The position numbers and the translations under genes are program-made. A stretch of DNA of 64,000 bases, taken from assembly GCA_947501885.1 (NCBI GenBank), contig CANMXN010000001.1:1178001-1242000 (forward strand), written 5' to 3'. The notes beneath the pieces were generated by a model. That model saw only the letters and a list, made by a program, of their open reading frames with translations, was not told the origin of the DNA and made no database searches. The DNA is from an uncultured Sphingorhabdus sp. Lineage in GTDB: Bacteria; Pseudomonadota; Alphaproteobacteria; Sphingomonadales; Sphingomonadaceae. Below, piece after piece: positions 1 to 64,000 of this stretch (positions are counted from its first letter, which is position 1; each line of letters opens with the position of its first letter).

Positions 1-591
1 TGCGGGATCAACTGATAATTCCATATTGCGGTCAGGTTCGGCAAGGCCCAAAAGTATTTTATCCAAGCCATAGAAAAAGGGGGTGATAAAGATTGAGCCT
101 GCGGTCGCGTCCTGCTCCGTAAAGGGTTTAAACCCTGGGGCTAATTCTTCGGGATGTTGCGATGCATAGAGGTTTAACCCTGCGGTATAGGCTTTACTGA
201 TATCTTTGATATTTTGCGGAACATCGCCCTCATATTTGGCATCAACCGTCTCCCACACCTCAAACAAGCTCACCAAATAATCCGTCACCGCAGCATCAGC
301 ACCTTTGATATTGGCCAGCTCACCGCGCACTGCAATGGAGCGTTCTTGGATGGTCGCAAAATCATCTTCCGCATGGGCATAACCCATACCGAACGCCGCA
401 TCGGCATCGCTTTTGCCATAAATATGCGGCACGCCAAATTCATCGCGGATAATCTCGACATCATATTGATCCGCACCTGTCGCCAACTCTTGCGCACTAG
501 GCGCAGCAGCATGCGGATTCCAAGTATAAACACCCGCAATAAGCAAGAGGATAAGAAAGCCAATACTGGTATATTTTAAATATTTTGTCAT
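1..591 (-). CDS. penicillin acylase family protein, N-terminal part (runs off window)
   Basis: The reading frame begins at ATG 591 and stays open for 197 codons to the window edge, so only the N-terminal part is present. Residues 6-23 form a hydrophobic signal or anchor segment. Near residue 48 comes EIIRDEFGVPHIYG, followed by AAFGMGYAHAEDDF, the typical start of the Ntn-hydrolase penicillin/cephalosporin/acyl-homoserine-lactone acylase family. Members are periplasmic amide hydrolases that self-cleave into alpha and beta chains. The beta-chain nucleophile serine lies outside the window, so activity and substrate (beta-lactam, AHL or other amide) cannot be judged. Confidence 0.85.
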   Translation of the reverse strand, partial: MTKYLKYTSIGFLILLLIAGVYTWNPHAAAPSAQELATGADQYDVEIIRDEFGVPHIYGKSDADAAFGMGYAHAEDDFATIQERSIAVRGELANIKGADAAVTDYLVSLFEVWETVDAKYEGDVPQNIKDISKAYTAGLNLYASQHPEELAPGFKPFTEQDATAGSIFITPFFYGLDKILLGLAEPDRNMELSVDPA

Positions 592-653
592 GGCACTCTT
601 ATCTCTCTCGTTCTGCACGCCGTCCTTATAGTCTTGAAATTACAGCCCCCAAA

Positions 654-1790
654 TTACAGGCTAGGGTTAACCAAAAATTTGGTGCCTGTTGCCTTGGCGT
701 CATAGGCCTTTACCGTATCAACATCGATCATATCAGTCAGCGATATTTCTTGCGTATAATGGCTCGCAAAAATGTCATTGCGTTCTTTCATGACGCGCAT
801 ACGCATTTCCATGAATTTCTCCATACCGATTTTTTGGATATGCGGCGTGAGCAGCCAGCCCGCTACGCTCCAGAATAATCCATAACCGCCCGTCAATGTG
901 GTCGGGCCAGTATCAAGGCGACCATATTGATAGACTTGTTTATGCGTGGTCGAACCATAAACGCTAAATTCCTCGCCGCGTTTACCTGCTGCTGTTTCCA
1001 TCGCCACCAAAATAGTGCTGGCCAATGTACCGCCGCCAATCGCATCAAAAGCAAGCGTTGCCCCTGTCGCTACCAGCGCATCGACCAGATCATTAAAGAA
1101 ACTCTCTGCGCTGCTATCGACTACATGGGTCAGTCCAATATCGGTCAATATTTTGGATTGCGCGGCACTGCGCACAATCGCCACCAATGGAATATCATCG
1201 GCCAAGCATAATTTTGCTAACATCTGTCCTAGATTAGACGCCGCTGCGGTATGAACCAATGCGCTATGTCCTTCCATGCGCATCGTGTTGGTCATGCCAA
1301 TGGCGGTCAATGGATTGACGAATAATGATGCACCTTCGCGCGCGCTTGCGCCCTCGGGCAAGGGCATAACTTCCATCGCCTTCATAGTGCGGTGCGTTGC
1401 ATACATTTCGCCGCCTGCCATAGAGACGGTTTTGCCCATTAAAGCCTGCGCTGCATCGGACGAACCAGCAGCTACCACGGTACCAGCGCCTTCATTACCA
1501 GCGGGTAATTTTGCCCCTGCACGGCCTGCAAATACGCGCTGCATTTGCGGCGTTACATCGCTAACAAGTTTCAAAATATCGCCATTATCCTCGCGGCGCA
1601 AAGAATCCATTTCCGCAGGTGCTGTGAGCAAACCCAAATCAGATGGATTGATTGGCGTTGCTTCCATTTGCACGACGACTTCATGCTCACCTGGTTCAGC
1701 TACGTTCATTGGTTCAATCGTAAATTCGAGCGTACCTTCCTTGGTTAAGGTGGTAAAAAATTGCTTTGCGTTTGAAAAATCTGCGCTCAT
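654..1790 (-). CDS. zinc-independent medium-chain dehydrogenase/reductase (quinone oxidoreductase-like)
   Basis: The 378-residue protein has the MDR layout: an N-terminal GroES-like domain (EATPINPSDLG near residue 48, GNEGAGTVVAAG near 98) followed by a Rossmann nucleotide-binding domain (ALVHTAAASNLGQMLAKLC near 180, FDAIGGGTLAS near 245). The Cys/His zinc ligands of alcohol dehydrogenases are not evident, which points to a quinone-reductase or enoyl-reductase-like NAD(P)H enzyme. The start at 1790 has a GAGG Shine-Dalgarno about 7 nt upstream. The true substrate cannot be inferred. It lies 63 bp downstream of the acylase start, same strand. Confidence 0.8.
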   Translation of the reverse strand: MSADFSNAKQFFTTLTKEGTLEFTIEPMNVAEPGEHEVVVQMEATPINPSDLGLLTAPAEMDSLRREDNGDILKLVSDVTPQMQRVFAGRAGAKLPAGNEGAGTVVAAGSSDAAQALMGKTVSMAGGEMYATHRTMKAMEVMPLPEGASAREGASLFVNPLTAIGMTNTMRMEGHSALVHTAAASNLGQMLAKLCLADDIPLVAIVRSAAQSKILTDIGLTHVVDSSAESFFNDLVDALVATGATLAFDAIGGGTLASTILVAMETAAGKRGEEFSVYGSTTHKQVYQYGRLDTGPTTLTGGYGLFWSVAGWLLTPHIQKIGMEKFMEMRMRVMKERNDIFASHYTQEISLTDMIDVDTVKAYDAKATGTKFLVNPSL

Positions 1791-1834
1791 TTCATTTCCT
1801 CTTTTATGTTATCGTTAGATTATAAATATTTGTG

Positions 1835-2482
1835 TTAAGGTTTAGATGGTATTTTTCCATAATTGATTAATTGTTGACGACAGCTCTCCGCCAAGGATTG
1901 ATTAAAACTCTCATCTTTATCAAATATAGCATCAGAGTTTTTACTATTATGACTTCTCTCAATACATATTGCGACATGATCCTTCGTCCAAAAAATAGGA
2001 TCACCATTTCCATGTGGCGGCGATAGATATAATTTATCCAAACTACTTTCATGAAGTTTAGACAAGTCATCCCAAGGCCTTGTAACTTTACTCGCAGGAG
2101 AATAATCTTTTACATTTCCATTTAAATCTCTAATTTTCTGAACTTTTTCAGAAGGAAGAGCACATTCATTGCTGATGAGATATAATATACCGCCAGTATA
2201 GAAGTAATTTATGAGCGTATCAAAACCATCCAGATAGACTTTAGAGCATTTCAAATATTCACGCCCGATATCATCTATCTCATCAAGAGAAAATTCGAAT
2301 ACAGCGATGGACTTAATTTCAAAACCATCAACGAAAAGAGAACCGCCAGCCTTATTAGCTGGATATAGGGTTGCATAATCCTGTAATTCCGATTGCAACG
2401 CCTTATGCTCATTTACAACACCGTTAGAACAGGCCGTTATCATCAAAGCTAGAGATAGCATCAAGATAGTAGATAGTTTCAT
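1835..2482 (-). CDS. hypothetical lipoprotein
   Basis: This 215-residue protein starts with a short signal peptide ending in a lipobox (LALMITAC, cysteine at residue 18), so it should be lipidated and held in the outer or inner membrane. The mature part is polar with several cysteines (for example YLKCSKVY, SNECALP, VAICIERS) that could form disulfides in the periplasm. No family is recognised. Base use is more AT-rich than the neighbouring enzymes, which fits accessory origin but does not prove it. Confidence 0.65.
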   Translation of the reverse strand: MKLSTILMLSLALMITACSNGVVNEHKALQSELQDYATLYPANKAGGSLFVDGFEIKSIAVFEFSLDEIDDIGREYLKCSKVYLDGFDTLINYFYTGGILYLISNECALPSEKVQKIRDLNGNVKDYSPASKVTRPWDDLSKLHESSLDKLYLSPPHGNGDPIFWTKDHVAICIERSHNSKNSDAIFDKDESFNQSLAESCRQQLINYGKIPSKP

Positions 2483-2534
2483 TTACCTAATAATTTATCC
2501 TTTCTTTAACAGAGCAATCCATCGCTTAGTTCGA

Positions 2535-3476
2535 TTATGCGTTAAAATTTTGATTGGCTGAATATGACCCCATACAGGCGGTAATTTCAAAAAACTCAGC
2601 GATAGTTTCGTCAATTATTTGCTTGGCGGTTTTTATATCATCAATCAGTCCAGCCGATTGCCCCGCAAGGCCAACGGCGGCCTCCATATCCCCGCCAAAA
2701 TAAAGGTCCAATATCCCCTTAAATGTATCGGGCGGCATGAGGCCATCTTCGTAAATTTTGTTGGTCCGCTCGGTCTTTAATGCTCTGATGCACGGCGTTG
2801 CTTTTTTGTTCAGCACATAAGTGCCTGTTTCTTTAGCATCCAAAATCGCTTGCTTATAATTATGATGCACAGGGCTCTCAACCGAGGATACAAAACGTGT
2901 CCCCATTTGGATGGCCTCTGCCCCCAATGCAAAAGCCGCCGCCATGCCTTTGCCATCGCAAATACCGCCAGCCGCAATCATCGGCACATCGCTTTGCGCC
3001 CTTATGGCTTGCAGCAATACCAATGTAGAAACTTCTTCGGGGTTTTTAAAACCGCCGCCTTCAGCGCCTTCGACTACCAAACCATCAACACCAGCCTCTA
3101 CGCATTTCATCGCCGCATCAAGCGTTGGCACGGCATGATAAACAATAATGCCAGCCTCTTGCAAAGGCCCCAAAAATTTGCGCGGGCTGCCCGCGGATGT
3201 CGTAACAAATTTCACGCCCGATGCGCAGATATAATCCAATATCTTCGGATCGTTTAAAAACATAATCGGCAAATTCACACCAAATGGCGCATCGGTGAGG
3301 TCCGCCATTTTCTCTATTTCCGCCATGCAATTTTCGGTTTCGCCCGATGATGTTTCAATCACCCCTAGGCCGCCTGCATTACATACTGCCGATGCCAGAG
3401 GCGCGCGGGCGATCCAACCCATTGGGGCTTGGACAATCGGATATTTTGCACCGCTATGCGCCAGAAATCTATTCAT
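2535..3476 (-). CDS. nitronate monooxygenase family flavoprotein
   Basis: The 313-residue TIM-barrel protein opens with YPIVQAPMGWIARAPLASA and continues AVCNAGGLGVIE, the hallmark of the NMO/2-nitropropane dioxygenase family. VVEGAEGGGF (near 135) and IAAGGICDGKGMAAAFALGA (near 170) form the FMN phosphate-binding loops, followed by GTRFVSSVESPVHH. The family uses FMN and O2 to detoxify alkyl nitronates such as propionate-3-nitronate. Some members instead act as enoyl reductases. The start has GAGGAGA 5 nt upstream. It precedes the aldo/keto reductase gene's stop by about 40 bp, so the two may be co-transcribed. Confidence 0.85.
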   Translation of the reverse strand: MNRFLAHSGAKYPIVQAPMGWIARAPLASAVCNAGGLGVIETSSGETENCMAEIEKMADLTDAPFGVNLPIMFLNDPKILDYICASGVKFVTTSAGSPRKFLGPLQEAGIIVYHAVPTLDAAMKCVEAGVDGLVVEGAEGGGFKNPEEVSTLVLLQAIRAQSDVPMIAAGGICDGKGMAAAFALGAEAIQMGTRFVSSVESPVHHNYKQAILDAKETGTYVLNKKATPCIRALKTERTNKIYEDGLMPPDTFKGILDLYFGGDMEAAVGLAGQSAGLIDDIKTAKQIIDETIAEFFEITACMGSYSANQNFNA

Positions 3477-3515
3477 ATTCTCTCCTCACAAATGGGCTGA
3501 AGCGCCCACTCCATC

Positions 3516-4532
3516 TCATCCCATTGGGTATAATATTTCTTTGGTAACAGCATCGATAGCTTGCATCACATCATCGCTTAATGTCATATCACTCGCCGCA
3601 AAAATATCTGCCAATTGATCACTATGCGATGCACCAACAATGGTCGAAGCTACAAAATCATGCTGTTTTGACCATGCAACGGCCAATGTGACTGGTGCAA
3701 TTCCAGCATCTTTGGCAATCGCCATGAAGCGTTTCGTGGATTCCTCTGTACGTTCATTTACAAAACGCGCCGCCATAGCCACTTGTCTGCCGCCTAATTT
3801 TAAATAGCTTGAAAAACGGGCCCCCTCAGGACGCGCTCCATCATTATATTTACCCGATAACATTCCACCAGCGAGCGGTGAATATGGGATTAAACTCACC
3901 CCTTCTTTTTTGCTCACTTGCGCCAATTCGTCTTCAAAGCGGCGATTGTTCATGCTGAAATTATTTTGGATCGTACAAAACCGTGTAACCCCTAGCCTCT
4001 CAGATGCCTCCAATGATTTCATCAAGCCCCAAGCGGTTTCATTCGAGCATCCAATAGCGCGAATCTTGCCTTTGCGGATTTGCTCATCCAGCACCTCCAT
4101 AGTCTCATCATAGGCAACCCCATGATCGGGCCAATGTATTTGGTATAAGTCAATATAATCGGTTTGAAGCCGCTTTAAGCTCTCATCCAATGCCTTAACA
4201 ATATTATGCCGATCGAGCGCTGTCATCCCAGCGCGTTTGGCAGCTTTAAACCAACCATGGCTTGGCCCTGCTACTTTAGAGGCAATAATCAGACTATCAC
4301 GGTCTTTGCCCTGCATCCAACGGCCCAAAATATCCTCGGTTCGCCCGGCATATTCAGGCTTAGGCGGCACGGGATACATTTCTGCGGTATCAAAGAAATT
4401 GATGCCAGCATCAACCGACATATCCAATATTTTATGCGATTCTGCTTCATCGGTTTGCGAGCCAAATGTCATGGTCCCCATGCATATATCGGACACATAA
4501 ATTGCGCTCTTGCCCAAGCGTCTGTGAAGCAT
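3516..4532 (-). CDS. aldo/keto reductase
   Basis: The 338-residue protein shows a complete AKR catalytic tetrad in sequence order: FFDTAEMY (Asp and Tyr), ASKV (Lys) and YQIHWPD (His). GTMTFG near residue 20 starts the (beta/alpha)8 barrel, and the C-terminal STIVGASHSDQL is the NADP(H)-binding segment. Length and the YPVPPKPEYAGRTEDILG insertion resemble the Tas/YhdN-type subgroup, which reduces aldehydes of unknown identity. AAGGAG lies 8 nt before the ATG. It is the upstream member of a minus-strand pair with the nitronate monooxygenase gene. Confidence 0.87.
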   Translation of the reverse strand: MLHRRLGKSAIYVSDICMGTMTFGSQTDEAESHKILDMSVDAGINFFDTAEMYPVPPKPEYAGRTEDILGRWMQGKDRDSLIIASKVAGPSHGWFKAAKRAGMTALDRHNIVKALDESLKRLQTDYIDLYQIHWPDHGVAYDETMEVLDEQIRKGKIRAIGCSNETAWGLMKSLEASERLGVTRFCTIQNNFSMNNRRFEDELAQVSKKEGVSLIPYSPLAGGMLSGKYNDGARPEGARFSSYLKLGGRQVAMAARFVNERTEESTKRFMAIAKDAGIAPVTLAVAWSKQHDFVASTIVGASHSDQLADIFAASDMTLSDDVMQAIDAVTKEILYPMG

Positions 4533-4624
4533 GAAGAATCTCCTTATTATTTACGTTTCAAATTGCAACATGTACGCAAAGATTCGAAGTTTCAAGCGTC
4601 AATATGTCTCAAGGTACAAAATAT

Positions 4625-5590
4625 TTATGCCGACTGACCAACCACCAAAGCTGCCATGAACATCAAAAAACCAGCCACTTTATTCGAACGGAAAATTTCC
4701 AATGCACGCGCATCACTCATGCGTATAAACTGCCAAAATAGATGAAGTGCCATTGGTAGTAATGCCAAGAATATCAGCATATGCGGTCTTATCATCCAGA
4801 GGGCTGCGGACCATGAAGCCAAAGCCAATATATAAAGGACAGCAACGCCTGCACGGATATTCTCCCCTAATTTAAGGGCACTAGAACGGATACCAACCAA
4901 AGCATCATCTTCACGGTCTTGCATTGCATAAATCGTATCGAAACCTATCACCCAAAATATACTGCCCAAATAAAGCGCGAGCATTGGATAAAGATTATAA
5001 CTTAGCAATAGTGGATTGACCTCAAGCCAGGCCACCAATGCTCCCCAACTAAATACCATACCGAGCCATGCTTGCGGCCACCATGTGATGCGTTTCATAA
5101 AGGGATAGGCCGCCACCAAAAGCAAACTACTCAGTGCCATAATTTGCGCAGTTAGGTTTAATTGCAACAATACCAACAACCCAATCAAGCATAATATCAA
5201 CAGCCATAGCGCAGCGGCTTTGGGGCTAATGCGGCCGCTGGCAATAGGCCTTGCCGCAGTGCGCGCGACTTTGCTGTCTAAATCTCGATCGATAATATCA
5301 TTGTAGACACAACCCGCGCTGCGCATCACAATCGCACCCAATAAAAACCAGAGTAATAAATCCCAACGCTCTATCGCGCCGCCAGCTAAAGCGAGACCCC
5401 AAGCACAGGGCCAGAATAATAACCACCATCCAATCGGGCGATCAAAACGCGCAAGTAATGCATAGTCGCGCAAGCCAGATGGCAATATCGCCATCAAACC
5501 ATGATATTGGGTGTCTGCCACAATATTGGAATCTATTTCTGCGCTCTTATTCACCGCTTCGCTCTGGTCATTTTGGATTTTTTTGGCCAT
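4625..5590 (-). CDS. ubiA: 4-hydroxybenzoate octaprenyltransferase
   Basis: UbiA attaches the polyprenyl tail to 4-hydroxybenzoate in ubiquinone synthesis at the inner membrane. The 321-residue protein has about eight to nine hydrophobic helices and both Mg-diphosphate-binding motifs of the superfamily: NDIIDRDLD (first Asp-rich motif) followed by ARPIASG, and YAMQDREDD in the second half. FDRPIGWWLLFWPCAWG near residue 50 is typical of the 4-HB prenyltransferase branch. A roughly 35-residue polar N-terminal extension precedes the family start, so translation could begin later. It is divergent from rsmE with only 10 bp between the start codons. Confidence 0.93.
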   Translation of the reverse strand: MAKKIQNDQSEAVNKSAEIDSNIVADTQYHGLMAILPSGLRDYALLARFDRPIGWWLLFWPCAWGLALAGGAIERWDLLLWFLLGAIVMRSAGCVYNDIIDRDLDSKVARTAARPIASGRISPKAAALWLLILCLIGLLVLLQLNLTAQIMALSSLLLVAAYPFMKRITWWPQAWLGMVFSWGALVAWLEVNPLLLSYNLYPMLALYLGSIFWVIGFDTIYAMQDREDDALVGIRSSALKLGENIRAGVAVLYILALASWSAALWMIRPHMLIFLALLPMALHLFWQFIRMSDARALEIFRSNKVAGFLMFMAALVVGQSA

Positions 5591-5600
5591 AGCGTCTTTT

Positions 5601-6344
5601 ATGACTGCAATACCCGCTTGGCCATTAAATTCTTTACCGCGTCTTTTTATCGATGATCATTTATCGCTTGATAATAGCTATCATATCGAAACGCAGGCCG
5701 CCCATTATCTGACGCGCGTGATACGCCGCAATATTGGCGATGCCATAAAAGTTTTTGATGATCGCAGCGGTGAATATTTGGCCGAAATTATCGATATCTC
5801 AAAACGCCATTGCAGTATAAAGATTATTGAAAAATTACGAGCGCGCGAAGAAACGCCAGATTTATGGCTATGCGCTGCACCAATCAAGCGCGATCGATGG
5901 ATGATGATGGCCGAAAAAGCCTGCGAATTGGGGATATCTGCCTTTGTGCCTGTACAAACGCAGCGCACTATAATTGATAGGATTAAAAGCGATAAATTGC
6001 GTCATCATATGATTGAAGCGGCCGAGCAATGCGAGCGCACCGCTTTACCAAATATTCATCCGTTACAAAAATTAACCAATTTTTTGGATGATTTCCCTGC
6101 GGGCCGTAATTTATATTTTTGTGATGAACGCGGCGGTGACAATTTCCATAGCATATTGGGACAAAATCATGGCCCAGCCGCTATATTAATCGGTCCAGAA
6201 GGCGGTTTTACCGACGAAGAAAATACGTTGATACATGCGCATCCTGCGGCGCAAGGCGTATCACTAGGGCCGCGTATTTTAAGAGCTGAAACAGCAGCAA
6301 TAGCGGCAATATCAATTTGGATGTCCCATCAAGGCGATTGGTAA
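5601..6344 (+). CDS. rsmE: 16S rRNA (uracil(1498)-N(3))-methyltransferase
   Basis: RsmE methylates U1498 of 16S rRNA using SAM. The frame is open from 5511, but the first 30 codons would overlap ubiA, so ATG 5601 is chosen (247 residues, the usual family length). The N-terminal PUA-like part contains HYLTRVIRRNIGD. The C-terminal SPOUT knot shows ILIGPEGGFTDEE and LGPRILRAETAAIAAIS, the SAM-binding loops. Some doubt remains because the strongest homology should start at PRLFIDD, about 12 residues later. Alphaproteobacteria often carry rsmE next to ubiA and gshA, as here. Confidence 0.93.
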   Translation: MTAIPAWPLNSLPRLFIDDHLSLDNSYHIETQAAHYLTRVIRRNIGDAIKVFDDRSGEYLAEIIDISKRHCSIKIIEKLRAREETPDLWLCAAPIKRDRWMMMAEKACELGISAFVPVQTQRTIIDRIKSDKLRHHMIEAAEQCERTALPNIHPLQKLTNFLDDFPAGRNLYFCDERGGDNFHSILGQNHGPAAILIGPEGGFTDEENTLIHAHPAAQGVSLGPRILRAETAAIAAISIWMSHQGDW

Positions 6345-6418
6345 TATTAATATCTGAATCCACAGTCATTTTTTATAATTATAAAAAGAAAAAAATTATC
6401 ATACCCTAGCCGTAGTTA

Positions 6419-6433
6419 TTAACCATTAATTAG
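6419..6433. promoter_or_regulatory. CtrA-like binding site
   Basis: The sequence TTAACCATTAATTAG fits the CtrA pattern TTAA-N7-TTAA with one mismatch and includes the half-site TTAACCAT. It lies 25 bp before the start of the DUF11 gene. CtrA is the alphaproteobacterial response regulator controlling cell cycle, motility and GTA genes. Binding is inferred from sequence only. Confidence 0.35.
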
Positions 6434-6457
6434 CCACGAATTGGTAACGTATACATT

Positions 6458-8593
6458 ATGGAAGCTTTGAATGGCCACAAATTTTGCGAAGAAGGCAAAT
6501 TACTAGTCCTATTGCGCCTAGTAATTTTGTTCGCGTGCATTATTTTTATGATCTCTCACTCACAGAGCGCGCAAGCCCAATCCAATAGTTTCGATTGGTC
6601 TGATCTTGGGATAGGCAGCTTGCAGAGCGTTGATAGCGGGACAACATTATCCGATGGCCCACGCACCGTTACAATTACACACCAAGAGATAAGCGATGGC
6701 GGTACTTTTGGACCTGGGTTTGATGATAGTATATTGCTTTCATTTGCAGGACAGATTGGGGATCAACCAGGTCCGCTAGTTTATTCGATGCAAAATGACA
6801 GCTTTGATCCTGATGATCGATTTGAGTCAATTTTCAGTTTTAACGGCCCTCTTGAAAATTTAAGCTTTACCGTGTCGCACGTCGATAGAGCTGGTTCGCC
6901 GCGCCATGATGGCGTTACAATTGAATATGATACAGGAACAGGCGTATTTCAAAATATCAGAGGGTTGGCTGGAGCTGTTACTCTCGGCCCTGTTGTGGGG
7001 TTAACAACCCTATCAGGCGTCGATGGATATCATGGCATAGGATCCGCAGGCGCACTCGCAAGCACTACTGGCGATATTGATGTTGATTTTGGGAGTACCT
7101 TAGTCGAGCGCGTTCGTATTACTTATCATTTTGGCCAAGATGAAACAGGTTCTCCGCAAGGCGGCACCCAATTTGTTGGCTTATCCGATTTTGATTTTGA
7201 TATACCAATACCAGCCAATTTTTCTGATCTCTCACTCGTTAAGACCGTTAATGATACAGCGCCAACTAATGGGTCGCCTATTGCATATACTCTAACGGTG
7301 TCAAATAGTGCTGCCTCTACTAATAATGCTACAGGTGTTACAGTCCGTGATATTCTGCCTGTGGGCGTAAATTTTGTCAGTGCATCTGGCGATGGCACAT
7401 ATAATGAAATTACTGGTATATGGGATATAGGTATAGTCGCCATTGGTGCATCACAGACTATCACGATTAATGTCATTACTGATGCTACATCAGGAGCAAC
7501 TGTTATAAATAGCGCCGAGATTATTACATCATCACAACCTGATATTGATTCTGGTGTAAATAATGGAGTAGCCAGTGAGGATGACCAAGATAGCGCAAAC
7601 TTTACTATCGCAGGGACACGCACTGCTGGAGTACCGCCAACTCTCATCTGTACTACAGGTTTCAGCTCTTTTGAGTGGAACAATCAAACATTACCCCCGG
7701 GATCACTAACCGCTACATTCAGCGCAGACAATGTCGGTGATGCCAATATGGTCATTACAACAGATACGCCATTTGTAGCGGGTTCTCCTGCTATTAATAA
7801 TACCAATACTGGCGGGGCTCCTGCTGGAGAGACATCATTATTCCTCAATATGAACAATGTTAACAGAGATGACGTATCAACAGCAATCTTCACATTGCCT
7901 ACCGCCATTCCTGGCATACAATTCACGCTTTACGATGTAGATTTTGGAGCAGGGTCTTTTGCCGATCGATTCACTGTCACTGGCGAATTTAACGGTGCTA
8001 CAGTAATTCCAACTCTAACCAATGGCGTAAATAATTTTGTATCGGGTAACACAGTCATTGGTGATGTTGCTTCTGCTAGCACAAGTTCAGATGGCAATGC
8101 TGTTGTCACGTTTCTGTCACCCGTAGACACTATCATTATCGAATATGGTAACGGACCAGCAGCACCTATAAACCCAGGCAATCAATTTGCTAATGTCTCA
8201 AATTTTTCTTATTGCAACCCAGAAACAAATTTAAGTGTCACCAAAATTAGCAGCGTCATATCAGATCCGATATCGAGTAGTAACCCCAAAGCAATCCCCG
8301 AAGCTGTCATACGATATTGCATCACGATCACCAATTTAGGCAGCGGCACAGCAGCCAATATCAGCGCCAATGATAATTTACCTGCAAATGTAACCTATAT
8401 AGCTGGCAGTGCTTTTTCTGGTACATCATGTAGCACGGCCACCACTGCAGAAGATGATAATGCAACCGACGACGGCGGCGATGAAGATGACCCTTTTGGT
8501 GTCTCTGTTGTCGGTACAAGTGTGACAGGAGTCGCCAATACATTGGGGCCCAATGCTAGTTTCGCTATTGTATTTTCGGCCACTGTAAACTGA
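6458..8593 (+). CDS. secreted DUF11 domain-containing protein
   Basis: This 711-residue protein has a signal peptide ending near AQAQSNS (residues about 18-42). Residues 255-350 form a DUF11 repeat (LSLVKTVNDTAPTNGSPIAY, DILPVGVNFVSASGDGTY), and a second one, TNLSVTKISS through SANDNLPANVTYIAGS, covers about 590-660. Between them are Ig-like, jelly-roll-like beta segments rich in Asn, Thr and Gly. DUF11 modules are beta-sandwiches found in surface and secreted proteins. No sortase, OmpA or membrane anchor is seen at the C-terminus, which ends inside the beta domain. The start lacks a clear Shine-Dalgarno; a CtrA-like site lies just upstream. Confidence 0.75.
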   Translation: MEALNGHKFCEEGKLLVLLRLVILFACIIFMISHSQSAQAQSNSFDWSDLGIGSLQSVDSGTTLSDGPRTVTITHQEISDGGTFGPGFDDSILLSFAGQIGDQPGPLVYSMQNDSFDPDDRFESIFSFNGPLENLSFTVSHVDRAGSPRHDGVTIEYDTGTGVFQNIRGLAGAVTLGPVVGLTTLSGVDGYHGIGSAGALASTTGDIDVDFGSTLVERVRITYHFGQDETGSPQGGTQFVGLSDFDFDIPIPANFSDLSLVKTVNDTAPTNGSPIAYTLTVSNSAASTNNATGVTVRDILPVGVNFVSASGDGTYNEITGIWDIGIVAIGASQTITINVITDATSGATVINSAEIITSSQPDIDSGVNNGVASEDDQDSANFTIAGTRTAGVPPTLICTTGFSSFEWNNQTLPPGSLTATFSADNVGDANMVITTDTPFVAGSPAINNTNTGGAPAGETSLFLNMNNVNRDDVSTAIFTLPTAIPGIQFTLYDVDFGAGSFADRFTVTGEFNGATVIPTLTNGVNNFVSGNTVIGDVASASTSSDGNAVVTFLSPVDTIIIEYGNGPAAPINPGNQFANVSNFSYCNPETNLSVTKISSVISDPISSSNPKAIPEAVIRYCITITNLGSGTAANISANDNLPANVTYIAGSAFSGTSCSTATTAEDDNATDDGGDEDDPFGVSVVGTSVTGVANTLGPNASFAIVFSATVN

Positions 8594-8707
8594 TGTGATT
8601 TCAATAATACCAAAATTCATTCGCAAATTGTCAGTTTTTAGCGATAGTTAACTACTAGATATAAATATTGGCTGGTAATGGCTCTATATTATCATTAAAC
8701 GCAGCGA

Positions 8708-10081
8708 ATGAGCACGAAAACAGATATTGCCAATAATTTACCGCCTATTGAAGATAAAGCAGATTTGCTAGCCCCCATGATCAAGGGTGAGAAACCCAAA
8801 AGTGATTGGAAGATTGGCACTGAACATGAAAAGTTCGTCTATTGCCAAGAGGATTATCACGCCCCCAGCTATGAAGAAGAAGGCGGCATCAAAGATCTAT
8901 TGCTCGCTATGCAAGAATTTGGTTGGGTTCCCGTCAAAGAAAATGGCAAAGTTATCGCTATGCAAGGGGATGATGGTACCATCAGTCTAGAGCCTGCTGG
9001 TCAGCTGGAATTATCTGGTGCCCCACTGGATAATTTACACCAAACCTGTGCTGAAACGGGCCGCCATCTCGAACAAGTCAAAACCATTGGTGCAAAAACT
9101 AGCAAAGGTTTTTTAGGCCTTGGTCTCTGGCCAGACAAAAAACGAAGCGATTTACCGATCATGCCAAAAGGGCGCTATGGGATTATGATAGACCATATGC
9201 CCAAAGTCGGAACTATGGGTCTTGATATGATGCTGCGCACTTGTACCATACAGGTTAATTTAGATTATAGTAGTGAAGCCGATATGGCACAAAAATTCCG
9301 TGTCGGCTTGGCGCTGCAACCGCTCGCCACCGCGCTATTTGCCAATTCACCATTACTTGAGGGCAAACCCAACGGATATTTATCTTATCGTAGTCACATT
9401 TGGTCCGACACCGACCCGCATCGCACAGGCATGCTACCATTCGTATTTGATGATGGTTTTGGTTATGAACATTATGTCGATTATATGCTCGATGTGCCAA
9501 TGTATTTTATCTATCGTGACGGCCAATATCTCAATGCTGCGGGGTTAAGTTTTCGGGACTTTATGGACGGCAAACTATCTATACTCCCTGGTGAAAAACC
9601 AACCTTGTCGGATTGGGAAGATCATCTATCAACAGCCTTTCCCGAGGTTCGCCTCAAATCATTTCTTGAAATGCGCGGCGCCGATGGCGGGCCGTGGAGC
9701 CAAATTTGCGCGCTTCCAGCATTTTGGACAGGCCTATTATATGATCAAAGCGCACTAGATACTGCATGGGATTTGGTTAAAAATTGGTCGATGGAAGAGC
9801 GAGAGAAACTGCGTAATGATGTGCCAAAGCTTGGACTTAAAGCTACCATAGCCGATGGACGAACATTGCAGTCTTTTGCCCACGAAATATTGGATATTGC
9901 TTCTATGGGCCTTGCCAATCGAGCGCGATTGAACAATAGCGGCGATAATGAAGTAGGCTTTTTAGACTCGCTTCGCTCTATCGTTGCATCAGGCAAGACC
10001 CCTGCTGATCAATTACTCGAGAAATTTCATGGCGAATGGAATGGCGATATTAAAAAAATATATCAGCATATGAGCTTCTAA
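8708..10081 (+). CDS. gshA: glutamate--cysteine ligase (plant/alphaproteobacterial type)
   Basis: It catalyses ATP-dependent formation of gamma-glutamylcysteine, the first step of glutathione synthesis, in the cytoplasm. The 457-residue length and motifs (WKIGTEHEKFVY near residue 38, GDDGTISLEPAGQLELSG near 90, MMLRTCTIQVNLDYSSEADM near 175) match the GCS2/plant-type class used by Alphaproteobacteria rather than the 518-residue E. coli type. The stop TAA at 10079-10081 overlaps the stop of a decayed minus-strand reading frame. It lies close to rsmE and ubiA. Confidence 0.93.
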   Translation: MSTKTDIANNLPPIEDKADLLAPMIKGEKPKSDWKIGTEHEKFVYCQEDYHAPSYEEEGGIKDLLLAMQEFGWVPVKENGKVIAMQGDDGTISLEPAGQLELSGAPLDNLHQTCAETGRHLEQVKTIGAKTSKGFLGLGLWPDKKRSDLPIMPKGRYGIMIDHMPKVGTMGLDMMLRTCTIQVNLDYSSEADMAQKFRVGLALQPLATALFANSPLLEGKPNGYLSYRSHIWSDTDPHRTGMLPFVFDDGFGYEHYVDYMLDVPMYFIYRDGQYLNAAGLSFRDFMDGKLSILPGEKPTLSDWEDHLSTAFPEVRLKSFLEMRGADGGPWSQICALPAFWTGLLYDQSALDTAWDLVKNWSMEEREKLRNDVPKLGLKATIADGRTLQSFAHEILDIASMGLANRARLNNSGDNEVGFLDSLRSIVASGKTPADQLLEKFHGEWNGDIKKIYQHMSF

Positions 10082-10245
10082 TGGGCTTTCGACAACGGCG
10101 TACCATCAACTACTCCTTTGTTTTGAACAAAAGATAGCATAGCTTCACCTTTTTCTTGCCCTGCGAGGATAAGCTGGTTAAAGCGCAGCCTATCATTTGC
10201 ACTTGTCCATACAGGTTCATGAGCTAATGATGCATAAATGGCTAT
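10078..10245 (-). pseudogene. 3' remnant of an unidentified gene
   Basis: On the minus strand a frame of about 54 codons with protein-like composition (ending FVQNKGVVDGTPLSKAH then TAG at 10080-10078) is open but has no start codon: going upstream it meets TAA inside the tRNA-Trp gene. It reads like the C-terminus of a globular protein (AIYASLAHEPVWTSANDRLR near its beginning). It is best explained as the tail of a gene whose 5' part was lost when the tRNA neighbourhood was rearranged. No family is recognised. Confidence 0.4.
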
Positions 10246-10321
10246 AGGAGTTTAGCTCAGTTGGTAGAGCATCGGTCTCCAAAACCGAGGGCCGTGGGTT
10301 CGAGTCCCTCAACTCCTGCCA
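10246..10321 (+). tRNA. tRNA-Trp (CCA anticodon)
   Basis: A 76-nt cloverleaf with acceptor stem AGGAGTT/AACTCCT, discriminator G and encoded CCA. The anticodon arm is CTCGGT or near it around loop CTCCAAA, giving anticodon CCA (Trp); the T-arm is GTGGG-TTCGAGT-CCCTC. In many Proteobacteria tRNA-Trp sits directly before secE-nusG. Here about 6 kb separates it from secE. Confidence 0.96.
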
Positions 10322-10448
10322 TTTTATATGACAGCGCAATTAAAATAATAATCTAAATCTTAGACGGTATAAACTGAGCCGCCATAACCCATAATGAAAT
10401 GGGCCACGAAATATGTTCATAGCCTAATCACCTTCAAATTTAATTATT

Positions 10449-12599
10449 TTAAAACCGTCCGCTTATCGTGAACCTTGCATTGAGCGGAGCACCCACGGTG
10501 ATATTATTCGCCGTATGCGCATTGGGGAAATATTCGGTATCGGTTAGATTTTCGATATTCACCTGTATGCGCAGATTATCGCTAATGTCGTAAAAGGCAG
10601 CAGCATCAATGCGGGTAAAACTGGGTAATGTTGTGTTATTACCATTGTCAGCAAAGCTCTCATCTTGATAAGTGAGCCCCGCACCAACACCAAATTTGGG
10701 CGTTATTTGATAGGTGCTCCATAGATTAAACGTATTTTCTGGCAGCTCTCTAATACGGTTTCCATCAACACCAAAATCATCAACCTGATTACCATCCAAA
10801 TAACTATAGCCTATTGAGACATACCATTTATCCGTAATATCACCTTGAATTTGCACCTCAATACCTTGTATCTCTGTATCAATAATATCAAGCGTGCCAG
10901 GATCAGTATCGGCAACTTGCGGCGAGCTTTGTTCAATTTCAAATATTGCCGCTGTAAAGCTCAGACGATCTGCAAAATCCCATTTAAGACCCAGCTCTAA
11001 ATTCTGGAATGTGTTGGGATCAAGCGCATCATCTGGCGGATTAATATCGGCAAATTGCTCGCCGCTACGGGGCAAGAAACTCTCGCTAAAACTGCCATAG
11101 AAAGAGATATTTTCTTGGGGTTTCAAAATCACGCCTACGCGCGGTGAAAAGTCCGAATCTCTACGTGCTAATATTTCACGTGTGCCTGTGTTAATAAAGG
11201 TCTCAATATTATCGACACTAATATCAAAGCTATCATAGCGGCCACCAAGGACCAAATGTAGCCAATCGGTCACTTCAATTTCATTTTGAAAATAGAATGA
11301 GTAGACGGTTAGATCAGCCTCGGTATCATCGTTCAAATCAGAAAAAGCAAATGTGGTCGGTAAGCCAGCCGCATTTGTGCCGCTAAAATTATTAATAGCC
11401 AAAGGCCGCACTGCCAAAAAGCTCTCCATATCATCTTGCGATGTATCAAAGAAAATATTAAAACGATCATTATTGTTAACTGTGTCGATAAATTCACCGC
11501 CGACAAGGGTATTATGCTTGATTGAGCCTGTATCAAATTCTCCAACAATATTAGCAGAAACCACAAAATTTTGCCGTTGGGTGGTGTCAATATAACCATC
11601 CAGCGTTACAACATTAGTCGCATCATCAAAAGCTGTAGCAAATTGATTGGCATAGACTTTATCATAATCACCCCAAGACACAGTGAAGTTGCCTTTCACA
11701 TCATCGGAAAACTGATGCTGCAAATTGGCACGCAGCACATGCGATTCAAATGTAGTGAAGGCATTTTCTGGATCGGCAAAGGTAATATCCACCAATTGCT
11801 CAGCGGGACGGCCATCGTCTCCAACGGGAATACCGCGATCTACAAAACGTTCATTATTGATATATTCATAAGAAAGATCGAGCGTAGTAGACGGCGATAG
11901 CACTATACGCGCTGTTGGATTAATACCAAAGCGATCACCATCGAAAAAATCGCGGTGGTTATTCAGACTCTCATAATAAGCATTCACCCGAAAGGCCACA
12001 TTATCACTTGTGGGAATATTAAGATCAACCTGACCACTAAACGCACCAAATGTATCAACGCTGGCTTGGAAACCCGTGAATTGTTCGCCGATCACACCCT
12101 TTTTCGTGACGCGGTTTAATATGCCGCCCGTACCGCCGCGTCCAAAGAGTAGCGCGTTGGGGCCGCGCAATATTTCGACCTGTTCTAAATTATAGAATGA
12201 TCGATAATATTGTACATCATCGCGCACGCCATCAACAAAAAAGTCTGCTGTTGAACGAACCCCGCGGAAAACAACAGCATCACGGTGTCCCTCACCTTGG
12301 GACTGTGTGACGCCTGGCGTATAAAGCACAATATCACCGATACTATCAAAGCCTTGCTGCGTAATTTGTTCGGCCGTGACAATAGACAGTGATTGCGGCA
12401 CATCAATAATAGGCGTCGGTGTTTTTACAGCATTCACCTGATTGGAATAAAGCGTCTTACCATTTACGATGATTTGATCTTCATCTTCCTCCGATAGTTC
12501 ATCTGAAGGCGCTTGATTATTCTGCGCCATGGCTGATGGTGATAAGAGAATGAATGGTATGGCCGCAGCACACATCAAACTAGCCGTAAATTTTTTCAT
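10449..12599 (-). CDS. TonB-dependent siderophore receptor
   Basis: This 716-residue outer-membrane receptor imports ferric siderophores with TonB energy. It has a signal peptide (to about residue 25, AMAQN), a plug domain from about residue 50 (VPQSLSIVTAEQI, GDIVLYTPGVTQSQGE, FFVDGVRDDVQYYR, VEILRGPNALLFGRGGTGG) and a beta-barrel ending in Phe (ARFTISGRF), as outer-membrane barrels do. The DVPQSLSIVTAEQI type of plug is typical of the FhuA/FoxA/PupA siderophore group. There is no extra N-terminal signalling domain, so it is probably not coupled to an ECF sigma/anti-sigma pair. Two Fur-like boxes upstream suggest iron repression. Confidence 0.93.
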   Translation of the reverse strand: MKKFTASLMCAAAIPFILLSPSAMAQNNQAPSDELSEEDEDQIIVNGKTLYSNQVNAVKTPTPIIDVPQSLSIVTAEQITQQGFDSIGDIVLYTPGVTQSQGEGHRDAVVFRGVRSTADFFVDGVRDDVQYYRSFYNLEQVEILRGPNALLFGRGGTGGILNRVTKKGVIGEQFTGFQASVDTFGAFSGQVDLNIPTSDNVAFRVNAYYESLNNHRDFFDGDRFGINPTARIVLSPSTTLDLSYEYINNERFVDRGIPVGDDGRPAEQLVDITFADPENAFTTFESHVLRANLQHQFSDDVKGNFTVSWGDYDKVYANQFATAFDDATNVVTLDGYIDTTQRQNFVVSANIVGEFDTGSIKHNTLVGGEFIDTVNNNDRFNIFFDTSQDDMESFLAVRPLAINNFSGTNAAGLPTTFAFSDLNDDTEADLTVYSFYFQNEIEVTDWLHLVLGGRYDSFDISVDNIETFINTGTREILARRDSDFSPRVGVILKPQENISFYGSFSESFLPRSGEQFADINPPDDALDPNTFQNLELGLKWDFADRLSFTAAIFEIEQSSPQVADTDPGTLDIIDTEIQGIEVQIQGDITDKWYVSIGYSYLDGNQVDDFGVDGNRIRELPENTFNLWSTYQITPKFGVGAGLTYQDESFADNGNNTTLPSFTRIDAAAFYDISDNLRIQVNIENLTDTEYFPNAHTANNITVGAPLNARFTISGRF

Positions 12600-12637
12600 A
12601 TTATGTTGTCCCTCAGAGCAATATTAGCTAATTCTAT

Positions 12638-12656
12638 GCAAATGACAATCATTCGC
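12638..12656. promoter_or_regulatory. Fur box 1
   Basis: GCAAATGACAATCATTCGC is a 19-bp imperfect palindrome whose core AATGA-N-AATCATT matches the classical Fur box. It lies 39 bp upstream of the siderophore receptor start, a position expected to block its promoter under iron sufficiency. Binding is inferred, not shown. Confidence 0.65.
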
Positions 12657-12688
12657 AATAAGCTGTCTGAAAACCTCTTTATACACTT

Positions 12689-12707
12689 GCAATTGAAAAT
12701 CAATCGC
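12689..12707. promoter_or_regulatory. Fur box 2 (weaker)
   Basis: GCAATTGAAAATCAATCGC is a second interrupted palindrome (GCAATTGA/TCAATCGC) 51 bp from the first, with the same outer GCA/CGC ends. Tandem Fur sites are common before siderophore receptor genes. It could also serve the divergent dioxygenase gene, whose start is 149 bp away. Confidence 0.45.
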
Positions 12708-12855
12708 AAAATAAGATATTTTTAGAATTTTTATCTGAAGCCGCGAAAGCGCTACATAATGAGGCGATAAGGGCAGTCTTCACGCAAGAATAATCATCCA
12801 AATATCATAGCCTGTGCCCACATTATGCTATAGAAATCGGCATGAGGAGAATCAT

Positions 12856-13704
12856 ATGGGCATAACTGTCACGGCCACAAACGCCAGTTGCGGTGCTTTT
12901 GTTACGGATATTGATCTGAGGCAAAATCTATCTGCTGATTGTATCGCCGAATTGCGTGCGCATTGGGTAGAGCATAAAGTCATTGCCTTTCCCGATCAAA
13001 AACTATCTAATGAGGATTTAGAGCGCATCACCCTCTATTTTGGCGATTTTGGCGAAGACCCATTCTTTGGTTCTATTGATGGTCATCAAAATATAGCGGC
13101 CATTCAGCGCAAAGCAGATGAAACAACGCCTATATTCGCAGAAGTCTTCCATTCCGATTGGAGTTTCATGGCCATTCCGCCCGCAGGAACTATATTATAT
13201 GGCATTACGATTCCCCCGCATGGCGGCAATACATTATTCGCCGACCAAGTGGCCGCTTATGAAAAGCTACCAAATCACCTAAGAGACAAAGCCGAGCAGC
13301 TCACCGCTATTCATTCAGCTCAGCGCGGTTATGCCCCAGGCGGTGCTTATGATGATGAAGATCAGCAATCGGGACGCAGCATGAATATCATTGCAAGCGA
13401 TCGTGCTTTCGAAACTTATAAACATCCATTTGTTCGCACGCACCGTGAAACTGGGCAAAAGGCCTTATTCAGCTCTATTGCCTATATCATCGGTTTTGAG
13501 GGCTTATCCGACGAAGAAAGTATGGCGCTTACTATGGAGTTTTATGTATATCAAAGTGCGCAAGAGGTGATATATTCCCATCCTTGGCAAAAGGATATGC
13601 TGGTAATGTGGGACAACCGATCATTGCTCCATGCGGCCAGCGGCGGTTATGATGGTTATGACCGATTGCTGCACCGAACCACTATCGCTGATACGGCCTT
13701 TTAA
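12856..13704 (+). CDS. TauD/TfdA-family Fe(II)/2-oxoglutarate dioxygenase
   Basis: The frame is open from 12814, but ATG 12856 has a GAGGAG Shine-Dalgarno 6 nt upstream, giving 282 residues, the usual TauD length. The iron-binding facial triad is visible: His and Asp in FHSDWSF and the distal His near SLLHAASGGYDG; the Arg of LLHRTT binds 2-oxoglutarate. The family hydroxylates small organic acids such as taurine, 2,4-D or alkyl sulfates. The substrate here is unknown. Next to an iron-receptor gene and opposite a class II aldolase, it may belong to an iron-related or catabolic accessory block. Confidence 0.88.
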   Translation: MGITVTATNASCGAFVTDIDLRQNLSADCIAELRAHWVEHKVIAFPDQKLSNEDLERITLYFGDFGEDPFFGSIDGHQNIAAIQRKADETTPIFAEVFHSDWSFMAIPPAGTILYGITIPPHGGNTLFADQVAAYEKLPNHLRDKAEQLTAIHSAQRGYAPGGAYDDEDQQSGRSMNIIASDRAFETYKHPFVRTHRETGQKALFSSIAYIIGFEGLSDEESMALTMEFYVYQSAQEVIYSHPWQKDMLVMWDNRSLLHAASGGYDGYDRLLHRTTIADTAF

Positions 13705-13833
13705 TATAGTCCAATCGATCGGACAAATAGATACCACGGCCGCTCTCACGCCTAGCATCAATAATCATGATGGCATTGACTCATATGGCACTGACTATAG
13801 CATCACATATCATGCCTATTACTGGTCATGGCA

Positions 13834-14676
13834 TTATTGGTCGTGGCCAGGATTTTTACGCTTCAATATCCGCATCAAACCAGGCCATGTCAGATTATCA
13901 CCAAAGCCAGGTGTGAACGCAGCCGCGCTCTGTTCTTGGACACGGTCGGCCATTTCTTGCGGTTCTTCATGAAGCCCGCCATCACTGCCGCCGCCTTGTG
14001 CCAAAATCTGCGTCTTACAAGCATTTTCGAGAAAATACATACGAAGAAAAGCAATGGCGCAATTTTGACCAACCGATAAAGTGCCATGGTTACGAAGCAT
14101 GAGCAGGCTTTTATCACCCATGTCATTCACGATGCGCTCGCGCTCATCTAGGTCAAGCGCAATGCCTTCATAATCATGATAGGCAAGATCATTATAAACT
14201 TGCATCGCAAATTGGGTATAACGGCGCAAACCGCCATTTTGCACCGATACAGCGATACCATAAGGCGTATGCACATGAATGACGCAGCCAGCATCTTCGC
14301 GCGCGCTGTGCACGGCGCTGTGAATTGTAAAACCTGCGGGATTGATAAAATATGGTGTTTCTTGGCAAATATTGCCTTCCAAATCGATCTTCACCAGCGA
14401 TGATGCAGTAATCTCATCAAACATCAAACCATAAGGATTAATCAAAAACCGCTCTTCCATCTCGCCCTTATCATTCGGCTCATCGGGAAGGCGTGCTGAA
14501 ATATGCGTAAACACCAAATCGGTCCAACCAAAATTTGCACAAAGCCGATAAGTGGCTGCCAAATCACAACGCAATCGCCATTCCATCTCGGACACTTTAT
14601 CTTTGATGGATTCCAAACTGGTTGGGTCTGGTATATTAAATCCGCCCGCAACGCTCATTACGCTTTGTTCATTCAT
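13834..14676 (-). CDS. class II aldolase/adducin family protein
   Basis: The 280-residue protein has the fold's landmarks: LAATYRLCANFGWTDLVFTH, HISARLPD, FLINPYGLMFDEITASSL, the zinc-binding histidines in CVIHVHTPYG (HxH) and the third His in LLMLRNHGTLSVG. The family includes fuculose/ribulose-phosphate aldolases and many proteins of unknown substrate. This longer form with the N-terminal WRLRCDLAATYRL segment resembles the generic class II aldolase/adducin proteins common in sphingomonads. AAGGAAA lies 7 nt before the start. It is convergent with the TauD gene, with stops about 130 bp apart. Confidence 0.88.
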   Translation of the reverse strand: MNEQSVMSVAGGFNIPDPTSLESIKDKVSEMEWRLRCDLAATYRLCANFGWTDLVFTHISARLPDEPNDKGEMEERFLINPYGLMFDEITASSLVKIDLEGNICQETPYFINPAGFTIHSAVHSAREDAGCVIHVHTPYGIAVSVQNGGLRRYTQFAMQVYNDLAYHDYEGIALDLDERERIVNDMGDKSLLMLRNHGTLSVGQNCAIAFLRMYFLENACKTQILAQGGGSDGGLHEEPQEMADRVQEQSAAAFTPGFGDNLTWPGLMRILKRKNPGHDQ

Positions 14677-14887
14677 GCTGAATTTCCTTACAGATACACA
14701 ATAACTAATTTCTTACTCTTAATCGCTCATTTAATCTATAAGAGTCAACCATCAGATTTACAGCACCGCACATAACTTCATCAATTAAAATTCAATATCA
14801 AACACCTATACTAATCCAACAATAAATTATCACTATGAGAATCTGAAATTATTGCATTTGCTAAAATTAATACTCTGTGTAGATTAG

Positions 14888-14902
14888 GTGTTCGTAGAAC
14901 AC
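14888..14902. promoter_or_regulatory. short perfect palindrome, possible operator
   Basis: GTGTTCGTAGAACAC is a perfect 6+3+6 inverted repeat, 40 bp upstream of the serine hydrolase start. Its size fits a dimeric repressor site. No regulator gene lies next to it. Confidence 0.25.
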
Positions 14903-14942
14903 AAAATACGATTTCACATTAACATTTTCCAAGGTCAAAAAA

Positions 14943-16100
14943 GTGAAGTTTATTCAAATTTTAACATCATCTATAATAGCCTTATTTTTAGTGAACAGCA
15001 CGGGACTACAGTCCCAAGAGCAAGATGATTATTGGGCAAATATGAATAATGCGAAGACCGATGCAGTGAATGAATTGGTCAATAGCACGGTTGTAGAAAA
15101 TAAGATCGTAGGATATTCGATTGCTATCTTAAGAGATGGTAAACTGATATATAAAAAAAATGGTGGCTTTGCAAACTTCGAAAGTCAAACCCCTATTTCC
15201 TCAGATAGTCGCTATCAAATATATTCTGCTACAAAGATATTTTTTAATATTGCTTTCATGCAATTGATTGAAAGAGGTGAATTGGACCCAGACCAAACAT
15301 TAGGTCATTATTTATCCGATCTTCCAGAAGATTGGGCCGCCATAACAGTTCGTCAAGCTTGGTCTCATATGACAGGAACAACTGATATTTTTGATCTAAA
15401 TGGAATGGAGCCAACAGCAGAAGAAGCCTTAAAAAGCGTTATCGACATACCGCTAAGATTTAAACCTGGTACGAAAAGTGAATATAATCAAACTAATTTT
15501 TTATTACTTAAGATGGTTTTTGAGTCAGTCACCAAAGTCGATTATCAAACCTATCTGCAAGAACAATTATTAAAACAAGCAGGAATAGAAGGTCTTCTCC
15601 TCGGCGATCTAAGCCTTGCGGCCCCTAAACTTACTAACAATTACGAACCTCATAAATTTGAAGATGGGAGATTAGGTCGTCGTACTCTCAACTTCCCACC
15701 TTATATTTACACAAGTGCTGGAATAAACATTTCTTTGAATGAATTTATAATCTGGTGGAAAGCGGTACTAAGTGGTGATTTGGTTAAAAAACAAACTTTG
15801 CGTGATTTTTGGCAACCCATACGCTTTCCTGATGGTTCCATTTCCAGTCGATCAAATGGATGGGAGCGTCAGCATAAAGATGGGTTATTACGTGTCGGTC
15901 ATGGAGGTGGAGCGCGCGTTCATTTGCTTCATTACATCCCAGATGAACAACCAGAACAATCTGCGACTGTAATATTTCTAAACAATGGTGCTTTCACTCC
16001 TTATTTCGACCATAGAGAGTTTGGAGACAAATTAGCGAAGATAGTGCTACAAAGGGATATATCTAAAAAGATTCCTGATATTAAAAGCCTCAATAAATAG
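14943..16100 (+). CDS. serine hydrolase of the beta-lactamase/DD-peptidase fold
   Basis: The protein starts at GTG 14943 (AAGG 9 nt upstream) with a signal peptide (to about LQSQEQ), so it acts in the periplasm or outside. Class C motifs are present: SATK (S-x-x-K nucleophile near residue 98), EYNQTNFLLL for the Tyr motif near 180, and VGHGGGARVH (HGG, KTG-equivalent) near 320. The family (PF00144) covers AmpC, esterases and peptidoglycan or D-aminopeptidases, and sequence alone does not decide. Codon use is more AT-rich than the ribosomal genes next door, as in the other accessory genes here. Confidence 0.85.
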   Translation: MKFIQILTSSIIALFLVNSTGLQSQEQDDYWANMNNAKTDAVNELVNSTVVENKIVGYSIAILRDGKLIYKKNGGFANFESQTPISSDSRYQIYSATKIFFNIAFMQLIERGELDPDQTLGHYLSDLPEDWAAITVRQAWSHMTGTTDIFDLNGMEPTAEEALKSVIDIPLRFKPGTKSEYNQTNFLLLKMVFESVTKVDYQTYLQEQLLKQAGIEGLLLGDLSLAAPKLTNNYEPHKFEDGRLGRRTLNFPPYIYTSAGINISLNEFIIWWKAVLSGDLVKKQTLRDFWQPIRFPDGSISSRSNGWERQHKDGLLRVGHGGGARVHLLHYIPDEQPEQSATVIFLNNGAFTPYFDHREFGDKLAKIVLQRDISKKIPDIKSLNK

Positions 16101-16321
16101 ATTATTATATCTTTAGCGTGTAAAAAATTTTGCGACTAATCGCTTATTCTAATACACACAGAGCTTGCACAAAAAAGAATCACGCGCTAGAGGTCTGTTT
16201 CTTCCCGAAAAGCTTCCTATATTGTTACCGACTGCATAGTCAGAGCAATGGGCTTATTCGGAAGAGATGAAAATTTGGTCACATATGACTGGATATTTCA
16301 AAAATGATTGAGGTAAGAATA

Positions 16322-16522
16322 ATGGCAAAAACAACACCAGGTGAATTTCTCCGTCAAGTACGGACTGAAGTATCCAAAGTCGTCTGGCCAACACGGGCAG
16401 AAACGATACAAACCGCCATCATGGTTTTGATCATGACCATCATATTGGCGTTTTTCTTTCTTGGTGTAGATGCTGTGTTCAGCTCAATCGTTCAATGGCT
16501 ATTATCACTCGCTAGTGCCTAA
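16322..16522 (+). CDS. secE: preprotein translocase subunit SecE
   Basis: SecE is the essential clamp of the SecYEG channel. Starting at ATG 16322 (AGG 8 nt upstream; the in-frame ATG at 16304 is less likely) gives 66 residues, the short single-helix form. TPGEFLRQVRTEVSKVVWPT is the conserved amphipathic segment, followed by one membrane helix (TAIMVLIMTIILAFFFLGV). It is 27 bp upstream of nusG, the universal pairing. Confidence 0.96.
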   Translation: MAKTTPGEFLRQVRTEVSKVVWPTRAETIQTAIMVLIMTIILAFFFLGVDAVFSSIVQWLLSLASA

Positions 16523-16549
16523 GCATTTGCGAACATAGGGTTTAAATTT

Positions 16550-17089
16550 ATGAAGTCACGTTGGTATATCATTCACGCCTATTCAGGGTTTGAGCATAAA
16601 GTGCGCGATCAGATTATCTCTGAGGGTGAGCGTATGGGGCTAACGCCGCTTGTCGAAGCAATCGAAGTGCCAACCGAAGAAGTGACCGAAGTTCGCCGCG
16701 GCAAAAAAGTAAAAGCTGAGCGTAAATTTTTCCCAGGTTATGTTCTTGCAAAATTGGTGATGACTGATGATGTCTATCACTTAGTAAAGAACACTCCTAA
16801 AGTTACAGGATTTCTAGGCAATAATAATAAACCGCAAGCGATTAGCGCAGCCGAAGCTGCTCGCATCTTGAATACCAAAGAAGATATTGCTAATGCGCCC
16901 AAGCGCCGCGTTACTGTGGATTATGAAATTGGGGACCAAATCAAGGTTTTGGATGGCCCATTTGCAAGCTTCAGTGGTGTTGTAGAAGAATTAGATTTTG
17001 ACAAAAACCGCGTAAAAGTAAGCGTTTCCATCTTTGGCCGCGCAACACCGGTTGAGCTTGATTTTGAGCAAGTGGAATTGTTGAAATAA
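16550..17089 (+). CDS. nusG: transcription termination/antitermination protein NusG
   Basis: NusG binds RNA polymerase, suppresses pausing and links to Rho or the ribosome. The 179-residue protein has the NGN domain ([16 protein letters not shown] at the start, [12 protein letters not shown] near residue 64, VTGFLGNN near 85) and the C-terminal KOW domain ([20 protein letters not shown] near residue 127). Length and domains are normal. Confidence 0.98.
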
Positions 17090-17097
17090 AGAATCAG

Positions 17098-17247
17098 TCC
17101 CCAACATTTGGGGATCGATATGGTTTCAAAATAGCAATATTTTGAAATTCCGTGCGGGAGGTGGAGCAAGGCATATAAGCCCAATCCATTGTTGGACCGC
17201 TTAATTTGAAGATGCTTTGGCATCTGATAGAATGAAAGGAGGCCATT
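17098..17247 (+). promoter_or_regulatory. rplKA leader with two hairpins
   Basis: The 158-bp gap between nusG and rplK holds a perfect 7-bp hairpin (TCCCCAA-CAT-TTGGGGA, 17098-17114) and a 9-bp hairpin (TTTCAAAAT/ATTTTGAAA, 17124-17147), followed by GTGCGGGAGGTGG. By position and the GGGAGG element it could carry the L1 autoregulatory site that controls rplKA translation in many bacteria. AAAGGAGG just precedes the rplK ATG. This role is inference. Confidence 0.35.
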
Positions 17248-17676
17248 ATGGCCAAGAAGATCGACGGTTATATTAACCTGCAAGTGCCAGCTGGCGCTGC
17301 AAACCCATCACCACCCATCGGCCCAGCATTGGGTCAACGTGGTGTGAATATCATGGATTTCTGTAAAGCGTTCAACGCAGCTACGGGTGATTTTGATAAA
17401 AATACACCTATTCCAACCAAGATTACGGTTTATGCGGATCGCAGCTTTACATTTACCACAAAAACTCCACCTGCAAGCTTTTTGATCAAAAAAGCGCTCA
17501 ACCTAAAATCAGGATCGAAAGAACCTGGTAAAGTGGTTGCTGGTAAAATTACCCGCAAACAATTGGAAGAGATCGCAACGATTAAAATGAAGGACCTTAA
17601 TGCCAATGATATGGACGCAGCCGTTCAAATCATCGCGGGTTCAGCACGGGCCATGGGCCTAGAAGTGGAGGGCTAA
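17248..17676 (+). CDS. rplK: 50S ribosomal protein L11
   Basis: The 142-residue protein contains the L11 N-terminal domain ([36 protein letters not shown]) and the rRNA-binding C-terminal domain ([20 protein letters not shown]). It binds the GTPase-associated centre of 23S rRNA. A strong AAGGAGG Shine-Dalgarno precedes the ATG. It is 4 bp from rplA. Confidence 0.98.
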
Positions 17677-17680
17677 TCAC

Positions 17681-18379
17681 ATGGCTAAATTGAACAAAAA
17701 ACAAAAAGTACGCGCCGAGAAATTAGACGCAGATGCGATATATTCCTTTGACGATGCCTTGAAAATTTTGCGCGAAAATGCATCAAAGAAATTTGATGAA
17801 ACTGTCGAAATCGCAATGAACTTAGGTGTTGATCCACGCCATGCTGACCAAATGGTTCGCGGTGTTATCACCCTGCCCGCTGGTACAGGTAAAGACGCAA
17901 AAGTGGCTGTGTTCGCACGCGATGCAAAAGCTGAAGAAGCAACAGCCGCTGGTGCAGATAAAGTGGGCGCAGAAGATTTGATGGAAGCCATGCAAAATGG
18001 CGACTTGGATTATGACCGCGTTATCGCAACCCCTGATATGATGGGTGTTGTTGGCCGCTTGGGTAAAGTGCTTGGCCCAAAAGGCCTAATGCCTAACCCA
18101 AAGCTTGGCACGGTTACACCGAATGTAGCGCAAGCGGTTAAAGATGCCAAAGGTGGTCAAGTGGAATATCGCGTTGAAAAAATGGGCATCATCCACACTG
18201 GTATGGGCAAAATGAGTTTTTCTGATAAAGACATTAAAGCCAATTTTGATGCGCTTGTTAATGCTGTTATCAAAGCCAAACCATCGGGTGCTAAAGGCAA
18301 ATATGTTAAAAAATTATCCATAACCAGTACAATGGGACCTGGATTGAAAATTGACTTAAGCGATATTGAAGGCGCTTAA
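17681..18379 (+). CDS. rplA: 50S ribosomal protein L1
   Basis: L1 forms the mobile stalk at the E site and represses its own operon. The 232-residue protein has the signature [33 protein letters not shown], and [18 protein letters not shown]. An intrinsic terminator follows 26 bp after the stop, so rplJL is not in the same transcription unit. Confidence 0.98.
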
Positions 18380-18405
18380 ACGCTTTTAAAGCATATATTA
18401 TTTTC

Positions 18406-18440
18406 AAAGGCCGGTGGAGTGATCCACTGGCCTTTTTATT
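18406..18440 (+). terminator. intrinsic terminator after rplA
   Basis: A 13-bp stem (AAAGGCCGGTGGA / TCCACTGGCCTTT, one G-U pair) with loop GTGA is followed by TTTTTATT. It ends the secE-nusG-rplKA unit. Confidence 0.88.
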
Positions 18441-18525
18441 ATTACATCACAAATGAACATGATCATTGCCAACAAAAAGAGCCAAAACTTCTTTCTGGTT
18501 CTTCCGCATCATAATGATAAAATTA

Positions 18526-19335
18526 TCAGAAACGTGCTTTAAGGCCTAACCCTAATGAAAAGCTGTCAGTATCGCCTTCTAGAGCTGCATTAAACCCATC
18601 GGCACCACCACCGACAAAACGTCGTTCAAAATCACCGCTTGATACACGGGTATAGCGCCCTTCCAAAAATATATCCAAATTCTTAGACAATTGAGTCTTC
18701 ACACCAAGGCGATTATTAACAACAAAATCCGTTGATGAACCTTCAATATCAAATGTAGGCGCTGTCGCAATGCCATTATTCGGGAAATAAGCAATATTGG
18801 TATCAACAATACCAACTCCAAGACCGCCGCCAAAATATGGAATGATTTTCTGTCCGTCTTTGAAAATTAGGTCGCTATTATAATTAAATTGAATGGTGGT
18901 AACATTAATATCACCAATAAAAATTTGATTGCCGCCGTTAAAGTCGCCACTATCAACATCAGCCTCAGCATAGCCCACTTCCAGTTCAAAGCTGGGAATT
19001 AAAAAACCAATAAAACCTCTTGAGAGCTTATAACCAATGCCGCCGCGTACATTATAACCAGTATCATAATCGACATTAACAAAGGCTGGTGCACCTGTCA
19101 CACCTGGTACATTGGCATCGGGTTGTTGAATACCAAAAAAGTTAGAATCTTGGAAAAACTCGGCCCCACCGCTCAACGTAACATAAACGCCGCTATCGGC
19201 ATAAGGCCCTCTGTCGGGATTGCCGTCTTCAACTCTTTCTTCCTCATTATTTGCATCGCCTTCTTGGGCATAGGCAGGAGCGAGCATAATGGAACATAAA
19301 AATACAGCCGAGAGAGTTTTGGTGAATTTGAGCAT
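18526..19335 (-). CDS. outer-membrane beta-barrel protein
   Basis: The frame is open from 19362, but ATG 19335 is preferred (AGGA upstream, and the signal peptide MLKFTKTLSAVFLC...APAYAQ then starts properly), giving 269 residues. After an acidic linker (EEERVEDGNPDRG) the chain alternates barrel strands (YVTLSGGAEFF, YNVRGGIGYKL, FIPSFELEVGYAEA, VNNRLGVKTQL, IFLEGRYTRV) and ends in LGLGLKARF with terminal Phe. It resembles the porin/OmpA-like 8-strand outer-membrane family. It interrupts the usual rplA-rplJ contact and is convergent with rplA. Confidence 0.8.
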   Translation of the reverse strand: MLKFTKTLSAVFLCSIMLAPAYAQEGDANNEEERVEDGNPDRGPYADSGVYVTLSGGAEFFQDSNFFGIQQPDANVPGVTGAPAFVNVDYDTGYNVRGGIGYKLSRGFIGFLIPSFELEVGYAEADVDSGDFNGGNQIFIGDINVTTIQFNYNSDLIFKDGQKIIPYFGGGLGVGIVDTNIAYFPNNGIATAPTFDIEGSSTDFVVNNRLGVKTQLSKNLDIFLEGRYTRVSSGDFERRFVGGGADGFNAALEGDTDSFSLGLGLKARF

Positions 19336-19758
19336 TTGATATTTTCCTATTATGAGAGCCATGACTATGTTTCGTCATATTATGCTATTGGTTACAATAT
19401 TTCGTCTATATCATTATAGCAAGTCAAGCTAGTAAGGGCACAGCATTATTCCCATATTGACAAATAGATTTGATCGTCTAATGCAACCTCTGAAGATTAC
19501 AGAATCATTATTTTGAATTTGTAATCTCCGTCCGAGACAGTTGGTGAAAGTAATTTGGCTTTCTTAATTTCCAGCCTAGGCGGGGTAGAAATTTATGATG
19601 TTGGGTCACCATCATCGCTGATATATATATATCAGGCTTCCCCACGGACAATTCGCCGCAATGGCATTGAGAAGGGCTTGGAAGCAATTTTCAAAATCAT
19701 TGTATTATAGAAGCGTTTTGATGCGCATGAAAATGTGTATCATGACAAGGAGAAAAGC
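19336..19758 (+). promoter_or_regulatory. non-coding leader upstream of rplJL (probable L10 leader)
   Basis: These 423 bp have no credible gene. The half near rplJ includes a GC-rich element (CCTAGGCGGGGTAGAA, about 19574-19590), a perfect 16-bp palindrome of TA steps (TGATATATATATATCA, 19619-19634) and CTTCCCC that can pair with the first element. By position it should hold the rplJL promoter and the structured mRNA that L10(L12)4 binds for autoregulation. The far end includes the promoter of the divergent outer-membrane protein gene. Confidence 0.45.
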
Positions 19759-20268
19759 ATGAACCGTAATGAAAAAACGGAAGCCGTATCTTCGCTAAAC
19801 GCAGTTTTCAACGAAGCGGCTGTTGTCGTGGTTACCCGTAATTTGGGTTTAACCGTGACAGAGTCAACCGAGCTTCGGAACAAAATGCGCGATGCAGATG
19901 CAAGCTTTAGAGTTGCAAAAAACCGCCTTGCCAAAATCGCACTCAAAGACACGCAATATGAAACTATCGGAGAACATCTGACAGGTCCTACTGCGCTCGC
20001 AACATCAACAGATCCGGTCGCAGCAGCAAAAATTGTGGTCGAATTTGCCAAAACCAACGACAGGCTTGAAATTGTCGGCGGAGCGATGGGCGATACAGTC
20101 TTAGATTTGGCTGGCGTAAAAGCATTGGCATCTATGCCCTCACTCGACGAATTACGCGGAACCATTGTTGGATTGCTCAATGCACCAGCAACGAAAATCG
20201 CTCAAATTGCGACTGCACCTGCTAATAAATTGGCACGTGTTGTTGGGGCTTATGCCGCAAGCGAATAA
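19759..20268 (+). CDS. rplJ: 50S ribosomal protein L10
   Basis: L10 anchors L7/L12 dimers to the ribosomal stalk. ATG 19759 (AAGGAG 8 nt upstream) gives 169 residues beginning MNRNEKTEAVSSL; the upstream in-frame ATG at 19735 lacks support. FRVAKNRLAKIAL and LTGPTALATSTDPVAAAKIV are L10 signatures, with the Ala-rich L12-binding helix at the end. Confidence 0.97.
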   Translation: MNRNEKTEAVSSLNAVFNEAAVVVVTRNLGLTVTESTELRNKMRDADASFRVAKNRLAKIALKDTQYETIGEHLTGPTALATSTDPVAAAKIVVEFAKTNDRLEIVGGAMGDTVLDLAGVKALASMPSLDELRGTIVGLLNAPATKIAQIATAPANKLARVVGAYAASE

Positions 20269-20332
20269 GCTTAAACGAAATAATTAGATATTAACGGGCA
20301 TATGCCCATATTAAATTTTGGAGTATTATAAC

Positions 20333-20707
20333 ATGGCAGATATTGCTAAAATCGTAGAAGATCTTTCTAAACTAACCGTATTGGAAGCTGCTGAATTGGC
20401 TACCGCACTTGAAGAAAAATGGGGCGTGAGCGCAGCTGCTGCAGTTGCTGTTGCAGCACCAGCCGCTGGCGGCGGCGGTGAAGCTGCAGCTGAGAAAGAC
20501 GAATTTGACGTGATCTTAACCGGTGATGGCGGCAAGAAAATCCAAGTGATTAAAGAAGTCCGTGCGATCACACAGCTTGGCCTAACCGAAGCCAAAGCCC
20601 TTGTTGAAGGTGCACCTAAAGCGGTTAAAGAAGGCGTTAGCAAAGCTGAAGCCGAAGAAATTAAAGGCAAAATCGAAGCAGCTGGCGGTACCGTCGAGCT
20701 TAAATAA
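20333..20707 (+). CDS. rplL: 50S ribosomal protein L7/L12
   Basis: The 124-residue protein starts [22 protein letters not shown] (N-terminal dimer domain), has an Ala/Gly hinge ([14 protein letters not shown]) and the C-terminal factor-binding domain ([40 protein letters not shown]). The ATG at 20333 rather than 20318 is chosen by homology, with GGAG upstream. It is followed by a terminator. Confidence 0.98.
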
Positions 20708-20728
20708 GCTTTTTAGCCAACACATTAT

Positions 20729-20757
20729 AAGGGCGGTTCCTCACGGAGCCGCCTTTT
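20729..20757 (+). terminator. intrinsic terminator after rplL
   Basis: The hairpin AAGGGCGGTTCC-TCAC-GGAGCCGCCTTTT lies 21 bp after the rplL stop, with a short T-run. It separates rplJL from the genes before rpoB. Confidence 0.85.
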
Positions 20758-20918
20758 GTATGAGCAACAGAATCTTACAACCGAAAAATATTACAACTGA
20801 AAGATATTACACAGTCTAATTATAGGAATAATAAACAAAGATAAGCAACATCATTAATGCTCGCACTCATATTTAATCACATTGTAGAGAATTGGGCCAA
20901 TATATAGCCATTAAGCAA

Positions 20919-21047
20919 TTACGCTAAATAAGGCACCGTGTAATTGGGACTATCATTGGTATCATCCCTTTCATCATGGAAAGATGAACAAGCCGACACC
21001 AGCAACAAAGCTGTCGATAACAGTAGATATTTAGAAATATGCTTCAT
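20919..21047 (-). CDS. small lipoprotein, 42 residues
   Basis: The frame starts at ATG 21047 with AAGGA 6 nt upstream and ends TAA at 20919. The product MKHISKYLLLSTALLLVSAC has a positively charged start, a hydrophobic core and a lipobox (LVSAC, cysteine 20), leaving only a 23-residue acidic tail (SSFHDERDDTNDSPNY...). The combination of Shine-Dalgarno, signal peptide and lipobox makes a real gene likely despite its size. Function unknown. Confidence 0.55.
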   Translation of the reverse strand: MKHISKYLLLSTALLLVSACSSFHDERDDTNDSPNYTVPYLA

Positions 21048-21176
21048 GACCATCCTTATGGATAACATATGTTACATTCTTATGAAAAAGTCAAGGTAAA
21101 TCAACTTCTTTTAACCTGTACATTATTACAATAGTAGATTGATTAAATTATTCGTCAAAATAACGATCAATACACA

Positions 21177-21452
21177 TTATAAATCTGGCTTTTCGTGATA
21201 AAAATCTACACGCATTTCCATATCATCACTTAAAGGCGTGACATAATGATATTGCAATGGCGTGATCAATGCATGCTGCGGAGCATGCAATTCTTGACTC
21301 TCTTGCGTTTCCTCTATCATGTAAAGGAGCGAGCCTTTTAAGACGCATAAAACACCCCATACTCCTGCTTTTGTATTATGTGCTTTGCGCAGCGCTGCTG
21401 GGAGCGATTGTGCTGTAAATATAGGCGTCGAACGATAGGGTTTATGCATCAC
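21177..21452 (-). CDS. DUF1971 (TehB-like) cupin protein
   Basis: The 91-residue protein has LPAALRKAHNTKAGVWGVL near residue 17, then LKGSLLYMIEE and ALITPLQYHYVTPL, the pattern of the DUF1971 small cupin found alone or at the N-terminus of some tellurite-resistance TehB proteins. It overlaps the end of the truncated haemoglobin gene by 11 bp or fewer (ATG 21452 or 21449), so the two are translationally linked. DUF1971 genes often sit near haemoglobin or nitrite/NO-related genes; the link here is inference. Confidence 0.8.
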   Translation of the reverse strand: MMHKPYRSTPIFTAQSLPAALRKAHNTKAGVWGVLCVLKGSLLYMIEETQESQELHAPQHALITPLQYHYVTPLSDDMEMRVDFYHEKPDL

Positions 21453-21900
21453 TTTTTATACCTTTAATAATACCGAAACCAGTATCTTCTATACCTATGC
21501 CGATTTTGAGACTCTTCGCTATTCGTTGCGCTCTATCTTTAAACATATTGACCGCTTCTTCATTCTCAACAAGTTGATCAACCACTCTATCCCATAAACA
21601 AAGCCAAGCATCAAAATGTTGAACCTTCAGTCCTTTAATAGCGATATGTTTGCCCATAGGATTACCATGGTAACGGCCTGACTCTATAGCGATAGAAGTC
21701 CAAAAATCTTTCATACGAGCCAAATGCGGCTCCCAATTTTCAACCTTACTTGCGAAAATAGGTCCGAGGAGGTCATGGGTTTGAATATGCCTATAAAATG
21801 TTTCCACCATTTCAGAAATCAGGGTTTCATCAACACCCATAGCATTGGCTTGCGCTATTTTCTCTCTTCTCGCTTTTTGTGCAAAGCTTTCTTCTGACAT
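21442..21900 (-). CDS. group III truncated haemoglobin
   Basis: The 152-residue haem protein has the group III pattern: VETFYRHIQTHDLLGPIFAS near residue 31 (B-helix Tyr), WEPHLARMKDFWTSIAIESG, RYHGNPMGKH, and the proximal His in LKVQHFDAWLCLW. Group III trHbs bind O2, NO or sulfide tightly and are linked to NO detoxification in other bacteria. It shares a short overlap with the DUF1971 cupin gene downstream. Confidence 0.88.
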   Translation of the reverse strand: MSEESFAQKARREKIAQANAMGVDETLISEMVETFYRHIQTHDLLGPIFASKVENWEPHLARMKDFWTSIAIESGRYHGNPMGKHIAIKGLKVQHFDAWLCLWDRVVDQLVENEEAVNMFKDRAQRIAKSLKIGIGIEDTGFGIIKGIKSDA

Positions 21901-21934
21901 ATCTATTCCAAAAGTTTATACGCATTATATTAGG

Positions 21935-22483
21935 TTAAAATTTAAATGCTAGTCTTGCACCCATCATATCAATACCAGGGTTCTGTCGACCAAAAATTCG
22001 TGCATGACTAACATGTAACCATGTCAGTTCAACAGATAATTTTTCGCTCACTTCATATCCTAAGACCAATTCAGGCTCGAATAACACCGCAGAACCTAAA
22101 TCGGTGCGCCTGCCATCGCTCAATCGGAAACGTTGCGCTGTGCGGCCTTGCAATGCAATACCAATACCTGGTCTAAAATAGAGCTTGTTAGCCACATCAA
22201 TATGCCAACTTAAACCACCCGCTACAAAGCTGGTATCTCCGCTCCTATTTATTGATGCCAAAACATAAAGCGATGGGGAGCCTATTGATTCCAGAGCTTT
22301 TTCAGGTTCACCTCTAATTCCGATCTGAATATTGATGCCGCCTTCATCAATCTCAGCTGAAAAGGGCGTATCCACACCATTGACATTAGCACCAACAAAA
22401 ACCTCTTCTGCACAGGCTTGCGCGGGATAGAGAAAGAACGAAAGCAGACATATAGTAGATGAAAGAATAAAACCCTTTATCAT
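21935..22483 (-). CDS. acyloxyacyl hydrolase (PagL-like lipid A deacylase)
   Basis: The 182-residue protein has a signal peptide (to about ACAEE) and the PagL-type barrel ending in Phe (GARLAFKF). The C-terminal block SVELTWLHVSHARIFGRQNPGID corresponds to the catalytic region of PagL; quoted in part, LTWLHVSHARIFG has His and Ser in the H-x-S arrangement, with NPGID following. Where the family usually has Asn after the Ser it has His. PagL removes the 3-O acyl chain of lipid A in the outer membrane. The start overlaps the membrane-protein gene upstream by 4 nt (ATGA). Confidence 0.75.
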   Translation of the reverse strand: MIKGFILSSTICLLSFFLYPAQACAEEVFVGANVNGVDTPFSAEIDEGGINIQIGIRGEPEKALESIGSPSLYVLASINRSGDTSFVAGGLSWHIDVANKLYFRPGIGIALQGRTAQRFRLSDGRRTDLGSAVLFEPELVLGYEVSEKLSVELTWLHVSHARIFGRQNPGIDMMGARLAFKF

Positions 22484-22971
22484 CCAAGCAACATATGATG
22501 CAGATATATTACAGAATCGCGAATATCAAAAATGAAAGAGAAGATAATCACCAATGTAATCCAGCCACTCCAATATTTGTAAAAGCTTTTCTCTTTCATA
22601 AAGGGCCGGTTTCTGAGCAGCAAATATAGCCCTGGAGTCCAAAAAATTAAATGCATTAAGGCCACCAACCCTGATAAAGGCAAAAGCCCCATCATATTTT
22701 CTAAGATGAATTTGGAGAATAATATACCAACGATCAGCCCGCCAACGACCCAGCGTGCCTCAATGCGTTTCCATATAAATAATAGGCCTAGCGCAAAGCT
22801 GAACATCATAATGCCCAACCAATATTTTACCCATGTCGGTGAATTAGCGATACCTTCTTCATTCCAAAGTTCAAGCGCTTGATTACCAGCTTGAATAGTT
22901 TCTTGTGCCATCACGCTCACAGGACATAGTAGTGCAAGTGCAACAACAACACAGATCAACTTTTTATGCAT
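22480..22971 (-). CDS. hypothetical membrane protein
   Basis: ATG 22971 is chosen over 22989 because AAGGAG lies 6 nt before it and the signal peptide (MHKKLICVVVALALLCPVS) then begins normally. The 163-residue protein has three to four further hydrophobic helices (YWLGIMMFSFALGLLFIW, VVGGLIVGILFSKFI, LVALMHLIFWTPGLYLLL, WITLVIIFSFIFD). No family is recognised. It is coupled to the PagL-like gene by an ATGA overlap, suggesting shared envelope function. Confidence 0.6.
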   Translation of the reverse strand: MHKKLICVVVALALLCPVSVMAQETIQAGNQALELWNEEGIANSPTWVKYWLGIMMFSFALGLLFIWKRIEARWVVGGLIVGILFSKFILENMMGLLPLSGLVALMHLIFWTPGLYLLLRNRPFMKEKSFYKYWSGWITLVIIFSFIFDIRDSVIYLHHMLLG

Positions 22972-23167
22972 CTCATTCTCCTTAATCATATGAAGTTAGC
23001 CAAATATAGCAAATGCGCAAATTATTTTTACATATATAACCAACCGTCAATCTCCGAAGCATATATTATATCAACATAGCCTCATAACCTTTATAAAGTG
23101 ATTGAATATAGCCGCCAAATAGTCGAACAAATTATATCAATGACCAACTGTACAAGCGATTCATAAT

Positions 23168-23719
23168 ATGCCGGCCCATGACGATCTAAAAGCCCTTGTA
23201 AGAACCATTCCAAATTATCCCAAAGACGGCATAGAATTTCGGGATATATCGACATTGCTGATGGATGGCGGCGCGTTTCGCAATGTGATTGATAGATTGG
23301 CAGCGCACATTGATCCGCAAAATTATGATCGCATAGCAGGGTTAGAAGCGCGTGGTTTCATTATCGCATCGGGGCTTAGTTATGCTCTGGGCTTGGGCCA
23401 AATCATGCTGCGTAAAAAAGGGAAATTGCCTTTTAGCAATGCGTCCGACGTCATAGGCGTCAATTATGATTTGGAATATGGCCAAGACCGTATTGAAATG
23501 CACCGCGATGCGCTCAAAGAGGGGGAGCGTATTTTATTGGTCGATGACTTACTAGCAACGGGCGGCACAGCATTGGCAGGTGCTTCCTTACTACGTCAAG
23601 CAGGGGCAATCGTTGACACAGCTTTATTCGTGATTAATTTGCCCGATCTGGGCGGTGCGCAAAAATTACACGATGATGACATTACCGCGCATTGCCTGAT
23701 AGAATTTGAGGGCGATTAA
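23168..23719 (+). CDS. apt: adenine phosphoribosyltransferase
   Basis: Apt salvages adenine to AMP with PRPP. The 183-residue protein has the Apt start (LKALVRTIPNYPKDGIEFRD), AGLEARGFIIASGLSYALG, LRKKGKLP and the PRPP loop ILLVDDLLATGGTAL near residue 120. All expected residues are present. It is monocistronic, 250 bp before rpoB. Confidence 0.97.
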   Translation: MPAHDDLKALVRTIPNYPKDGIEFRDISTLLMDGGAFRNVIDRLAAHIDPQNYDRIAGLEARGFIIASGLSYALGLGQIMLRKKGKLPFSNASDVIGVNYDLEYGQDRIEMHRDALKEGERILLVDDLLATGGTALAGASLLRQAGAIVDTALFVINLPDLGGAQKLHDDDITAHCLIEFEGD

Positions 23720-23969
23720 TTTGGTTAAAAGCCCTCTTGACGCAAACCCTACAACTCCCTAATAGAGCCACATATACCGTCAGCTTTCGAGACAATTTTG
23801 CAATCGCGCAGCAAAATCAAGAATGAAAATGACGGTTTTTCATACGCGAAAAAGCTGCAAGCTGAGAGCATCTTTACGGTGTATCTATGGCTATGCGGCC
23901 TTTGTTGTATGGAAATGCGCATTCGAAAAAGATTGACGTAACAAATATTTAGCGAGGCTCAAGCACATC

Positions 23970-26900
23970 ATGGCGACCAAAGCAGCTCCCGACAAAATCA
24001 CCCGCACACGGCGTATCCGCAAAATCTTCGGCGATATTCACGAAGTAATTGATATGCCAAATCTCATCGAGGTTCAGCGCGAATCTTATGAGCAATTTTT
24101 ACGCAGCGACAAATCTATCGGATATGTCTCTGGTCTTGAAAAAACATTGCGCGGTGTTTTTCCTATTCGTGATTTCGCGGGAACAGCGGAACTGGACTTC
24201 GTTCATTATGAGCTTGAAGATCCCAAATATGATGTAGAAGAATGTCGCCAGCGCGGTATTACTTATGCAGCGCCCATGAAAGTCACTTTGCGCCTCATCG
24301 TATTTGAGGTTGATCCCGATACAGAAGCGCGCAGCGTTCTCGATATTAAAGAGCAAGATGTCTATATGGGCGACATGCCATTGATGACAGAGAATGGTAC
24401 TTTCTTTGTCAATGGTACAGAGCGCGTTATCGTCAGCCAAATGCACCGTTCGCCAGGTGTTTTGTTCGACCATGATCGCGGCAAAACGCATGCATCGGGC
24501 AAATTTCTATTCGCCGCCCGCGTCATTCCATATCGCGGTAGCTGGTTAGATTTTGAATTTGATGCCAAAGACATTGTCAATGTGCGTATTGACCGCAAAC
24601 GTAAATTGCCCGTCACCACATTGCTTTATGCATTGGGTATGGATGATGAAGATATTTTAGGCCATTTCTATGAAAAGGTGAGCTTTGAGCGCGCTAAAGA
24701 TGGTTGGAAAATTCCATTCAACGCTGAAGCATGGCGCTCTAACAAACCTATTTTTGACGTTGTCGACGCCGATAGCGGCGAAGTCATTTTCCCAATGGGG
24801 CAGAAAGTAACGCCGCGCGCTGCCAAAAAAGCAGAAAAAGAAGGGATGAAAAACATCCTTCTTCCAACCGAAGAAATTTTCGGTCGTTACAGCGCTTATG
24901 ATCTGATCAACGAGAAAACGGGTGAGATTTATATTGAGGCAGGTGATGAAGTCACCGCTGAAAATCTCGAGAAACTTGATAAAGCTGGTATTGATACGCT
25001 TGAGCTGCTTGATATTGATCATATTGTTACAGGGGCCTGGATTCGCAATACATTAAAGGCTGATAAGGCCGAAAATGGTGATATGGGCTTAGATGCAATT
25101 TACCGCGTTATGCGACCTGGTGAACCGCCTACCCGCGAAACCGCTGATGCCTTATTTGAAGGCTTATTCTTTGATGAAGAACGCTATGACCTTAGCGCGG
25201 TCGGCCGCGTCAAACTAAACATGCGTCTAGCATTAGATGCCGAAGATACGCACACAACATTACGTAAAGAAGATATTCTGGCCGTGGTGAAAGAATTGGT
25301 CGATCTAAAAGACGGTAAAGGCGAGATTGATGATATTGATAATCTTGGTAACCGCCGTGTTCGCTCAGTTGGTGAATTGCTAGAGAACCAATATCGCGTT
25401 GGCCTGCTTCGCATGGAGCGTGCTGTTAAAGAACGGATGAGCAGCGTTGATGTATCTACAGTGATGCCCAATGACCTTATCAACGCCAAACCAGCCGTTG
25501 CTGCTGTGCGTGAATTTTTCGGATCATCGCAGCTTTCCCAATTTATGGATCAAACCAATCCTCTGTCTGAAGTAACGCACAAACGCCGCGTTTCTGCATT
25601 GGGACCAGGCGGCTTAACCCGCGAACGCGCAGGTTTTGAAGTCCGCGATGTTCACCCAACACACTATGGCCGTATTTGCCCGATTGAAACGCCAGAGGGA
25701 CCAAATATTGGTTTGATTAACTCGCTATCATCGTTCAGCCGCGTTAACAAATATGGTTTTATCGAAACGCCTTACCGCAAAATCATCGACGGCAAAGTGA
25801 CCGACGAAGTGGTCTATCTCTCTGCGATGGAAGAGCAAAAGCATACCGTTGCACAGGCCAATGCTGATTTAAACGAAGATGGCAGTTTTGCTGAAGAAGT
25901 CGTATCAGCCCGTCAAGCAGGTGAATTTTTGATCGCACCACGTGATATTATCACCCTTATGGATGTTTCGCCCAAGCAGCTTGTGTCAGTTGCAGCATCG
26001 CTCATTCCTTTCCTAGAAAATGATGATGCGAACCGCGCGCTTATGGGATCAAACATGCAACGCCAAGCGGTACCTTTGGTTAAAGCCGAGGCTCCTCTTG
26101 TGGGAACAGGGATGGAAGAAACCGTGGCCCGCGATTCTGGCGCTGCTATTGCGGCACGCCGTAGCGGTATTGTAGATCAGGTGGACGCAACACGCATCGT
26201 TGTTCGTGTTACGGGTGAAGTCGAAGCAGGACAATCTGGCGTTGATATTTACACCTTACAAAAGTTTCAACGCTCTAACCAAAACACCTGTATCAACCAA
26301 CGCCCCTTGGTGAAAATGGGCGATGAGATTATGGCAGGCGATATAATCGCCGATGGTCCATCAACCGAGCTAGGCGAATTGGCATTAGGCAAAAACAGCC
26401 TCGTCGCCTTTATGCCTTGGAATGGTTATAACTATGAAGATAGTATCTTAATTTCTGAGCGTATTGTGAAAGACGATGTCTTTACCTCAATCCATATCGA
26501 AGAATTTGAGGTTATGGCCCGCGATACGAAACTTGGCCCAGAAGATATTACCCGCGATATTCCCAATGTTGGCGAAGAAGCACTTCGTAGCCTTGATGAA
26601 GCCGGCATCGTCTATATTGGTGCACAGGTTCACCCTGGTGACATTTTGGTGGGTAAAATCACACCAAAAGGCGAAAGCCCAATGACGCCAGAAGAGAAAT
26701 TGCTCCGTGCAATCTTTGGTGAAAAAGCATCAGATGTCCGTGATACATCCTTACGCTTGCCGCCGGGTGTTGCCGGTACAGTTGTAGAAGTAAGGGTCTT
26801 TAACCGTCACGGTATTGACAAAGATGAACGTGCGCTAGCGATTGAACGTGATGAAATTGAGCGTCTTGCAAAAGACCGCGAAGATGAACGTTCCATTCTG

Positions 26901-28118
26901 AACCGTGCAACCTACAACCGCCTCAAAGATATGTTGATAGGCCAAACAGCAACCGATGCTCCTATGGGTTTCCCTAAAGGCGCAAAGATTGATGAAGAAA
27001 ATATCATGTTGATTGATCGCCATCAATGGTTCGATATTGCGGTTAAGGATGATAAAGTTCAATCTGATCTCGAAGCGGTTAAAGTTCAATATGACGAAGC
27101 GGTTAAATTGATCGTTGAGAAATTTGAAGATCGCCGTGAGAAATTAGAACGCGGAGATGAACTATCACCTGGCGTTCTGAAAATGGTAAAAGTCTTTGTT
27201 GCGGTAAAACGCAAATTGCAGCCTGGCGATAAAATGGCGGGACGTCATGGTAACAAAGGTGTTATTTCGCGCATTCTTCCGCAAGAAGATATGCCGTTCC
27301 TTGAAGATGGCACACCCGTTGATGTTGTGCTTAACCCGCTTGGGGTTCCAAGCCGAATGAATGTCGGACAAATTTTCGAAACCCATTTGGGCTGGGCCGC
27401 ACGTGGACTCGGACAACAAATCACCAAAGCTTTGGATGAGTATAAATTGGCCAATCCAAACCCAGAAGCTGGCGCACCGCCAGAGGCTATCCGCGAAGTC
27501 CTCACCCATGCTTATGGCGATGATTATGCCAAAGAGATTAAACGTCGCAGCGATAGCGAAGTTATGGAATTGGCCAATTATCTGAAACCAGGTGTCCCTA
27601 TGGGTACACCCGTATTTGATGGCGCACGCGAAGCTGACGTTTCGATCATGCTTGAAAAAGCAGGGTTGGATTCATCGGGTCAGGTTGATTTGTTCGATGG
27701 CCGCACAGGTGATCGTTTCGACCGTAAAGTTACCGTTGGCTATATATATATGCTGAAATTGCATCACTTGGTTGATGATAAAATTCACGCCCGTTCTATT
27801 GGGCCATATAGCCTTGTCACGCAGCAACCATTGGGCGGTAAAGCACAATTTGGTGGTCAGCGCTTTGGTGAGATGGAAGTGTGGGCACTACAAGCTTATG
27901 GCGCGGCTTATACGCTTCAAGAAATGCTCACCGTGAAGTCAGATGATGTGATCGGGCGGACCAAAGTGTATGAAAGCATCGTCAAAGGCGATGACAGCTT
28001 TGAAACGGGTATCCCAGAAAGCTTCAATGTTCTTGTGAAAGAAATGCGTTCATTGGGTATGAATGTAGAGCTGAAATCACATGAGGATGACGACGACGTC
28101 CCAGAAGCGGCGGAGTGA
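23970..28118 (+). CDS. rpoB: DNA-directed RNA polymerase subunit beta
   Basis: The 1382-residue protein is the usual alphaproteobacterial length. The rifampicin pocket starts at G518 ([20 protein letters not shown]); compared with E. coli it has N518T, I524V and I530V, but the positions where resistance changes are most common (Asp516, His526, Ser531 by E. coli numbering) are wild type. [17 protein letters not shown] and the C-terminal region ([20 protein letters not shown]) are intact. The C-terminus ends in an acidic tail ([12 protein letters not shown]). It lies 82 bp upstream of rpoC. Confidence 0.99.
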
Positions 28119-28200
28119 TGAAAGGGCGGTCGATAAGGTCGCCTCAATATTCACCCCAAAGGAATGATTCATAGGGCAATGCCCAGATGAGGAAATTAAG

Positions 28201-31200
28201 ATGAACGAACTAAGCAAATTCAACAATCCAGTCGCAAAACCAGAGACTTTTGACGAAATTCAAATTGGCCTTGCTAGCCCAGAGCGCATCCGTAGCTGGT
28301 CTTTTGGTGAGATTAAAAAACCCGAGACAATCAATTATCGTACCTTTAAGCCCGAACGCGATGGTCTATTCTGTGCGCGTATTTTCGGCCCTGTAAAAGA
28401 TTATGAATGCCTATGCGGCAAATATAAGCGCATGAAATATAAAGGCGTCGTTTGTGAAAAATGCGGCGTTGAAGTTACCGTTACCAAAGTGCGCCGTGAG
28501 CGCATGGGCCATATCGAATTGGCTGCACCCGTCGCGCATATCTGGTTCTTAAAATCATTACCATCGCGTATTGGTTTGCTGCTTGATATGCAGCTTAAGC
28601 AATTAGAGCGCGTTTTATATTTTGAACATTATATTGTTACCGAACCTGGCTTGACCGCTATGGAAAAATTCCAACTTTTAACCGAAGACGAGCTTCTTGA
28701 AGCGCAAGATGAATATGGCGAAGATGCTTTCTCAGCTGGTATTGGCGCAGAAGCCGTAAAACAAATGTTGATGGATCTTGATCTTGAAAAAGAACGTGAT
28801 GATCTGCTCACCGAGCTTTCCGAAACCAAATCAGAACTGAAACCTAAGAAAATCATTAAGCGCTTGAAAGTCGTTGAGAGCTTTATTGAATCGGGCAATC
28901 GTCCAGAATGGATGATCCTTGATATTGTTCCTGTGATTCCACCTGAGCTTCGTCCTTTGGTGCCATTGGATGGTGGCCGTTTTGCGACATCAGATTTGAA
29001 CGACCTATACCGCCGCGTAATCAACCGTAACAATCGTCTGAAGCGCCTGATTGAATTGCGCGCGCCTGACATCATTGTCCGCAATGAAAAGCGCATGCTG
29101 CAAGAATCTGTCGATGCATTGTTCGACAATGGTCGCCGTGGCCGCACCATTACGGGTGCGAACAAACGCCCACTCAAATCACTCTCTGATATGCTTAAAG
29201 GTAAGCAAGGGCGTTTCCGTCAAAACTTGCTCGGTAAGCGTGTTGATTATTCTGGTCGTTCCGTGATTGTGACAGGGCCAGAGCTGAAATTGCATCAATG
29301 CGGTTTGCCTAAGAAAATGGCGTTGGAATTGTTCAAGCCATTCATCTATTCACGCCTTGACGCCAAAGGTCTTTCTATGACCTTGAAGCAAGCGAAAAAA
29401 TGGGTCGAAAAAGAGCGTAAAGAAGTGTGGGATATTCTCGAAGAAGTAATCCGCGAACATCCTGTTCTCTTAAACCGCGCGCCAACGCTGCACCGTTTGG
29501 GTATTCAAGCTTTTGAACCCGTATTGATCGAAGGTAAGGCCATTCAGCTTCACCCGCTCGTTTGTGCCGCTTTTAATGCTGACTTTGATGGGGACCAAAT
29601 GGCGGTTCACGTGCCGCTATCACTCGAAGCACAGCTCGAAGCCCGCGTCTTAATGATGTCTACCAATAACATATTATCACCCGCTAATGGTAAGCCAATT
29701 ATCGTTCCTTCACAGGATATGGTTTTGGGTCTTTACTATCTTTCTATGGACCGCGAAGGCGAACCTGGCGAGGGAATGATTTTGGCCGATATGACAGAGG
29801 TTCATCAAGCTTTAGAAGTAGGCGCCGTAACATTACATTCTAAGATTACCAGCCGCGTTCCACAAGCAGATGCTGATGGTAATATTGTCATGACGCGCTT
29901 TGAAACGACGCCTGGTAAAATGCTATTGGGTGAATGTTTGCCCACCAGCCACAAAGTGCCTTTCGATGTTGTGAATCGTTTGCTCACCAAAAAAGAAATT
30001 GGTGACGTGATTGACCAAGTCTATCGTCACACAGGACAAAAAGACACGGTATTATTTGCCGATGCTATTATGTCGCTTGGCTTTAAACATGCGTTTAAGG
30101 CAGGTATTTCATTCGGTAAGGATGATATGATCATTCCCGAAGAAAAAGATGCTATGGTTGAAGCAACGCGCAGTGTTGTGTCTGATTATGAGCAACAATA
30201 TCAAGATGGTCTGATTACTCAGCAAGAGAAATATAACAAAGTTATTGATGCTTGGAGCCGCTGCGGTGACCAAGTTGCTGATGTGATGATGGACAAATTG
30301 AAAGCCACACCAAAAGATGAAAACGGCCGCGAAGCACAAATTAACGCTATCTATATGATGGCGCACTCTGGTGCACGTGGTTCACCAGCACAGATGAAAC
30401 AGCTAGGCGGTATGCGTGGTTTGATGGCCAAACCATCAGGCGAGATTATTGAAACACCAATCATCTCAAACTTTAAAGAAGGTTTGACCGTGCTTGAATA
30501 TTTCAATTCAACCCACGGAGCGCGTAAAGGCCTTGCTGATACGGCGCTTAAAACTGCTAACTCTGGCTATCTCACACGCCGCCTTGTTGACGTGTCGCAA
30601 GATTGCACCATTGTAGAGAATGACTGTAAAACCGATCGCGCGCTAGAAATGCGTTCTATCGTGCAAGGTGGTAGCACCATTGCATCATTGGGCGAGCGTA
30701 TTTTGGGCCGCACCACGGCCGAAGATATTGTTGGTAGCGATGGTAAAGTGATGATCAAAACGGGTACCTTGCTCGATGAAGATGCTGTCGCAGCTATCGA
30801 AGAAACAGGCATTCAAACACTGAAAATTCGCTCTCCATTGGTATGCGAATCCAAAGTCGGTGTTTGCGGCACATGCTATGGCCGTGACTTGGCTCGCGGA
30901 ACCCCTGTGAACATTGGCGAAGCGGTTGGCGTTATTGCCGCGCAATCCATTGGTGAACCAGGTACGCAGCTTACTATGCGGACTTTCCACATCGGCGGGG
31001 CTGCACAGCTTAACGAACAAAGCAATCTGGATGCTTCATCAGATGGCTTTATCGAATATCGTGATCTGCCCACTTTGATGAACAAAGATGGCAAGCGTTT
31101 GGCGATGGCCCGTAATGGCGAAATCGTTATCAAAGATGGTGATGGACGTGAGATGGAGTCGCACCGTATATCTTATGGTGCTTTCCTATCTTTTGAAGAT

Positions 31201-32385
31201 GGTGCTAAAGTTTCCGTGGGTGACCGTCTTGCAGAATGGGATCCCTTCTCCATGCCGCTTATCACAGAGAAAAAAGGTGTTGTGAAATATCAAGACCTTG
31301 CTGATGGCAAAACCATGACCGAACAAACCGATGAAGCAACGGGCATCTCACAACGTGTGGTAACCGAATATCGTGTTGCTGGCCGTGCTAAAAAAGAAGA
31401 CTTACGACCACGTATCACTCTTCTTGATGACAAGACAGATGAAGCCGCACGCTATCTTCTATCACCTGGTACAATGCTATCGGTTGAAGATGGGCAAGAG
31501 GTTCAAGCGGGTGATATTATCGCTCGTGTATCTCGTGAATCTGCTAAGACTCGTGATATTACGGGTGGTTTGCCTCGCGTTGCTGAATTGTTCGAAGCGC
31601 GTATTCCGAAAGACAATAGCGTTATTGCAAAAATTGCTGGTCGGATTGAATTTGTCCGCGACTATAAAGCAAAACGCAAAATTGCGATTGTACCCGAAGA
31701 AGGTGAACGCGTTGAATATCTCATTCCAAAGATCAAAGTTTTGGATGTTCAAGAAGGTGATTTCGTCCGTAAAGGCGAAAATCTTATTTCTGGTTCGCCT
31801 GATCCGCATGATATTTTGGAAGTGCTTGGTGTTGAAGCTTTGGCCGAATATTTGGTGGCTGAAATCCAAGAAGTCTATCGTCTGCAAGGCGTGAAGATCA
31901 ACGATAAGCATATCGAAACAATCGTACGTCAAATGCTGCAAAAGGTAGAGATTACCTTTGGCGGCGACACGACATTGCTTCCTGGTGAGCAGGTCGACCG
32001 TGAAGAAATGGAAGAAATGAATGCAAAACTTGGCAAAGGCAAAGCCCATGCAACAGGTAATCCTGTATTGCTAGGCATTACCAAAGCCAGCTTGCAAACA
32101 CGCAGCTTTATCTCTGCCGCATCATTCCAAGAGACCACACGTGTGCTTACTCAAGCCGCTGTCGAAGGTAAGAAGGATATTCTCACCGGACTCAAGGAAA
32201 ATGTGATTGTTGGCCGCTTGATCCCAGCAGGTACAGGTGCTGCTATGAACCGTGTACGTGTTACCGCAAGCAGCCGCGATGCAGCCCTTCGTGCAAGCCA
32301 AGAAAAGCTAGAAGCAAGCATGGCAGAAGCTGCCGCTGTAGAAGCCGAAGAAAAGGCTGCTTCTGAGGCTCCTACGGCTGAATAA
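28201..32385 (+). CDS. rpoC: DNA-directed RNA polymerase subunit beta'
   Basis: The 1394-residue protein has the catalytic [12 protein letters not shown] with the Mg-binding aspartates at 461, 463 and 465, the N-terminal zinc site (C70, C72, C85, C88), and the second zinc site (CTIVENDC and [15 protein letters not shown]). The bridge/trigger-loop region and C-terminal [13 protein letters not shown] are present. An Ala/Glu-rich tail ends the protein. The gene is followed by an intrinsic terminator and a convergent gene; rpsL-rpsG-fusA do not follow directly. Confidence 0.99.
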
Positions 32386-32407
32386 ACTAACCTATAAGCA
32401 AAAAATA

Positions 32408-32439
32408 ACCCCGCTAGATTGCTCTGGCGGGGTTTTTTA
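32408..32439 (+). terminator. intrinsic terminator after rpoC
   Basis: The stem AACCCCGCTAGA / TCTGGCGGGGTT (12 bp, one wobble) with loop TTGC is followed by six Ts, 22 bp after the rpoC stop. Confidence 0.92.
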
Positions 32440-32516
32440 ATATCCAAACAAAGCAAAAAAAACTCTGAGTGAGCAATTATTTAAAAAGAAGTTTTAGAAT
32501 GAATAACTCTTTGAGG

Positions 32517-34100
32517 TTATGCTGCTTCATCTTCTTTTTCTGGTTCGGCTGAACTCTCTAATTTATCAATAGCCCGCAACATCAATTCGGCTCTTTTACC
32601 AAAACCCCGATTGTGCGGATCGCTGCGCATTGGTAATAATAATCTTCTCGCATCCGCATAACGCTTATCTTCCATATATTGACGAATTAACATAAAGGTT
32701 AATGTTTTGTCATAGGGTGCTAAACCGACAACCTGCTCTAATCCGCTAATAGCGATATTACTGGGCTTCCTATCGCGCTCTTTATATCTTTTATAAAAAT
32801 ATATAAGCGGTATAGGATGATCATTTTCATAGCTATTAGCTTTGGATATAGCATTAGTCAGAGTTTTCCAATGCGCAGCGTCCTTTTCTTCATCTTCATT
32901 TTCTGATGCAATCCGAAAGAGGGCATAGATTTTTTGAACATGGGCATCCATATTCGCAGGATTAAGTGCAAGGGCTTTATCCGCATATTGTAATGCCAAG
33001 GCATCATTACCCGCATCATGCTCTGCCTCTGCCATAGCGGCAGCAACAAATTCATCATTCGCATAGTCGCCTGCCACTTTGCGAGCATCACTCAATAATG
33101 CAATAGCTTGCTCTCGCGAAACGCCCCTTCGAGATTTTTGAAGATAGGGCATAATCTTTCCTGCCCCTGCGCTTAATTGCGTTACCCTAATTTCACCTGT
33201 TTTAGCAAGCCATTTAGGAGGAAGTTTAAAGGCAGACAACTTTCTTCGCTTCAAATATCGCTTAAGGTCCTTCGTTAATTTTTCTAAATCACCAAAAGCA
33301 TTGGTAGCTGCTTCTATAGGCTCTTGGCCTTCATATATATTTTTTAAATAATTGCGCATATTATCTTTACGAGGATGGTCTTTTCTAAACCTCGCAACTG
33401 TCAAATAATGAAATAATTGCCAGCTTTGTCCATAGAAACCATCGCTCTTATTCTTCTTTTTATTTTGTGTGTATGATTCTGTATCTAGCAATATTGAAAG
33501 CGGTACTCTTTTCACATTACCAAGCAGCTCACCAGCTCTATGGTTAGCAGTACGTCCTACCCATACAGAGCCATCTTTTTCAAAAGCGGCCGATGCATAA
33601 AATTCGGCATAACCTTCAACATACCAACGCGGCAGTGCAATATTATTATTACTCAACTGGAAATGGTGAGCATATTCGTGCAAAAATATAATCTCACTAA
33701 AGCTAATTTCTGAACCAGATTGCCCTTTAACCCTTGGGATAAAAGCAACAGAACCACCTGCTCTCGATTGATAAAAACCGGCTACTTTAGAGTTTTTATC
33801 GCCATATAATCTTCTAATTGCATTAATATCTTTAAGAATAAAAATAGTAACACGATTAGACGGCGATACTTTATCGCGCTGATTATTATAAGGTCGCGTA
33901 TCATTCACAGTAAGTAATGTATTCATCGCTAGCAACGCAGAATGGTAACGTTCCAAACGATCTGCAAAGCTTCTTACACTTTTTTCACTTTGGTCAGAAT
34001 AAATGACAAAATTATCACTACTTGCTTTAAACCATTTGGCTTGCGCGTCATGAATAGAAAATAAAATCGCTAATAATATTGTCAAATATTTATACATCAA
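32517..34100 (-). CDS. secreted zinc metallopeptidase-like protein with TPR region
   Basis: The 527-residue protein has a signal peptide (to about DAQAKW) and then FKASSDNFVIYSDQSEKSV, as in DUF1570/peptidase MA-like proteins. The zinc motif HEYAH (within FLHEYAHHFQLSN, near residue 141) and the downstream Glu in PRWYVEGYAEFYA form a gluzincin-type active site. From about residue 330 TPR-like helices follow (AVAAAMAEAEHDAGNDALALQ, LALNPANMDAHVQKIYALF). It probably acts in the periplasm; the substrate is unknown. Confidence 0.78.
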   Translation of the reverse strand: MMYKYLTILLAILFSIHDAQAKWFKASSDNFVIYSDQSEKSVRSFADRLERYHSALLAMNTLLTVNDTRPYNNQRDKVSPSNRVTIFILKDINAIRRLYGDKNSKVAGFYQSRAGGSVAFIPRVKGQSGSEISFSEIIFLHEYAHHFQLSNNNIALPRWYVEGYAEFYASAAFEKDGSVWVGRTANHRAGELLGNVKRVPLSILLDTESYTQNKKKNKSDGFYGQSWQLFHYLTVARFRKDHPRKDNMRNYLKNIYEGQEPIEAATNAFGDLEKLTKDLKRYLKRRKLSAFKLPPKWLAKTGEIRVTQLSAGAGKIMPYLQKSRRGVSREQAIALLSDARKVAGDYANDEFVAAAMAEAEHDAGNDALALQYADKALALNPANMDAHVQKIYALFRIASENEDEEKDAAHWKTLTNAISKANSYENDHPIPLIYFYKRYKERDRKPSNIAISGLEQVVGLAPYDKTLTFMLIRQYMEDKRYADARRLLLPMRSDPHNRGFGKRAELMLRAIDKLESSAEPEKEDEAA

Positions 34101-34230
34101 AATCCCCTTATGCTGTGAAGTCTAATATATTTAATATATTCTGCAACACTATATTATCACCTATATTTATAGTGCTATTACCGCGAATAGCATATATCGA
34201 TAGAATAATGATGAAGTTGAGCCAAAGTCA

Positions 34231-34872
34231 ATGAATTATGAAACCATATTAGCCTTTTTTTTGGCTGACCTTGCGCTTTGCTTATCGCCTGGACCTGCAA
34301 CTATGGTAACGGCTTCACATGCTTATAGCGGCGGAATGAAAAATGCCATCGGTCCTATATTGGGCATCCATGTCGGTAACTTCATTTGGTATGCTTTATC
34401 AGGCTTTGGCCTGATTGCACTCATCCAAACAGCACCCAATATCTATGAGGCCATTCGCTGGATTGGCGTGATATATTTGCTTTGGATAGGCTATCAAATT
34501 TATAGCAGTAAAAGCAAAAACTTTAACCTTAAGAGTAAGACACTATATAATATATCGCGTGGTTTCTTAAGCGGCCTTATGGTGCATCTCTCTAACCCCA
34601 AGGCATTGCTCTTCTATGCGGCAATTTTACCACCCTTCATTAACCCTGATGGCAATATCACGCTACAAATCATCATATTGGCTGCAATCACCCTCATTAC
34701 AGAGTCAATCGGTTTATTATTTTATAGCTTTGCAGCAATACAAATAAGAAATCGTGCAGAAATTGGAGAGGCAAGACTATCCATACTCGCAGATAATGCC
34801 GAGAAGATTGCTGGCGCAGCCTTATTCATCGTAGCAATAGCCATGGGATGGCTCAATTATAGTAATATATGA
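34231..34872 (+). CDS. LysE family translocator
   Basis: The 213-residue inner-membrane protein has about six helices and the LysE/RhtB signature near the start: LALCLSPGPATMVTASHAYSGG, and later GLMVHLSNPKALLFYAAILPPF. The family exports amino acids or related small molecules. The substrate cannot be told from sequence. Confidence 0.9.
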   Translation: MNYETILAFFLADLALCLSPGPATMVTASHAYSGGMKNAIGPILGIHVGNFIWYALSGFGLIALIQTAPNIYEAIRWIGVIYLLWIGYQIYSSKSKNFNLKSKTLYNISRGFLSGLMVHLSNPKALLFYAAILPPFINPDGNITLQIIILAAITLITESIGLLFYSFAAIQIRNRAEIGEARLSILADNAEKIAGAALFIVAIAMGWLNYSNI

Positions 34873-34880
34873 TATAAGCG

Positions 34881-35186
34881 TTAAATATCGCGGTCCAATT
34901 CATCCGTAATATCATCGGAAATTTCATCAACCTTTTCGCAAGCATCTGTATCGCCTTTAGCGCATTTTCTCTCTTGCTTTTCTTTTTGCCGTTGTAATTT
35001 TCCAAGCCGTTCTTCTTGTTTCCTTAGCTCTTTTCCGCGTTTTTCATCAGCTTCTGACTGGCTGGTGGTAGCAGCATCAACGCCCTTAGCTACAACTTTC
35101 ACTGGCGCAGTAGCGACATCAAGAGCTTTTCTAACTACACAAGCTTGGAGCGACAAACATAATGATAATAATAAAAGATATTTCAT
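34881..35186 (-). CDS. small lipoprotein with charged coiled coil
   Basis: The 101-residue protein has a lipoprotein signal (LLLSLCLSLQAC, cysteine 16). DVATAPVKVVAKGVDAATTSQSEADEKRG is followed by a Lys/Glu-rich helix (residues about 45-80) and an acidic C-terminus (ISDDITDELDRD). The short VxxxVxxxxDxxTTSQSEADE start recurs in small sphingomonad lipoproteins next to unrelated genes. Function unknown. It is convergent with the LysE gene, 8 bp between stops. Confidence 0.65.
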   Translation of the reverse strand: MKYLLLLSLCLSLQACVVRKALDVATAPVKVVAKGVDAATTSQSEADEKRGKELRKQEERLGKLQRQKEKQERKCAKGDTDACEKVDEISDDITDELDRDI

Positions 35187-35308
35187 ATAATATATCTACC
35201 ATAAAAACCCCCTTATATCGATATCAAATTATACAAATATGAATGGAACTTTCATTTTACGTTCATATTTGCTACAATAATTTTAGGAGCATAAAAAAGG
35301 GGAATATC

Positions 35309-36037
35309 ATGCAATCATCACAAAAAGGGTTAGCAGAACTCATCGGTACATTTTGGTTAGTATTTGGAGGGTGTGGTAGCGCTGTTCTAGCAGCAGGAAT
35401 ACCCGACCTTGGCATTGCATTTGTCGGCGTATCATTAGCATTTGGTCTTACCGTTGTTACCATGGCTTATGCCATTGGACATATTTCAGGTTGCCATTTA
35501 AACCCAGCCGTTACTATCGGTCTATGGGCTGGCGGACGCTTTGAGGGGAAAGATATTCCGCTATACATCATATCACAACTTATAGGCGCTACATTGGCTG
35601 CAGCAGCCTTATATTTTATCGCATCAGGCAAAGCTGGTTTTGAATTGACCGATAATGGTTTGGCCGTAAATGGTTATGGCGACCTCTCACCCGATAAATA
35701 TTCTATGATAGCAGCCTTCGTTATAGAAGTTTTACTAACCTTCTTCTTCTTAATGATAATCATGGGATCAACCGATGGGCGTGCACCAGCAGGATTTGCA
35801 CCCTTAGCGATTGGTTTTGGTCTCGTGTTAATCCATCTTATCTCTATACCCGTCACCAATACATCAGTGAACCCAGCGCGTAGCACTGGCCCTGCATTAT
35901 TCGTGGGCGGTATGGCGTTACAGCAATTATGGCTATTTTGGTTAGCCCCTATCATCGGCGGCGTATTGGGTGGCATTACTTACCGTTCAATTTCAGGCGA
36001 GAAGAATAAACCAGATATAGCTGGCGAGGCTTCTTAA
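35309..36037 (+). CDS. aqpZ: aquaporin Z
   Basis: ATG 35309 follows GGGG about 6 nt upstream; the earlier in-frame ATG (35243) gives an unlikely leader. The 242-residue protein has six helices and both NPA boxes: HLNPAVT near residue 63 and [13 protein letters not shown] near 186. The surrounding residues ([37 protein letters not shown]) fit water-selective AqpZ, with Phe/His/Thr/Arg selectivity residues plausible. A terminator follows. Confidence 0.93.
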
Positions 36038-36057
36038 CCCGCCAGACAGCACATAAT

Positions 36058-36087
36058 AAAAGGCCTCATAATTATGAGGCCTTTTTT
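36058..36087. terminator. bidirectional intrinsic terminator between aqpZ and galU
   Basis: The perfect hairpin AAAAGGCCTCAT-AATT-ATGAGGCCTTTT has T-runs on both strands, so it can end both aqpZ (plus) and galU (minus). Confidence 0.88.
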
Positions 36088-36122
36088 ATAACGGCAATAT
36101 AATTTACCACTGTTACGGAAAC

Positions 36123-36989
36123 TTAAATATACTTTTTAATGAATTTGCGCACATCATCGGCTAGATCATCACGCTGTAGAGCAAGCGCAAAATTGGCTTC
36201 TAAATAACCTGCTTTCGATCCGCAATCATAACGATCACCATCAAATGTAACCGCATGAAAAGCTTGAGAACCAATCATCTTTGCCATAGCATCGGTCAAT
36301 TGAATTTCGCCGCCACTCCCTGCTTCTTGATTTTCCAGAGTACGCATAACATCTGGTTGCAAGATATAACGACCAGAAATAATTAAATTAGATGGCGCGT
36401 CTTTTTGTGCTGGTTTTTCTACTAGGCCTTTAACCTCTGTCAACGTACCATCCCTTGCACCAGGATCGATAACACCATAGCTCGACACTTGATCTTCTGG
36501 TATTTCCAATACACTCAGCAAATTACCGCCTTTTTCTTTATAAGCAGAGACCATTTGTTTCATACAGCCCGTTTTACCGTGCATAAATTCATCAGGTAAG
36601 AAAATCGCAAAAGGCTCATCACCCACTATATCGCGCGCGCACCAAATAGCATGGCCCAAGCCCATAGGGACTTGTTGCCTGACATAGGCACAATTTCCGG
36701 GCTTAAGATGCGTACCATCCAATATCGTCATATCTTTACCGCGAGATGACATGGTATGCTCTAATTCATAAGCCATATCAAAATGATCTTCGATCGCGCT
36801 TTTGCCGCGACCAGTAACGAATATCATCTGTTCAATACCTGCTTCTATAGCCTCATCAACCGCATATTGAATGAGAGGTCGATCGATAATCGGAAGCATT
36901 TCCTTTGGAATAGCTTTAGTCGCTGGCAGAAACCGCGTTCCCAATCCTGCAACGGGGAAGACCGCTTTACGAATAGGTTTATGTGACAT
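36123..36989 (-). CDS. galU: UTP--glucose-1-phosphate uridylyltransferase
   Basis: GalU makes UDP-glucose for exopolysaccharide, LPS and trehalose. The 288-residue protein opens with the nucleotidyltransferase motif (VFPVAGLGTRFLPATKAIPK) followed by EMLPIIDRPLIQYAVDEA, and contains AIFLPDEFMHG, YGVIDPG, GLVEKP and SGRYILQPDV. All are characteristic of the bacterial GalU family. Confidence 0.96.
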   Translation of the reverse strand: MSHKPIRKAVFPVAGLGTRFLPATKAIPKEMLPIIDRPLIQYAVDEAIEAGIEQMIFVTGRGKSAIEDHFDMAYELEHTMSSRGKDMTILDGTHLKPGNCAYVRQQVPMGLGHAIWCARDIVGDEPFAIFLPDEFMHGKTGCMKQMVSAYKEKGGNLLSVLEIPEDQVSSYGVIDPGARDGTLTEVKGLVEKPAQKDAPSNLIISGRYILQPDVMRTLENQEAGSGGEIQLTDAMAKMIGSQAFHAVTFDGDRYDCGSKAGYLEANFALALQRDDLADDVRKFIKKYI

Positions 36990-37061
36990 AATTAAATCCT
37001 AAATTATTATTGCCAACTTTAAAACGGTTATAAATGATATTCGTTAAAATATAATAGGCCT

Positions 37062-37592
37062 CTATTTTAGTTTTGCGGCATAGCTTTTTTTGAGTTTCGC
37101 CAACTTGGGCGGGATCACAGCCATACAATAAGGGTTTCTCTGCCCTTCGCCTTCCCAATATTCTTGGTGATAATCTTCTGCAATTGTCCAATTATCCGCA
37201 TGCTCGATAGTCGTTACAATCTTATCACTATGATCCACCTGCGCGCGCGCAATCGCATCATTTGCGGCTTGAGTTTGGTCCTGATTGAGCGGGAAAATCG
37301 CACTGCGATATTGGGTACCAACATCATTACCCTGTCGGTTTAATTGAGTTGGATCATGTGTTGCGAAAAATATATCCATCAAATTACCTAGCGAAATTTG
37401 CTCTGGATCATAGGTGATACGAATGGCTTCAGCATGACCTGTGTTACCGCTGCACACTTCACGGTAGGTTGGGTGATCGGTATGCCCACCAATATATCCA
37501 GACTCTACCTTCTGTACGCCATTTAACTGCAAAAAAACGGCTTCTGTACACCAAAAACATCCACCAGCGAGGATTATGCTATCATGCGTCAT
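37062..37592 (-). CDS. msrA: peptide-methionine (S)-S-oxide reductase
   Basis: MsrA repairs oxidised methionine. The 176-residue protein has the catalytic GCFWCTEAVF (nucleophile Cys near residue 13), ESGYIGGHTDHPTYREVCSG, GHAEAIRITYDP and the GTQYRSAIF motif. A further Cys in NPYCMAVIPPK may resolve the disulfide. Confidence 0.96.
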   Translation of the reverse strand: MTHDSIILAGGCFWCTEAVFLQLNGVQKVESGYIGGHTDHPTYREVCSGNTGHAEAIRITYDPEQISLGNLMDIFFATHDPTQLNRQGNDVGTQYRSAIFPLNQDQTQAANDAIARAQVDHSDKIVTTIEHADNWTIAEDYHQEYWEGEGQRNPYCMAVIPPKLAKLKKSYAAKLK

Positions 37593-37676
37593 ATAAACTC
37601 CTAATCTATTTTCTCTAAGATAAGTATGAATGAGACGATAGCAACCGCAGAATATTTATTCTTTCATACACGTCGA

Positions 37677-40600
37677 TTAAGCCAAAGCCATATTCATATC
37701 TTTATCTTTTGGCCCATTATCATCTTTTTTAGCAATTAACAGATACATAACGGGCGTCACAATACGTGATAATATTGTCGATGAAATGAGACCTCCAATA
37801 ATGACGATTGCCAGAGGAGCATAGAGATTACCGCCTAAAATAGCGAGTGGCATCAAGCCGCCCACTGCCGTTAAAGAGGTTAATAATACAGGTAAAAATC
37901 TTACTTTACCCGCTCGCTCAATAGCTTCACGCAGCGGCATACCTTCTTCGCGCAATTGGGTTGTGAAATCCACCAAGAGAATGGAGTTCTTAATCTCAAT
38001 ACCAATCAGTGCTATAAAGCCTATGACCGCCATAAAGCTTACGGAATTACCCGTCAAAAATAACCCAATAATACCACCAAATGTACCAAGTGGTATCACG
38101 CCTATCACAACGATGGTTTCCCTAAATCTACCAAATTCTGCAACCAATATTGCAAATATACTAAACAAAGCGATTAATATGGCAGGACCAAATCCTTCTA
38201 ATGTATCATTGATAGCCTCGGCCTCACCGCCCGCTGCCAATTTATACCCTATTGGCAAATCGATATTTTGGGCTTCCTCCAATATCTCAGCAGAGATTTG
38301 CGACGGAATAGCACCTTTCACCGTTTGCGCCGTTATAGAGACAACACGTTCCAATTTATAACGATTAATAACGGGTGGAACCGCCTTTAACTGCGGCGAA
38401 GAAATCTCTTCCAATCGAATGGGTTGCCCATCGCGGGAAGCAACATAAATATCCTGCAACGAGGAAACAATCTGAAAATCCTCTCGCGGTAATCTAACCA
38501 CAACGGGATAATTATCACCTTCCTCATCACGAAAATTACCCGCTGCCTCTCCATTCAACGCTAATCTTATGGTGCGTCTTGGAGATCCTTCCACTATGTC
38601 TAAAAGTGCTGCTTTTTGTTCATCAATATTCAAATCAATATCAATACGGTCCGTCGCAACAGGATTAATGACATCTCTTAATTCAGGATGCTTACGCATG
38701 ATGGTTTCTAACTGAACCGATAATTCCTTTAATACCTTATTATCATTCCCTTGTATCCTAATAGAGACAGGAGCATCCACGGGCGCACCATTTTGAAATA
38801 ATACAGCTTTGATACGAGCGCCTGCAATTGTATCAAATTGCGTGCGCAATCTTTCAATCATTGCGTCGCTCTCGTCATTATTCCATTTGTCCAATACAAC
38901 CAATATCTCGCCATAATTGGTATTTTCACGGTTTCCGAAGACATTATAAAATACTTGAGGGTTTGAAGCCCCAACATTTTCAGCTCGTACCTTAATCGTT
39001 GGCTCTTTCTCTAAAATAGCGGACACTTGATGAACAATCTTGCGCGTGGCTTCGACACTACTGCCTTGCTCCGTCTCAACCGTCACTCGAAAATAAGAAG
39101 CATCAGCATTGGGGAATAATGTGAAACCCATATATTTTATCAAAATAAAGGCTGAAAATGTGACAAGCATCGCACTATAAAATGATGTTTTAGGCCAATT
39201 TAATGCACGCTGTAACAAAGGTTTATATAAACGCTCAATATTCCGATTAACCCATTGTAATAATGCATTGCCTTCTGGGTCTTCTTCGCGGCTTAATATC
39301 CTGCTCGCCAAAAAGGGAATGATCGTTAACGATATGATCATCGACGCCATTACTGTAAATATTATCGAATAGAAAAAACTTTTGGTATATGCACCAGCGC
39401 CTTCTGGTAGAAATAGTAAAGGAAAAAATGCAAATATTAGGACACCCGTTGATCCCAAAATTGCTGGTGTAATCTCTTTTGTTCCTTCTATCGCGGCTAA
39501 TGCTCTACGCTTCCCCATACGCAAATGCCGTGCAATATTTTCAGTCACAACAATGGAGTCGTCCACCAACAACCCTAATGATAGGATAAAGCCCGCCACA
39601 ACCAGTTGGTTAAGGTTTTCACCAACCGTAAAAACCGCCAACAGCCCAGAAGCGAGGGAAAGCGGGATTGAGATTATAACGATTAGTGATGCTCTAAAGC
39701 CCAGAGGCATAAGCGTAAAAATTACTAAGAAAAGAGCGATAGAGAAATCACGCGTTAATTCATTTAAGCGAAACCGAATATCTTTGGATTGATCGAACTG
39801 CAGAACAAGTTGCATGTCAGGTGGTAAACCTTCTCGAAAGCCATCCAATTGTTCAAATAATATGTCACGCAATTTGGTGACATCTACACCATCTTTTTGC
39901 GTTGCAGAAATAAACAAAGCGCGCTGACCATTATGTGTTGTTTCTACGCGTTGTTCTTCTGTGGACCATGCAACTTCAGCGACATCATCAATTGTAAGAA
40001 CAGAACCATCGGCTGAGCGTACTGGAAGAGACCTAATAACGTCTAGATTCTCATAGGCACCACCAGCATCTATATTAAATCTTCTATCACCGCTCTGCAC
40101 TGCTCCGCCAGGTATTTCCGCTGCACCTTGGCGTAAGGTATCAGCAACTTGTGTCATTGGAATGCGCAGTTCAGACAATTTACCGGCATTAACAACCACG
40201 CTCACCTCATTTTGCGGCAAACCATTAATATTCACTGCCCTAACGCCTAAGTTACGGTTCAATATATCTGATAGATCTTCAGCATATTTTTCCATCCGTA
40301 ACCAGCTTGCGCTCTCGCTAACCAATGCAAGCTGCAAGATAGCCGATTCCGTTGTACGCGCACGCCTAAATTCTAGCTCTACAAGCCCTTCGGGCAACTG
40401 ATCTCTGATGGAGGAGATTTCTCTAACCGCATCGTTAAAATATTGATCGGCATCGCCTTCCCAATCAAATTCAGCATTAATGATAGAGCTACCATCGCTA
40501 TTGGTGGATTGCACTCTATTGACATCATCCAGACCTTGCAAAATATCTTCAATCGGTTTGGCAACCGTTTCTTCCATCTCCAATGCATCGGCCCCTGGCT

Positions 40601-40751
40601 GTAATGCTATCACAAATACTACTGGAATAGGGAAGTGAGGATCCACGGCGCGTGAAATTGATAGGAATGCATTGATACCCAGAGCCGTTAATAACGTAAA
40701 TAGCACCAAGGTAAGTTGCCAACGGCTAATTACAGATGCAGCCAAATTCAT
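37677..40751 (-). CDS. RND efflux transporter permease subunit
   Basis: The 1024-residue inner-membrane pump has the RND plan of 12 helices and two large periplasmic loops. The proton-relay aspartates sit in GLLVDDSIVVTEN (about residues 395-407). The start WQLTLVLFTLLTALGINAFLSI and the C-terminal FIALIGIEIKNSILLVDF belong to the multidrug/acriflavin-type (HAE) branch, closer to the AcrB-like group without a strong HME metal motif. It overlaps its adaptor gene by 4 nt (ATGA). No outer-membrane channel gene is adjacent, so a channel elsewhere must be used. Confidence 0.93.
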   Translation of the reverse strand: MNLAASVISRWQLTLVLFTLLTALGINAFLSISRAVDPHFPIPVVFVIALQPGADALEMEETVAKPIEDILQGLDDVNRVQSTNSDGSSIINAEFDWEGDADQYFNDAVREISSIRDQLPEGLVELEFRRARTTESAILQLALVSESASWLRMEKYAEDLSDILNRNLGVRAVNINGLPQNEVSVVVNAGKLSELRIPMTQVADTLRQGAAEIPGGAVQSGDRRFNIDAGGAYENLDVIRSLPVRSADGSVLTIDDVAEVAWSTEEQRVETTHNGQRALFISATQKDGVDVTKLRDILFEQLDGFREGLPPDMQLVLQFDQSKDIRFRLNELTRDFSIALFLVIFTLMPLGFRASLIVIISIPLSLASGLLAVFTVGENLNQLVVAGFILSLGLLVDDSIVVTENIARHLRMGKRRALAAIEGTKEITPAILGSTGVLIFAFFPLLFLPEGAGAYTKSFFYSIIFTVMASMIISLTIIPFLASRILSREEDPEGNALLQWVNRNIERLYKPLLQRALNWPKTSFYSAMLVTFSAFILIKYMGFTLFPNADASYFRVTVETEQGSSVEATRKIVHQVSAILEKEPTIKVRAENVGASNPQVFYNVFGNRENTNYGEILVVLDKWNNDESDAMIERLRTQFDTIAGARIKAVLFQNGAPVDAPVSIRIQGNDNKVLKELSVQLETIMRKHPELRDVINPVATDRIDIDLNIDEQKAALLDIVEGSPRRTIRLALNGEAAGNFRDEEGDNYPVVVRLPREDFQIVSSLQDIYVASRDGQPIRLEEISSPQLKAVPPVINRYKLERVVSITAQTVKGAIPSQISAEILEEAQNIDLPIGYKLAAGGEAEAINDTLEGFGPAILIALFSIFAILVAEFGRFRETIVVIGVIPLGTFGGIIGLFLTGNSVSFMAVIGFIALIGIEIKNSILLVDFTTQLREEGMPLREAIERAGKVRFLPVLLTSLTAVGGLMPLAILGGNLYAPLAIVIIGGLISSTILSRIVTPVMYLLIAKKDDNGPKDKDMNMALA

Positions 40752-41848
40752 TCTGCTACAACTTCACTTTCAGTTGATTTTTCTATTGTCTCTGTTTTAC
40801 CACGCCTAACAATTTCAACCTTAGAGCCATCTACTAATTTTTCATGGCCTCGAAGTACGACTTTTTCTCCTAATGATAAACCATCTAAGATATTTATAAC
40901 TTTATCATCGAGACCACCTAAAATAACATTACGAATGGAGACCCGTTTTTCCTTATCGTCATAAACATATACAATGCCTTCAGAACCCCTAATACCGCTA
41001 ATAGCAGAGGCTGGTACCGTAATATTCTTATTGTCACTTTCAATTGTGAAGTTCGCTGTGCCAATTTGCCCTGATTTTAACCGACTATCATTGGGCAATT
41101 CTACAATAGCAAAAAATGAACCCGTATTTTCATCTGCACGGCCATCAATCTCTGTTACAACGGCGGGAAATTGCGCATCGGGTATCGAAGTAATAGTAAC
41201 CGCAACAGGCATTCCAATTGATATTTTTGTTGTATCTACAGAAGATAAGGGAACACGTAGCACATAACCTACATCCGCTTGTCCAAATATGATAGCGGGG
41301 CTGCCAGCAGATAATATTTGGCCAGGGTCTATATTACGGGTAATTATTATACCATTGCTGGGGGCATATAGCCGTGATGTATCCGAAGAAAATTGAGCTT
41401 GTTTTATCCTTGCTTCAGCGGCTTGAAAAGCAGCCTGTGATTGTTCCAATCTGGCTTTAGTGACCCAGCCTTGCTCAAACAAAGTGGCTATCCGGTCATA
41501 TTCAGATTTTGAACGATCTAATTCTGCCCGTGCTACATTTATGTCCGCATCGACAGTCGTAGTATCAAGAGACGCGATAAGGGCACCGCGTTTTACCCTA
41601 TCGCCTTCGTTAAACCTTACATTAGAAACCTTACCCGATGTCGTAAACCCTAGAGCGGTTTCTCTACGGAATCGAATTGTGCCTACTGATGATATAGATG
41701 CAAATTTATTGCTATTAGAAGATACCGCTATCTCAACAGGATAGGTCGTTTCTTGTGGGACTTGTTCTTCTTTACTCTGCTCATCACTACAAGCTGTCGT
41801 TAAGAACATAGCTGCAGCACTAATGATAACAAATTTCTGATTAGACAT
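40748..41848 (-). CDS. RND efflux periplasmic adaptor (membrane fusion protein)
   Basis: The 366-residue adaptor has a lipoprotein signal (AAAMFLTTAC, cysteine 20) and MFP domains: barrel-sandwich (TSGKVSNVRFNEGDRVKRG, IDPGQILSAGSPAII), an alpha-hairpin (residues about 95-150, LDRSKSEYDRIATLFEQGW), beta-barrel and membrane-proximal domains. It links the RND pump to an outer-membrane channel. It is upstream of the pump gene with an ATGA overlap. Confidence 0.92.
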   Translation of the reverse strand: MSNQKFVIISAAAMFLTTACSDEQSKEEQVPQETTYPVEIAVSSNSNKFASISSVGTIRFRRETALGFTTSGKVSNVRFNEGDRVKRGALIASLDTTTVDADINVARAELDRSKSEYDRIATLFEQGWVTKARLEQSQAAFQAAEARIKQAQFSSDTSRLYAPSNGIIITRNIDPGQILSAGSPAIIFGQADVGYVLRVPLSSVDTTKISIGMPVAVTITSIPDAQFPAVVTEIDGRADENTGSFFAIVELPNDSRLKSGQIGTANFTIESDNKNITVPASAISGIRGSEGIVYVYDDKEKRVSIRNVILGGLDDKVINILDGLSLGEKVVLRGHEKLVDGSKVEIVRRGKTETIEKSTESEVVAE

Positions 41849-41948
41849 GACTTAACCTTTAAAGCTCATGTACCCTAATGCCATGCTAAATTATATTAGG
41901 CAATCAGAAGCTTATGAATGATATCGAAAAGCAGATGTTCTTTCATAT

Positions 41949-41975
41949 AAAAAAGGCGGCCATGATGACCGCCTT
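41949..41975 (-). terminator. intrinsic terminator after the OmpA-family gene
   Basis: Read on the minus strand, AAGGCGGTCATCATGGCCGCCTT followed by a run of Ts forms a stable hairpin 24 bp after the stop at 41999. Confidence 0.85.
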
Positions 41976-41998
41976 CTCTATAATCGTAAATCTAGGCT

Positions 41999-43120
41999 TT
42001 AGTTACCAGAACCAGGTCCATAAGTAACTTCAACACGGCGATTTTGTGGTTCACGAACACCATCAGCAGTATTTACTAATGGAGCTGTTTCACCAAATGC
42101 TTCTGTTGCGATTGCACCAGCACTGATACCTTTTGATTCAAGGTAGCTGCGAACGACTGTATTACGACGCTCTGATAAAGCAACATTATATGCATTTGAA
42201 CCAGATTTATCAGCATGACCAGCCAACATCACACGGGCATTACCACAATTAGCATATTGGCTATAGGCATTATCCAATGTTGATGCACCATCTGCACGTA
42301 GGTCTGATTTATCATGATCGAAGAACACGATATATGGACCAGAGTTACACGGCACCGCGGGGGGTGGCGGTGGCGGTGGTGGCGGTGGAGGTGCTGCCAC
42401 AGGAGGAGGAGGAGGTGGTGGTGGAGGCGGCGGTGGTGGTGCTTCACCGCCAAAGTTATAAATGATGCTTCCCAACAATGAATGAGAAGAAAAATCTGTT
42501 TGTAGATCACGGCCTAAGCTATCAACCAAATCAAGGTTAGTCACTCGGAAATAGCGATATTTCAAACCAACATCAAATTTGCTAGATAGTTTATGACGGA
42601 TACCACCGATCACTTGATATGCAAAAGCAGTATCACTATCGTCGATGAATGCAGATTCGATCAAAGCATTTGCTTCAACGCGAGCGATACCAACACCGCC
42701 GCCAATAAAGCCTTGCAAGCCATCATCATCACCAAAATCAAATAGACCATTAAGCATAAAGCTTAAAGCATTTGAATCACCCGCAGCATCAAAATTTCCA
42801 GATACCAATGTGCCAGGACTTGTGAGTGAAGGTGCAGGCACACCTCCCGTCAGTGATGAAGCTTCAGATATGTCAGCTTCACGAAAGCTAACCTCTGTCT
42901 CAAGACGAAATACGCCGAAATCATAACCAACTAATCCGCCGATATCATAGCCTGTATCAGTGTCTAGTCCTAGATTAGTACCTGCTTCAGTTTCAAGCTC
43001 TTGCTCTTCAATTATAGTGATACCGCCTTCGACGCCTACATACCACTCACCATCACGAGCATTAGCTGGTGCAGTTAAAGCGGTAGATGCAAGGGCCAAA
43101 CCAATGGCTAACTTACGCAT
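41999..43120 (-). CDS. OmpA family outer-membrane protein with proline-rich linker
   Basis: The 373-residue protein has a signal peptide (to APANARDG), an eight-strand barrel (VGVEGGITIIEEQELETEA, LVGYDFGVFRLETEVSF, FIGGGVGIARVEA, LLGSIIYNFGG), a linker of 13 and 11 consecutive prolines separated by VAA, and a C-terminal OmpA peptidoglycan-binding domain (YIVFFDHDKSDLRADG, VMLAGHADKSGSNAYN, SERRNTVVRSYL, NRRVEV). The OmpA domain anchors the envelope to peptidoglycan. The gene is monocistronic with its own terminator, consistent with a major envelope protein. Confidence 0.95.
   Translation of the reverse strand: MRKLAIGLALASTALTAPANARDGEWYVGVEGGITIIEEQELETEAGTNLGLDTDTGYDIGGLVGYDFGVFRLETEVSFREADISEASSLTGGVPAPSLTSPGTLVSGNFDAAGDSNALSFMLNGLFDFGDDDGLQGFIGGGVGIARVEANALIESAFIDDSDTAFAYQVIGGIRHKLSSKFDVGLKYRYFRVTNLDLVDSLGRDLQTDFSSHSLLGSIIYNFGGEAPPPPPPPPPPPPPVAAPPPPPPPPPPPAVPCNSGPYIVFFDHDKSDLRADGASTLDNAYSQYANCGNARVMLAGHADKSGSNAYNVALSERRNTVVRSYLESKGISAGAIATEAFGETAPLVNTADGVREPQNRRVEVTYGPGSGN
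42355..42441 (-). repeat. low-complexity proline-codon tract in the OmpA gene
   Basis: The plus strand shows nearly continuous GGN triplets (mainly GGT, GGA, GGC) that encode the two polyproline runs on the minus strand. Codons are mixed rather than identical, which limits but does not exclude replication slippage; changes by multiples of three would only alter linker length. Confidence 0.85.
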
Positions 43121-43315
43121 GTATATTCCCCTTTTATTTATATTAACTTAAAAATTCGGTGATAGACCAATACCGCTAAGTTACATTGCTTGCAAGAGCC
43201 GTTTCCATCAAACTGTTGCCAAAATGTCTCCATTAGTAGAAATATTGAACTAAAAACTAATGAATTTCAAACTAATCGAGCCACAATTCTACAATTTAAC
43301 AGAATCAAAACCATA

Positions 43316-43762
43316 TCAACGACGACTCCAACCAAATAAATGCAACGCATCCCATATTGCTTCAATAGACTCGCGAGCTTGCAAATCTATAATGTCGCCA
43401 TTTTGTGGAACAAGCATTGGTAATGCACTGATCCACTGCCCATCGCCGTATGTCATGCGGCAGTTTATAGCTTCATTATATAATTGCATTTGCTCTATGG
43501 GATATAGATAGCGCCAGCCATTTTCCGACCAAATTGCAATTTGATTGGCTTTTCCTGACCACAGACCCACTGGCCCAGTGCCTATCAACCACATGTCATT
43601 ATCAGCATCAGGCGATAAAGAAGTAGGATCATTTATCACATCTCTTACAGATATATTGAGATAATTATCTATCAGTGTAAGCGCTTCATTATGCGTATAT
43701 TCTTTTTGTGCTTGCCCGACAGCCAATAGTGGCAATTTATGCCGCATCGTTTCCATATTCAT
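43316..43762 (-). CDS. DUF2793 phage/GTA protein
   Basis: The 148-residue protein has the DUF2793 start (RHKLPLLAVGQAQKEYTHNE) and continues MWLIGTGPVGLWSGKANQIA and NGWRYLYPIEQMQLY. DUF2793 occurs at the distal end of sphingomonad and rhodobacter GTA or prophage tail modules and is thought to be a tail-tip or fibre-associated component. AGGA lies 8 nt before the ATG. It is the last gene of the cluster, 25 bp after the gp15-like gene. Confidence 0.85.
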   Translation of the reverse strand: MNMETMRHKLPLLAVGQAQKEYTHNEALTLIDNYLNISVRDVINDPTSLSPDADNDMWLIGTGPVGLWSGKANQIAIWSENGWRYLYPIEQMQLYNEAINCRMTYGDGQWISALPMLVPQNGDIIDLQARESIEAIWDALHLFGWSRR

Positions 43763-43787
43763 AACATATCCTATAATTATCTAAGTT

Positions 43788-45995
43788 TTATAATATCTCA
43801 TAATCCATTATGAGCGGTTCAGACTTTGCATATGTACCAATTTGCGTGATCATAATCTGAAGGTTTCGAACCCCATTGTTGCGCCACATACTCAGATCTG
43901 CATCTGACACAGTAGTTTGACTTTGACTCACCATCATATTATTCAAAATCTGTTCTGAATGACCTGCTGTCATATCAATAATCGTCACATCATAGCGTTC
44001 AAAATTCTCACCTAACTGGACATCGACACCATCATTCCATTGCGATGATCCGCGCCCTCGCCTAATCCAGCGAATCGCCATATCTTCATTGGGCGTAATA
44101 TTCACATATCCATGCACGGGAGATAGTGGACGCATAGAACGCCCAATATCCTCTAGTGTTTCAACTTGCGGAACGTCATCATCCAAGCCAATAGCTTCTA
44201 TATTGATGCTTTGTCCTAGCGTGAAATCATCATGCTCAATAAATTGCAACTGCTTATCATCAAGCAAAACAAAGCGTTCATCCGCCGTATGATTATCAAT
44301 ATATTCTTCTGTACCACCCAAACCGCGAGCTAGCCCTCGCAATTCATAGCTGCCATCATCCAATATATGAGCGGACCTAAATTGGATAATCTCTTCACCA
44401 ATCATTGCAAAATTATCATTGCTAGAATTACCAACATCACCCAATTGCAGCATCATATTCGAGTTGTCTAAGATGACAATCGGTCGATTACGCTCATCAA
44501 CTATTGCTGCAGACGCGCGCTGCAATGGAACAGTCACACGCCCCATAGTCGCTGCAACTGAAACTGTAGAAATAGGTGTTATAATATTCTCATTGCGCTG
44601 AAACAAATTGGCTCTGCGCCACCCCGCTTCGCTCCCACCCGCCGCAACCGCTATATTGGGTCGATCCAGCCCACGAAGACCAAATGCTGGCAAATCCAAT
44701 ATATTGAATATCGTCTGACCCGATCGCAAATCAGGAGGAAGAAGTGCACGGCCCGAGGCAGCCACTTCAGGCATAGTGGTCATATCAGCAACTTTATTCA
44801 ACATCAGGCCAATAACACCAAGGTCTTCTTCAACCTCAATAATTTTCCAACGATGCATATTATTACAGCGAACTATATCTCCGATAATATAATTTTTGCC
44901 ATCACGCGCTAATGTCATAGAAGCCATATTGCGCGCAAAAATCTGTTGCCTTTGGTTCAGCGCTACAATCGATTGCGCATCATTAACATTAAGGGCTGCG
45001 GGAAAATCTATGGTGCGGTTTACTCTACCTGGGCCGGGCCTACGACTACTTTGTAAACCCGCTTGATACTCACGGGATGGATCATAATAGCGCAACGATA
45101 ATTCCTTGGGGATTTCACTTATTGACGCTGTAAAACTCTGTGTCTCATCCAATCTATTTTGATTTTGCTGTATCACCTCGGGGGATATTATATCCGATAC
45201 TCCTTGCATCACGCTATGATCGATTAATTGTAAATCACCATCATTTGCACGTATCGACATGGGCAGTGGCGATAGCAAATCATCAAGCGCTTCTCGGCTC
45301 ACACCAGCCGAAGATGCATAACCCGAAAGTGTAATATTGCTATCACCCGATTGGGTAACCAAGTCCTGCGTTACGCTATTGGCAATATCGATAATGGTGA
45401 TGCGCCCTGAACCATCTATAACCTCAAAAGTCAGCGACGGTATTCTATTACCAAAATCCGCCAATTGCAGATTTTCAAACACGACATAGCTAATACCTCT
45501 ATGGGCTGTGGCGGCGTTAATCCCCTCAGCAGATGCAATCAGCGGATCAACCCGCTGATCCTCTTCTCCATTATAAAATCTGAATAAAGTTTCTGTTTTG
45601 AAATCACCCGCAATACCACGCAACAAATTACCATCAGCCCAAATCCGCCGCACCGAAGAAATAGGGCGCGATGATAGAGCCACCGCTAAATTCGCCGAAT
45701 AAGTAAAGGTCGTGGTACTAGGGCGACCTTTACCGCCGCCCTCGCGGTTGCTCATTTCCTGTAAATCACTGGCCCATATAACAGACCCTGCCACGCGCAT
45801 GGTTCCAAAAATTTGTGGAATGGGCGTGCCGTAACTAGAAGTTTGCACCGATACCTCGGCAAGGCGCGGGCCAACACGATCAGGCCCATTACCAATAATC
45901 GCTTGATCCACTTGTGAGCCGATTAAGCTGCCAATAGCGCCGCCAATCGGACCGCCCAATATTGTACCAACGGTTCCCAAAACCAATGTCGCCAT
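43788..45995 (-). CDS. GTA gp15-like baseplate/tail-hub protein
   Basis: ATG 45995 (AAGGAAG 6 nt upstream) is chosen over the longer frame at 46046 and gives 735 residues. The N-terminus (ATLVLGTVGTILGGPIGGAI, IGSLIGSQVDQAI) is a hydrophobic Gly-rich helix typical of RcGTA gp15 and gpJ-like proteins, followed by PIPQIFGTMRVAGSVIWA. The middle (SLRYYDPSREYQAGLQ) matches the phage-tail hub domain, and the C-terminal part (FERYDVTIIDMTAG) an Ig-like fibre-binding region. RcGTA gp15 is about 1300 residues with a TIM-barrel-like domain; this one lacks room for it. Confidence 0.85.
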   Translation of the reverse strand: MATLVLGTVGTILGGPIGGAIGSLIGSQVDQAIIGNGPDRVGPRLAEVSVQTSSYGTPIPQIFGTMRVAGSVIWASDLQEMSNREGGGKGRPSTTTFTYSANLAVALSSRPISSVRRIWADGNLLRGIAGDFKTETLFRFYNGEEDQRVDPLIASAEGINAATAHRGISYVVFENLQLADFGNRIPSLTFEVIDGSGRITIIDIANSVTQDLVTQSGDSNITLSGYASSAGVSREALDDLLSPLPMSIRANDGDLQLIDHSVMQGVSDIISPEVIQQNQNRLDETQSFTASISEIPKELSLRYYDPSREYQAGLQSSRRPGPGRVNRTIDFPAALNVNDAQSIVALNQRQQIFARNMASMTLARDGKNYIIGDIVRCNNMHRWKIIEVEEDLGVIGLMLNKVADMTTMPEVAASGRALLPPDLRSGQTIFNILDLPAFGLRGLDRPNIAVAAGGSEAGWRRANLFQRNENIITPISTVSVAATMGRVTVPLQRASAAIVDERNRPIVILDNSNMMLQLGDVGNSSNDNFAMIGEEIIQFRSAHILDDGSYELRGLARGLGGTEEYIDNHTADERFVLLDDKQLQFIEHDDFTLGQSINIEAIGLDDDVPQVETLEDIGRSMRPLSPVHGYVNITPNEDMAIRWIRRGRGSSQWNDGVDVQLGENFERYDVTIIDMTAGHSEQILNNMMVSQSQTTVSDADLSMWRNNGVRNLQIMITQIGTYAKSEPLIMDYEIL

Positions 45996-45996
45996 A

Positions 45997-46431
45997 TTAA
46001 CTTCCTTTATAACGCCAAGCCGCGATTGCATCAAATGGCAGATCATTTGTTTCCACTATGCGCCTCAAAGCGCTATGAGCATGAACATAATGCTGACTAT
46101 GTTTGATTAGAAAATGTAGCTGCTGACAGGATGGCGCGATCAAAATGATGTCACCCGATTGAAACACGCAATTGCTATCAATCTGTGAAAAATCTGTATT
46201 CGCAAAAAAATCCTGCGGCGCAGCGATATTATCAAACCGCAATGTATAATGCCGCGGAATAGTAATGTTATTAATGACAGGCTTAATCGCATAGGCCGTC
46301 AAACCGACGCAATCTAAACCCGTTTCAAGAGACCGTCCATGCAAACGAAACCGCACACCCACAGCTTGTTGAGCGCGCAGCCCAATCATCTCACGGATAG
46401 TTTGCACATCCGCCTTACCCTCAAAGTGCAT
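45997..46431 (-). CDS. GTA gp14-like NlpC/P60 (C40) cell-wall peptidase
   Basis: The 144-residue protein has a start IGLRAQQAVGVRFRLHGRS, then the catalytic Cys in GLDCVGLTAYA and the His in LHFLIKHSQH. NlpC/P60 peptidases cleave peptidoglycan peptides; in GTAs and siphophages they sit at the tail tip and open the recipient's cell wall. Near-contiguous with gp13 and gp15 genes. Confidence 0.88.
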   Translation of the reverse strand: MHFEGKADVQTIREMIGLRAQQAVGVRFRLHGRSLETGLDCVGLTAYAIKPVINNITIPRHYTLRFDNIAAPQDFFANTDFSQIDSNCVFQSGDIILIAPSCQQLHFLIKHSQHYVHAHSALRRIVETNDLPFDAIAAWRYKGS

Positions 46432-46437
46432 AATATC

Positions 46438-47280
46438 TTAATTCAGCCCAGGATAGCGGGTCAGCAAATCATTGCCTGGCAAATAGGGCTCGCCGCGAAA
46501 ATTCACACTATTTTGGAATCTATTGCTGCACGTGCTAATGCTCTTATTACAGCCCATAATCGCTTCTACGCGATAGCCCAATATCTCATCCTGCGAGATA
46601 GTTGCAATGATGGGCGGTATCTCTACCAAGGTTAAAGAAACAGTGTCGCTATCCAATATATAGGTTGATAGCCCCGTTGCAGGCCCCGTGAGCCAGCGCA
46701 ATTCACCAAAAGCAAAATCGCTTATATCTCCTGCAATAGGGCCATCTATCATCAATCGGTTGCCCATAACGCGCTCAACTCTCAAAATATGCGCAAAACG
46801 CTGCCGATTAAGTTTGCAATGATGGTCACCAAAACGGGCGCGGCAAGTTGGCGATGTAACAGGGGCCACTTCATGGTCAAGCTGCGCCGTTAATCCTAAA
46901 AACTCTGCTGTGAAAGCCCCATTAGATTGCCGAACCTCACCCAATTCACCACGTGCTAGCGTTTGAATATCCGCTGATAGATCATTCCAATCATAGAGGA
47001 ATATATGCATTTTGGCACCATCCCAACGGCCATTTCCCAAATCATCTTCGCGCAAAGCATCTGCAGTAAATGCACCATCAATGTCTAAACCATCGGATTG
47101 CGTCCCTAAGGTTGAAACAATTTTGGTTGGTGCCAAGCCTGGTTGCGCACTCAAATGAACACCACCAACAATTTGGTCGTGATCATGCGAAGTGAAACCC
47201 AATGCCACCCCATCACGGCGCATCAAATGCCAACCATAAGCCAGAGTTTTTAAGGATGATGGCGTAACAATTGCATTCAT
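46438..47280 (-). CDS. GTA gp13-like DUF2163 tail hub protein
   Basis: The 280-residue protein begins LKTLAYGWHLMRRDGVALGF and contains TSHDHDQIV, TIVSTLGTQSDG-like and FLGLTAQLDHEVAPVTSPTC, the hallmark of DUF2163/phage BR0599 proteins. The clustered Cys near residues 148-157 and 254-262 (RARFGDHHCKL, MGCNKSISTCSNRF) match the iron-sulfur hub seen in RcGTA, where gp13 binds an Fe-S cluster. It starts inside the gp12-like stop (ATGA). Confidence 0.87.
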   Translation of the reverse strand: MNAIVTPSSLKTLAYGWHLMRRDGVALGFTSHDHDQIVGGVHLSAQPGLAPTKIVSTLGTQSDGLDIDGAFTADALREDDLGNGRWDGAKMHIFLYDWNDLSADIQTLARGELGEVRQSNGAFTAEFLGLTAQLDHEVAPVTSPTCRARFGDHHCKLNRQRFAHILRVERVMGNRLMIDGPIAGDISDFAFGELRWLTGPATGLSTYILDSDTVSLTLVEIPPIIATISQDEILGYRVEAIMGCNKSISTCSNRFQNSVNFRGEPYLPGNDLLTRYPGLN

Positions 47281-49628
47281 GATGCTTCCTTAACCTCAAC
47301 CAATGGGATGGATGCTATATCGCTCGCGCCAAAGGTTGTGCCGGCAAGATCCAAATTATCATTGGCAAAACGCACAGGCACATCAAATATATAACCAGCG
47401 CTGATTTCTGCCCCTTGCTCTGGTGCCGTTACAAAAATGATAAAACCATCATCAGAAACATGCCAATCATCATAAGGCACGCCATCAATAGCAACCTGTA
47501 TGCTGTCAATTACGGGTCTAGTAATTCGCCTTTGCTGCATTTCAACATTATCGGCTTCACCATAGTTTTTAATCAGAGCAAAGCGTGTTTGCAGGCCATC
47601 GCCTGTGCCAATAATTTGATCAATAGCGCTAATGTCATCACTTCCCGATGAGCTATAATCATAAGGATCACGAAAACGAAAACCAACCGCACTACCGCGC
47701 CGCGCCCTAAAAAAATTTAATATAACACCCAAATCTTCATCGGACCTGATCGATGGACCGACATCATAATGCATACGAGCATCGGACCAATTGCTATTGC
47801 GAAATTCATGTCCCGACGTGGACGTCACAATATTGGTGGAAAATTCAGGGTTTACCGAAGCCGCCACGCTCAAAGATAAAGGGAAAGCCTCATCGCTAAA
47901 TATCTGCATATCATCATCCTCTATTCTATCATGAACGCACAGGTTAAAATAGGTGAACCCATCGCGCGATACCTGCGGCAATGCCCAGATAAATACATGT
48001 TCTAGACCGCGATCTATCGCACTTTCTGCGGCAAAATTAATATCATACCATTGCGCTTTTTCTTCGGGTAAAAGCACAAAGCCGCTGAAATAATGCTGGT
48101 CTTCCATCGGATAAGATAATCGCTGCGTCATCAAATCGGTGGCGCGCAATGTTGCGCCATGATTGCCCGCTATGACCCAATCATAATCCTCTAGCTGCAA
48201 TATATCGAAAGCAGGAGCGCTCCACCCAACAGGAACATTTGCCCGCAAAGCATCGGGCGCACGCTCATCCAGCACGGTAGGCAAATATACCAAGAGTAAT
48301 AATTCCGATGGCATATTCACGCTATTGCCATAATCGCGCACTGCATCGGCAACGCTTGCGGTTGATGCCGCCAATAATTCACCAGCACGATCTAGCATCG
48401 CCTGCTCATCGGCATTTTTATCGCCGAATATCGTGTCCATCTCTTGCAGCATATCGCCAAAGGCAGCACGCGCACGATCATCATAAAGACAGATGCGGCC
48501 ATCCAAAAATATCCACCACCAAGGCTCGCCCACCTGAAAGCGCAGCGGCAGGCCGCCCACTACCAATATTTCAGCAAAAGCGCGCGCAACATGACGCAAA
48601 TATCCTATCGCGCCATCATGTGCGGGCGATACCAATGATGACGGCGGCGTATAATAAGTTAAGGCTGGATTGCCGTCCAAATCGCGCTGTTTCCAATCAT
48701 TCCAGCAATGCGCATCAAAAATCTCATAGGATAAAGAAAAAATAAGCTCATAATCTGCCGCTTTCGCAAGCTGCACAAAATTTTCATGCCATGCGATACA
48801 CGCATTATTGAGCGTACCCCCATTGAGGCTAACATAATGTTCATCGCCCAGAGCCTCCAGCCGAAAATAATGACTCATACCCACATAATGGTTGATGGTA
48901 CCGCGATAACCAAGCGCGTGAATTTGCCGCAAAATACGCGCTGGCGTTAAATTATACGCATCATCATAACCCGTAGCCATTTGCATCTCATGCTCAGGGA
49001 TCATAATATCACCCGTATCGAGCATCACGCCGCCGCCATCACAGCGAATGGCGCTGATATTGACCTCGCCTTCCTGCGGCGGGTCAATAGTGACATGCTG
49101 ATTATCAAAACTCTCTGGAATGATAGATATAAACATACGATCAATATCACCTGCGTAAACAGGATCAGCCTCGCTTGGGAGCAAGAAACCACCGCTTAAT
49201 TCACTAAAATTCAGAGTGATTTGCGCATCTGTCGGCGAACCATTGGCATAATTCCAAAGCCGAACAAACCAACTTCGCGGATTGCCATTTTGGTCGCGTC
49301 CTTCGATGGTAAGTGTCGGTCCATTTATGGCATTTAACGCCCTTATCCCATCTGATTGCCATCTGAAGGACAGAGTCAAACGCCGATAATCACGGTTCGT
49401 CTCATAAGCCAGCAAAGGATGGTCCCAACGATCCTCGCTCTCCCAAATCAAGCCTGCCAGCGCATCTTGATGGTAAAATACCGCTTTCACTTGCATGGAT
49501 TCTGGTCCTGTACTGACCACCGAAGCCATCATTGGACGGGCAAAATCCACACTCCAAAAGCGCGGGTCAAAACGCTGAACAGGATTGCTCTCTTGTCCCT
49601 CTCGCCTATCTGCTAACCAATAGGGCAT
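47277..49628 (-). CDS. gp12-like distal tail protein fused to a beta/alpha (TIM-barrel-like) domain
   Basis: The protein has 783 residues, whereas RcGTA gp12 has about 210. Residues 578-783 form the DUF2460 domain (FPLSLSVAASVNPEFSTNIV, GVILNFFRARRGSAVGFRFR, VAIDGVPYDDWHV), the distal-tail function. Residues 1-200 are beta-rich (FWSVDFARPMMASVVST). Residues about 220-560 look like a glycosidase-type barrel: NHYVGMSHYFRL, SLSYEIFDAHCWNDWK, RFQVGEPWWWIFLDG, HVFIWALPQ. This resembles the 'non-contractile tail sheath' TIM-barrel proteins of some phages. Whether it is catalytic is unknown; the Glu in GEPWWW is a candidate. Confidence 0.8.
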   Translation of the reverse strand: MPYWLADRREGQESNPVQRFDPRFWSVDFARPMMASVVSTGPESMQVKAVFYHQDALAGLIWESEDRWDHPLLAYETNRDYRRLTLSFRWQSDGIRALNAINGPTLTIEGRDQNGNPRSWFVRLWNYANGSPTDAQITLNFSELSGGFLLPSEADPVYAGDIDRMFISIIPESFDNQHVTIDPPQEGEVNISAIRCDGGGVMLDTGDIMIPEHEMQMATGYDDAYNLTPARILRQIHALGYRGTINHYVGMSHYFRLEALGDEHYVSLNGGTLNNACIAWHENFVQLAKAADYELIFSLSYEIFDAHCWNDWKQRDLDGNPALTYYTPPSSLVSPAHDGAIGYLRHVARAFAEILVVGGLPLRFQVGEPWWWIFLDGRICLYDDRARAAFGDMLQEMDTIFGDKNADEQAMLDRAGELLAASTASVADAVRDYGNSVNMPSELLLLVYLPTVLDERAPDALRANVPVGWSAPAFDILQLEDYDWVIAGNHGATLRATDLMTQRLSYPMEDQHYFSGFVLLPEEKAQWYDINFAAESAIDRGLEHVFIWALPQVSRDGFTYFNLCVHDRIEDDDMQIFSDEAFPLSLSVAASVNPEFSTNIVTSTSGHEFRNSNWSDARMHYDVGPSIRSDEDLGVILNFFRARRGSAVGFRFRDPYDYSSSGSDDISAIDQIIGTGDGLQTRFALIKNYGEADNVEMQQRRITRPVIDSIQVAIDGVPYDDWHVSDDGFIIFVTAPEQGAEISAGYIFDVPVRFANDNLDLAGTTFGASDIASIPLVEVKEAS

Positions 49629-50206
49629 TATCGATCTGCCCTCGCCAAGGCCCCTCTTACCGCGCGCGCCATATGCCGCGATGATCGGTTCAATGCCTCT
49701 GGCGCACTGCCGCGTCCATTATCAGACACGTTAATCGTCATATTGATGGATGGTGCAGCGCCGCTGCGCCCAGCATCAATGGCACCGCTGGTGGTGGGAA
49801 CAAATATTTCTGGTCCATTCTCCCCTACCAAATAAGGCCGCCCCGATGAAACAGGCCCGCCCGTTGATCGCCCTGGAAGCCCCAATGCGGAAGCAGCAAC
49901 ATTACTCAAACCGCCAATTAACCCGCCTGACGAGCCGCCAAATATGCTATCTAACCCCGTGCGCAGTGATGCAGATGCAATATCCGAGAGAACCGATAAG
50001 GCGACGCTGCGCAGATCCTCAAAACCCAGACTGCCACGCCGCAATGCGCCCAATAAACCGCGCTCTAATCCTGCCCCCGCCCGTTCTAGGCTGTTGGCAA
50101 AACCGCCATCCAATTGTGAACGGACATTGCCCAATTCCCGTGCAAACTCCTGCGTATCAGCCCTTACCCTAATGGTTAGGCTCTCAATTTCTTCATCCAT
50201 TATCAT
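49628..50206 (-). CDS. GTA gp11-like tape measure protein (short)
   Basis: The 192-residue protein has SLTIRVRADTQEFARELGNV, then RGLLGALRRGSLGFEDLRSVALS and a Gly-rich segment (IFGGSSGGLIGGLSN), ending GPEIFVPTTSGAIDAG. Phage tape measures set tail length; RcGTA gp11 is similarly short (about 220), so a short tail is expected here. It ends at the same base where the gp12-like gene's start codon ends. Confidence 0.8.
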   Translation of the reverse strand: MIMDEEIESLTIRVRADTQEFARELGNVRSQLDGGFANSLERAGAGLERGLLGALRRGSLGFEDLRSVALSVLSDIASASLRTGLDSIFGGSSGGLIGGLSNVAASALGLPGRSTGGPVSSGRPYLVGENGPEIFVPTTSGAIDAGRSGAAPSINMTINVSDNGRGSAPEALNRSSRHMARAVRGALARADR

Positions 50207-50231
50207 TTCCTTTGAAATGTCATAATATTCA

Positions 50232-50477
50232 TTATTTAGCTTGCTCGTTTTGGATCAATATATCCAACGCATGTCGGTCAATAGGCACAGCATCATGATG
50301 CGTATGAACATCTATTATTGCTCTAATTTCTGCGGGAGTGGCTCGCCAAAAATCATCGATGCGCCAACCCAATAGAGTGATTATCTGCGCACCTAACCGT
50401 TTCGAACTCTCTCTAAAATCAGCAGGTTGCGATATATTGGTAGTATCAGAATGTTTTTGAGCAATCATCTCATCCAC
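50232..50477 (-). CDS. GTA gp10.1-like tail assembly chaperone (small)
   Basis: The 81-residue protein has FRESSKRLGAQIITLLGWRIDDFWRATPAEIRAIID, a pattern of the small GTA gene between gp10 and the tape measure, often 60-90 residues. It probably helps tape-measure folding with gp10, analogous to lambda G/T. It lies one base away from the gp10-like gene. Confidence 0.72.
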   Translation of the reverse strand: MDEMIAQKHSDTTNISQPADFRESSKRLGAQIITLLGWRIDDFWRATPAEIRAIIDVHTHHDAVPIDRHALDILIQNEQAK

Positions 50478-50478
50478 A

Positions 50479-50823
50479 TCATTGTCCTTGCAAAATTTGC
50501 CGTAAGATAATTTTTAGCGCAGGCATCATACCAACCATGCCAATATGCATCATATCATCTGCAAAAGTATCACGCGGCACATCCATAGTTTCGCAATGCC
50601 AAAATAAGGCTATTACCTCACACAATTTGGCTTTGCCAGCGGCTGCGCGATCAACAAAATCAAATAATGATCCAATCTCATCTTCTGCCGCTGCCAATGC
50701 ACCAAATGTAGGGCGCAAAATATAGCATGTATCATCCGCTTTTATCTGTACTTCACCACGTATGCTGTTGGCTGCTTTGGCACTATTTCCTGCTTTCCCA
50801 TTGTTAGCTACTTTTACATTCAT
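50479..50823 (-). CDS. GTA gp10-like protein (gene transfer agent family)
   Basis: The 114-residue protein contains CYILRPTFGALAAAEDEIGS, the GTA-gp10 family pattern, and LCEVIALFWHCETMD. The family precedes the tape measure and is considered a tail assembly chaperone. A poly-Asn/Lys/Ala leader (GKAGNSAKAANS) is unusual and may be an extension. It overlaps the major tail gene stop by 4 nt. Confidence 0.75.
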   Translation of the reverse strand: MNVKVANNGKAGNSAKAANSIRGEVQIKADDTCYILRPTFGALAAAEDEIGSLFDFVDRAAAGKAKLCEVIALFWHCETMDVPRDTFADDMMHIGMVGMMPALKIILRQILQGQ

Positions 50824-51227
50824 AAATTAACCACTGGACCAGAGCTTTCCAAATTAAAGGTAAAACTGCGCTCGCCATTATAATCCCCAGCATAGTCGAG
50901 CCTGCTGATGAGGAATTTACCGCGCATCCGTTCACCGCTCTCAAAGCTTAATTCATAATCATCAATCTCACCTACCAAGGCATGATTGCGAACGCGCAGT
51001 TCAGCATCTGATCCCGTAAAAATACCCGCCGCCGAAACCGAAACCGAGCGCACCCCAGCATTGGAGAGCAATTCACGCCATCCTCCGCTATCTTTGGTTG
51101 TGATATTCACAGCCTCACCATTGATCGACATTTGGGTGGTGCGAAGCCCAGCGATCACAGTATAATCAATCGGGTCTGCTCCATTGCCAATTTTTAGCAA
51201 AAATGCACTTCCTCTTTCTGCGCTCAT
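50820..51227 (-). CDS. phage major tail protein (TP901-1 family, GTA gp9-like)
   Basis: The start is set at ATG 51227 (AAAGGAAA 6 nt upstream), not 51266, giving 135 residues. MSAERGSAFLLKIGNG, ITTKDSGGWRELLSNAGVRSVSVS and SFTFNLESSG are typical of TP901-1-type tube proteins, which form hexameric rings around the tape measure. Confidence 0.88.
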   Translation of the reverse strand: MSAERGSAFLLKIGNGADPIDYTVIAGLRTTQMSINGEAVNITTKDSGGWRELLSNAGVRSVSVSAAGIFTGSDAELRVRNHALVGEIDDYELSFESGERMRGKFLISRLDYAGDYNGERSFTFNLESSGPVVNL

Positions 51228-51313
51228 GATATTTCCTTTCCATAGAGATGTGGATGATGAAGCCAAAATGCATCAGCATCGCCGCATCAAATATTTAATA
51301 TTTGGTTCGATAA

Positions 51314-51718
51314 TTAGGGTTGCGGTTTCACCTGCAAACGAAAGCGGTAATTGATGACTATCGTCCAGCGACCATCTGCATCATGCCCGCTTCTGCTGCG
51401 CAAATATTGACTGTTGATAATATGATGATGCGGCAATTCTCTTGGCAATTTCGTCATCACACTTTCAATTAATGATAGCAGCATTACCGAAGGCGCTTCT
51501 TCTTGCGCAGCGCTGTATAGGGCAATGCTGATACGCACCTCACGTCCTGTGAAACTTTTGCTGCTCCAATCAACGCTCACACTATTTAATAGCTCAATAT
51601 AAGGCGGCGTTGCTTGCGAGGGTCTTTCATCAAAAACACCGTTTATATGGCTCATAATTTCTGCATCATGGCTTAATATTTCTAATATCGCCTGCCGTAA
51701 TTCCCATTCTGCGGTCAT
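51314..51718 (-). CDS. DUF3168 tail terminator-like protein (GTA gp8-like)
   Basis: The 134-residue protein has ELRQAILEILSHDAEIMSHI, NGVFDERPSQATPPYIELL and RSRSGHDADGRWTIVINYRF, the DUF3168 pattern. DUF3168 proteins resemble phage tail terminators that cap the tube on the head side. ATGA overlap with the preceding gene. Confidence 0.85.
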   Translation of the reverse strand: MTAEWELRQAILEILSHDAEIMSHINGVFDERPSQATPPYIELLNSVSVDWSSKSFTGREVRISIALYSAAQEEAPSVMLLSLIESVMTKLPRELPHHHIINSQYLRSRSGHDADGRWTIVINYRFRLQVKPQP

Positions 51719-51984
51719 GGTATAAACCTCCCGGTTAAAAACTGCGGAAAGCGAAGACGATCATTCTGCATCATACGCGCAAAAGTCCTTGGTGCGCGCA
51801 AGGTAACACCGCCATCCATATCTAATTCCAACGCGCCATCAGGGACGGCTACTTGCAGATTTTCAGCAATCTCTGATTGCGCCACTTGCACGCGGCGCAG
51901 GCCCAACATTTGTGCTTTTTGCACTAGATTATCTTCTAAATTACGGTCCATCATATCAGCCTTATACGGCGATAGGGCTGCCAT
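51715..51984 (-). CDS. small GTA protein in the gp7 position
   Basis: The 89-residue product (DRNLEDNLVQKAQMLGLRRV, VAVPDGALELDMDGGVTLRA, RFPQFLTGRFIP) overlaps the connector gene by 34 bp and the DUF3168 gene by 4 nt. By place it corresponds to RcGTA gp7, a head-tail adaptor, but no sequence motif of that family is recognised. The LRAPRTFARMM tail looks like a conserved short motif, so it is probably genuine. It is called by context only. Confidence 0.55.
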   Translation of the reverse strand: MAALSPYKADMMDRNLEDNLVQKAQMLGLRRVQVAQSEIAENLQVAVPDGALELDMDGGVTLRAPRTFARMMQNDRLRFPQFLTGRFIP

Positions 51985-52487
51985 AGTGCCGCAATGGCCG
52001 CAGGAGGCTGCGTGCTTTCGTCTAAATTGCGATTGCTGTATATATGCGCAGCTAATCTAATAATCCCGTTGCGAATGGGTTCGGCAAGGTCTGACCAATT
52101 CTCACTTAGTCCCGCTTGATAAGCAATACGCACACGGCCCGATAAATTATAGCCGCGAAACTTTCCAATGCCTGCCCCCGAAATATCAATGGCATAGCTA
52201 TCAATAGGTAATGCTATCTCTTCACCAGCAACAGATAAAGCCATAATCGTATCGATAGCAATTACGGGCGATTTACATAATTTTTGCCAGCATTTATTGG
52301 CTATAATATCTTCGCTATAATGCGTTAAAAGTGCTGGCGTGCCGATAAAATTCTCACAAATTTCAAGCGATGCGCGCAACAATGATAATAAAGTCGCATC
52401 TTCATTAGAAAGTGAAATACGCAGATAATCTTTAAGAGCATTAAGCGCGCTAGCAGGCACGATGGGAGGCGTGGATTTGAGCATCAC
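51951..52487 (-). CDS. phage head-tail connector protein (GTA gp6-like)
   Basis: The 178-residue protein has ALNALKDYLRISLSNEDATL, LRASLEICENFIGTPALLTH and VRIAYQAGLSENWSDLAEPI, NGIIRLAAHIYSNR, the pattern of the HK97 gp6/phiE125 gp8-like connectors. These form the ring under the portal through which DNA passes. It starts at ATG 52487 or the following ATG; the adaptor-like gene's stop overlaps by 4 nt. Confidence 0.85.
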   Translation of the reverse strand: MMLKSTPPIVPASALNALKDYLRISLSNEDATLLSLLRASLEICENFIGTPALLTHYSEDIIANKCWQKLCKSPVIAIDTIMALSVAGEEIALPIDSYAIDISGAGIGKFRGYNLSGRVRIAYQAGLSENWSDLAEPIRNGIIRLAAHIYSNRNLDESTQPPAAIAALWQPYRRIRLI

Positions 52488-52765
52488 CGTTTCTCCACAC
52501 GAAAGCTAATAGAACGTTGATCACTCTCGCCGCTTTCCAAAATGATATGGTTGCTGACATCATAAGTTTTTCCAATGACACCGCCTTCGATTGACGCAGT
52601 GGATTGACGGCCATTATGACTGGATTCGACAATGGATAATCCTGCGTCATGCTCTGGAGTAACGCTCCATGTGGATGCTTGAATGATATTATGGCCCAAA
52701 TGGCCAGCGCCCCAATCGATCATATAATCGATACGCGCAGATGGGTCTTTCACAAAGACACGCAT
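52484..52765 (-). CDS. fibre-tail adaptor-like protein
   Basis: The 93-residue protein begins VFVKDPSARIDYMIDWGAGH and continues IIQASTWSVTPEHDAGLSIV and IGKTYDVSNHIILESGESDQ, ending in basic EKR. This beta-rich pattern (DPxxxxDYxxDW near the start, W..V, T.SxI.GG..G..Y.V) is that of small phage proteins annotated as fibre-tail adaptors, located beside fibre genes. It follows the fibre and a 47-residue ORF and precedes the connector. Assignment is by resemblance, not certain. Confidence 0.55.
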   Translation of the reverse strand: MRVFVKDPSARIDYMIDWGAGHLGHNIIQASTWSVTPEHDAGLSIVESSHNGRQSTASIEGGVIGKTYDVSNHIILESGESDQRSISFRVEKR

Positions 52766-52808
52766 GTCTTGCTCCCTTTCGTTAAATTGTTGATATATTT
52801 TACCCGCG

Positions 52809-52952
52809 TTACGGTTTTATACGGCTTACATCGGGCTTAACGGGATAATGGTTTTGACGTTTCAGAACCTTTTGGGTCGGAATATTCCTATTAATCGTTT
52901 TATGTTCACTGCCGCTTATCGGTTGCGATGCGATTGCCTCACCAAACATCAT
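52809..52952 (-). CDS. 47-residue hypothetical protein coupled to the fibre gene
   Basis: The ATG at 52952 overlaps the last base of the fibre stop as TAATG, and another ATG follows at once, so re-initiation is plausible. The product starts MMFGEAIASQPISGSEHK and is basic (pattern NRNIPTQKVLKRQNHYP); no membrane helix or family is seen. It fills the gap between the fibre and the adaptor-like gene. It may be an assembly factor or a spurious frame. Confidence 0.4.
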   Translation of the reverse strand: MMFGEAIASQPISGSEHKTINRNIPTQKVLKRQNHYPVKPDVSRIKP

Positions 52953-54379
52953 TATGCCTTACTTAACATATTGAGTTTTTCTGTGATGCGGTGCAGTTCA
53001 CGCCGTTGATAAGCCGCTTCCATCGCGAAGCATTCATCATAACGCAAACCCCATTTCCGCCCTGCTTTTCGGATTAATAAAGGGGCGACATCATTACCAG
53101 CTTGGTCAACACCGTCCTGATATTCATCATCCCATTCATCATAACAGCATAAACCAATTTCAAAGGCATCAATATTATGTTTTTGAAATATTTGATGCAC
53201 ATGCTGCGCAATCAATCCCAAATGCCATCTTTTGCCGCCTTTGCGAAATTTATATCGGGACCATTTAACATCTGCCCAAGCATCCAACCATTCATCAGAT
53301 ATGGCACCAATATTTTTTTTATGCTTCCTATCCGATGTATTTATTGCTCCAGAGCCACTGTAAATAACAGAAAATCTCGCATTGGATTTGCCCAATGCTA
53401 TTTGATTATCACTTCCTGGGGTAACCGTTGCATTATCGATGGATATGACCCTAGTCGGAATAGTATTGCTGCCCACTGTTAATGACTGATCCGCACAGAT
53501 ATGAACCTGCCCACCAACCATCAATATCCCAGAACGGTTCGGTGAGGTTGCTCTATATTTATGACTGGAAAAATAAAAACCATTATCAAAAATATAGGAT
53601 CCCGTAGTAGAAGTTACAGAACCGATATAACAGTCCGAACCTGCATAACCCGCAGAAAAGTGAGCTTGCTTGAAATGATTAGACCGCTCCACATGCAACA
53701 GAGTATCGGGCGATGACTTGCTAATACCGACATGATTTCCGCTGCTATATATATTTTCTAAACCCGCAATATCACCAATATTATGGCTATGATCTCTATC
53801 TGCATAATCGCCAGCATCTTGCTTGGCCAAAAGCTGATCATTCAAGCCATCAATATCGGTATAAGCATGAACATGCGTATTTGGGGCATAATCACCTACA
53901 TCCTGCTTTCCACTCAAAGCCACTGATAAACCAGTAATTTCATCCATATTATGGTCATGCGATGTTAAGGCATAATCACCAACATCTTGTTTATTATCAA
54001 GCGCCGCACCGATACCATTAATATCCGTCACATCATGGCTATGTACAGACACATCATCACCATCTTGCTCTGCAAACCATTGCGCCGATATGGTAAGATT
54101 GATGATCTTAAGACCGTCAGAAAAATCAGTCAGATCATTATTATTCGAACTCGTGATTGCATCGCGTATAAGGCGGTTATCTTCATCAATATAACCTCTG
54201 CCAACTTCCCATTCGCGGGGGGTATTTATGTTTGAAATCGCGTAGTAAAAATATCGGTTTTGAGGAACCGCTTCTGCAAAACTGCGATAACCAGGCGATG
54301 CACCTTCTAAAATAAAAGGCTCAGCGCCATTACTATAAGATGTTTCACGCACCAAGTCGGCAAAAAAAATATCAGTCAT
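52952..54379 (-). CDS. tail/head fibre protein with HxH repeats and S74 autocleaving chaperone
   Basis: The 475-residue protein has an N-terminal attachment domain (DLVRETSYSNGAEPFILEGA, PGYRSFAEAVPQNRYFYYAI, about residues 8-60), four HxH repeats of 28 residues (H113, H141, H169, H197), a beta region (230-345), and a C-terminal intramolecular chaperone of the peptidase S74 type: S349-D-R-K-H-K354 followed by HLGLIAQHVHQIF. In S74 fibres the Ser/Lys dyad (Lys five residues after Ser) cleaves the trimeric chaperone off after folding. Its place beside the capsid gene, far from the tail-tip genes, is unusual. Confidence 0.85.
   Translation of the reverse strand: MTDIFFADLVRETSYSNGAEPFILEGASPGYRSFAEAVPQNRYFYYAISNINTPREWEVGRGYIDEDNRLIRDAITSSNNNDLTDFSDGLKIINLTISAQWFAEQDGDDVSVHSHDVTDINGIGAALDNKQDVGDYALTSHDHNMDEITGLSVALSGKQDVGDYAPNTHVHAYTDIDGLNDQLLAKQDAGDYADRDHSHNIGDIAGLENIYSSGNHVGISKSSPDTLLHVERSNHFKQAHFSAGYAGSDCYIGSVTSTTGSYIFDNGFYFSSHKYRATSPNRSGILMVGGQVHICADQSLTVGSNTIPTRVISIDNATVTPGSDNQIALGKSNARFSVIYSGSGAINTSDRKHKKNIGAISDEWLDAWADVKWSRYKFRKGGKRWHLGLIAQHVHQIFQKHNIDAFEIGLCCYDEWDDEYQDGVDQAGNDVAPLLIRKAGRKWGLRYDECFAMEAAYQRRELHRITEKLNMLSKA
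53759..54043 (-). repeat. four 28-residue HxH repeats in the fibre
   Basis: HSHDVTDI, HDHNMDEITGL, HVHAYTDIDGL and HSHNIGDIAGL begin at residues 113, 141, 169 and 197, exactly 28 apart, each followed by a LxxKQDxGDYA segment. In phage fibre trimers the HxH motif of three chains octahedrally binds an iron ion. These sites would form four metal rings along the shaft. Confidence 0.85.
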
Positions 54380-54399
54380 ATCTGTCTCTTATCATGGTT

Positions 54400-54434
54400 A
54401 GCCCGCACCAGCAGGGGGATAACTGGTACGGGCT
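54400..54434 (-). promoter_or_regulatory. stable hairpin between capsid and fibre genes
   Basis: The minus-strand RNA can form a 12-bp stem (AGCCCGTACCAG / CTGGTGCGGGCT, one U-G pair) with an 11-nt loop, but no T-run follows, so it is not a typical terminator. It lies 57 bp after the capsid stop and 20 bp before the fibre start. It could protect the 3' end of capsid mRNA or dampen downstream expression. Confidence 0.5.
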
Positions 54435-54490
54435 TATTTGCGCCAACTCTCAGGAGTTCAATCAAAGTCAGCGCAAATATAGGGATGGAA

Positions 54491-55717
54491 TTAGTTTGCT
54501 GAGAATTTTAGCAATTTAATCGCCTCGCTGTTCATCACCTGTCCGCCAATGCGCTTGGTCGCATAAAAATGCACAAAGGGCTTATTGGTGAATGGGTCGC
54601 GCAATATTTGCGTAGCTTTGCGTTCGGCAATCAAATAGCCTGCTCTAAAATTACCAAAAGCAATAGAGAGGCTATCCGCGCTCACATCAGGCATATCTTG
54701 CGCTTCGACCACAGGATAACCCAGCAATGTATCAGGCTGACCAGAGGCCAAAGAGGGTTGCCACAAAAATGCGCCATCGCTGGTTTTAAATTTGCGGATA
54801 TGCGCCAATGTGCTGCTATTCATAACAAAGGCTGCGCCCTGACGATAAGATGATTTCAGCGAATGCACCAAGTCAATGATTTGATCTTCTGGATTATCGC
54901 TACCAAAATCACCATCGCTACCGCTGGCGATATATTGCAGCGTGCCAAAATTACGATCAGCATCTTCTGCATCGCTAATGGCGCTATTCAAAAAGCCTTT
55001 GGGTTGATTGACGCCGCTACCCATTACAAAGGCGCTGCCTTCGGCGCGGGCAAATTCCCGAGCAATCTCATCAGCAAGCCAGCTTTGCACATCAAAGGCC
55101 GCGTCATCAAGCATCGCCTGCGATGCCGCAGGATTGGCATATAGCTCGCCCGTTGGCGGTGCGATTTCGTTAAAGTTCGGTGTATCGGTTTCTGGTCGGC
55201 TTTGCACTTCGCTCACCCAACCAGAAGGCGTGCCGCCATCAGTTACCAATTTACGGTATCCAGCAGTTCCCGTTTGCACCACAGTGGCGATCGAACGAAT
55301 GGGTGAAATATCATTCAATGTTTTGCCAATCATCGCATCAATTTGCTGTGGTACGGCAAAACCGCCATCCGATGCACTTGCGCCCGAAAAGCTTTTCATC
55401 TCATTCTCTTGGCCTCGGCGTAAATAACCATCCACAAAAGCACGGACATTGGCATCATTTTTCAGACCTTTTTCACCGCTCTCTAGCACAGGACGCGCCG
55501 CTGCACTTGAAACTTGCGCCATTTGCCCTTTTAGGATTTTTACATCAGCCTTGGTAGCATCTACATCGCTACGCAGAGCTTTTATTTCGGTTTTTTGAGT
55601 TTCTTGCTCATCAGCTATTACTGCCATATCTTCTGCAGCAATCACCGCATCAAATGATGCTTCCATAGCATCTGCTTTCACTTCTAATCCTGTATCTTGG
55701 GAAATATCCATTATCAT
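54491..55717 (-). CDS. phage major capsid protein, HK97 family (GTA gp5-like)
   Basis: The start at 55717 (or 55711, 55729) is uncertain; AAAGG sits just upstream. About 408 residues: an N-terminal delta/scaffold coiled coil (KTEIKALRSDVDATKADVKI, about residues 40-75) that the prohead protease should remove, then ENEMKSFSGASASDGGFAVP, IMIGKTLNDISPIRSIATVV-like and the HK97 fold (GSGVNQPKGFLN, LLGYPVVEAQDMPDVS, QILRDPFTNKPFVHFYATKR). It forms the small GTA head. Confidence 0.9.
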   Translation of the reverse strand: MIMDISQDTGLEVKADAMEASFDAVIAAEDMAVIADEQETQKTEIKALRSDVDATKADVKILKGQMAQVSSAAARPVLESGEKGLKNDANVRAFVDGYLRRGQENEMKSFSGASASDGGFAVPQQIDAMIGKTLNDISPIRSIATVVQTGTAGYRKLVTDGGTPSGWVSEVQSRPETDTPNFNEIAPPTGELYANPAASQAMLDDAAFDVQSWLADEIAREFARAEGSAFVMGSGVNQPKGFLNSAISDAEDADRNFGTLQYIASGSDGDFGSDNPEDQIIDLVHSLKSSYRQGAAFVMNSSTLAHIRKFKTSDGAFLWQPSLASGQPDTLLGYPVVEAQDMPDVSADSLSIAFGNFRAGYLIAERKATQILRDPFTNKPFVHFYATKRIGGQVMNSEAIKLLKFSAN

Positions 55718-55785
55718 TATACCTTTCATTTACGTCTTAAGTTAAGGAGCTACTTCTCCTATATTTGAGGATGATTTGGCGACTT

Positions 55786-56166
55786 TCATTGCACCATATG
55801 CACCCTCGCCAGCGGCTGCATAGGAAATGTAACCAAACTGATTTCTGCGACATCAAGCGCCAATAATTCGCGTGGTTTTGAACCAATAGAATCCTGCACG
55901 CGATATCCAAAAGAAAGCCCCCGAACCATGCCATTACGCAACAATTTTGCTGCATCATGATCGGGAGAATGCAGCGCCGCAATAATCCGCAAACCCCGTT
56001 TATCGACTTGCATATATTCAATATCGCCAATTTTTTGATCGGGGTCATGCTGCCACAAAAGGGGAATATTGATATTCAGATTATCAAAGGCGCTACGGCG
56101 AATAATATCGCCGCCTTTATCGATGCGATCAAAAACTGCTGCATAGCCCGCTAATCTAACACTCAT
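55786..56166 (-). CDS. prohead protease, HK97 type (GTA gp4-like)
   Basis: The open frame extends to 56283, but ATG 56166 overlaps the previous stop as ATGA and starts MSVRLAGYAAVFDRIDKGGD, as in the family, giving 126 residues. The catalytic His (PLLWQHDPDQ) and Ser (VRGLSFGYRV) are present. It removes the capsid delta domain during maturation. Confidence 0.88.
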   Translation of the reverse strand: MSVRLAGYAAVFDRIDKGGDIIRRSAFDNLNINIPLLWQHDPDQKIGDIEYMQVDKRGLRIIAALHSPDHDAAKLLRNGMVRGLSFGYRVQDSIGSKPRELLALDVAEISLVTFPMQPLARVHMVQ

Positions 56167-56471
56167 GACAGGCTCGCCCCAAAGCCCAAGCGTACCGCGA
56201 TTCCAAGCAGCAATAGCGCTAAAAGCGCTCTTACACTCCATGTTATAACGGCCTTCATAGCGCTTGATTTGGCATCGCGCCATGCTTGTAATAATTCGCG
56301 CAGCTCAGCCAAATCTTCTTTGGCATTTTCCTCTGACAAACCCAATTTTTTGAGAACGCGTTCCGCCCCTATGTCGCTTGATTCTTCGACAATGGCGCGC
56401 AGTGTCACCATATCACCTTGCTCTTTTTGCGCCTGCGCCAATAAACGCGCAAGCATTTCATTATTGTTCAC
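56163..56471 (-). CDS. DUF6127-like small membrane protein (GTA gp3.5 position)
   Basis: The 102-residue protein has EMLARLLAQAQKEQGDMVTL, IVEESSDIGAERVLKKLGLS and LAELRELLQAWRDAKSSAMK, then one membrane helix (ALLALLLLGIAVRLGFG). It overlaps the portal stop by 11 bp and the protease start by 4 nt. DUF6127 is a sphingomonad-specific family next to portal genes; its role is unknown. A C-terminal helix could suit a role in release or in head attachment to the membrane, but this is a guess. Confidence 0.7.
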   Translation of the reverse strand: MNNNEMLARLLAQAQKEQGDMVTLRAIVEESSDIGAERVLKKLGLSEENAKEDLAELRELLQAWRDAKSSAMKAVITWSVRALLALLLLGIAVRLGFGASLS

Positions 56472-57657
56472 TATTTGTTCCTAAATTATCTAAACCAAGA
56501 AATTCTCTTTTTTCAGCATCACTCAAAAAATCAGCCGCCGATACTTGCGCCCATAAACGTTCGCGGTCCTCTGAAAGCGCAGTAATTTTATCCATATCAA
56601 TCGATAGCGAAACCGCATCCAACCAAGGGACTTCACCAGATGATAGTCCGCGCTCCAACGCCGATAATATTTTGTCAATTAGGGGCAGTAAGGTCAGCCG
56701 CCATAGCGCCCGATTGGCCTCACGGTAATTGGCATAGCTATTATCACCCGCAATACCCAGCAGCATCGGCGGGACCCCAAATGCCAGAGCAATGTCGCGC
56801 GCAGCGGCTGCTTTTAACGCCACAAAATCCATATCCGCTGGGGACATGCTCATCGCCTGCCATGTTAAGCCGCCCTCTAATAACATGGGCCGTCCCGCGT
56901 TACCGCTGCCGCTAAAGCTTGCTTCCATCTCTTCGCGCAAACGATCAAATTGCTGCGCGGTTAAGGGCACGGCATTATCGCCGCCATCATAAACCAACGC
57001 CCCCGACGGCCGCGCCGCATTATCGAGCACACTGCGGTTCCAGCGCGTTGCTGCATTATGGACGCGGATAGATTGCATCGCCGCATGCAAGCAGCCCAAT
57101 CCATAATGATCATCGCTCGGATGGAAACCTTTAATATGGATAATCTGCTGTCTGCCCAGCGCATCATAGGCATCGATAGTCTCATATTGGTCGCCCACAC
57201 GATATTGATAGCTTTGTGGCCAGCCGCGTTGGTCTGGCACAATAGTTATGCGCTCGGGACGCAAGGCATATAATTCGGCTGCATCACCCATGTCATTGGT
57301 CAATATATGAATGAAAGCATTACCATGGAGCAGCAAATTGGCGGCTATTGTCTCTAGCAAGTCCTGACCCGAACTATTATTATAAACCAAATCGGTTATT
57401 TTACTATTTTTTTCTGAACTAAAAATAATAGATGCACTGCCGACCGATTCCGTCAATATACGCACAGAGCGCTGCACAATGGCATTATTTTCATAACCTT
57501 CTTTGACGGCTGCGTCATAGGATATATGCTCATCTCCATTATATAAAGCATCACCATATGCATTAAAAAACCGCCCTAACGGCGGCCGATGTTGCGATTT
57601 TTGAGATTCACTCACTTGCCCTTTAAAGGCCAGCGTCAATCGATCCAATATGCTCAT
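56461..57657 (-). CDS. phage portal protein, HK97 family (GTA gp3-like)
   Basis: The 398-residue protein has GNAFIHILTNDMGDAAELYAL, LRPERITIVPDQRG, GCLHAAMQSIRVHNAATRWN and the family block FALAFGVPPMLLGIAGDNSY / YREANRALWRLTLLPLIDKI. It forms the dodecameric ring at one capsid vertex. AGGA lies 6 nt before the ATG. Confidence 0.92.
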   Translation of the reverse strand: MSILDRLTLAFKGQVSESQKSQHRPPLGRFFNAYGDALYNGDEHISYDAAVKEGYENNAIVQRSVRILTESVGSASIIFSSEKNSKITDLVYNNSSGQDLLETIAANLLLHGNAFIHILTNDMGDAAELYALRPERITIVPDQRGWPQSYQYRVGDQYETIDAYDALGRQQIIHIKGFHPSDDHYGLGCLHAAMQSIRVHNAATRWNRSVLDNAARPSGALVYDGGDNAVPLTAQQFDRLREEMEASFSGSGNAGRPMLLEGGLTWQAMSMSPADMDFVALKAAAARDIALAFGVPPMLLGIAGDNSYANYREANRALWRLTLLPLIDKILSALERGLSSGEVPWLDAVSLSIDMDKITALSEDRERLWAQVSAADFLSDAEKREFLGLDNLGTNSEQ

Positions 57658-57689
57658 AATTTCATCCTATTGATCATTCTTTTTACAGT

Positions 57690-59030
57690 TCATCTTCTTA
57701 TTTTGGGCATCATTTGCTGGGTTAATAATAAAGCCGTTAAAGCCCATACCAGAGCATCTGCACGATCGGGCGAGCGCCCTGGCCCTATATATTCGCCGCC
57801 CACCATCAAAGCACATAATTGATCTTCCAACTTGGGAAATATGCCCGCGTGGCAAACCCGTCCTGCCTCATAAAGCGCAGCCACAGGTTCTGCTCGCGCA
57901 ACCTTGCCACGCGATGCATGTACCAGCGCAATGGAAGCATCCACATTAGCGGCTTGCAAGACGCTTTTGACCATTGCACCGCCTTGATTGGCCTCGGCAA
58001 TAATTTTATCGGCTGACCATATTGAGACCGCATCCGCTACCTTTTGCGCCCATGCTTCTGGCGATGCTTTTTCAATGCTATGATCCCCCAATATATAGGC
58101 TTTACCATCCGCATGCAGGCCAGCAGCAATGATACCGCATGCATCACCATGTGTGCTAATTGGCGGATCTACAGCCACAATAATACGCACAAAAGCATCG
58201 GTTGAAACCGTTTCACAGCGCAGCTTTTCAATCATACTTCTGGACCATAGGGCACCTTCGATATCTTCTATCAGCTCTCCGTCCAATTCCTGCCTACCTA
58301 GCGCTGTTCCGCCATAATATTGCTCAACCGATGTAATAAATTGCGTCGGCAAATTGCTCATATTATCATGCGTACTCCCCTTGGTAATTGTCACATCTTG
58401 TTCTGTCATAATCTGCTTGAGCAATGGCACAGGGCGCGGCGTTGTTGTCACCAAACATTGCGGATGCTCACCCAGCCGCATGCCCATCCACAAATTATCC
58501 CAAATATCACCGCTTTGCGGTCCACCGCTTGGCATTCGCCATTTGGCCAATTCATCGCACCAAGCATGGCTATGCTGCGGCCCACGCAAGGCTTCTGCTT
58601 CTCCTGCCGAATAGCAAAAAACCTCGGCACCATTTGCATAAGTTAACCGCCGCAAGGATGATTCATAAAGCGGCTTTTGATCATCAGGGCCAATGGACAA
58701 TAACCCACTTTCGCCCGTCACCATGATGCTGCGTGTCTCATGATGATTAGCCCCAATCAGCGCGATACGCGCATCGGGATCATTTTGTGCAATCGAACGA
58801 ACCCATTCCGCACCAGCCCGGGTTTTGCCAAAACCGCGCCCTGCCATAATTAACCAAATACGCCAATTATCATCTCCAGCATGAGAGGGCGGCGCCAATT
58901 GTTCGGGCCGCGCATTCCACGTCCAATTATAGAGGATTTCGCGCTGCCCCTCTGCGCCTAATTCCGCTAATATTTTGGCAATTTCATCTGTCGGTAATAA
59001 GGCTATTTTTTCAATTTCAGACAGGCTCAT
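57690..59030 (-). CDS. large terminase subunit (GTA gp2-like)
   Basis: The 446-residue packaging motor has Walker A GRGFGKTRAG (residues 64-73), a Walker-B-like AWCDELAKW (near 160), motif III VTTTPRP and the C-terminal nuclease with FVRIIVAVDPPISTHGD and DRADALVWAL. The domain order ATPase-nuclease is intact, so packaging could be functional. It overlaps the TerS gene by 4 nt. Confidence 0.94.
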   Translation of the reverse strand: MSLSEIEKIALLPTDEIAKILAELGAEGQREILYNWTWNARPEQLAPPSHAGDDNWRIWLIMAGRGFGKTRAGAEWVRSIAQNDPDARIALIGANHHETRSIMVTGESGLLSIGPDDQKPLYESSLRRLTYANGAEVFCYSAGEAEALRGPQHSHAWCDELAKWRMPSGGPQSGDIWDNLWMGMRLGEHPQCLVTTTPRPVPLLKQIMTEQDVTITKGSTHDNMSNLPTQFITSVEQYYGGTALGRQELDGELIEDIEGALWSRSMIEKLRCETVSTDAFVRIIVAVDPPISTHGDACGIIAAGLHADGKAYILGDHSIEKASPEAWAQKVADAVSIWSADKIIAEANQGGAMVKSVLQAANVDASIALVHASRGKVARAEPVAALYEAGRVCHAGIFPKLEDQLCALMVGGEYIGPGRSPDRADALVWALTALLLTQQMMPKIRR

Positions 59031-59602
59031 TGCGGCTTGCTATGAACTGCTTTCTCTAGCACCTTATCCGAAGATTTCATCTCCTGCGGTGGGTTTAAAC
59101 GCCGCTTAATATCTGCTAATCTTTGCATTAACAATCGATGCGTTTCGTCGCTATTGGTCATATCTACCTTCTTACCTGTTTTATGTTCTGCAACATTGGC
59201 CATATGGATCGATAAGAGCCGCATCGCCATTGTATCGTTTAAATCTTTAAAAACACCGACTTGTTTGCCGCCGTAAATAATGGGCTTTTCCGTTCCAAAG
59301 CGCGCACGGCGCAGCATTTCGAGCATCAGCTCGTCATAGGCTATTTCAATAGCTTCAGCCCATTTCTCTCTAAAATCATCATCTATTTTACGGTGCTTAT
59401 AAACCGTATCAACGCTCACCCCTGTGGCATCTGCACTTTGCTGCACATTACAGCTTTTTGCTAACTTGCTTAAAAAACTAAGCTTTTTTGATGCTGTAAA
59501 AGTAACACGGTTCTTGCGTTTTTTATTCTTTTTTTGCGCGATATTTTTGGCTGCATTGTGATTGTCGTTCATTGGCGTAGTAACGGATGTTTTTTTGGGC
59601 AT
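59027..59602 (-). CDS. small terminase-like protein (GTA gp1-like)
   Basis: The 191-residue protein has a very basic N-terminal tail, a helix-turn-helix segment (SCNVQQSADATGVSVDTVYK, about residues 50-70) and a helical C-terminal region. GTA gp1 proteins act as TerS and give weak, non-specific DNA recognition. The FGTEKPIIYGGKQVGVFKDL stretch is characteristic of the sphingomonad version. GAGG lies 9 nt before the start. It begins the cluster. Confidence 0.8.
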   Translation of the reverse strand: MPKKTSVTTPMNDNHNAAKNIAQKKNKKRKNRVTFTASKKLSFLSKLAKSCNVQQSADATGVSVDTVYKHRKIDDDFREKWAEAIEIAYDELMLEMLRRARFGTEKPIIYGGKQVGVFKDLNDTMAMRLLSIHMANVAEHKTGKKVDMTNSDETHRLLMQRLADIKRRLNPPQEMKSSDKVLEKAVHSKPQ

Positions 59603-59946
59603 TACGCAGGCCTCTTGCTTAAGCCCCCTAAAATTAATGTTCGATTATCATATGGGTTTGGAAATGAAGCAGTAAAAAATGCCTCTCGGCGAATCGCTTT
59701 ATCTCGACTATGACCATATTTGCCATAACGGCGTTACGATGTCAAATTAAAAAACCTATTTGGTTAAAATAATATTTAATCAATACTCTTACAGTAACCA
59801 CCAATTAAGAGCTTTATATCCCTAATCTCGCCAATAAAACAGCAAAATATAGTTTCATATCTTGCCATATTTGCCTGATACGCTAAGCCTATCAACCATA
59901 TGAGGGGATATACGCCCGTATAGGTATAAAGAGTGAGGGAAATAAA
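59603..59946. promoter_or_regulatory. intergenic region between GTA cluster and AGCS gene
   Basis: These 344 bp hold no credible gene. The stretch 59747-59807 is AT-rich with four TTAA tetramers and likely contains the GTA promoter (minus strand). The part 59880-59946 precedes the AGCS symporter start (GTG, GAGGG upstream). No strong hairpin terminator was seen. Confidence 0.5.
59764..59779. promoter_or_regulatory. CtrA-like site upstream of GTA cluster
   Basis: TTAA-N8-TTAA (with N7 it reads TTTA) lies 162 bp before the TerS start. CtrA consensus is TTAA-N7-TTAA, so this is an imperfect match. In R. capsulatus and relatives, CtrA/GafA control GTA genes; the site is suggestive only. Confidence 0.25.
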
Positions 59947-61506
59947 GTGAGCACAGCAGATACAAAGCTAATCGATCAAGTCACCAATATATCCGACTTT
60001 ATCTGGGGCGGTACATGGCATGGCGATCCTGTTATTCAAATTTTTGGTCAGCCTATCGCACCAATGGTGATCATTTTATTGGGTGCAGGCCTTTATTTTA
60101 TGATCGGTTTAAAAGGCTATCCGCTGCGAGAGCTCTTTCCATCTTTAAAGGGCTTATTCAAAAAAAGCTCTGATAAAGGCGCGGGTGAAATATCACCATT
60201 TGCTGCTTTATCCACTGCGCTATCTGGGCAAGTCGGTACGGGTAATCTCGCAGGCGTTGCCACCGCCATCACACTTGGGGGACCAGGCGCTATATTTTGG
60301 ATGTGGATTACCGCATTGTTCGGCATGGCGCTTGCCTTTGCCGAAGGCGCATTATCCATCCGTTTTAGAGAAAAAACCGCCGATGGCCATTATCGCGGTG
60401 GTCCCATGACCTATATTAGTATCGGTCTTGGTTCCAAATGGGTATGGCTGGCGGTGCTATTTTGCTTGGGTACATTATTTTCATCTCTGGTTACGGGTAA
60501 TGGTATTCAAGCACAAAGCCTTGGCACATCAGCCAATGAATTATTTGGTGTAGAACCTTGGGTCGGCGGATTAGTAGCGGCAATAGCCGTATTCATCGTC
60601 ATTGTTGGCGGTGTGAAGTCTATTGGTAAAGTGGCAGAGACCATAGTGCCGTGGATGGCTGGGGCCTATTTGCTGATGGCGTTTATTGCCCTGATGATTA
60701 ACCTGCCGCAATTGCCAGCAACATTTACCCTGATTTTTTCCGATGCTTTTGGTTATGATGCGGCCACTGGCGGATTTACCGGCGCTATGATTATCATGGC
60801 AATTAGAGCAGGCGTCGCGCGCGGGTTATTCTCTAACGAAGCGGGTCAAGGCTCAACACCTATCGCCCACGCCGTTGCCAAAACCAATGATCCCGCAGCA
60901 CAAGGGCGCTTTGCCATGATGGGTACATTCATCGATACCATTGTCATCTGCACCATGACAGCGCTTGTCATGCTTACCGTTACAGGCGAATTTACTGCTA
61001 CCGATGCCAATGGTGTCACAAGCGTGGTAAACCATGCTTGGCAATCAGATTTAGAAGGTTTCAAGATGACATCGGGGGCCTATGCTGCCGCTTTTCCTTT
61101 TGAGGTTTTGAGTATTCCTATTGGCACTTTAATCGCCTCTATCGCGCTAATATTATTCGTATTTTCAACCCTTTTGACATGGAGCTATTATGGCGAACGC
61201 GCCATTACCTATCTCTATGATTTGGTGCCGGGCTCTACATTGGGCGGTGAAAAAATCTTACACATGATATGGCGCTTTTTATGGTGTGCAGTAATCTATA
61301 TTGCATCCTATCAAGACTTAGATTTGGTCTGGCGTTTGGGCGATATATCCAACGCCGCAATGACCTTCCCTAACCTTATCGCACTACTCGCTCTATCGGG
61401 AGTGGTGTTTGCTCTGGCCAAGGGCAACCGTACCGCGGGCACAGACCATGGCCGCGAAACGCCAAAAGAATTAAGCGAGGAAGTCTCTGGTAGCGCTGGA
61501 CATTAA
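59947..61506 (+). CDS. alanine/glycine:cation symporter family protein
   Basis: The 519-residue membrane protein starts at GTG 59947 with GAGGG 7 nt upstream. FAALSTALSGQVGTGNLAGV, GVATAITLGGPGAIFWMWIT, ARGLFSNEAGQGSTPIAHAV and YGERAITYL are AGCS family (AlsT/DagA) signatures; about 10-11 helices. It imports alanine or glycine with Na+ or H+. A terminator follows. Confidence 0.94.
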   Translation: MSTADTKLIDQVTNISDFIWGGTWHGDPVIQIFGQPIAPMVIILLGAGLYFMIGLKGYPLRELFPSLKGLFKKSSDKGAGEISPFAALSTALSGQVGTGNLAGVATAITLGGPGAIFWMWITALFGMALAFAEGALSIRFREKTADGHYRGGPMTYISIGLGSKWVWLAVLFCLGTLFSSLVTGNGIQAQSLGTSANELFGVEPWVGGLVAAIAVFIVIVGGVKSIGKVAETIVPWMAGAYLLMAFIALMINLPQLPATFTLIFSDAFGYDAATGGFTGAMIIMAIRAGVARGLFSNEAGQGSTPIAHAVAKTNDPAAQGRFAMMGTFIDTIVICTMTALVMLTVTGEFTATDANGVTSVVNHAWQSDLEGFKMTSGAYAAAFPFEVLSIPIGTLIASIALILFVFSTLLTWSYYGERAITYLYDLVPGSTLGGEKILHMIWRFLWCAVIYIASYQDLDLVWRLGDISNAAMTFPNLIALLALSGVVFALAKGNRTAGTDHGRETPKELSEEVSGSAGH

Positions 61507-61525
61507 GCCGCTTAAACTTATTATC

Positions 61526-61560
61526 AAAGAGGCGTTATAGAGAATATAGCGCCTCTTTTT
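61526..61560 (+). terminator. intrinsic terminator after AGCS gene
   Basis: The stem AAAGAGGCGTTAT / ATAGCGCCTCTTT (one wobble) is followed by TTTTTC, 20 bp after the stop. Confidence 0.85.
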
Positions 61561-61609
61561 CGCACCATCATTCTAATCACACCTTCAAATCATTGAGTAG
61601 ACTAAGACC

Positions 61610-62191
61610 ATGCTGAGAAAAATTTATGATTGGACGCTCGAAAAAGCAGCGCACAAATATTCTGAGCGCTGGCTTGCCGCTATTGCTTTCATGGAGAGCA
61701 GCTTTTTTCCTGTCCCCCCCGATGTGATGCTCGCCCCTATGTGTCTGGCTGAGCCAAAGCGCTCTTTTCGCTATGCCGCGCTTTGCACCTTCGCATCGGT
61801 AATGGGGGCGATATTGGGTTATATTATTGGATCGTTTTTGTTTGATACCATCGGTATGGCGATATTAGATTTTTATGGCTTGGGTGAAAAATTTGAGAGC
61901 TTTTCTGAGCAATTTAACGCCCAAGGTTGGATCATCGTGCTGTTGGCTGGGTTTACACCATTACCGTTCAAAGTGATTACAATTGCAGCAGGCGCAACGG
62001 GTATGCCAATCTATATATTGATATTCGCTGCTATCATCGCAAGGTCGGCCCGTTTTTTCTTGGTGGCCCTGTTATTATGGAAATTTGGTCCGCCAATGAA
62101 GGAGTGGATTGAAAGGAATTTTGCCCTTGCCACCACTTTGGTCGGTGCAGCATTTATTGGTGGTTTTGTTGCAATACGCTATCTTATATAA
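61610..62191 (+). CDS. YqaA/DedA-type (SNARE-associated) membrane protein
   Basis: The 193-residue protein has WLAAIAFMESSFFPVPPDVM near residue 22, AILGYIIGSFLFDTIG and WIIVLLAGFTPLPFKVITIA near 107, the helical hairpin pattern of YqaA-type VTT domain proteins. They are linked to lipid scrambling and membrane homeostasis. About four helices are present. Confidence 0.88.
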   Translation: MLRKIYDWTLEKAAHKYSERWLAAIAFMESSFFPVPPDVMLAPMCLAEPKRSFRYAALCTFASVMGAILGYIIGSFLFDTIGMAILDFYGLGEKFESFSEQFNAQGWIIVLLAGFTPLPFKVITIAAGATGMPIYILIFAAIIARSARFFLVALLLWKFGPPMKEWIERNFALATTLVGAAFIGGFVAIRYLI

Positions 62192-62362
62192 TGTATTACA
62201 AATATAAGAATTGATTATTAACCGTTTTATATCAATAGAATTACAACTAATATAGAGGTTTAATATATCTATATTCTATATCTACGCCATGCAGACAATT
62301 ATATTCATACATTATTCATGTTAGATTCATAGTATGTAAGATGAGGTAGAAGGAGACAGAGC

Positions 62363-63577
62363 ATGATTAAACTAGGTTCGTTCGTTAGTATATTATCATT
62401 AATATATATGAGCAATGCGCAAGCACAGGAAACATCTATTAATGATGATATAATTGATAATGATGTTATTACTGTCATAGGGCCTAATTTAAATGAGACT
62501 TTGGCGGTTTTACAAAATTGCATTGATAATAGATGTCAGCCAGATATTGATATTGACGCAACATTAGCCCATGCAGAAAATTTGTTCATCGAAGGTGAAT
62601 ATAAAAGCGCCGAAGACGTTATAAAAGCATCCATAAAAAGGAATAGAAAATTCGCATCACAATATCCTCTCGCTGTTTCAGATTTATACCGCAGTGGCAG
62701 TCGTATCATGGAACATCTTGGTCGTATTGATGCTTCTAATTTTAATATTATCAAAGCCAGTGCTACTATTAAAAAAAATCTCTCTAGCGAGAGAGCAATA
62801 TTAGCAGCAGATCTTGAAATAGCGGGGTCCCGATTAAAGTCTGGTGCATTTGGTGCAGCAAAGAGACGCTATAAAAGAGTCCATAGAAAAGCTACTGAAC
62901 TGGGGTTTGAGGATTTAGCTGGTGTTGCAAAAATTCGAGAACTTCATCTAAGGGCATCTCGAGCTTTATCATTTGGATCATCAAGTCTGATCAAAAAAGC
63001 TCAGCAAGAAATATTTGATTATATTGATGAAGTGAACGATCCTGAAGATAAATACTCTGCAGCTGCGAAACTTATATTCTTAAGATTAGATAGTGTGGTT
63101 AATGACACTATAATATCAGAACATGATATAGGTTCATTCGCTAGAATTTTTGCTGACCCTAAAAAACCAATTTTATTATCATCAGATCCTATCTCATCTG
63201 ATTTGTTAATAGAAAGTGGCAGTCTATCTGTTAACAATCGTAATTTAATTTCGACATTAGCATCAACATATAATCCCAGAGAATTTGAAAATCGTTGGGC
63301 TGATATAGGATTTATTGTGAATGAAAATGGACGTGTGGAAAATATTGAAGCATTAAGGATTAAAGGCGATGATAGTTGGATAGAGGCCATTATTACTCAT
63401 ATTAACAGTCGAATATATTCGCCGCGCATTGATCCAGACAATAAGCAACCTATCCAGCAATATGTCATTGAACGTTTCACATATACTCTGGGGTATGATG
63501 ATAATTCAAAATCTCGAGTAAGAACTCTAGCAGGAAGGCCCATTATTCGGATGCTTGATCTCACTCTTTATGACTAA
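62363..63577 (+). CDS. secreted helical protein with TonB-like C-terminal domain
   Basis: The 404-residue protein has a signal peptide (to NAQAQ), a long helical part with TPR-like repeats (LFIEGEYKSAEDVIKASIKR, LKSGAFGAAKRRYKRVHRKA) and at about residues 305-370 a TonB/TolA-type C-terminal pattern (DIGFIVNENGRVENIEAL, IITHINSRIYSPRID). No N-terminal TonB helix is seen, so it is not a normal TonB. Sphingomonads have similar secreted proteins of unknown role. AGAAGGAG lies just before the ATG. Confidence 0.6.
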   Translation: MIKLGSFVSILSLIYMSNAQAQETSINDDIIDNDVITVIGPNLNETLAVLQNCIDNRCQPDIDIDATLAHAENLFIEGEYKSAEDVIKASIKRNRKFASQYPLAVSDLYRSGSRIMEHLGRIDASNFNIIKASATIKKNLSSERAILAADLEIAGSRLKSGAFGAAKRRYKRVHRKATELGFEDLAGVAKIRELHLRASRALSFGSSSLIKKAQQEIFDYIDEVNDPEDKYSAAAKLIFLRLDSVVNDTIISEHDIGSFARIFADPKKPILLSSDPISSDLLIESGSLSVNNRNLISTLASTYNPREFENRWADIGFIVNENGRVENIEALRIKGDDSWIEAIITHINSRIYSPRIDPDNKQPIQQYVIERFTYTLGYDDNSKSRVRTLAGRPIIRMLDLTLYD

Positions 63578-63708
63578 ATACTGTCATAGAATATGAATTT
63601 AGCTATCTTCTGATCCATATTTTAGAAACAATAACAGATAAGTAAACTTTACTAGTAATCAACAAGCTGTCAGCAATAGCTCTATTCTAAGATATTTTGA
63701 GAGCCCCC

Positions 63709-63849
63709 ATGCGCAAAAAAATAGTCTGTCCATTAAAATATGTAATCGTCATAATTATGATGATGAGCGGTATAAATCCCGTGACATATGCGCAAACCAA
63801 TGCAAATCAATCCAATGATCAGAAGATCGGCCCACACTACATCCCATAA
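63709..63849 (+). pseudogene. truncated signal-peptide ORF (46 residues)
   Basis: The frame starts [20 protein letters not shown] and shows a complete signal-peptide pattern (VTYAQ-TN cleavage site), then stops after 19 more residues inside a sequence that reads as the opposite-strand VOC fragment. It is probably the 5' end of a secreted-protein gene cut by a deletion. It could also be a short exported peptide. Confidence 0.35.
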
Positions 63850-63925
63850 TCTCGATATAGAAATGCCGCGCAGCGGCTAGATCATCAACAGGAAAAGCCA
63901 AATGAAAAGGACGTAATTCACTCAT
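63755..63925 (-). pseudogene. VOC/glyoxalase family protein, N-terminal fragment
   Basis: ATG 63925 starts [20 protein letters not shown], then [20 protein letters not shown], exactly as in glyoxalase-like VOC proteins. After WIDLHW the sequence diverges ([13 protein letters not shown] then TAA at 63757-63755), where the family normally continues with FGHQ and the rest of a roughly 130-residue fold. The metal-binding second half is missing, so this is a broken gene. Confidence 0.7.
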
Positions 63926-63934
63926 AATATATCC

Positions 63935-64000
63935 TTAGGACCCAATCTCAACGCAGCGCTTAATCTGCTGATTGTCAAAAACCGTATCGCCATTTTTCTT
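63935..64000 (-). CDS. C-terminal end of a CDS (runs off window)
   Basis: The last 21 codons of a minus-strand gene (KKNGDTVFDNQQIKRCVEIG then S and TAA at 63937-63935) are inside the window. It ends 10 bp before the VOC fragment start, same strand, so the two were probably an operon. No family can be named from this piece. Confidence 0.5.
   Translation of the reverse strand, partial: KKNGDTVFDNQQIKRCVEIGS

Follow-up and report, generated by a model that had tools for sequence, protein, structure and literature searches.

Gene transfer agents (GTAs) are domesticated phage particles that carry bacterial DNA from cell to cell. They are described with a conserved head–tail cluster, and the receptor-binding proteins of R. 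capsulatus, the head spikes and tail fibres of RcGTA, are encoded elsewhere, apart from that main cluster (PMC13420450; PMC6209664). The GTA cluster studied here, in a 64,000-nucleotide stretch of an uncultured Sphingorhabdus sp. (the window), has a fibre cassette between its capsid gene (g5) and the neck gene g6. Relatives keep, lack or swap the cassette at one spot, which suggests that it is probably an extra, exchangeable hook that helps to steer which recipients obtain DNA. The reading we favour, and hold to be probable, is that it encodes an accessory, exchangeable receptor-binding fibre of the GTA, docked on the neck.

Gene content of the capsid–neck junction

The RcGTA-like cluster lay on the minus strand of the window, with a putative small-terminase gene (59602) at one end and g15 (43788) at the other. 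Its head–tail genes were in order, with matches to the RcGTA capsid and adaptor. On this strand the capsid gene (55729–54491) was followed by the fibre gene (54379–52952), ORF47 (52952–52809), a gene for a 93-aa protein (52765–52484) and g6 (52487–51951), with overlaps between the start of ORF47 and the fibre stop and between the 93-aa gene and g6. These coordinates, all on the minus strand, bear out the layout given in an earlier note on this DNA, which had placed a fibre of 475 residues, a coupled ORF of 47 and an adaptor-like gene of 93 between the capsid gene and g6, in the same orientation and with tight spacing or overlaps. The two flanking genes are the orthologues of Rcc01687 and Rcc01688. 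The features of the locus were as follows.

54491–55729, minus: major capsid gene (g5), the upstream landmark (PF05065, E 2e-92; RcGTA Rcc01687, 6tb9, E 3.1e-85)
54400–54479, minus: two strong predicted RNA hairpins in the capsid–fibre gap (fold −45.0 kcal/mol, z −7.46)
52952–54379, minus: fibre of 475 aa with an anchor-like N-terminal domain, tail repeats and an S74 chaperone (Pfam matches)
54050–54379, minus: N-terminal ~110 aa of the fibre, a conserved domain and predicted virion anchor (alignment of 23 sequences)
52955–53335, minus: C-terminal 127 aa of the fibre, an S74 chaperone with a Ser349–Lys354 motif and expected self-cleavage (Pfam S74; motif)
52809–52952, minus: ORF47, its start overlapping the fibre stop (ORF call; weak conservation)
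52484–52765, minus: 93-aa fibre adaptor of the Gp77 family, a single beta-sandwich domain (PF23148, E 9.5e-22; 8jou)
51951–52487, minus: g6, head–tail (neck) adaptor and proposed docking ring (RcGTA Rcc01688, 6tba, E 3.5e-6; phrog_442, phrog_40)
51715–51984, minus: g7, in the stopper position and within the exchanged block (position only; identity drop)
51314–51718, minus: g8, tail completion/terminator-like, within the exchanged block (PF11367, E 8.5e-15; identity drop)
51240–54500, minus: block strongly unlike the related genome G022 (DNA identity 44–86%, mostly 45–70%, in 90-base steps)
43316–43762, minus: DUF2793 gene directly after g15, of the RcGTA tail-fibre family (PF10983, E 2e-15; 8gtc_S, E 1.4e-6)

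The hairpin fold covered 110 nt counted from the final base of the capsid stop codon, with 60 dinucleotide shuffles as background, and intervals below 60 bp were skipped in the hairpin count. No Pfam family was matched by g7. The g6 product of RcGTA, Rcc01688, is a dodecamer sitting on portal and capsid (PMC7296036).

Besides Peptidase_S74 over residues 349–401 (E 3.6e-13), the fibre matched phage tail repeats (E 5.5e-7); the S74 match and the Ser–Lys motif together place it among the auto-cleaving S74 chaperone proteins. The SDxxxK motif (Ser349 and Lys354), which we take to be the S74 self-cleavage dyad, was found in the window and in 14/14 relatives examined, all of them chosen for an S74 match. 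The N-terminal domain (AF2 model, mean pLDDT 81) was recognised in 33/141 loci searched, all 33 of which also had the adaptor; this set includes the window, genus and adaptor-picked loci and differs from the 141 capsid-picked loci described below. Comparison of the domain with the PDB by profile and by fold found no solved relative, and no likeness to the GP4 fibre was detectable in the fibre N-terminus. When insert ORFs were scanned (n=56, other insert types included), eight matched S74 and one to three each matched laminin-G, SASA esterase or pectate-lyase-like families, as receptor binding would predict, and many had no family match.

The 93-aa protein is a member of the podophage GP4 gp77-type adaptor family. 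It scored 77.8 bits against PF23148 ('fiber-tail adaptor gp77'; cut-off 27), covering model positions 1–84 of 84, and its profile matched the GP4 adaptor chain 8jou_D at E 6.9e-12, the single sequence reaching E 0.98. The best PDB fold match of its AF2 model (mean pLDDT 92) was 8jou_B (Foldseek E 1.8e-5, TM 0.80/0.83), which on this predicted model gives it the GP4-adaptor fold. The adaptor was under purifying selection among the four closest genus genomes (dN/dS ~0.06–0.22), and this, together with the presence of the cassette in 4/44 other genus genomes, argues that the fibre and adaptor are not chance ORFs. ORF47 is weakly supported as a putative gene: a 41–61 aa ORF was present at its position in several relatives, conservation was poor (dN/dS ~0.40–0.78 in the five pairs where it was estimable) and it matched no family. 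The fibre and adaptor module suggested from the ORFs gains support from an S74 fibre and a PF23148 adaptor, and the profile search that had been proposed for both proteins returned PF23148 and 8jou_D for the adaptor and no solved relative for the fibre N-terminus.

The adaptor family was also found in other settings. In podophage BcepMigl and Agrobacterium phage Atu_ph08 an adaptor homologue has neighbours annotated as genes of tail fibres, of minor tail proteins or of tail fibre assembly, and homologues are present in mycobacteriophages, that of Bernal13 among minor tail genes. With the GP4 adaptor on a podophage tail and the Bernal13 copy in this location, PF23148 membership alone does not imply a place at the neck. 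PF23148 was further matched in GDPD- or lipase-domain proteins of one genome (G489; L212, L215), which points to a general beta-sandwich. A scan of viral contigs found no relative of the window adaptor.

The chain matched by the DUF2793 gene, 8gtc_S, carries the label 'Ribonuclease III', and 8gtc itself is the R4C phage baseplate. A DUF2793 gene followed g15 in 13/17 genus loci, with S74-type, Mtd-type and empty junctions all represented; the four loci without a hit are stretches ending before or just past g15. The family is that of the RcGTA tail fibre (PMC10883770). With this gene directly past g15 in the window (43762–43316), and with examples from all three genus junction types, the cassette fibre would be additional to the usual tail-end fibre rather than a replacement for it.

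Distribution and exchange of the cassette

Among the 45 genomes of the genus, the window's included, 21 had a capsid match and five had the cassette, with fibre and adaptor frames intact in all five. Ten genus clusters had a different fibre-like insert of 1.67–1.98 kb in the same g5–g6 slot, comprising a 112–126 aa protein and a short ORF; nine of the ten also encoded two proteins, one of 150 aa whose start is Mtd_N-like (Pfam E 2.7e-9, one tested) and one of ~203 aa, in place of which the tenth (G028) had a 416-aa collagen-like fibre. The slot was empty in four clusters (139–147 bp), and a capsid match without a recognised cluster was found in G018. This tally leaves out G062, which has a capsid match. 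In Sphingorhabdus sp. Alg239-R122 (L089/L231) the g5–g6 region is decaying.

In the order, PF23148 was found in 81/296 genomes and a capsid match in 192/296. The capsid places listed cover 150 of those matches, five in the window's genus and 145 outside it, and 141 of the latter were counted (all except G118, G189, G221 and G251). These capsid-picked loci comprised 37 with insert plus adaptor, defined as an interval longer than 700 bp in which the adaptor precedes g6, 85 compact, two with the adaptor only and seven with another insert, the remaining 10 being unassigned to a junction class, which leaves a resolved total of 131. Intervals measured 23–367 bp in compact loci, 342 and 558 bp in the adaptor-only loci and at least 870 bp where there was an insert. 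The cassette is therefore not peculiar to the window's GTA, since 37/131 resolved loci also have an insert plus adaptor. It is not universal either: the comparison of the junction across sphingomonads, proposed in the earlier note, found 85/131 compact, so that the universal occurrence which the note had named as a refutation was not observed.

The first 100 loci were hand-chosen for variety and 41 were added later (40 newly taken and L334). Insert plus adaptor made up 35/93 resolved loci in the hand-picked 100 versus 2/38 in the added 41, and the hand-picked share is too high relative to the combined 37/131; the favoured reading does not depend on that share. In the 35 insert-plus-adaptor loci of the first 100, every listed interval held an ORF of at least 225 aa. 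Most of the ~42 genomes not covered by the listing belong to other families, and two of these, f5 and f8, often have the adaptor, so the order-wide share may exceed the listed-loci figure. Twenty loci picked by adaptor position (L189–L208) were left out of the tally. The insert type occurred in 19/54 genera, with g27, g41 and g59 mixed and the added loci sorted by eye. When mapped on capsid, g6 and g9 trees built by a quick method, adaptor presence and absence required 11–12 changes; these trees do not tell gain of the cassette from loss, so that 'inserted' is unproven. Outside the order, the adaptor was absent from all 26 loci (L307–L332, ~1.5 kb each side), 21 of which had g6 29–876 bp past the capsid. 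A class-wide sample had the adaptor in 6/337 genomes, the window's own included, with four over the cut-off; in one of the sampled genomes (G561, L340) it lay beside g6 as in the window.

Mosaic exchange at the cassette is evident on sequence comparison. Relative to G022, identity was 92% for capsid, 97% for g9, 97% for g11 and 98% for g12, and within the block it was 40% for the fibre, 68% for the adaptor, 59% for g6, 40% for g7 and 59% for g8. Beyond the block, DNA identity was 91–98% in the part of the start of g9 that was compared, and blastn gave 94% over 48,388–50,212. The portal (74%), g10 (64%) and g10.5 (35%) also diverge from G022, which indicates that exchange was not confined to the fibre–g8 block. 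The genome of G022 is fragmented and 86% complete, and its contig begins within the capsid gene, which leaves room for a chimeric assembly; the window–G022 comparison does not tell which lineage changed.

The same low block was seen against G035 (5 contigs), with fibre 41%, adaptor 68%, g6 59%, g7 43% and g8 60%, as against capsid 86%, g9 90% and g11 92%; identity was low elsewhere too (protease 61%, g14 54%, g15 55%). Between G022 and G035 the values were 79% for the fibre, 96% for the adaptor, 80% for g6, 65% for g7 and 85% for g8. Within the fibre, the C-terminal part was closest to G005 (56% identity, residues 304–471), and the first 110 residues were 53–56% identical to G022, G035 and G012 versus 45% to G005. 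The role in recipient recognition put forward for the fibre agrees with this pattern, as swapping of this kind would fit a recipient-range module.

Proposed docking at the neck and competing readings

The adaptor gene was followed by g6 with a gap of at most 100 bp in 60/62 loci, the two exceptions being a cluster in decay and a locus at the end of a contig, and three further adaptors among the added loci likewise precede g6. For the best 30 adaptor matches, tblastn hit g6 in 29/30 (all except L078). One adaptor gene, in G162, had no recognised GTA genes nearby. In three prophage-like loci PF23148 was fused to a head–tail connector protein, the partner being PF05135 in L333 and PF07030 (Mu gp36) in L336 and L339. 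PF23148 is matched weakly in the latter two (E 7.4e-8 in L336; E 1.6e-5, below the curated cut-off, in L339). ORFs that appear fibre-like by eye lay between the capsid and the adaptor–connector fusion of L333, a layout as in the window. These connector fusions and the tight link to g6 point to the neck.

Trees were also examined for a special linkage of cassette and g6, which gave no signal: the g6 tree followed cassette state no better (12 changes) than those of capsid (11) and g9 (12), in FastTree trees only, with no shuffle control and with adaptor-picked loci included.

Under the favoured reading, the S74 end of the fibre would assist trimer folding and then cleave itself off at Ser349. 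The N-terminal domain of the fibre would plug into the Gp77-type adaptor of 93 aa, which in turn would dock on the g6 ring (the Rcc01688 orthologue) between head and tail; that the adaptor physically joins fibre to virion is inferred from its neighbours and the fusions. The particle would then bear two adhesins, the DUF2793 tail fibre and the one at the neck, and this neck adhesin may touch recipient surface polysaccharide ahead of tail binding. The g5–g6 slot would act as an exchange site at which lineages keep, lack or replace the adhesin, sometimes with g6–g8. A neck-docked accessory adhesin held by a Gp77 adaptor accounts for family, place, fusions and swapping together. A more tentative proposal, somewhat less likely than not, is that sphingomonad GTAs have a dedicated capsid–neck plug-in site where neck adhesins are exchanged to tune which relatives obtain the DNA. 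At least three unrelated adhesin sets would use it: Gp77-adaptor fibres, the Mtd_N-like set, and large proteins without an adaptor.

Siphophage fibres are usually tail-tip or baseplate parts, and the fibre and adaptor could be encoded near the neck genes yet located there, in line with the mycobacteriophage homologues of the adaptor and the minor-tail setting of the Bernal13 copy. We consider this unlikely, as a gene of the DUF2793 tail-fibre family is already present after g15 and the adaptor is fused to head–tail connectors and adjoins g6 in 60/62 loci. Alternatively, the fibre might form a head spike on the capsid vertices, a functional counterpart of RcGTA Rcc01079/Rcc01080, which would suit a fibre gene that follows the capsid gene and the capsule binding of RcGTA head spikes reported in PMC10218006. 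The RcGTA spike stands on a pentameric jellyroll protein, and its fibre is held through a leucine–glycine N-terminus (PMC7296036); the window fibre has no such N-terminus, the Ile-Ala-Leu-Gly repeat of the RcGTA protein being absent from it, and the best solved relative of the adaptor is a tail-fibre adaptor, which makes the head-spike placement quite improbable.

The cassette could also be a leftover of the ancestral prophage, unused by the particle. Compact clusters are indeed common (85/131 resolved) and the region decays in Alg239-R122. The frames of fibre and adaptor are nevertheless intact in five genus genomes, with purifying selection on the adaptor among four of the five, and the SDxxxK motif is kept in 15/15 S74 fibres examined, so that disuse seems more doubtful still. 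Homology to the head spikes found no support, with no repeat in the fibre N-terminus and an adaptor that matches 8jou. The earlier interpretation is supported for the module, for its being additional to the tail fibre and for its fit to a recipient-range role. It is not supported for a cassette peculiar to this GTA, nor for the RcGTA head-spike analogy, as nothing was found linking the cassette to penton spikes and the fusions and g6 link point to the neck.

If the neck-docked reading is right, an in-cluster receptor-binding module that varies between close relatives would make the recipient range of a GTA evolvable, and testable by gene removals, and would point to selection acting on the choice of recipients. 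For siphophage-like particles, the cassette further suggests a class of fibres mounted at the neck.

Relation to known systems

A search through listings and passages of the GTA literature, including passages of PMC6821227, PMC9836097 and PMC9765227, found no description of a g5–g6 fibre module. The work of Viswanathan et al. 2017 on the Sphingomonadales 'ancient prophage', as cited in PMC6821227, may list g5–g6 cassette genes. In the phage counterparts of GTAs, variable inserted genes have been reported in the stretch from g6 to g10 (PMC11409702).

The RcGTA head spikes Rcc01079/Rcc01080 are likewise extra GTA receptor-binding proteins besides the tail fibre. Their genes lie away from the main cluster (PMC6209664) and the spikes are on pentons, whereas the window cassette is inside the cluster, and no sequence or fold link between these spikes and the cassette was found. 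The RcGTA tail fibre Rcc00171 (DUF2793) is a GTA receptor-binding fibre, as proposed for the window fibre, but in the window the gene of this type is separate from the cassette, after g15. S74 chaperone fibres and endosialidases of the K1F type share with the window fibre a C-terminal chaperone with a Ser–Lys motif and differ from it in N-terminal anchor and virion context; S74 fibres were 25–39% identical to it over 40–62% of its length among the 20 matches listed, and none of the phage records listed covers 80% of it. The GP4 fibre I and its gp77 adaptor (8jou) have the adaptor family and fold in common with the window's 93-aa protein. GP4 is, however, a podophage with the adaptor on its short tail, whereas in the window the adaptor gene adjoins a neck gene of a siphophage-like GTA.

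Predicted RNA hairpins behind the capsid gene

Folding of the 110 nt from the capsid stop was predicted and compared with 60 dinucleotide shuffles to give a z score, with intervals below 60 bp skipped. In the window, the signal is strong:

54400-54479, predicted RNA hairpins after the capsid gene, z −7.46

Among the relatives, RNA fold prediction gave z below −2 after the capsid gene in 49/56 compact clusters, which have no insert between capsid gene and g6, in 30 of the 57 clusters with the adaptor and in 8/10 of those with an Mtd-like insert. Such hairpins may perhaps hold capsid expression higher than that of the downstream genes.

Variation around the adaptor gene

Several families encode a protein of 122–127 aa between fibre and adaptor, the place occupied by the 47-residue ORF in the window; a family search with this protein found none.

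L160, L163, L167, L174, L177, L181, L187 and others, 122–127 aa protein, mutual likeness judged by eye

At six loci (L106, L202, L279, L280, L282 and L382), the adaptor gene adjoins g6 and the 342–558 bp present are too short for a fibre, leaving either an orphan adaptor or a fibre gene located elsewhere. The GTA cluster of Sphingorhabdus sp. Alg239-R122 (L089/L231) is decayed; g8–g10 were not found there, and the beginning of the adaptor gene leads straight on into a later portion of g6.

Other inserts between capsid gene and g6

Slot inserts without the adaptor were observed at L365, L371, L380 and L384. A third insert type, also lacking it, encodes large proteins at L111:3404-5719 and L154:3317-4885, which share by eye an N-terminal pattern of approximately FGFxxxLAxxQRR. 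At L044-L047, L050 and L053-L057, the slot is occupied by an alternative insert encoding Mtd_N-like proteins or, in one case, a collagen-like fibre, Mtd being a tropism determinant of phages.
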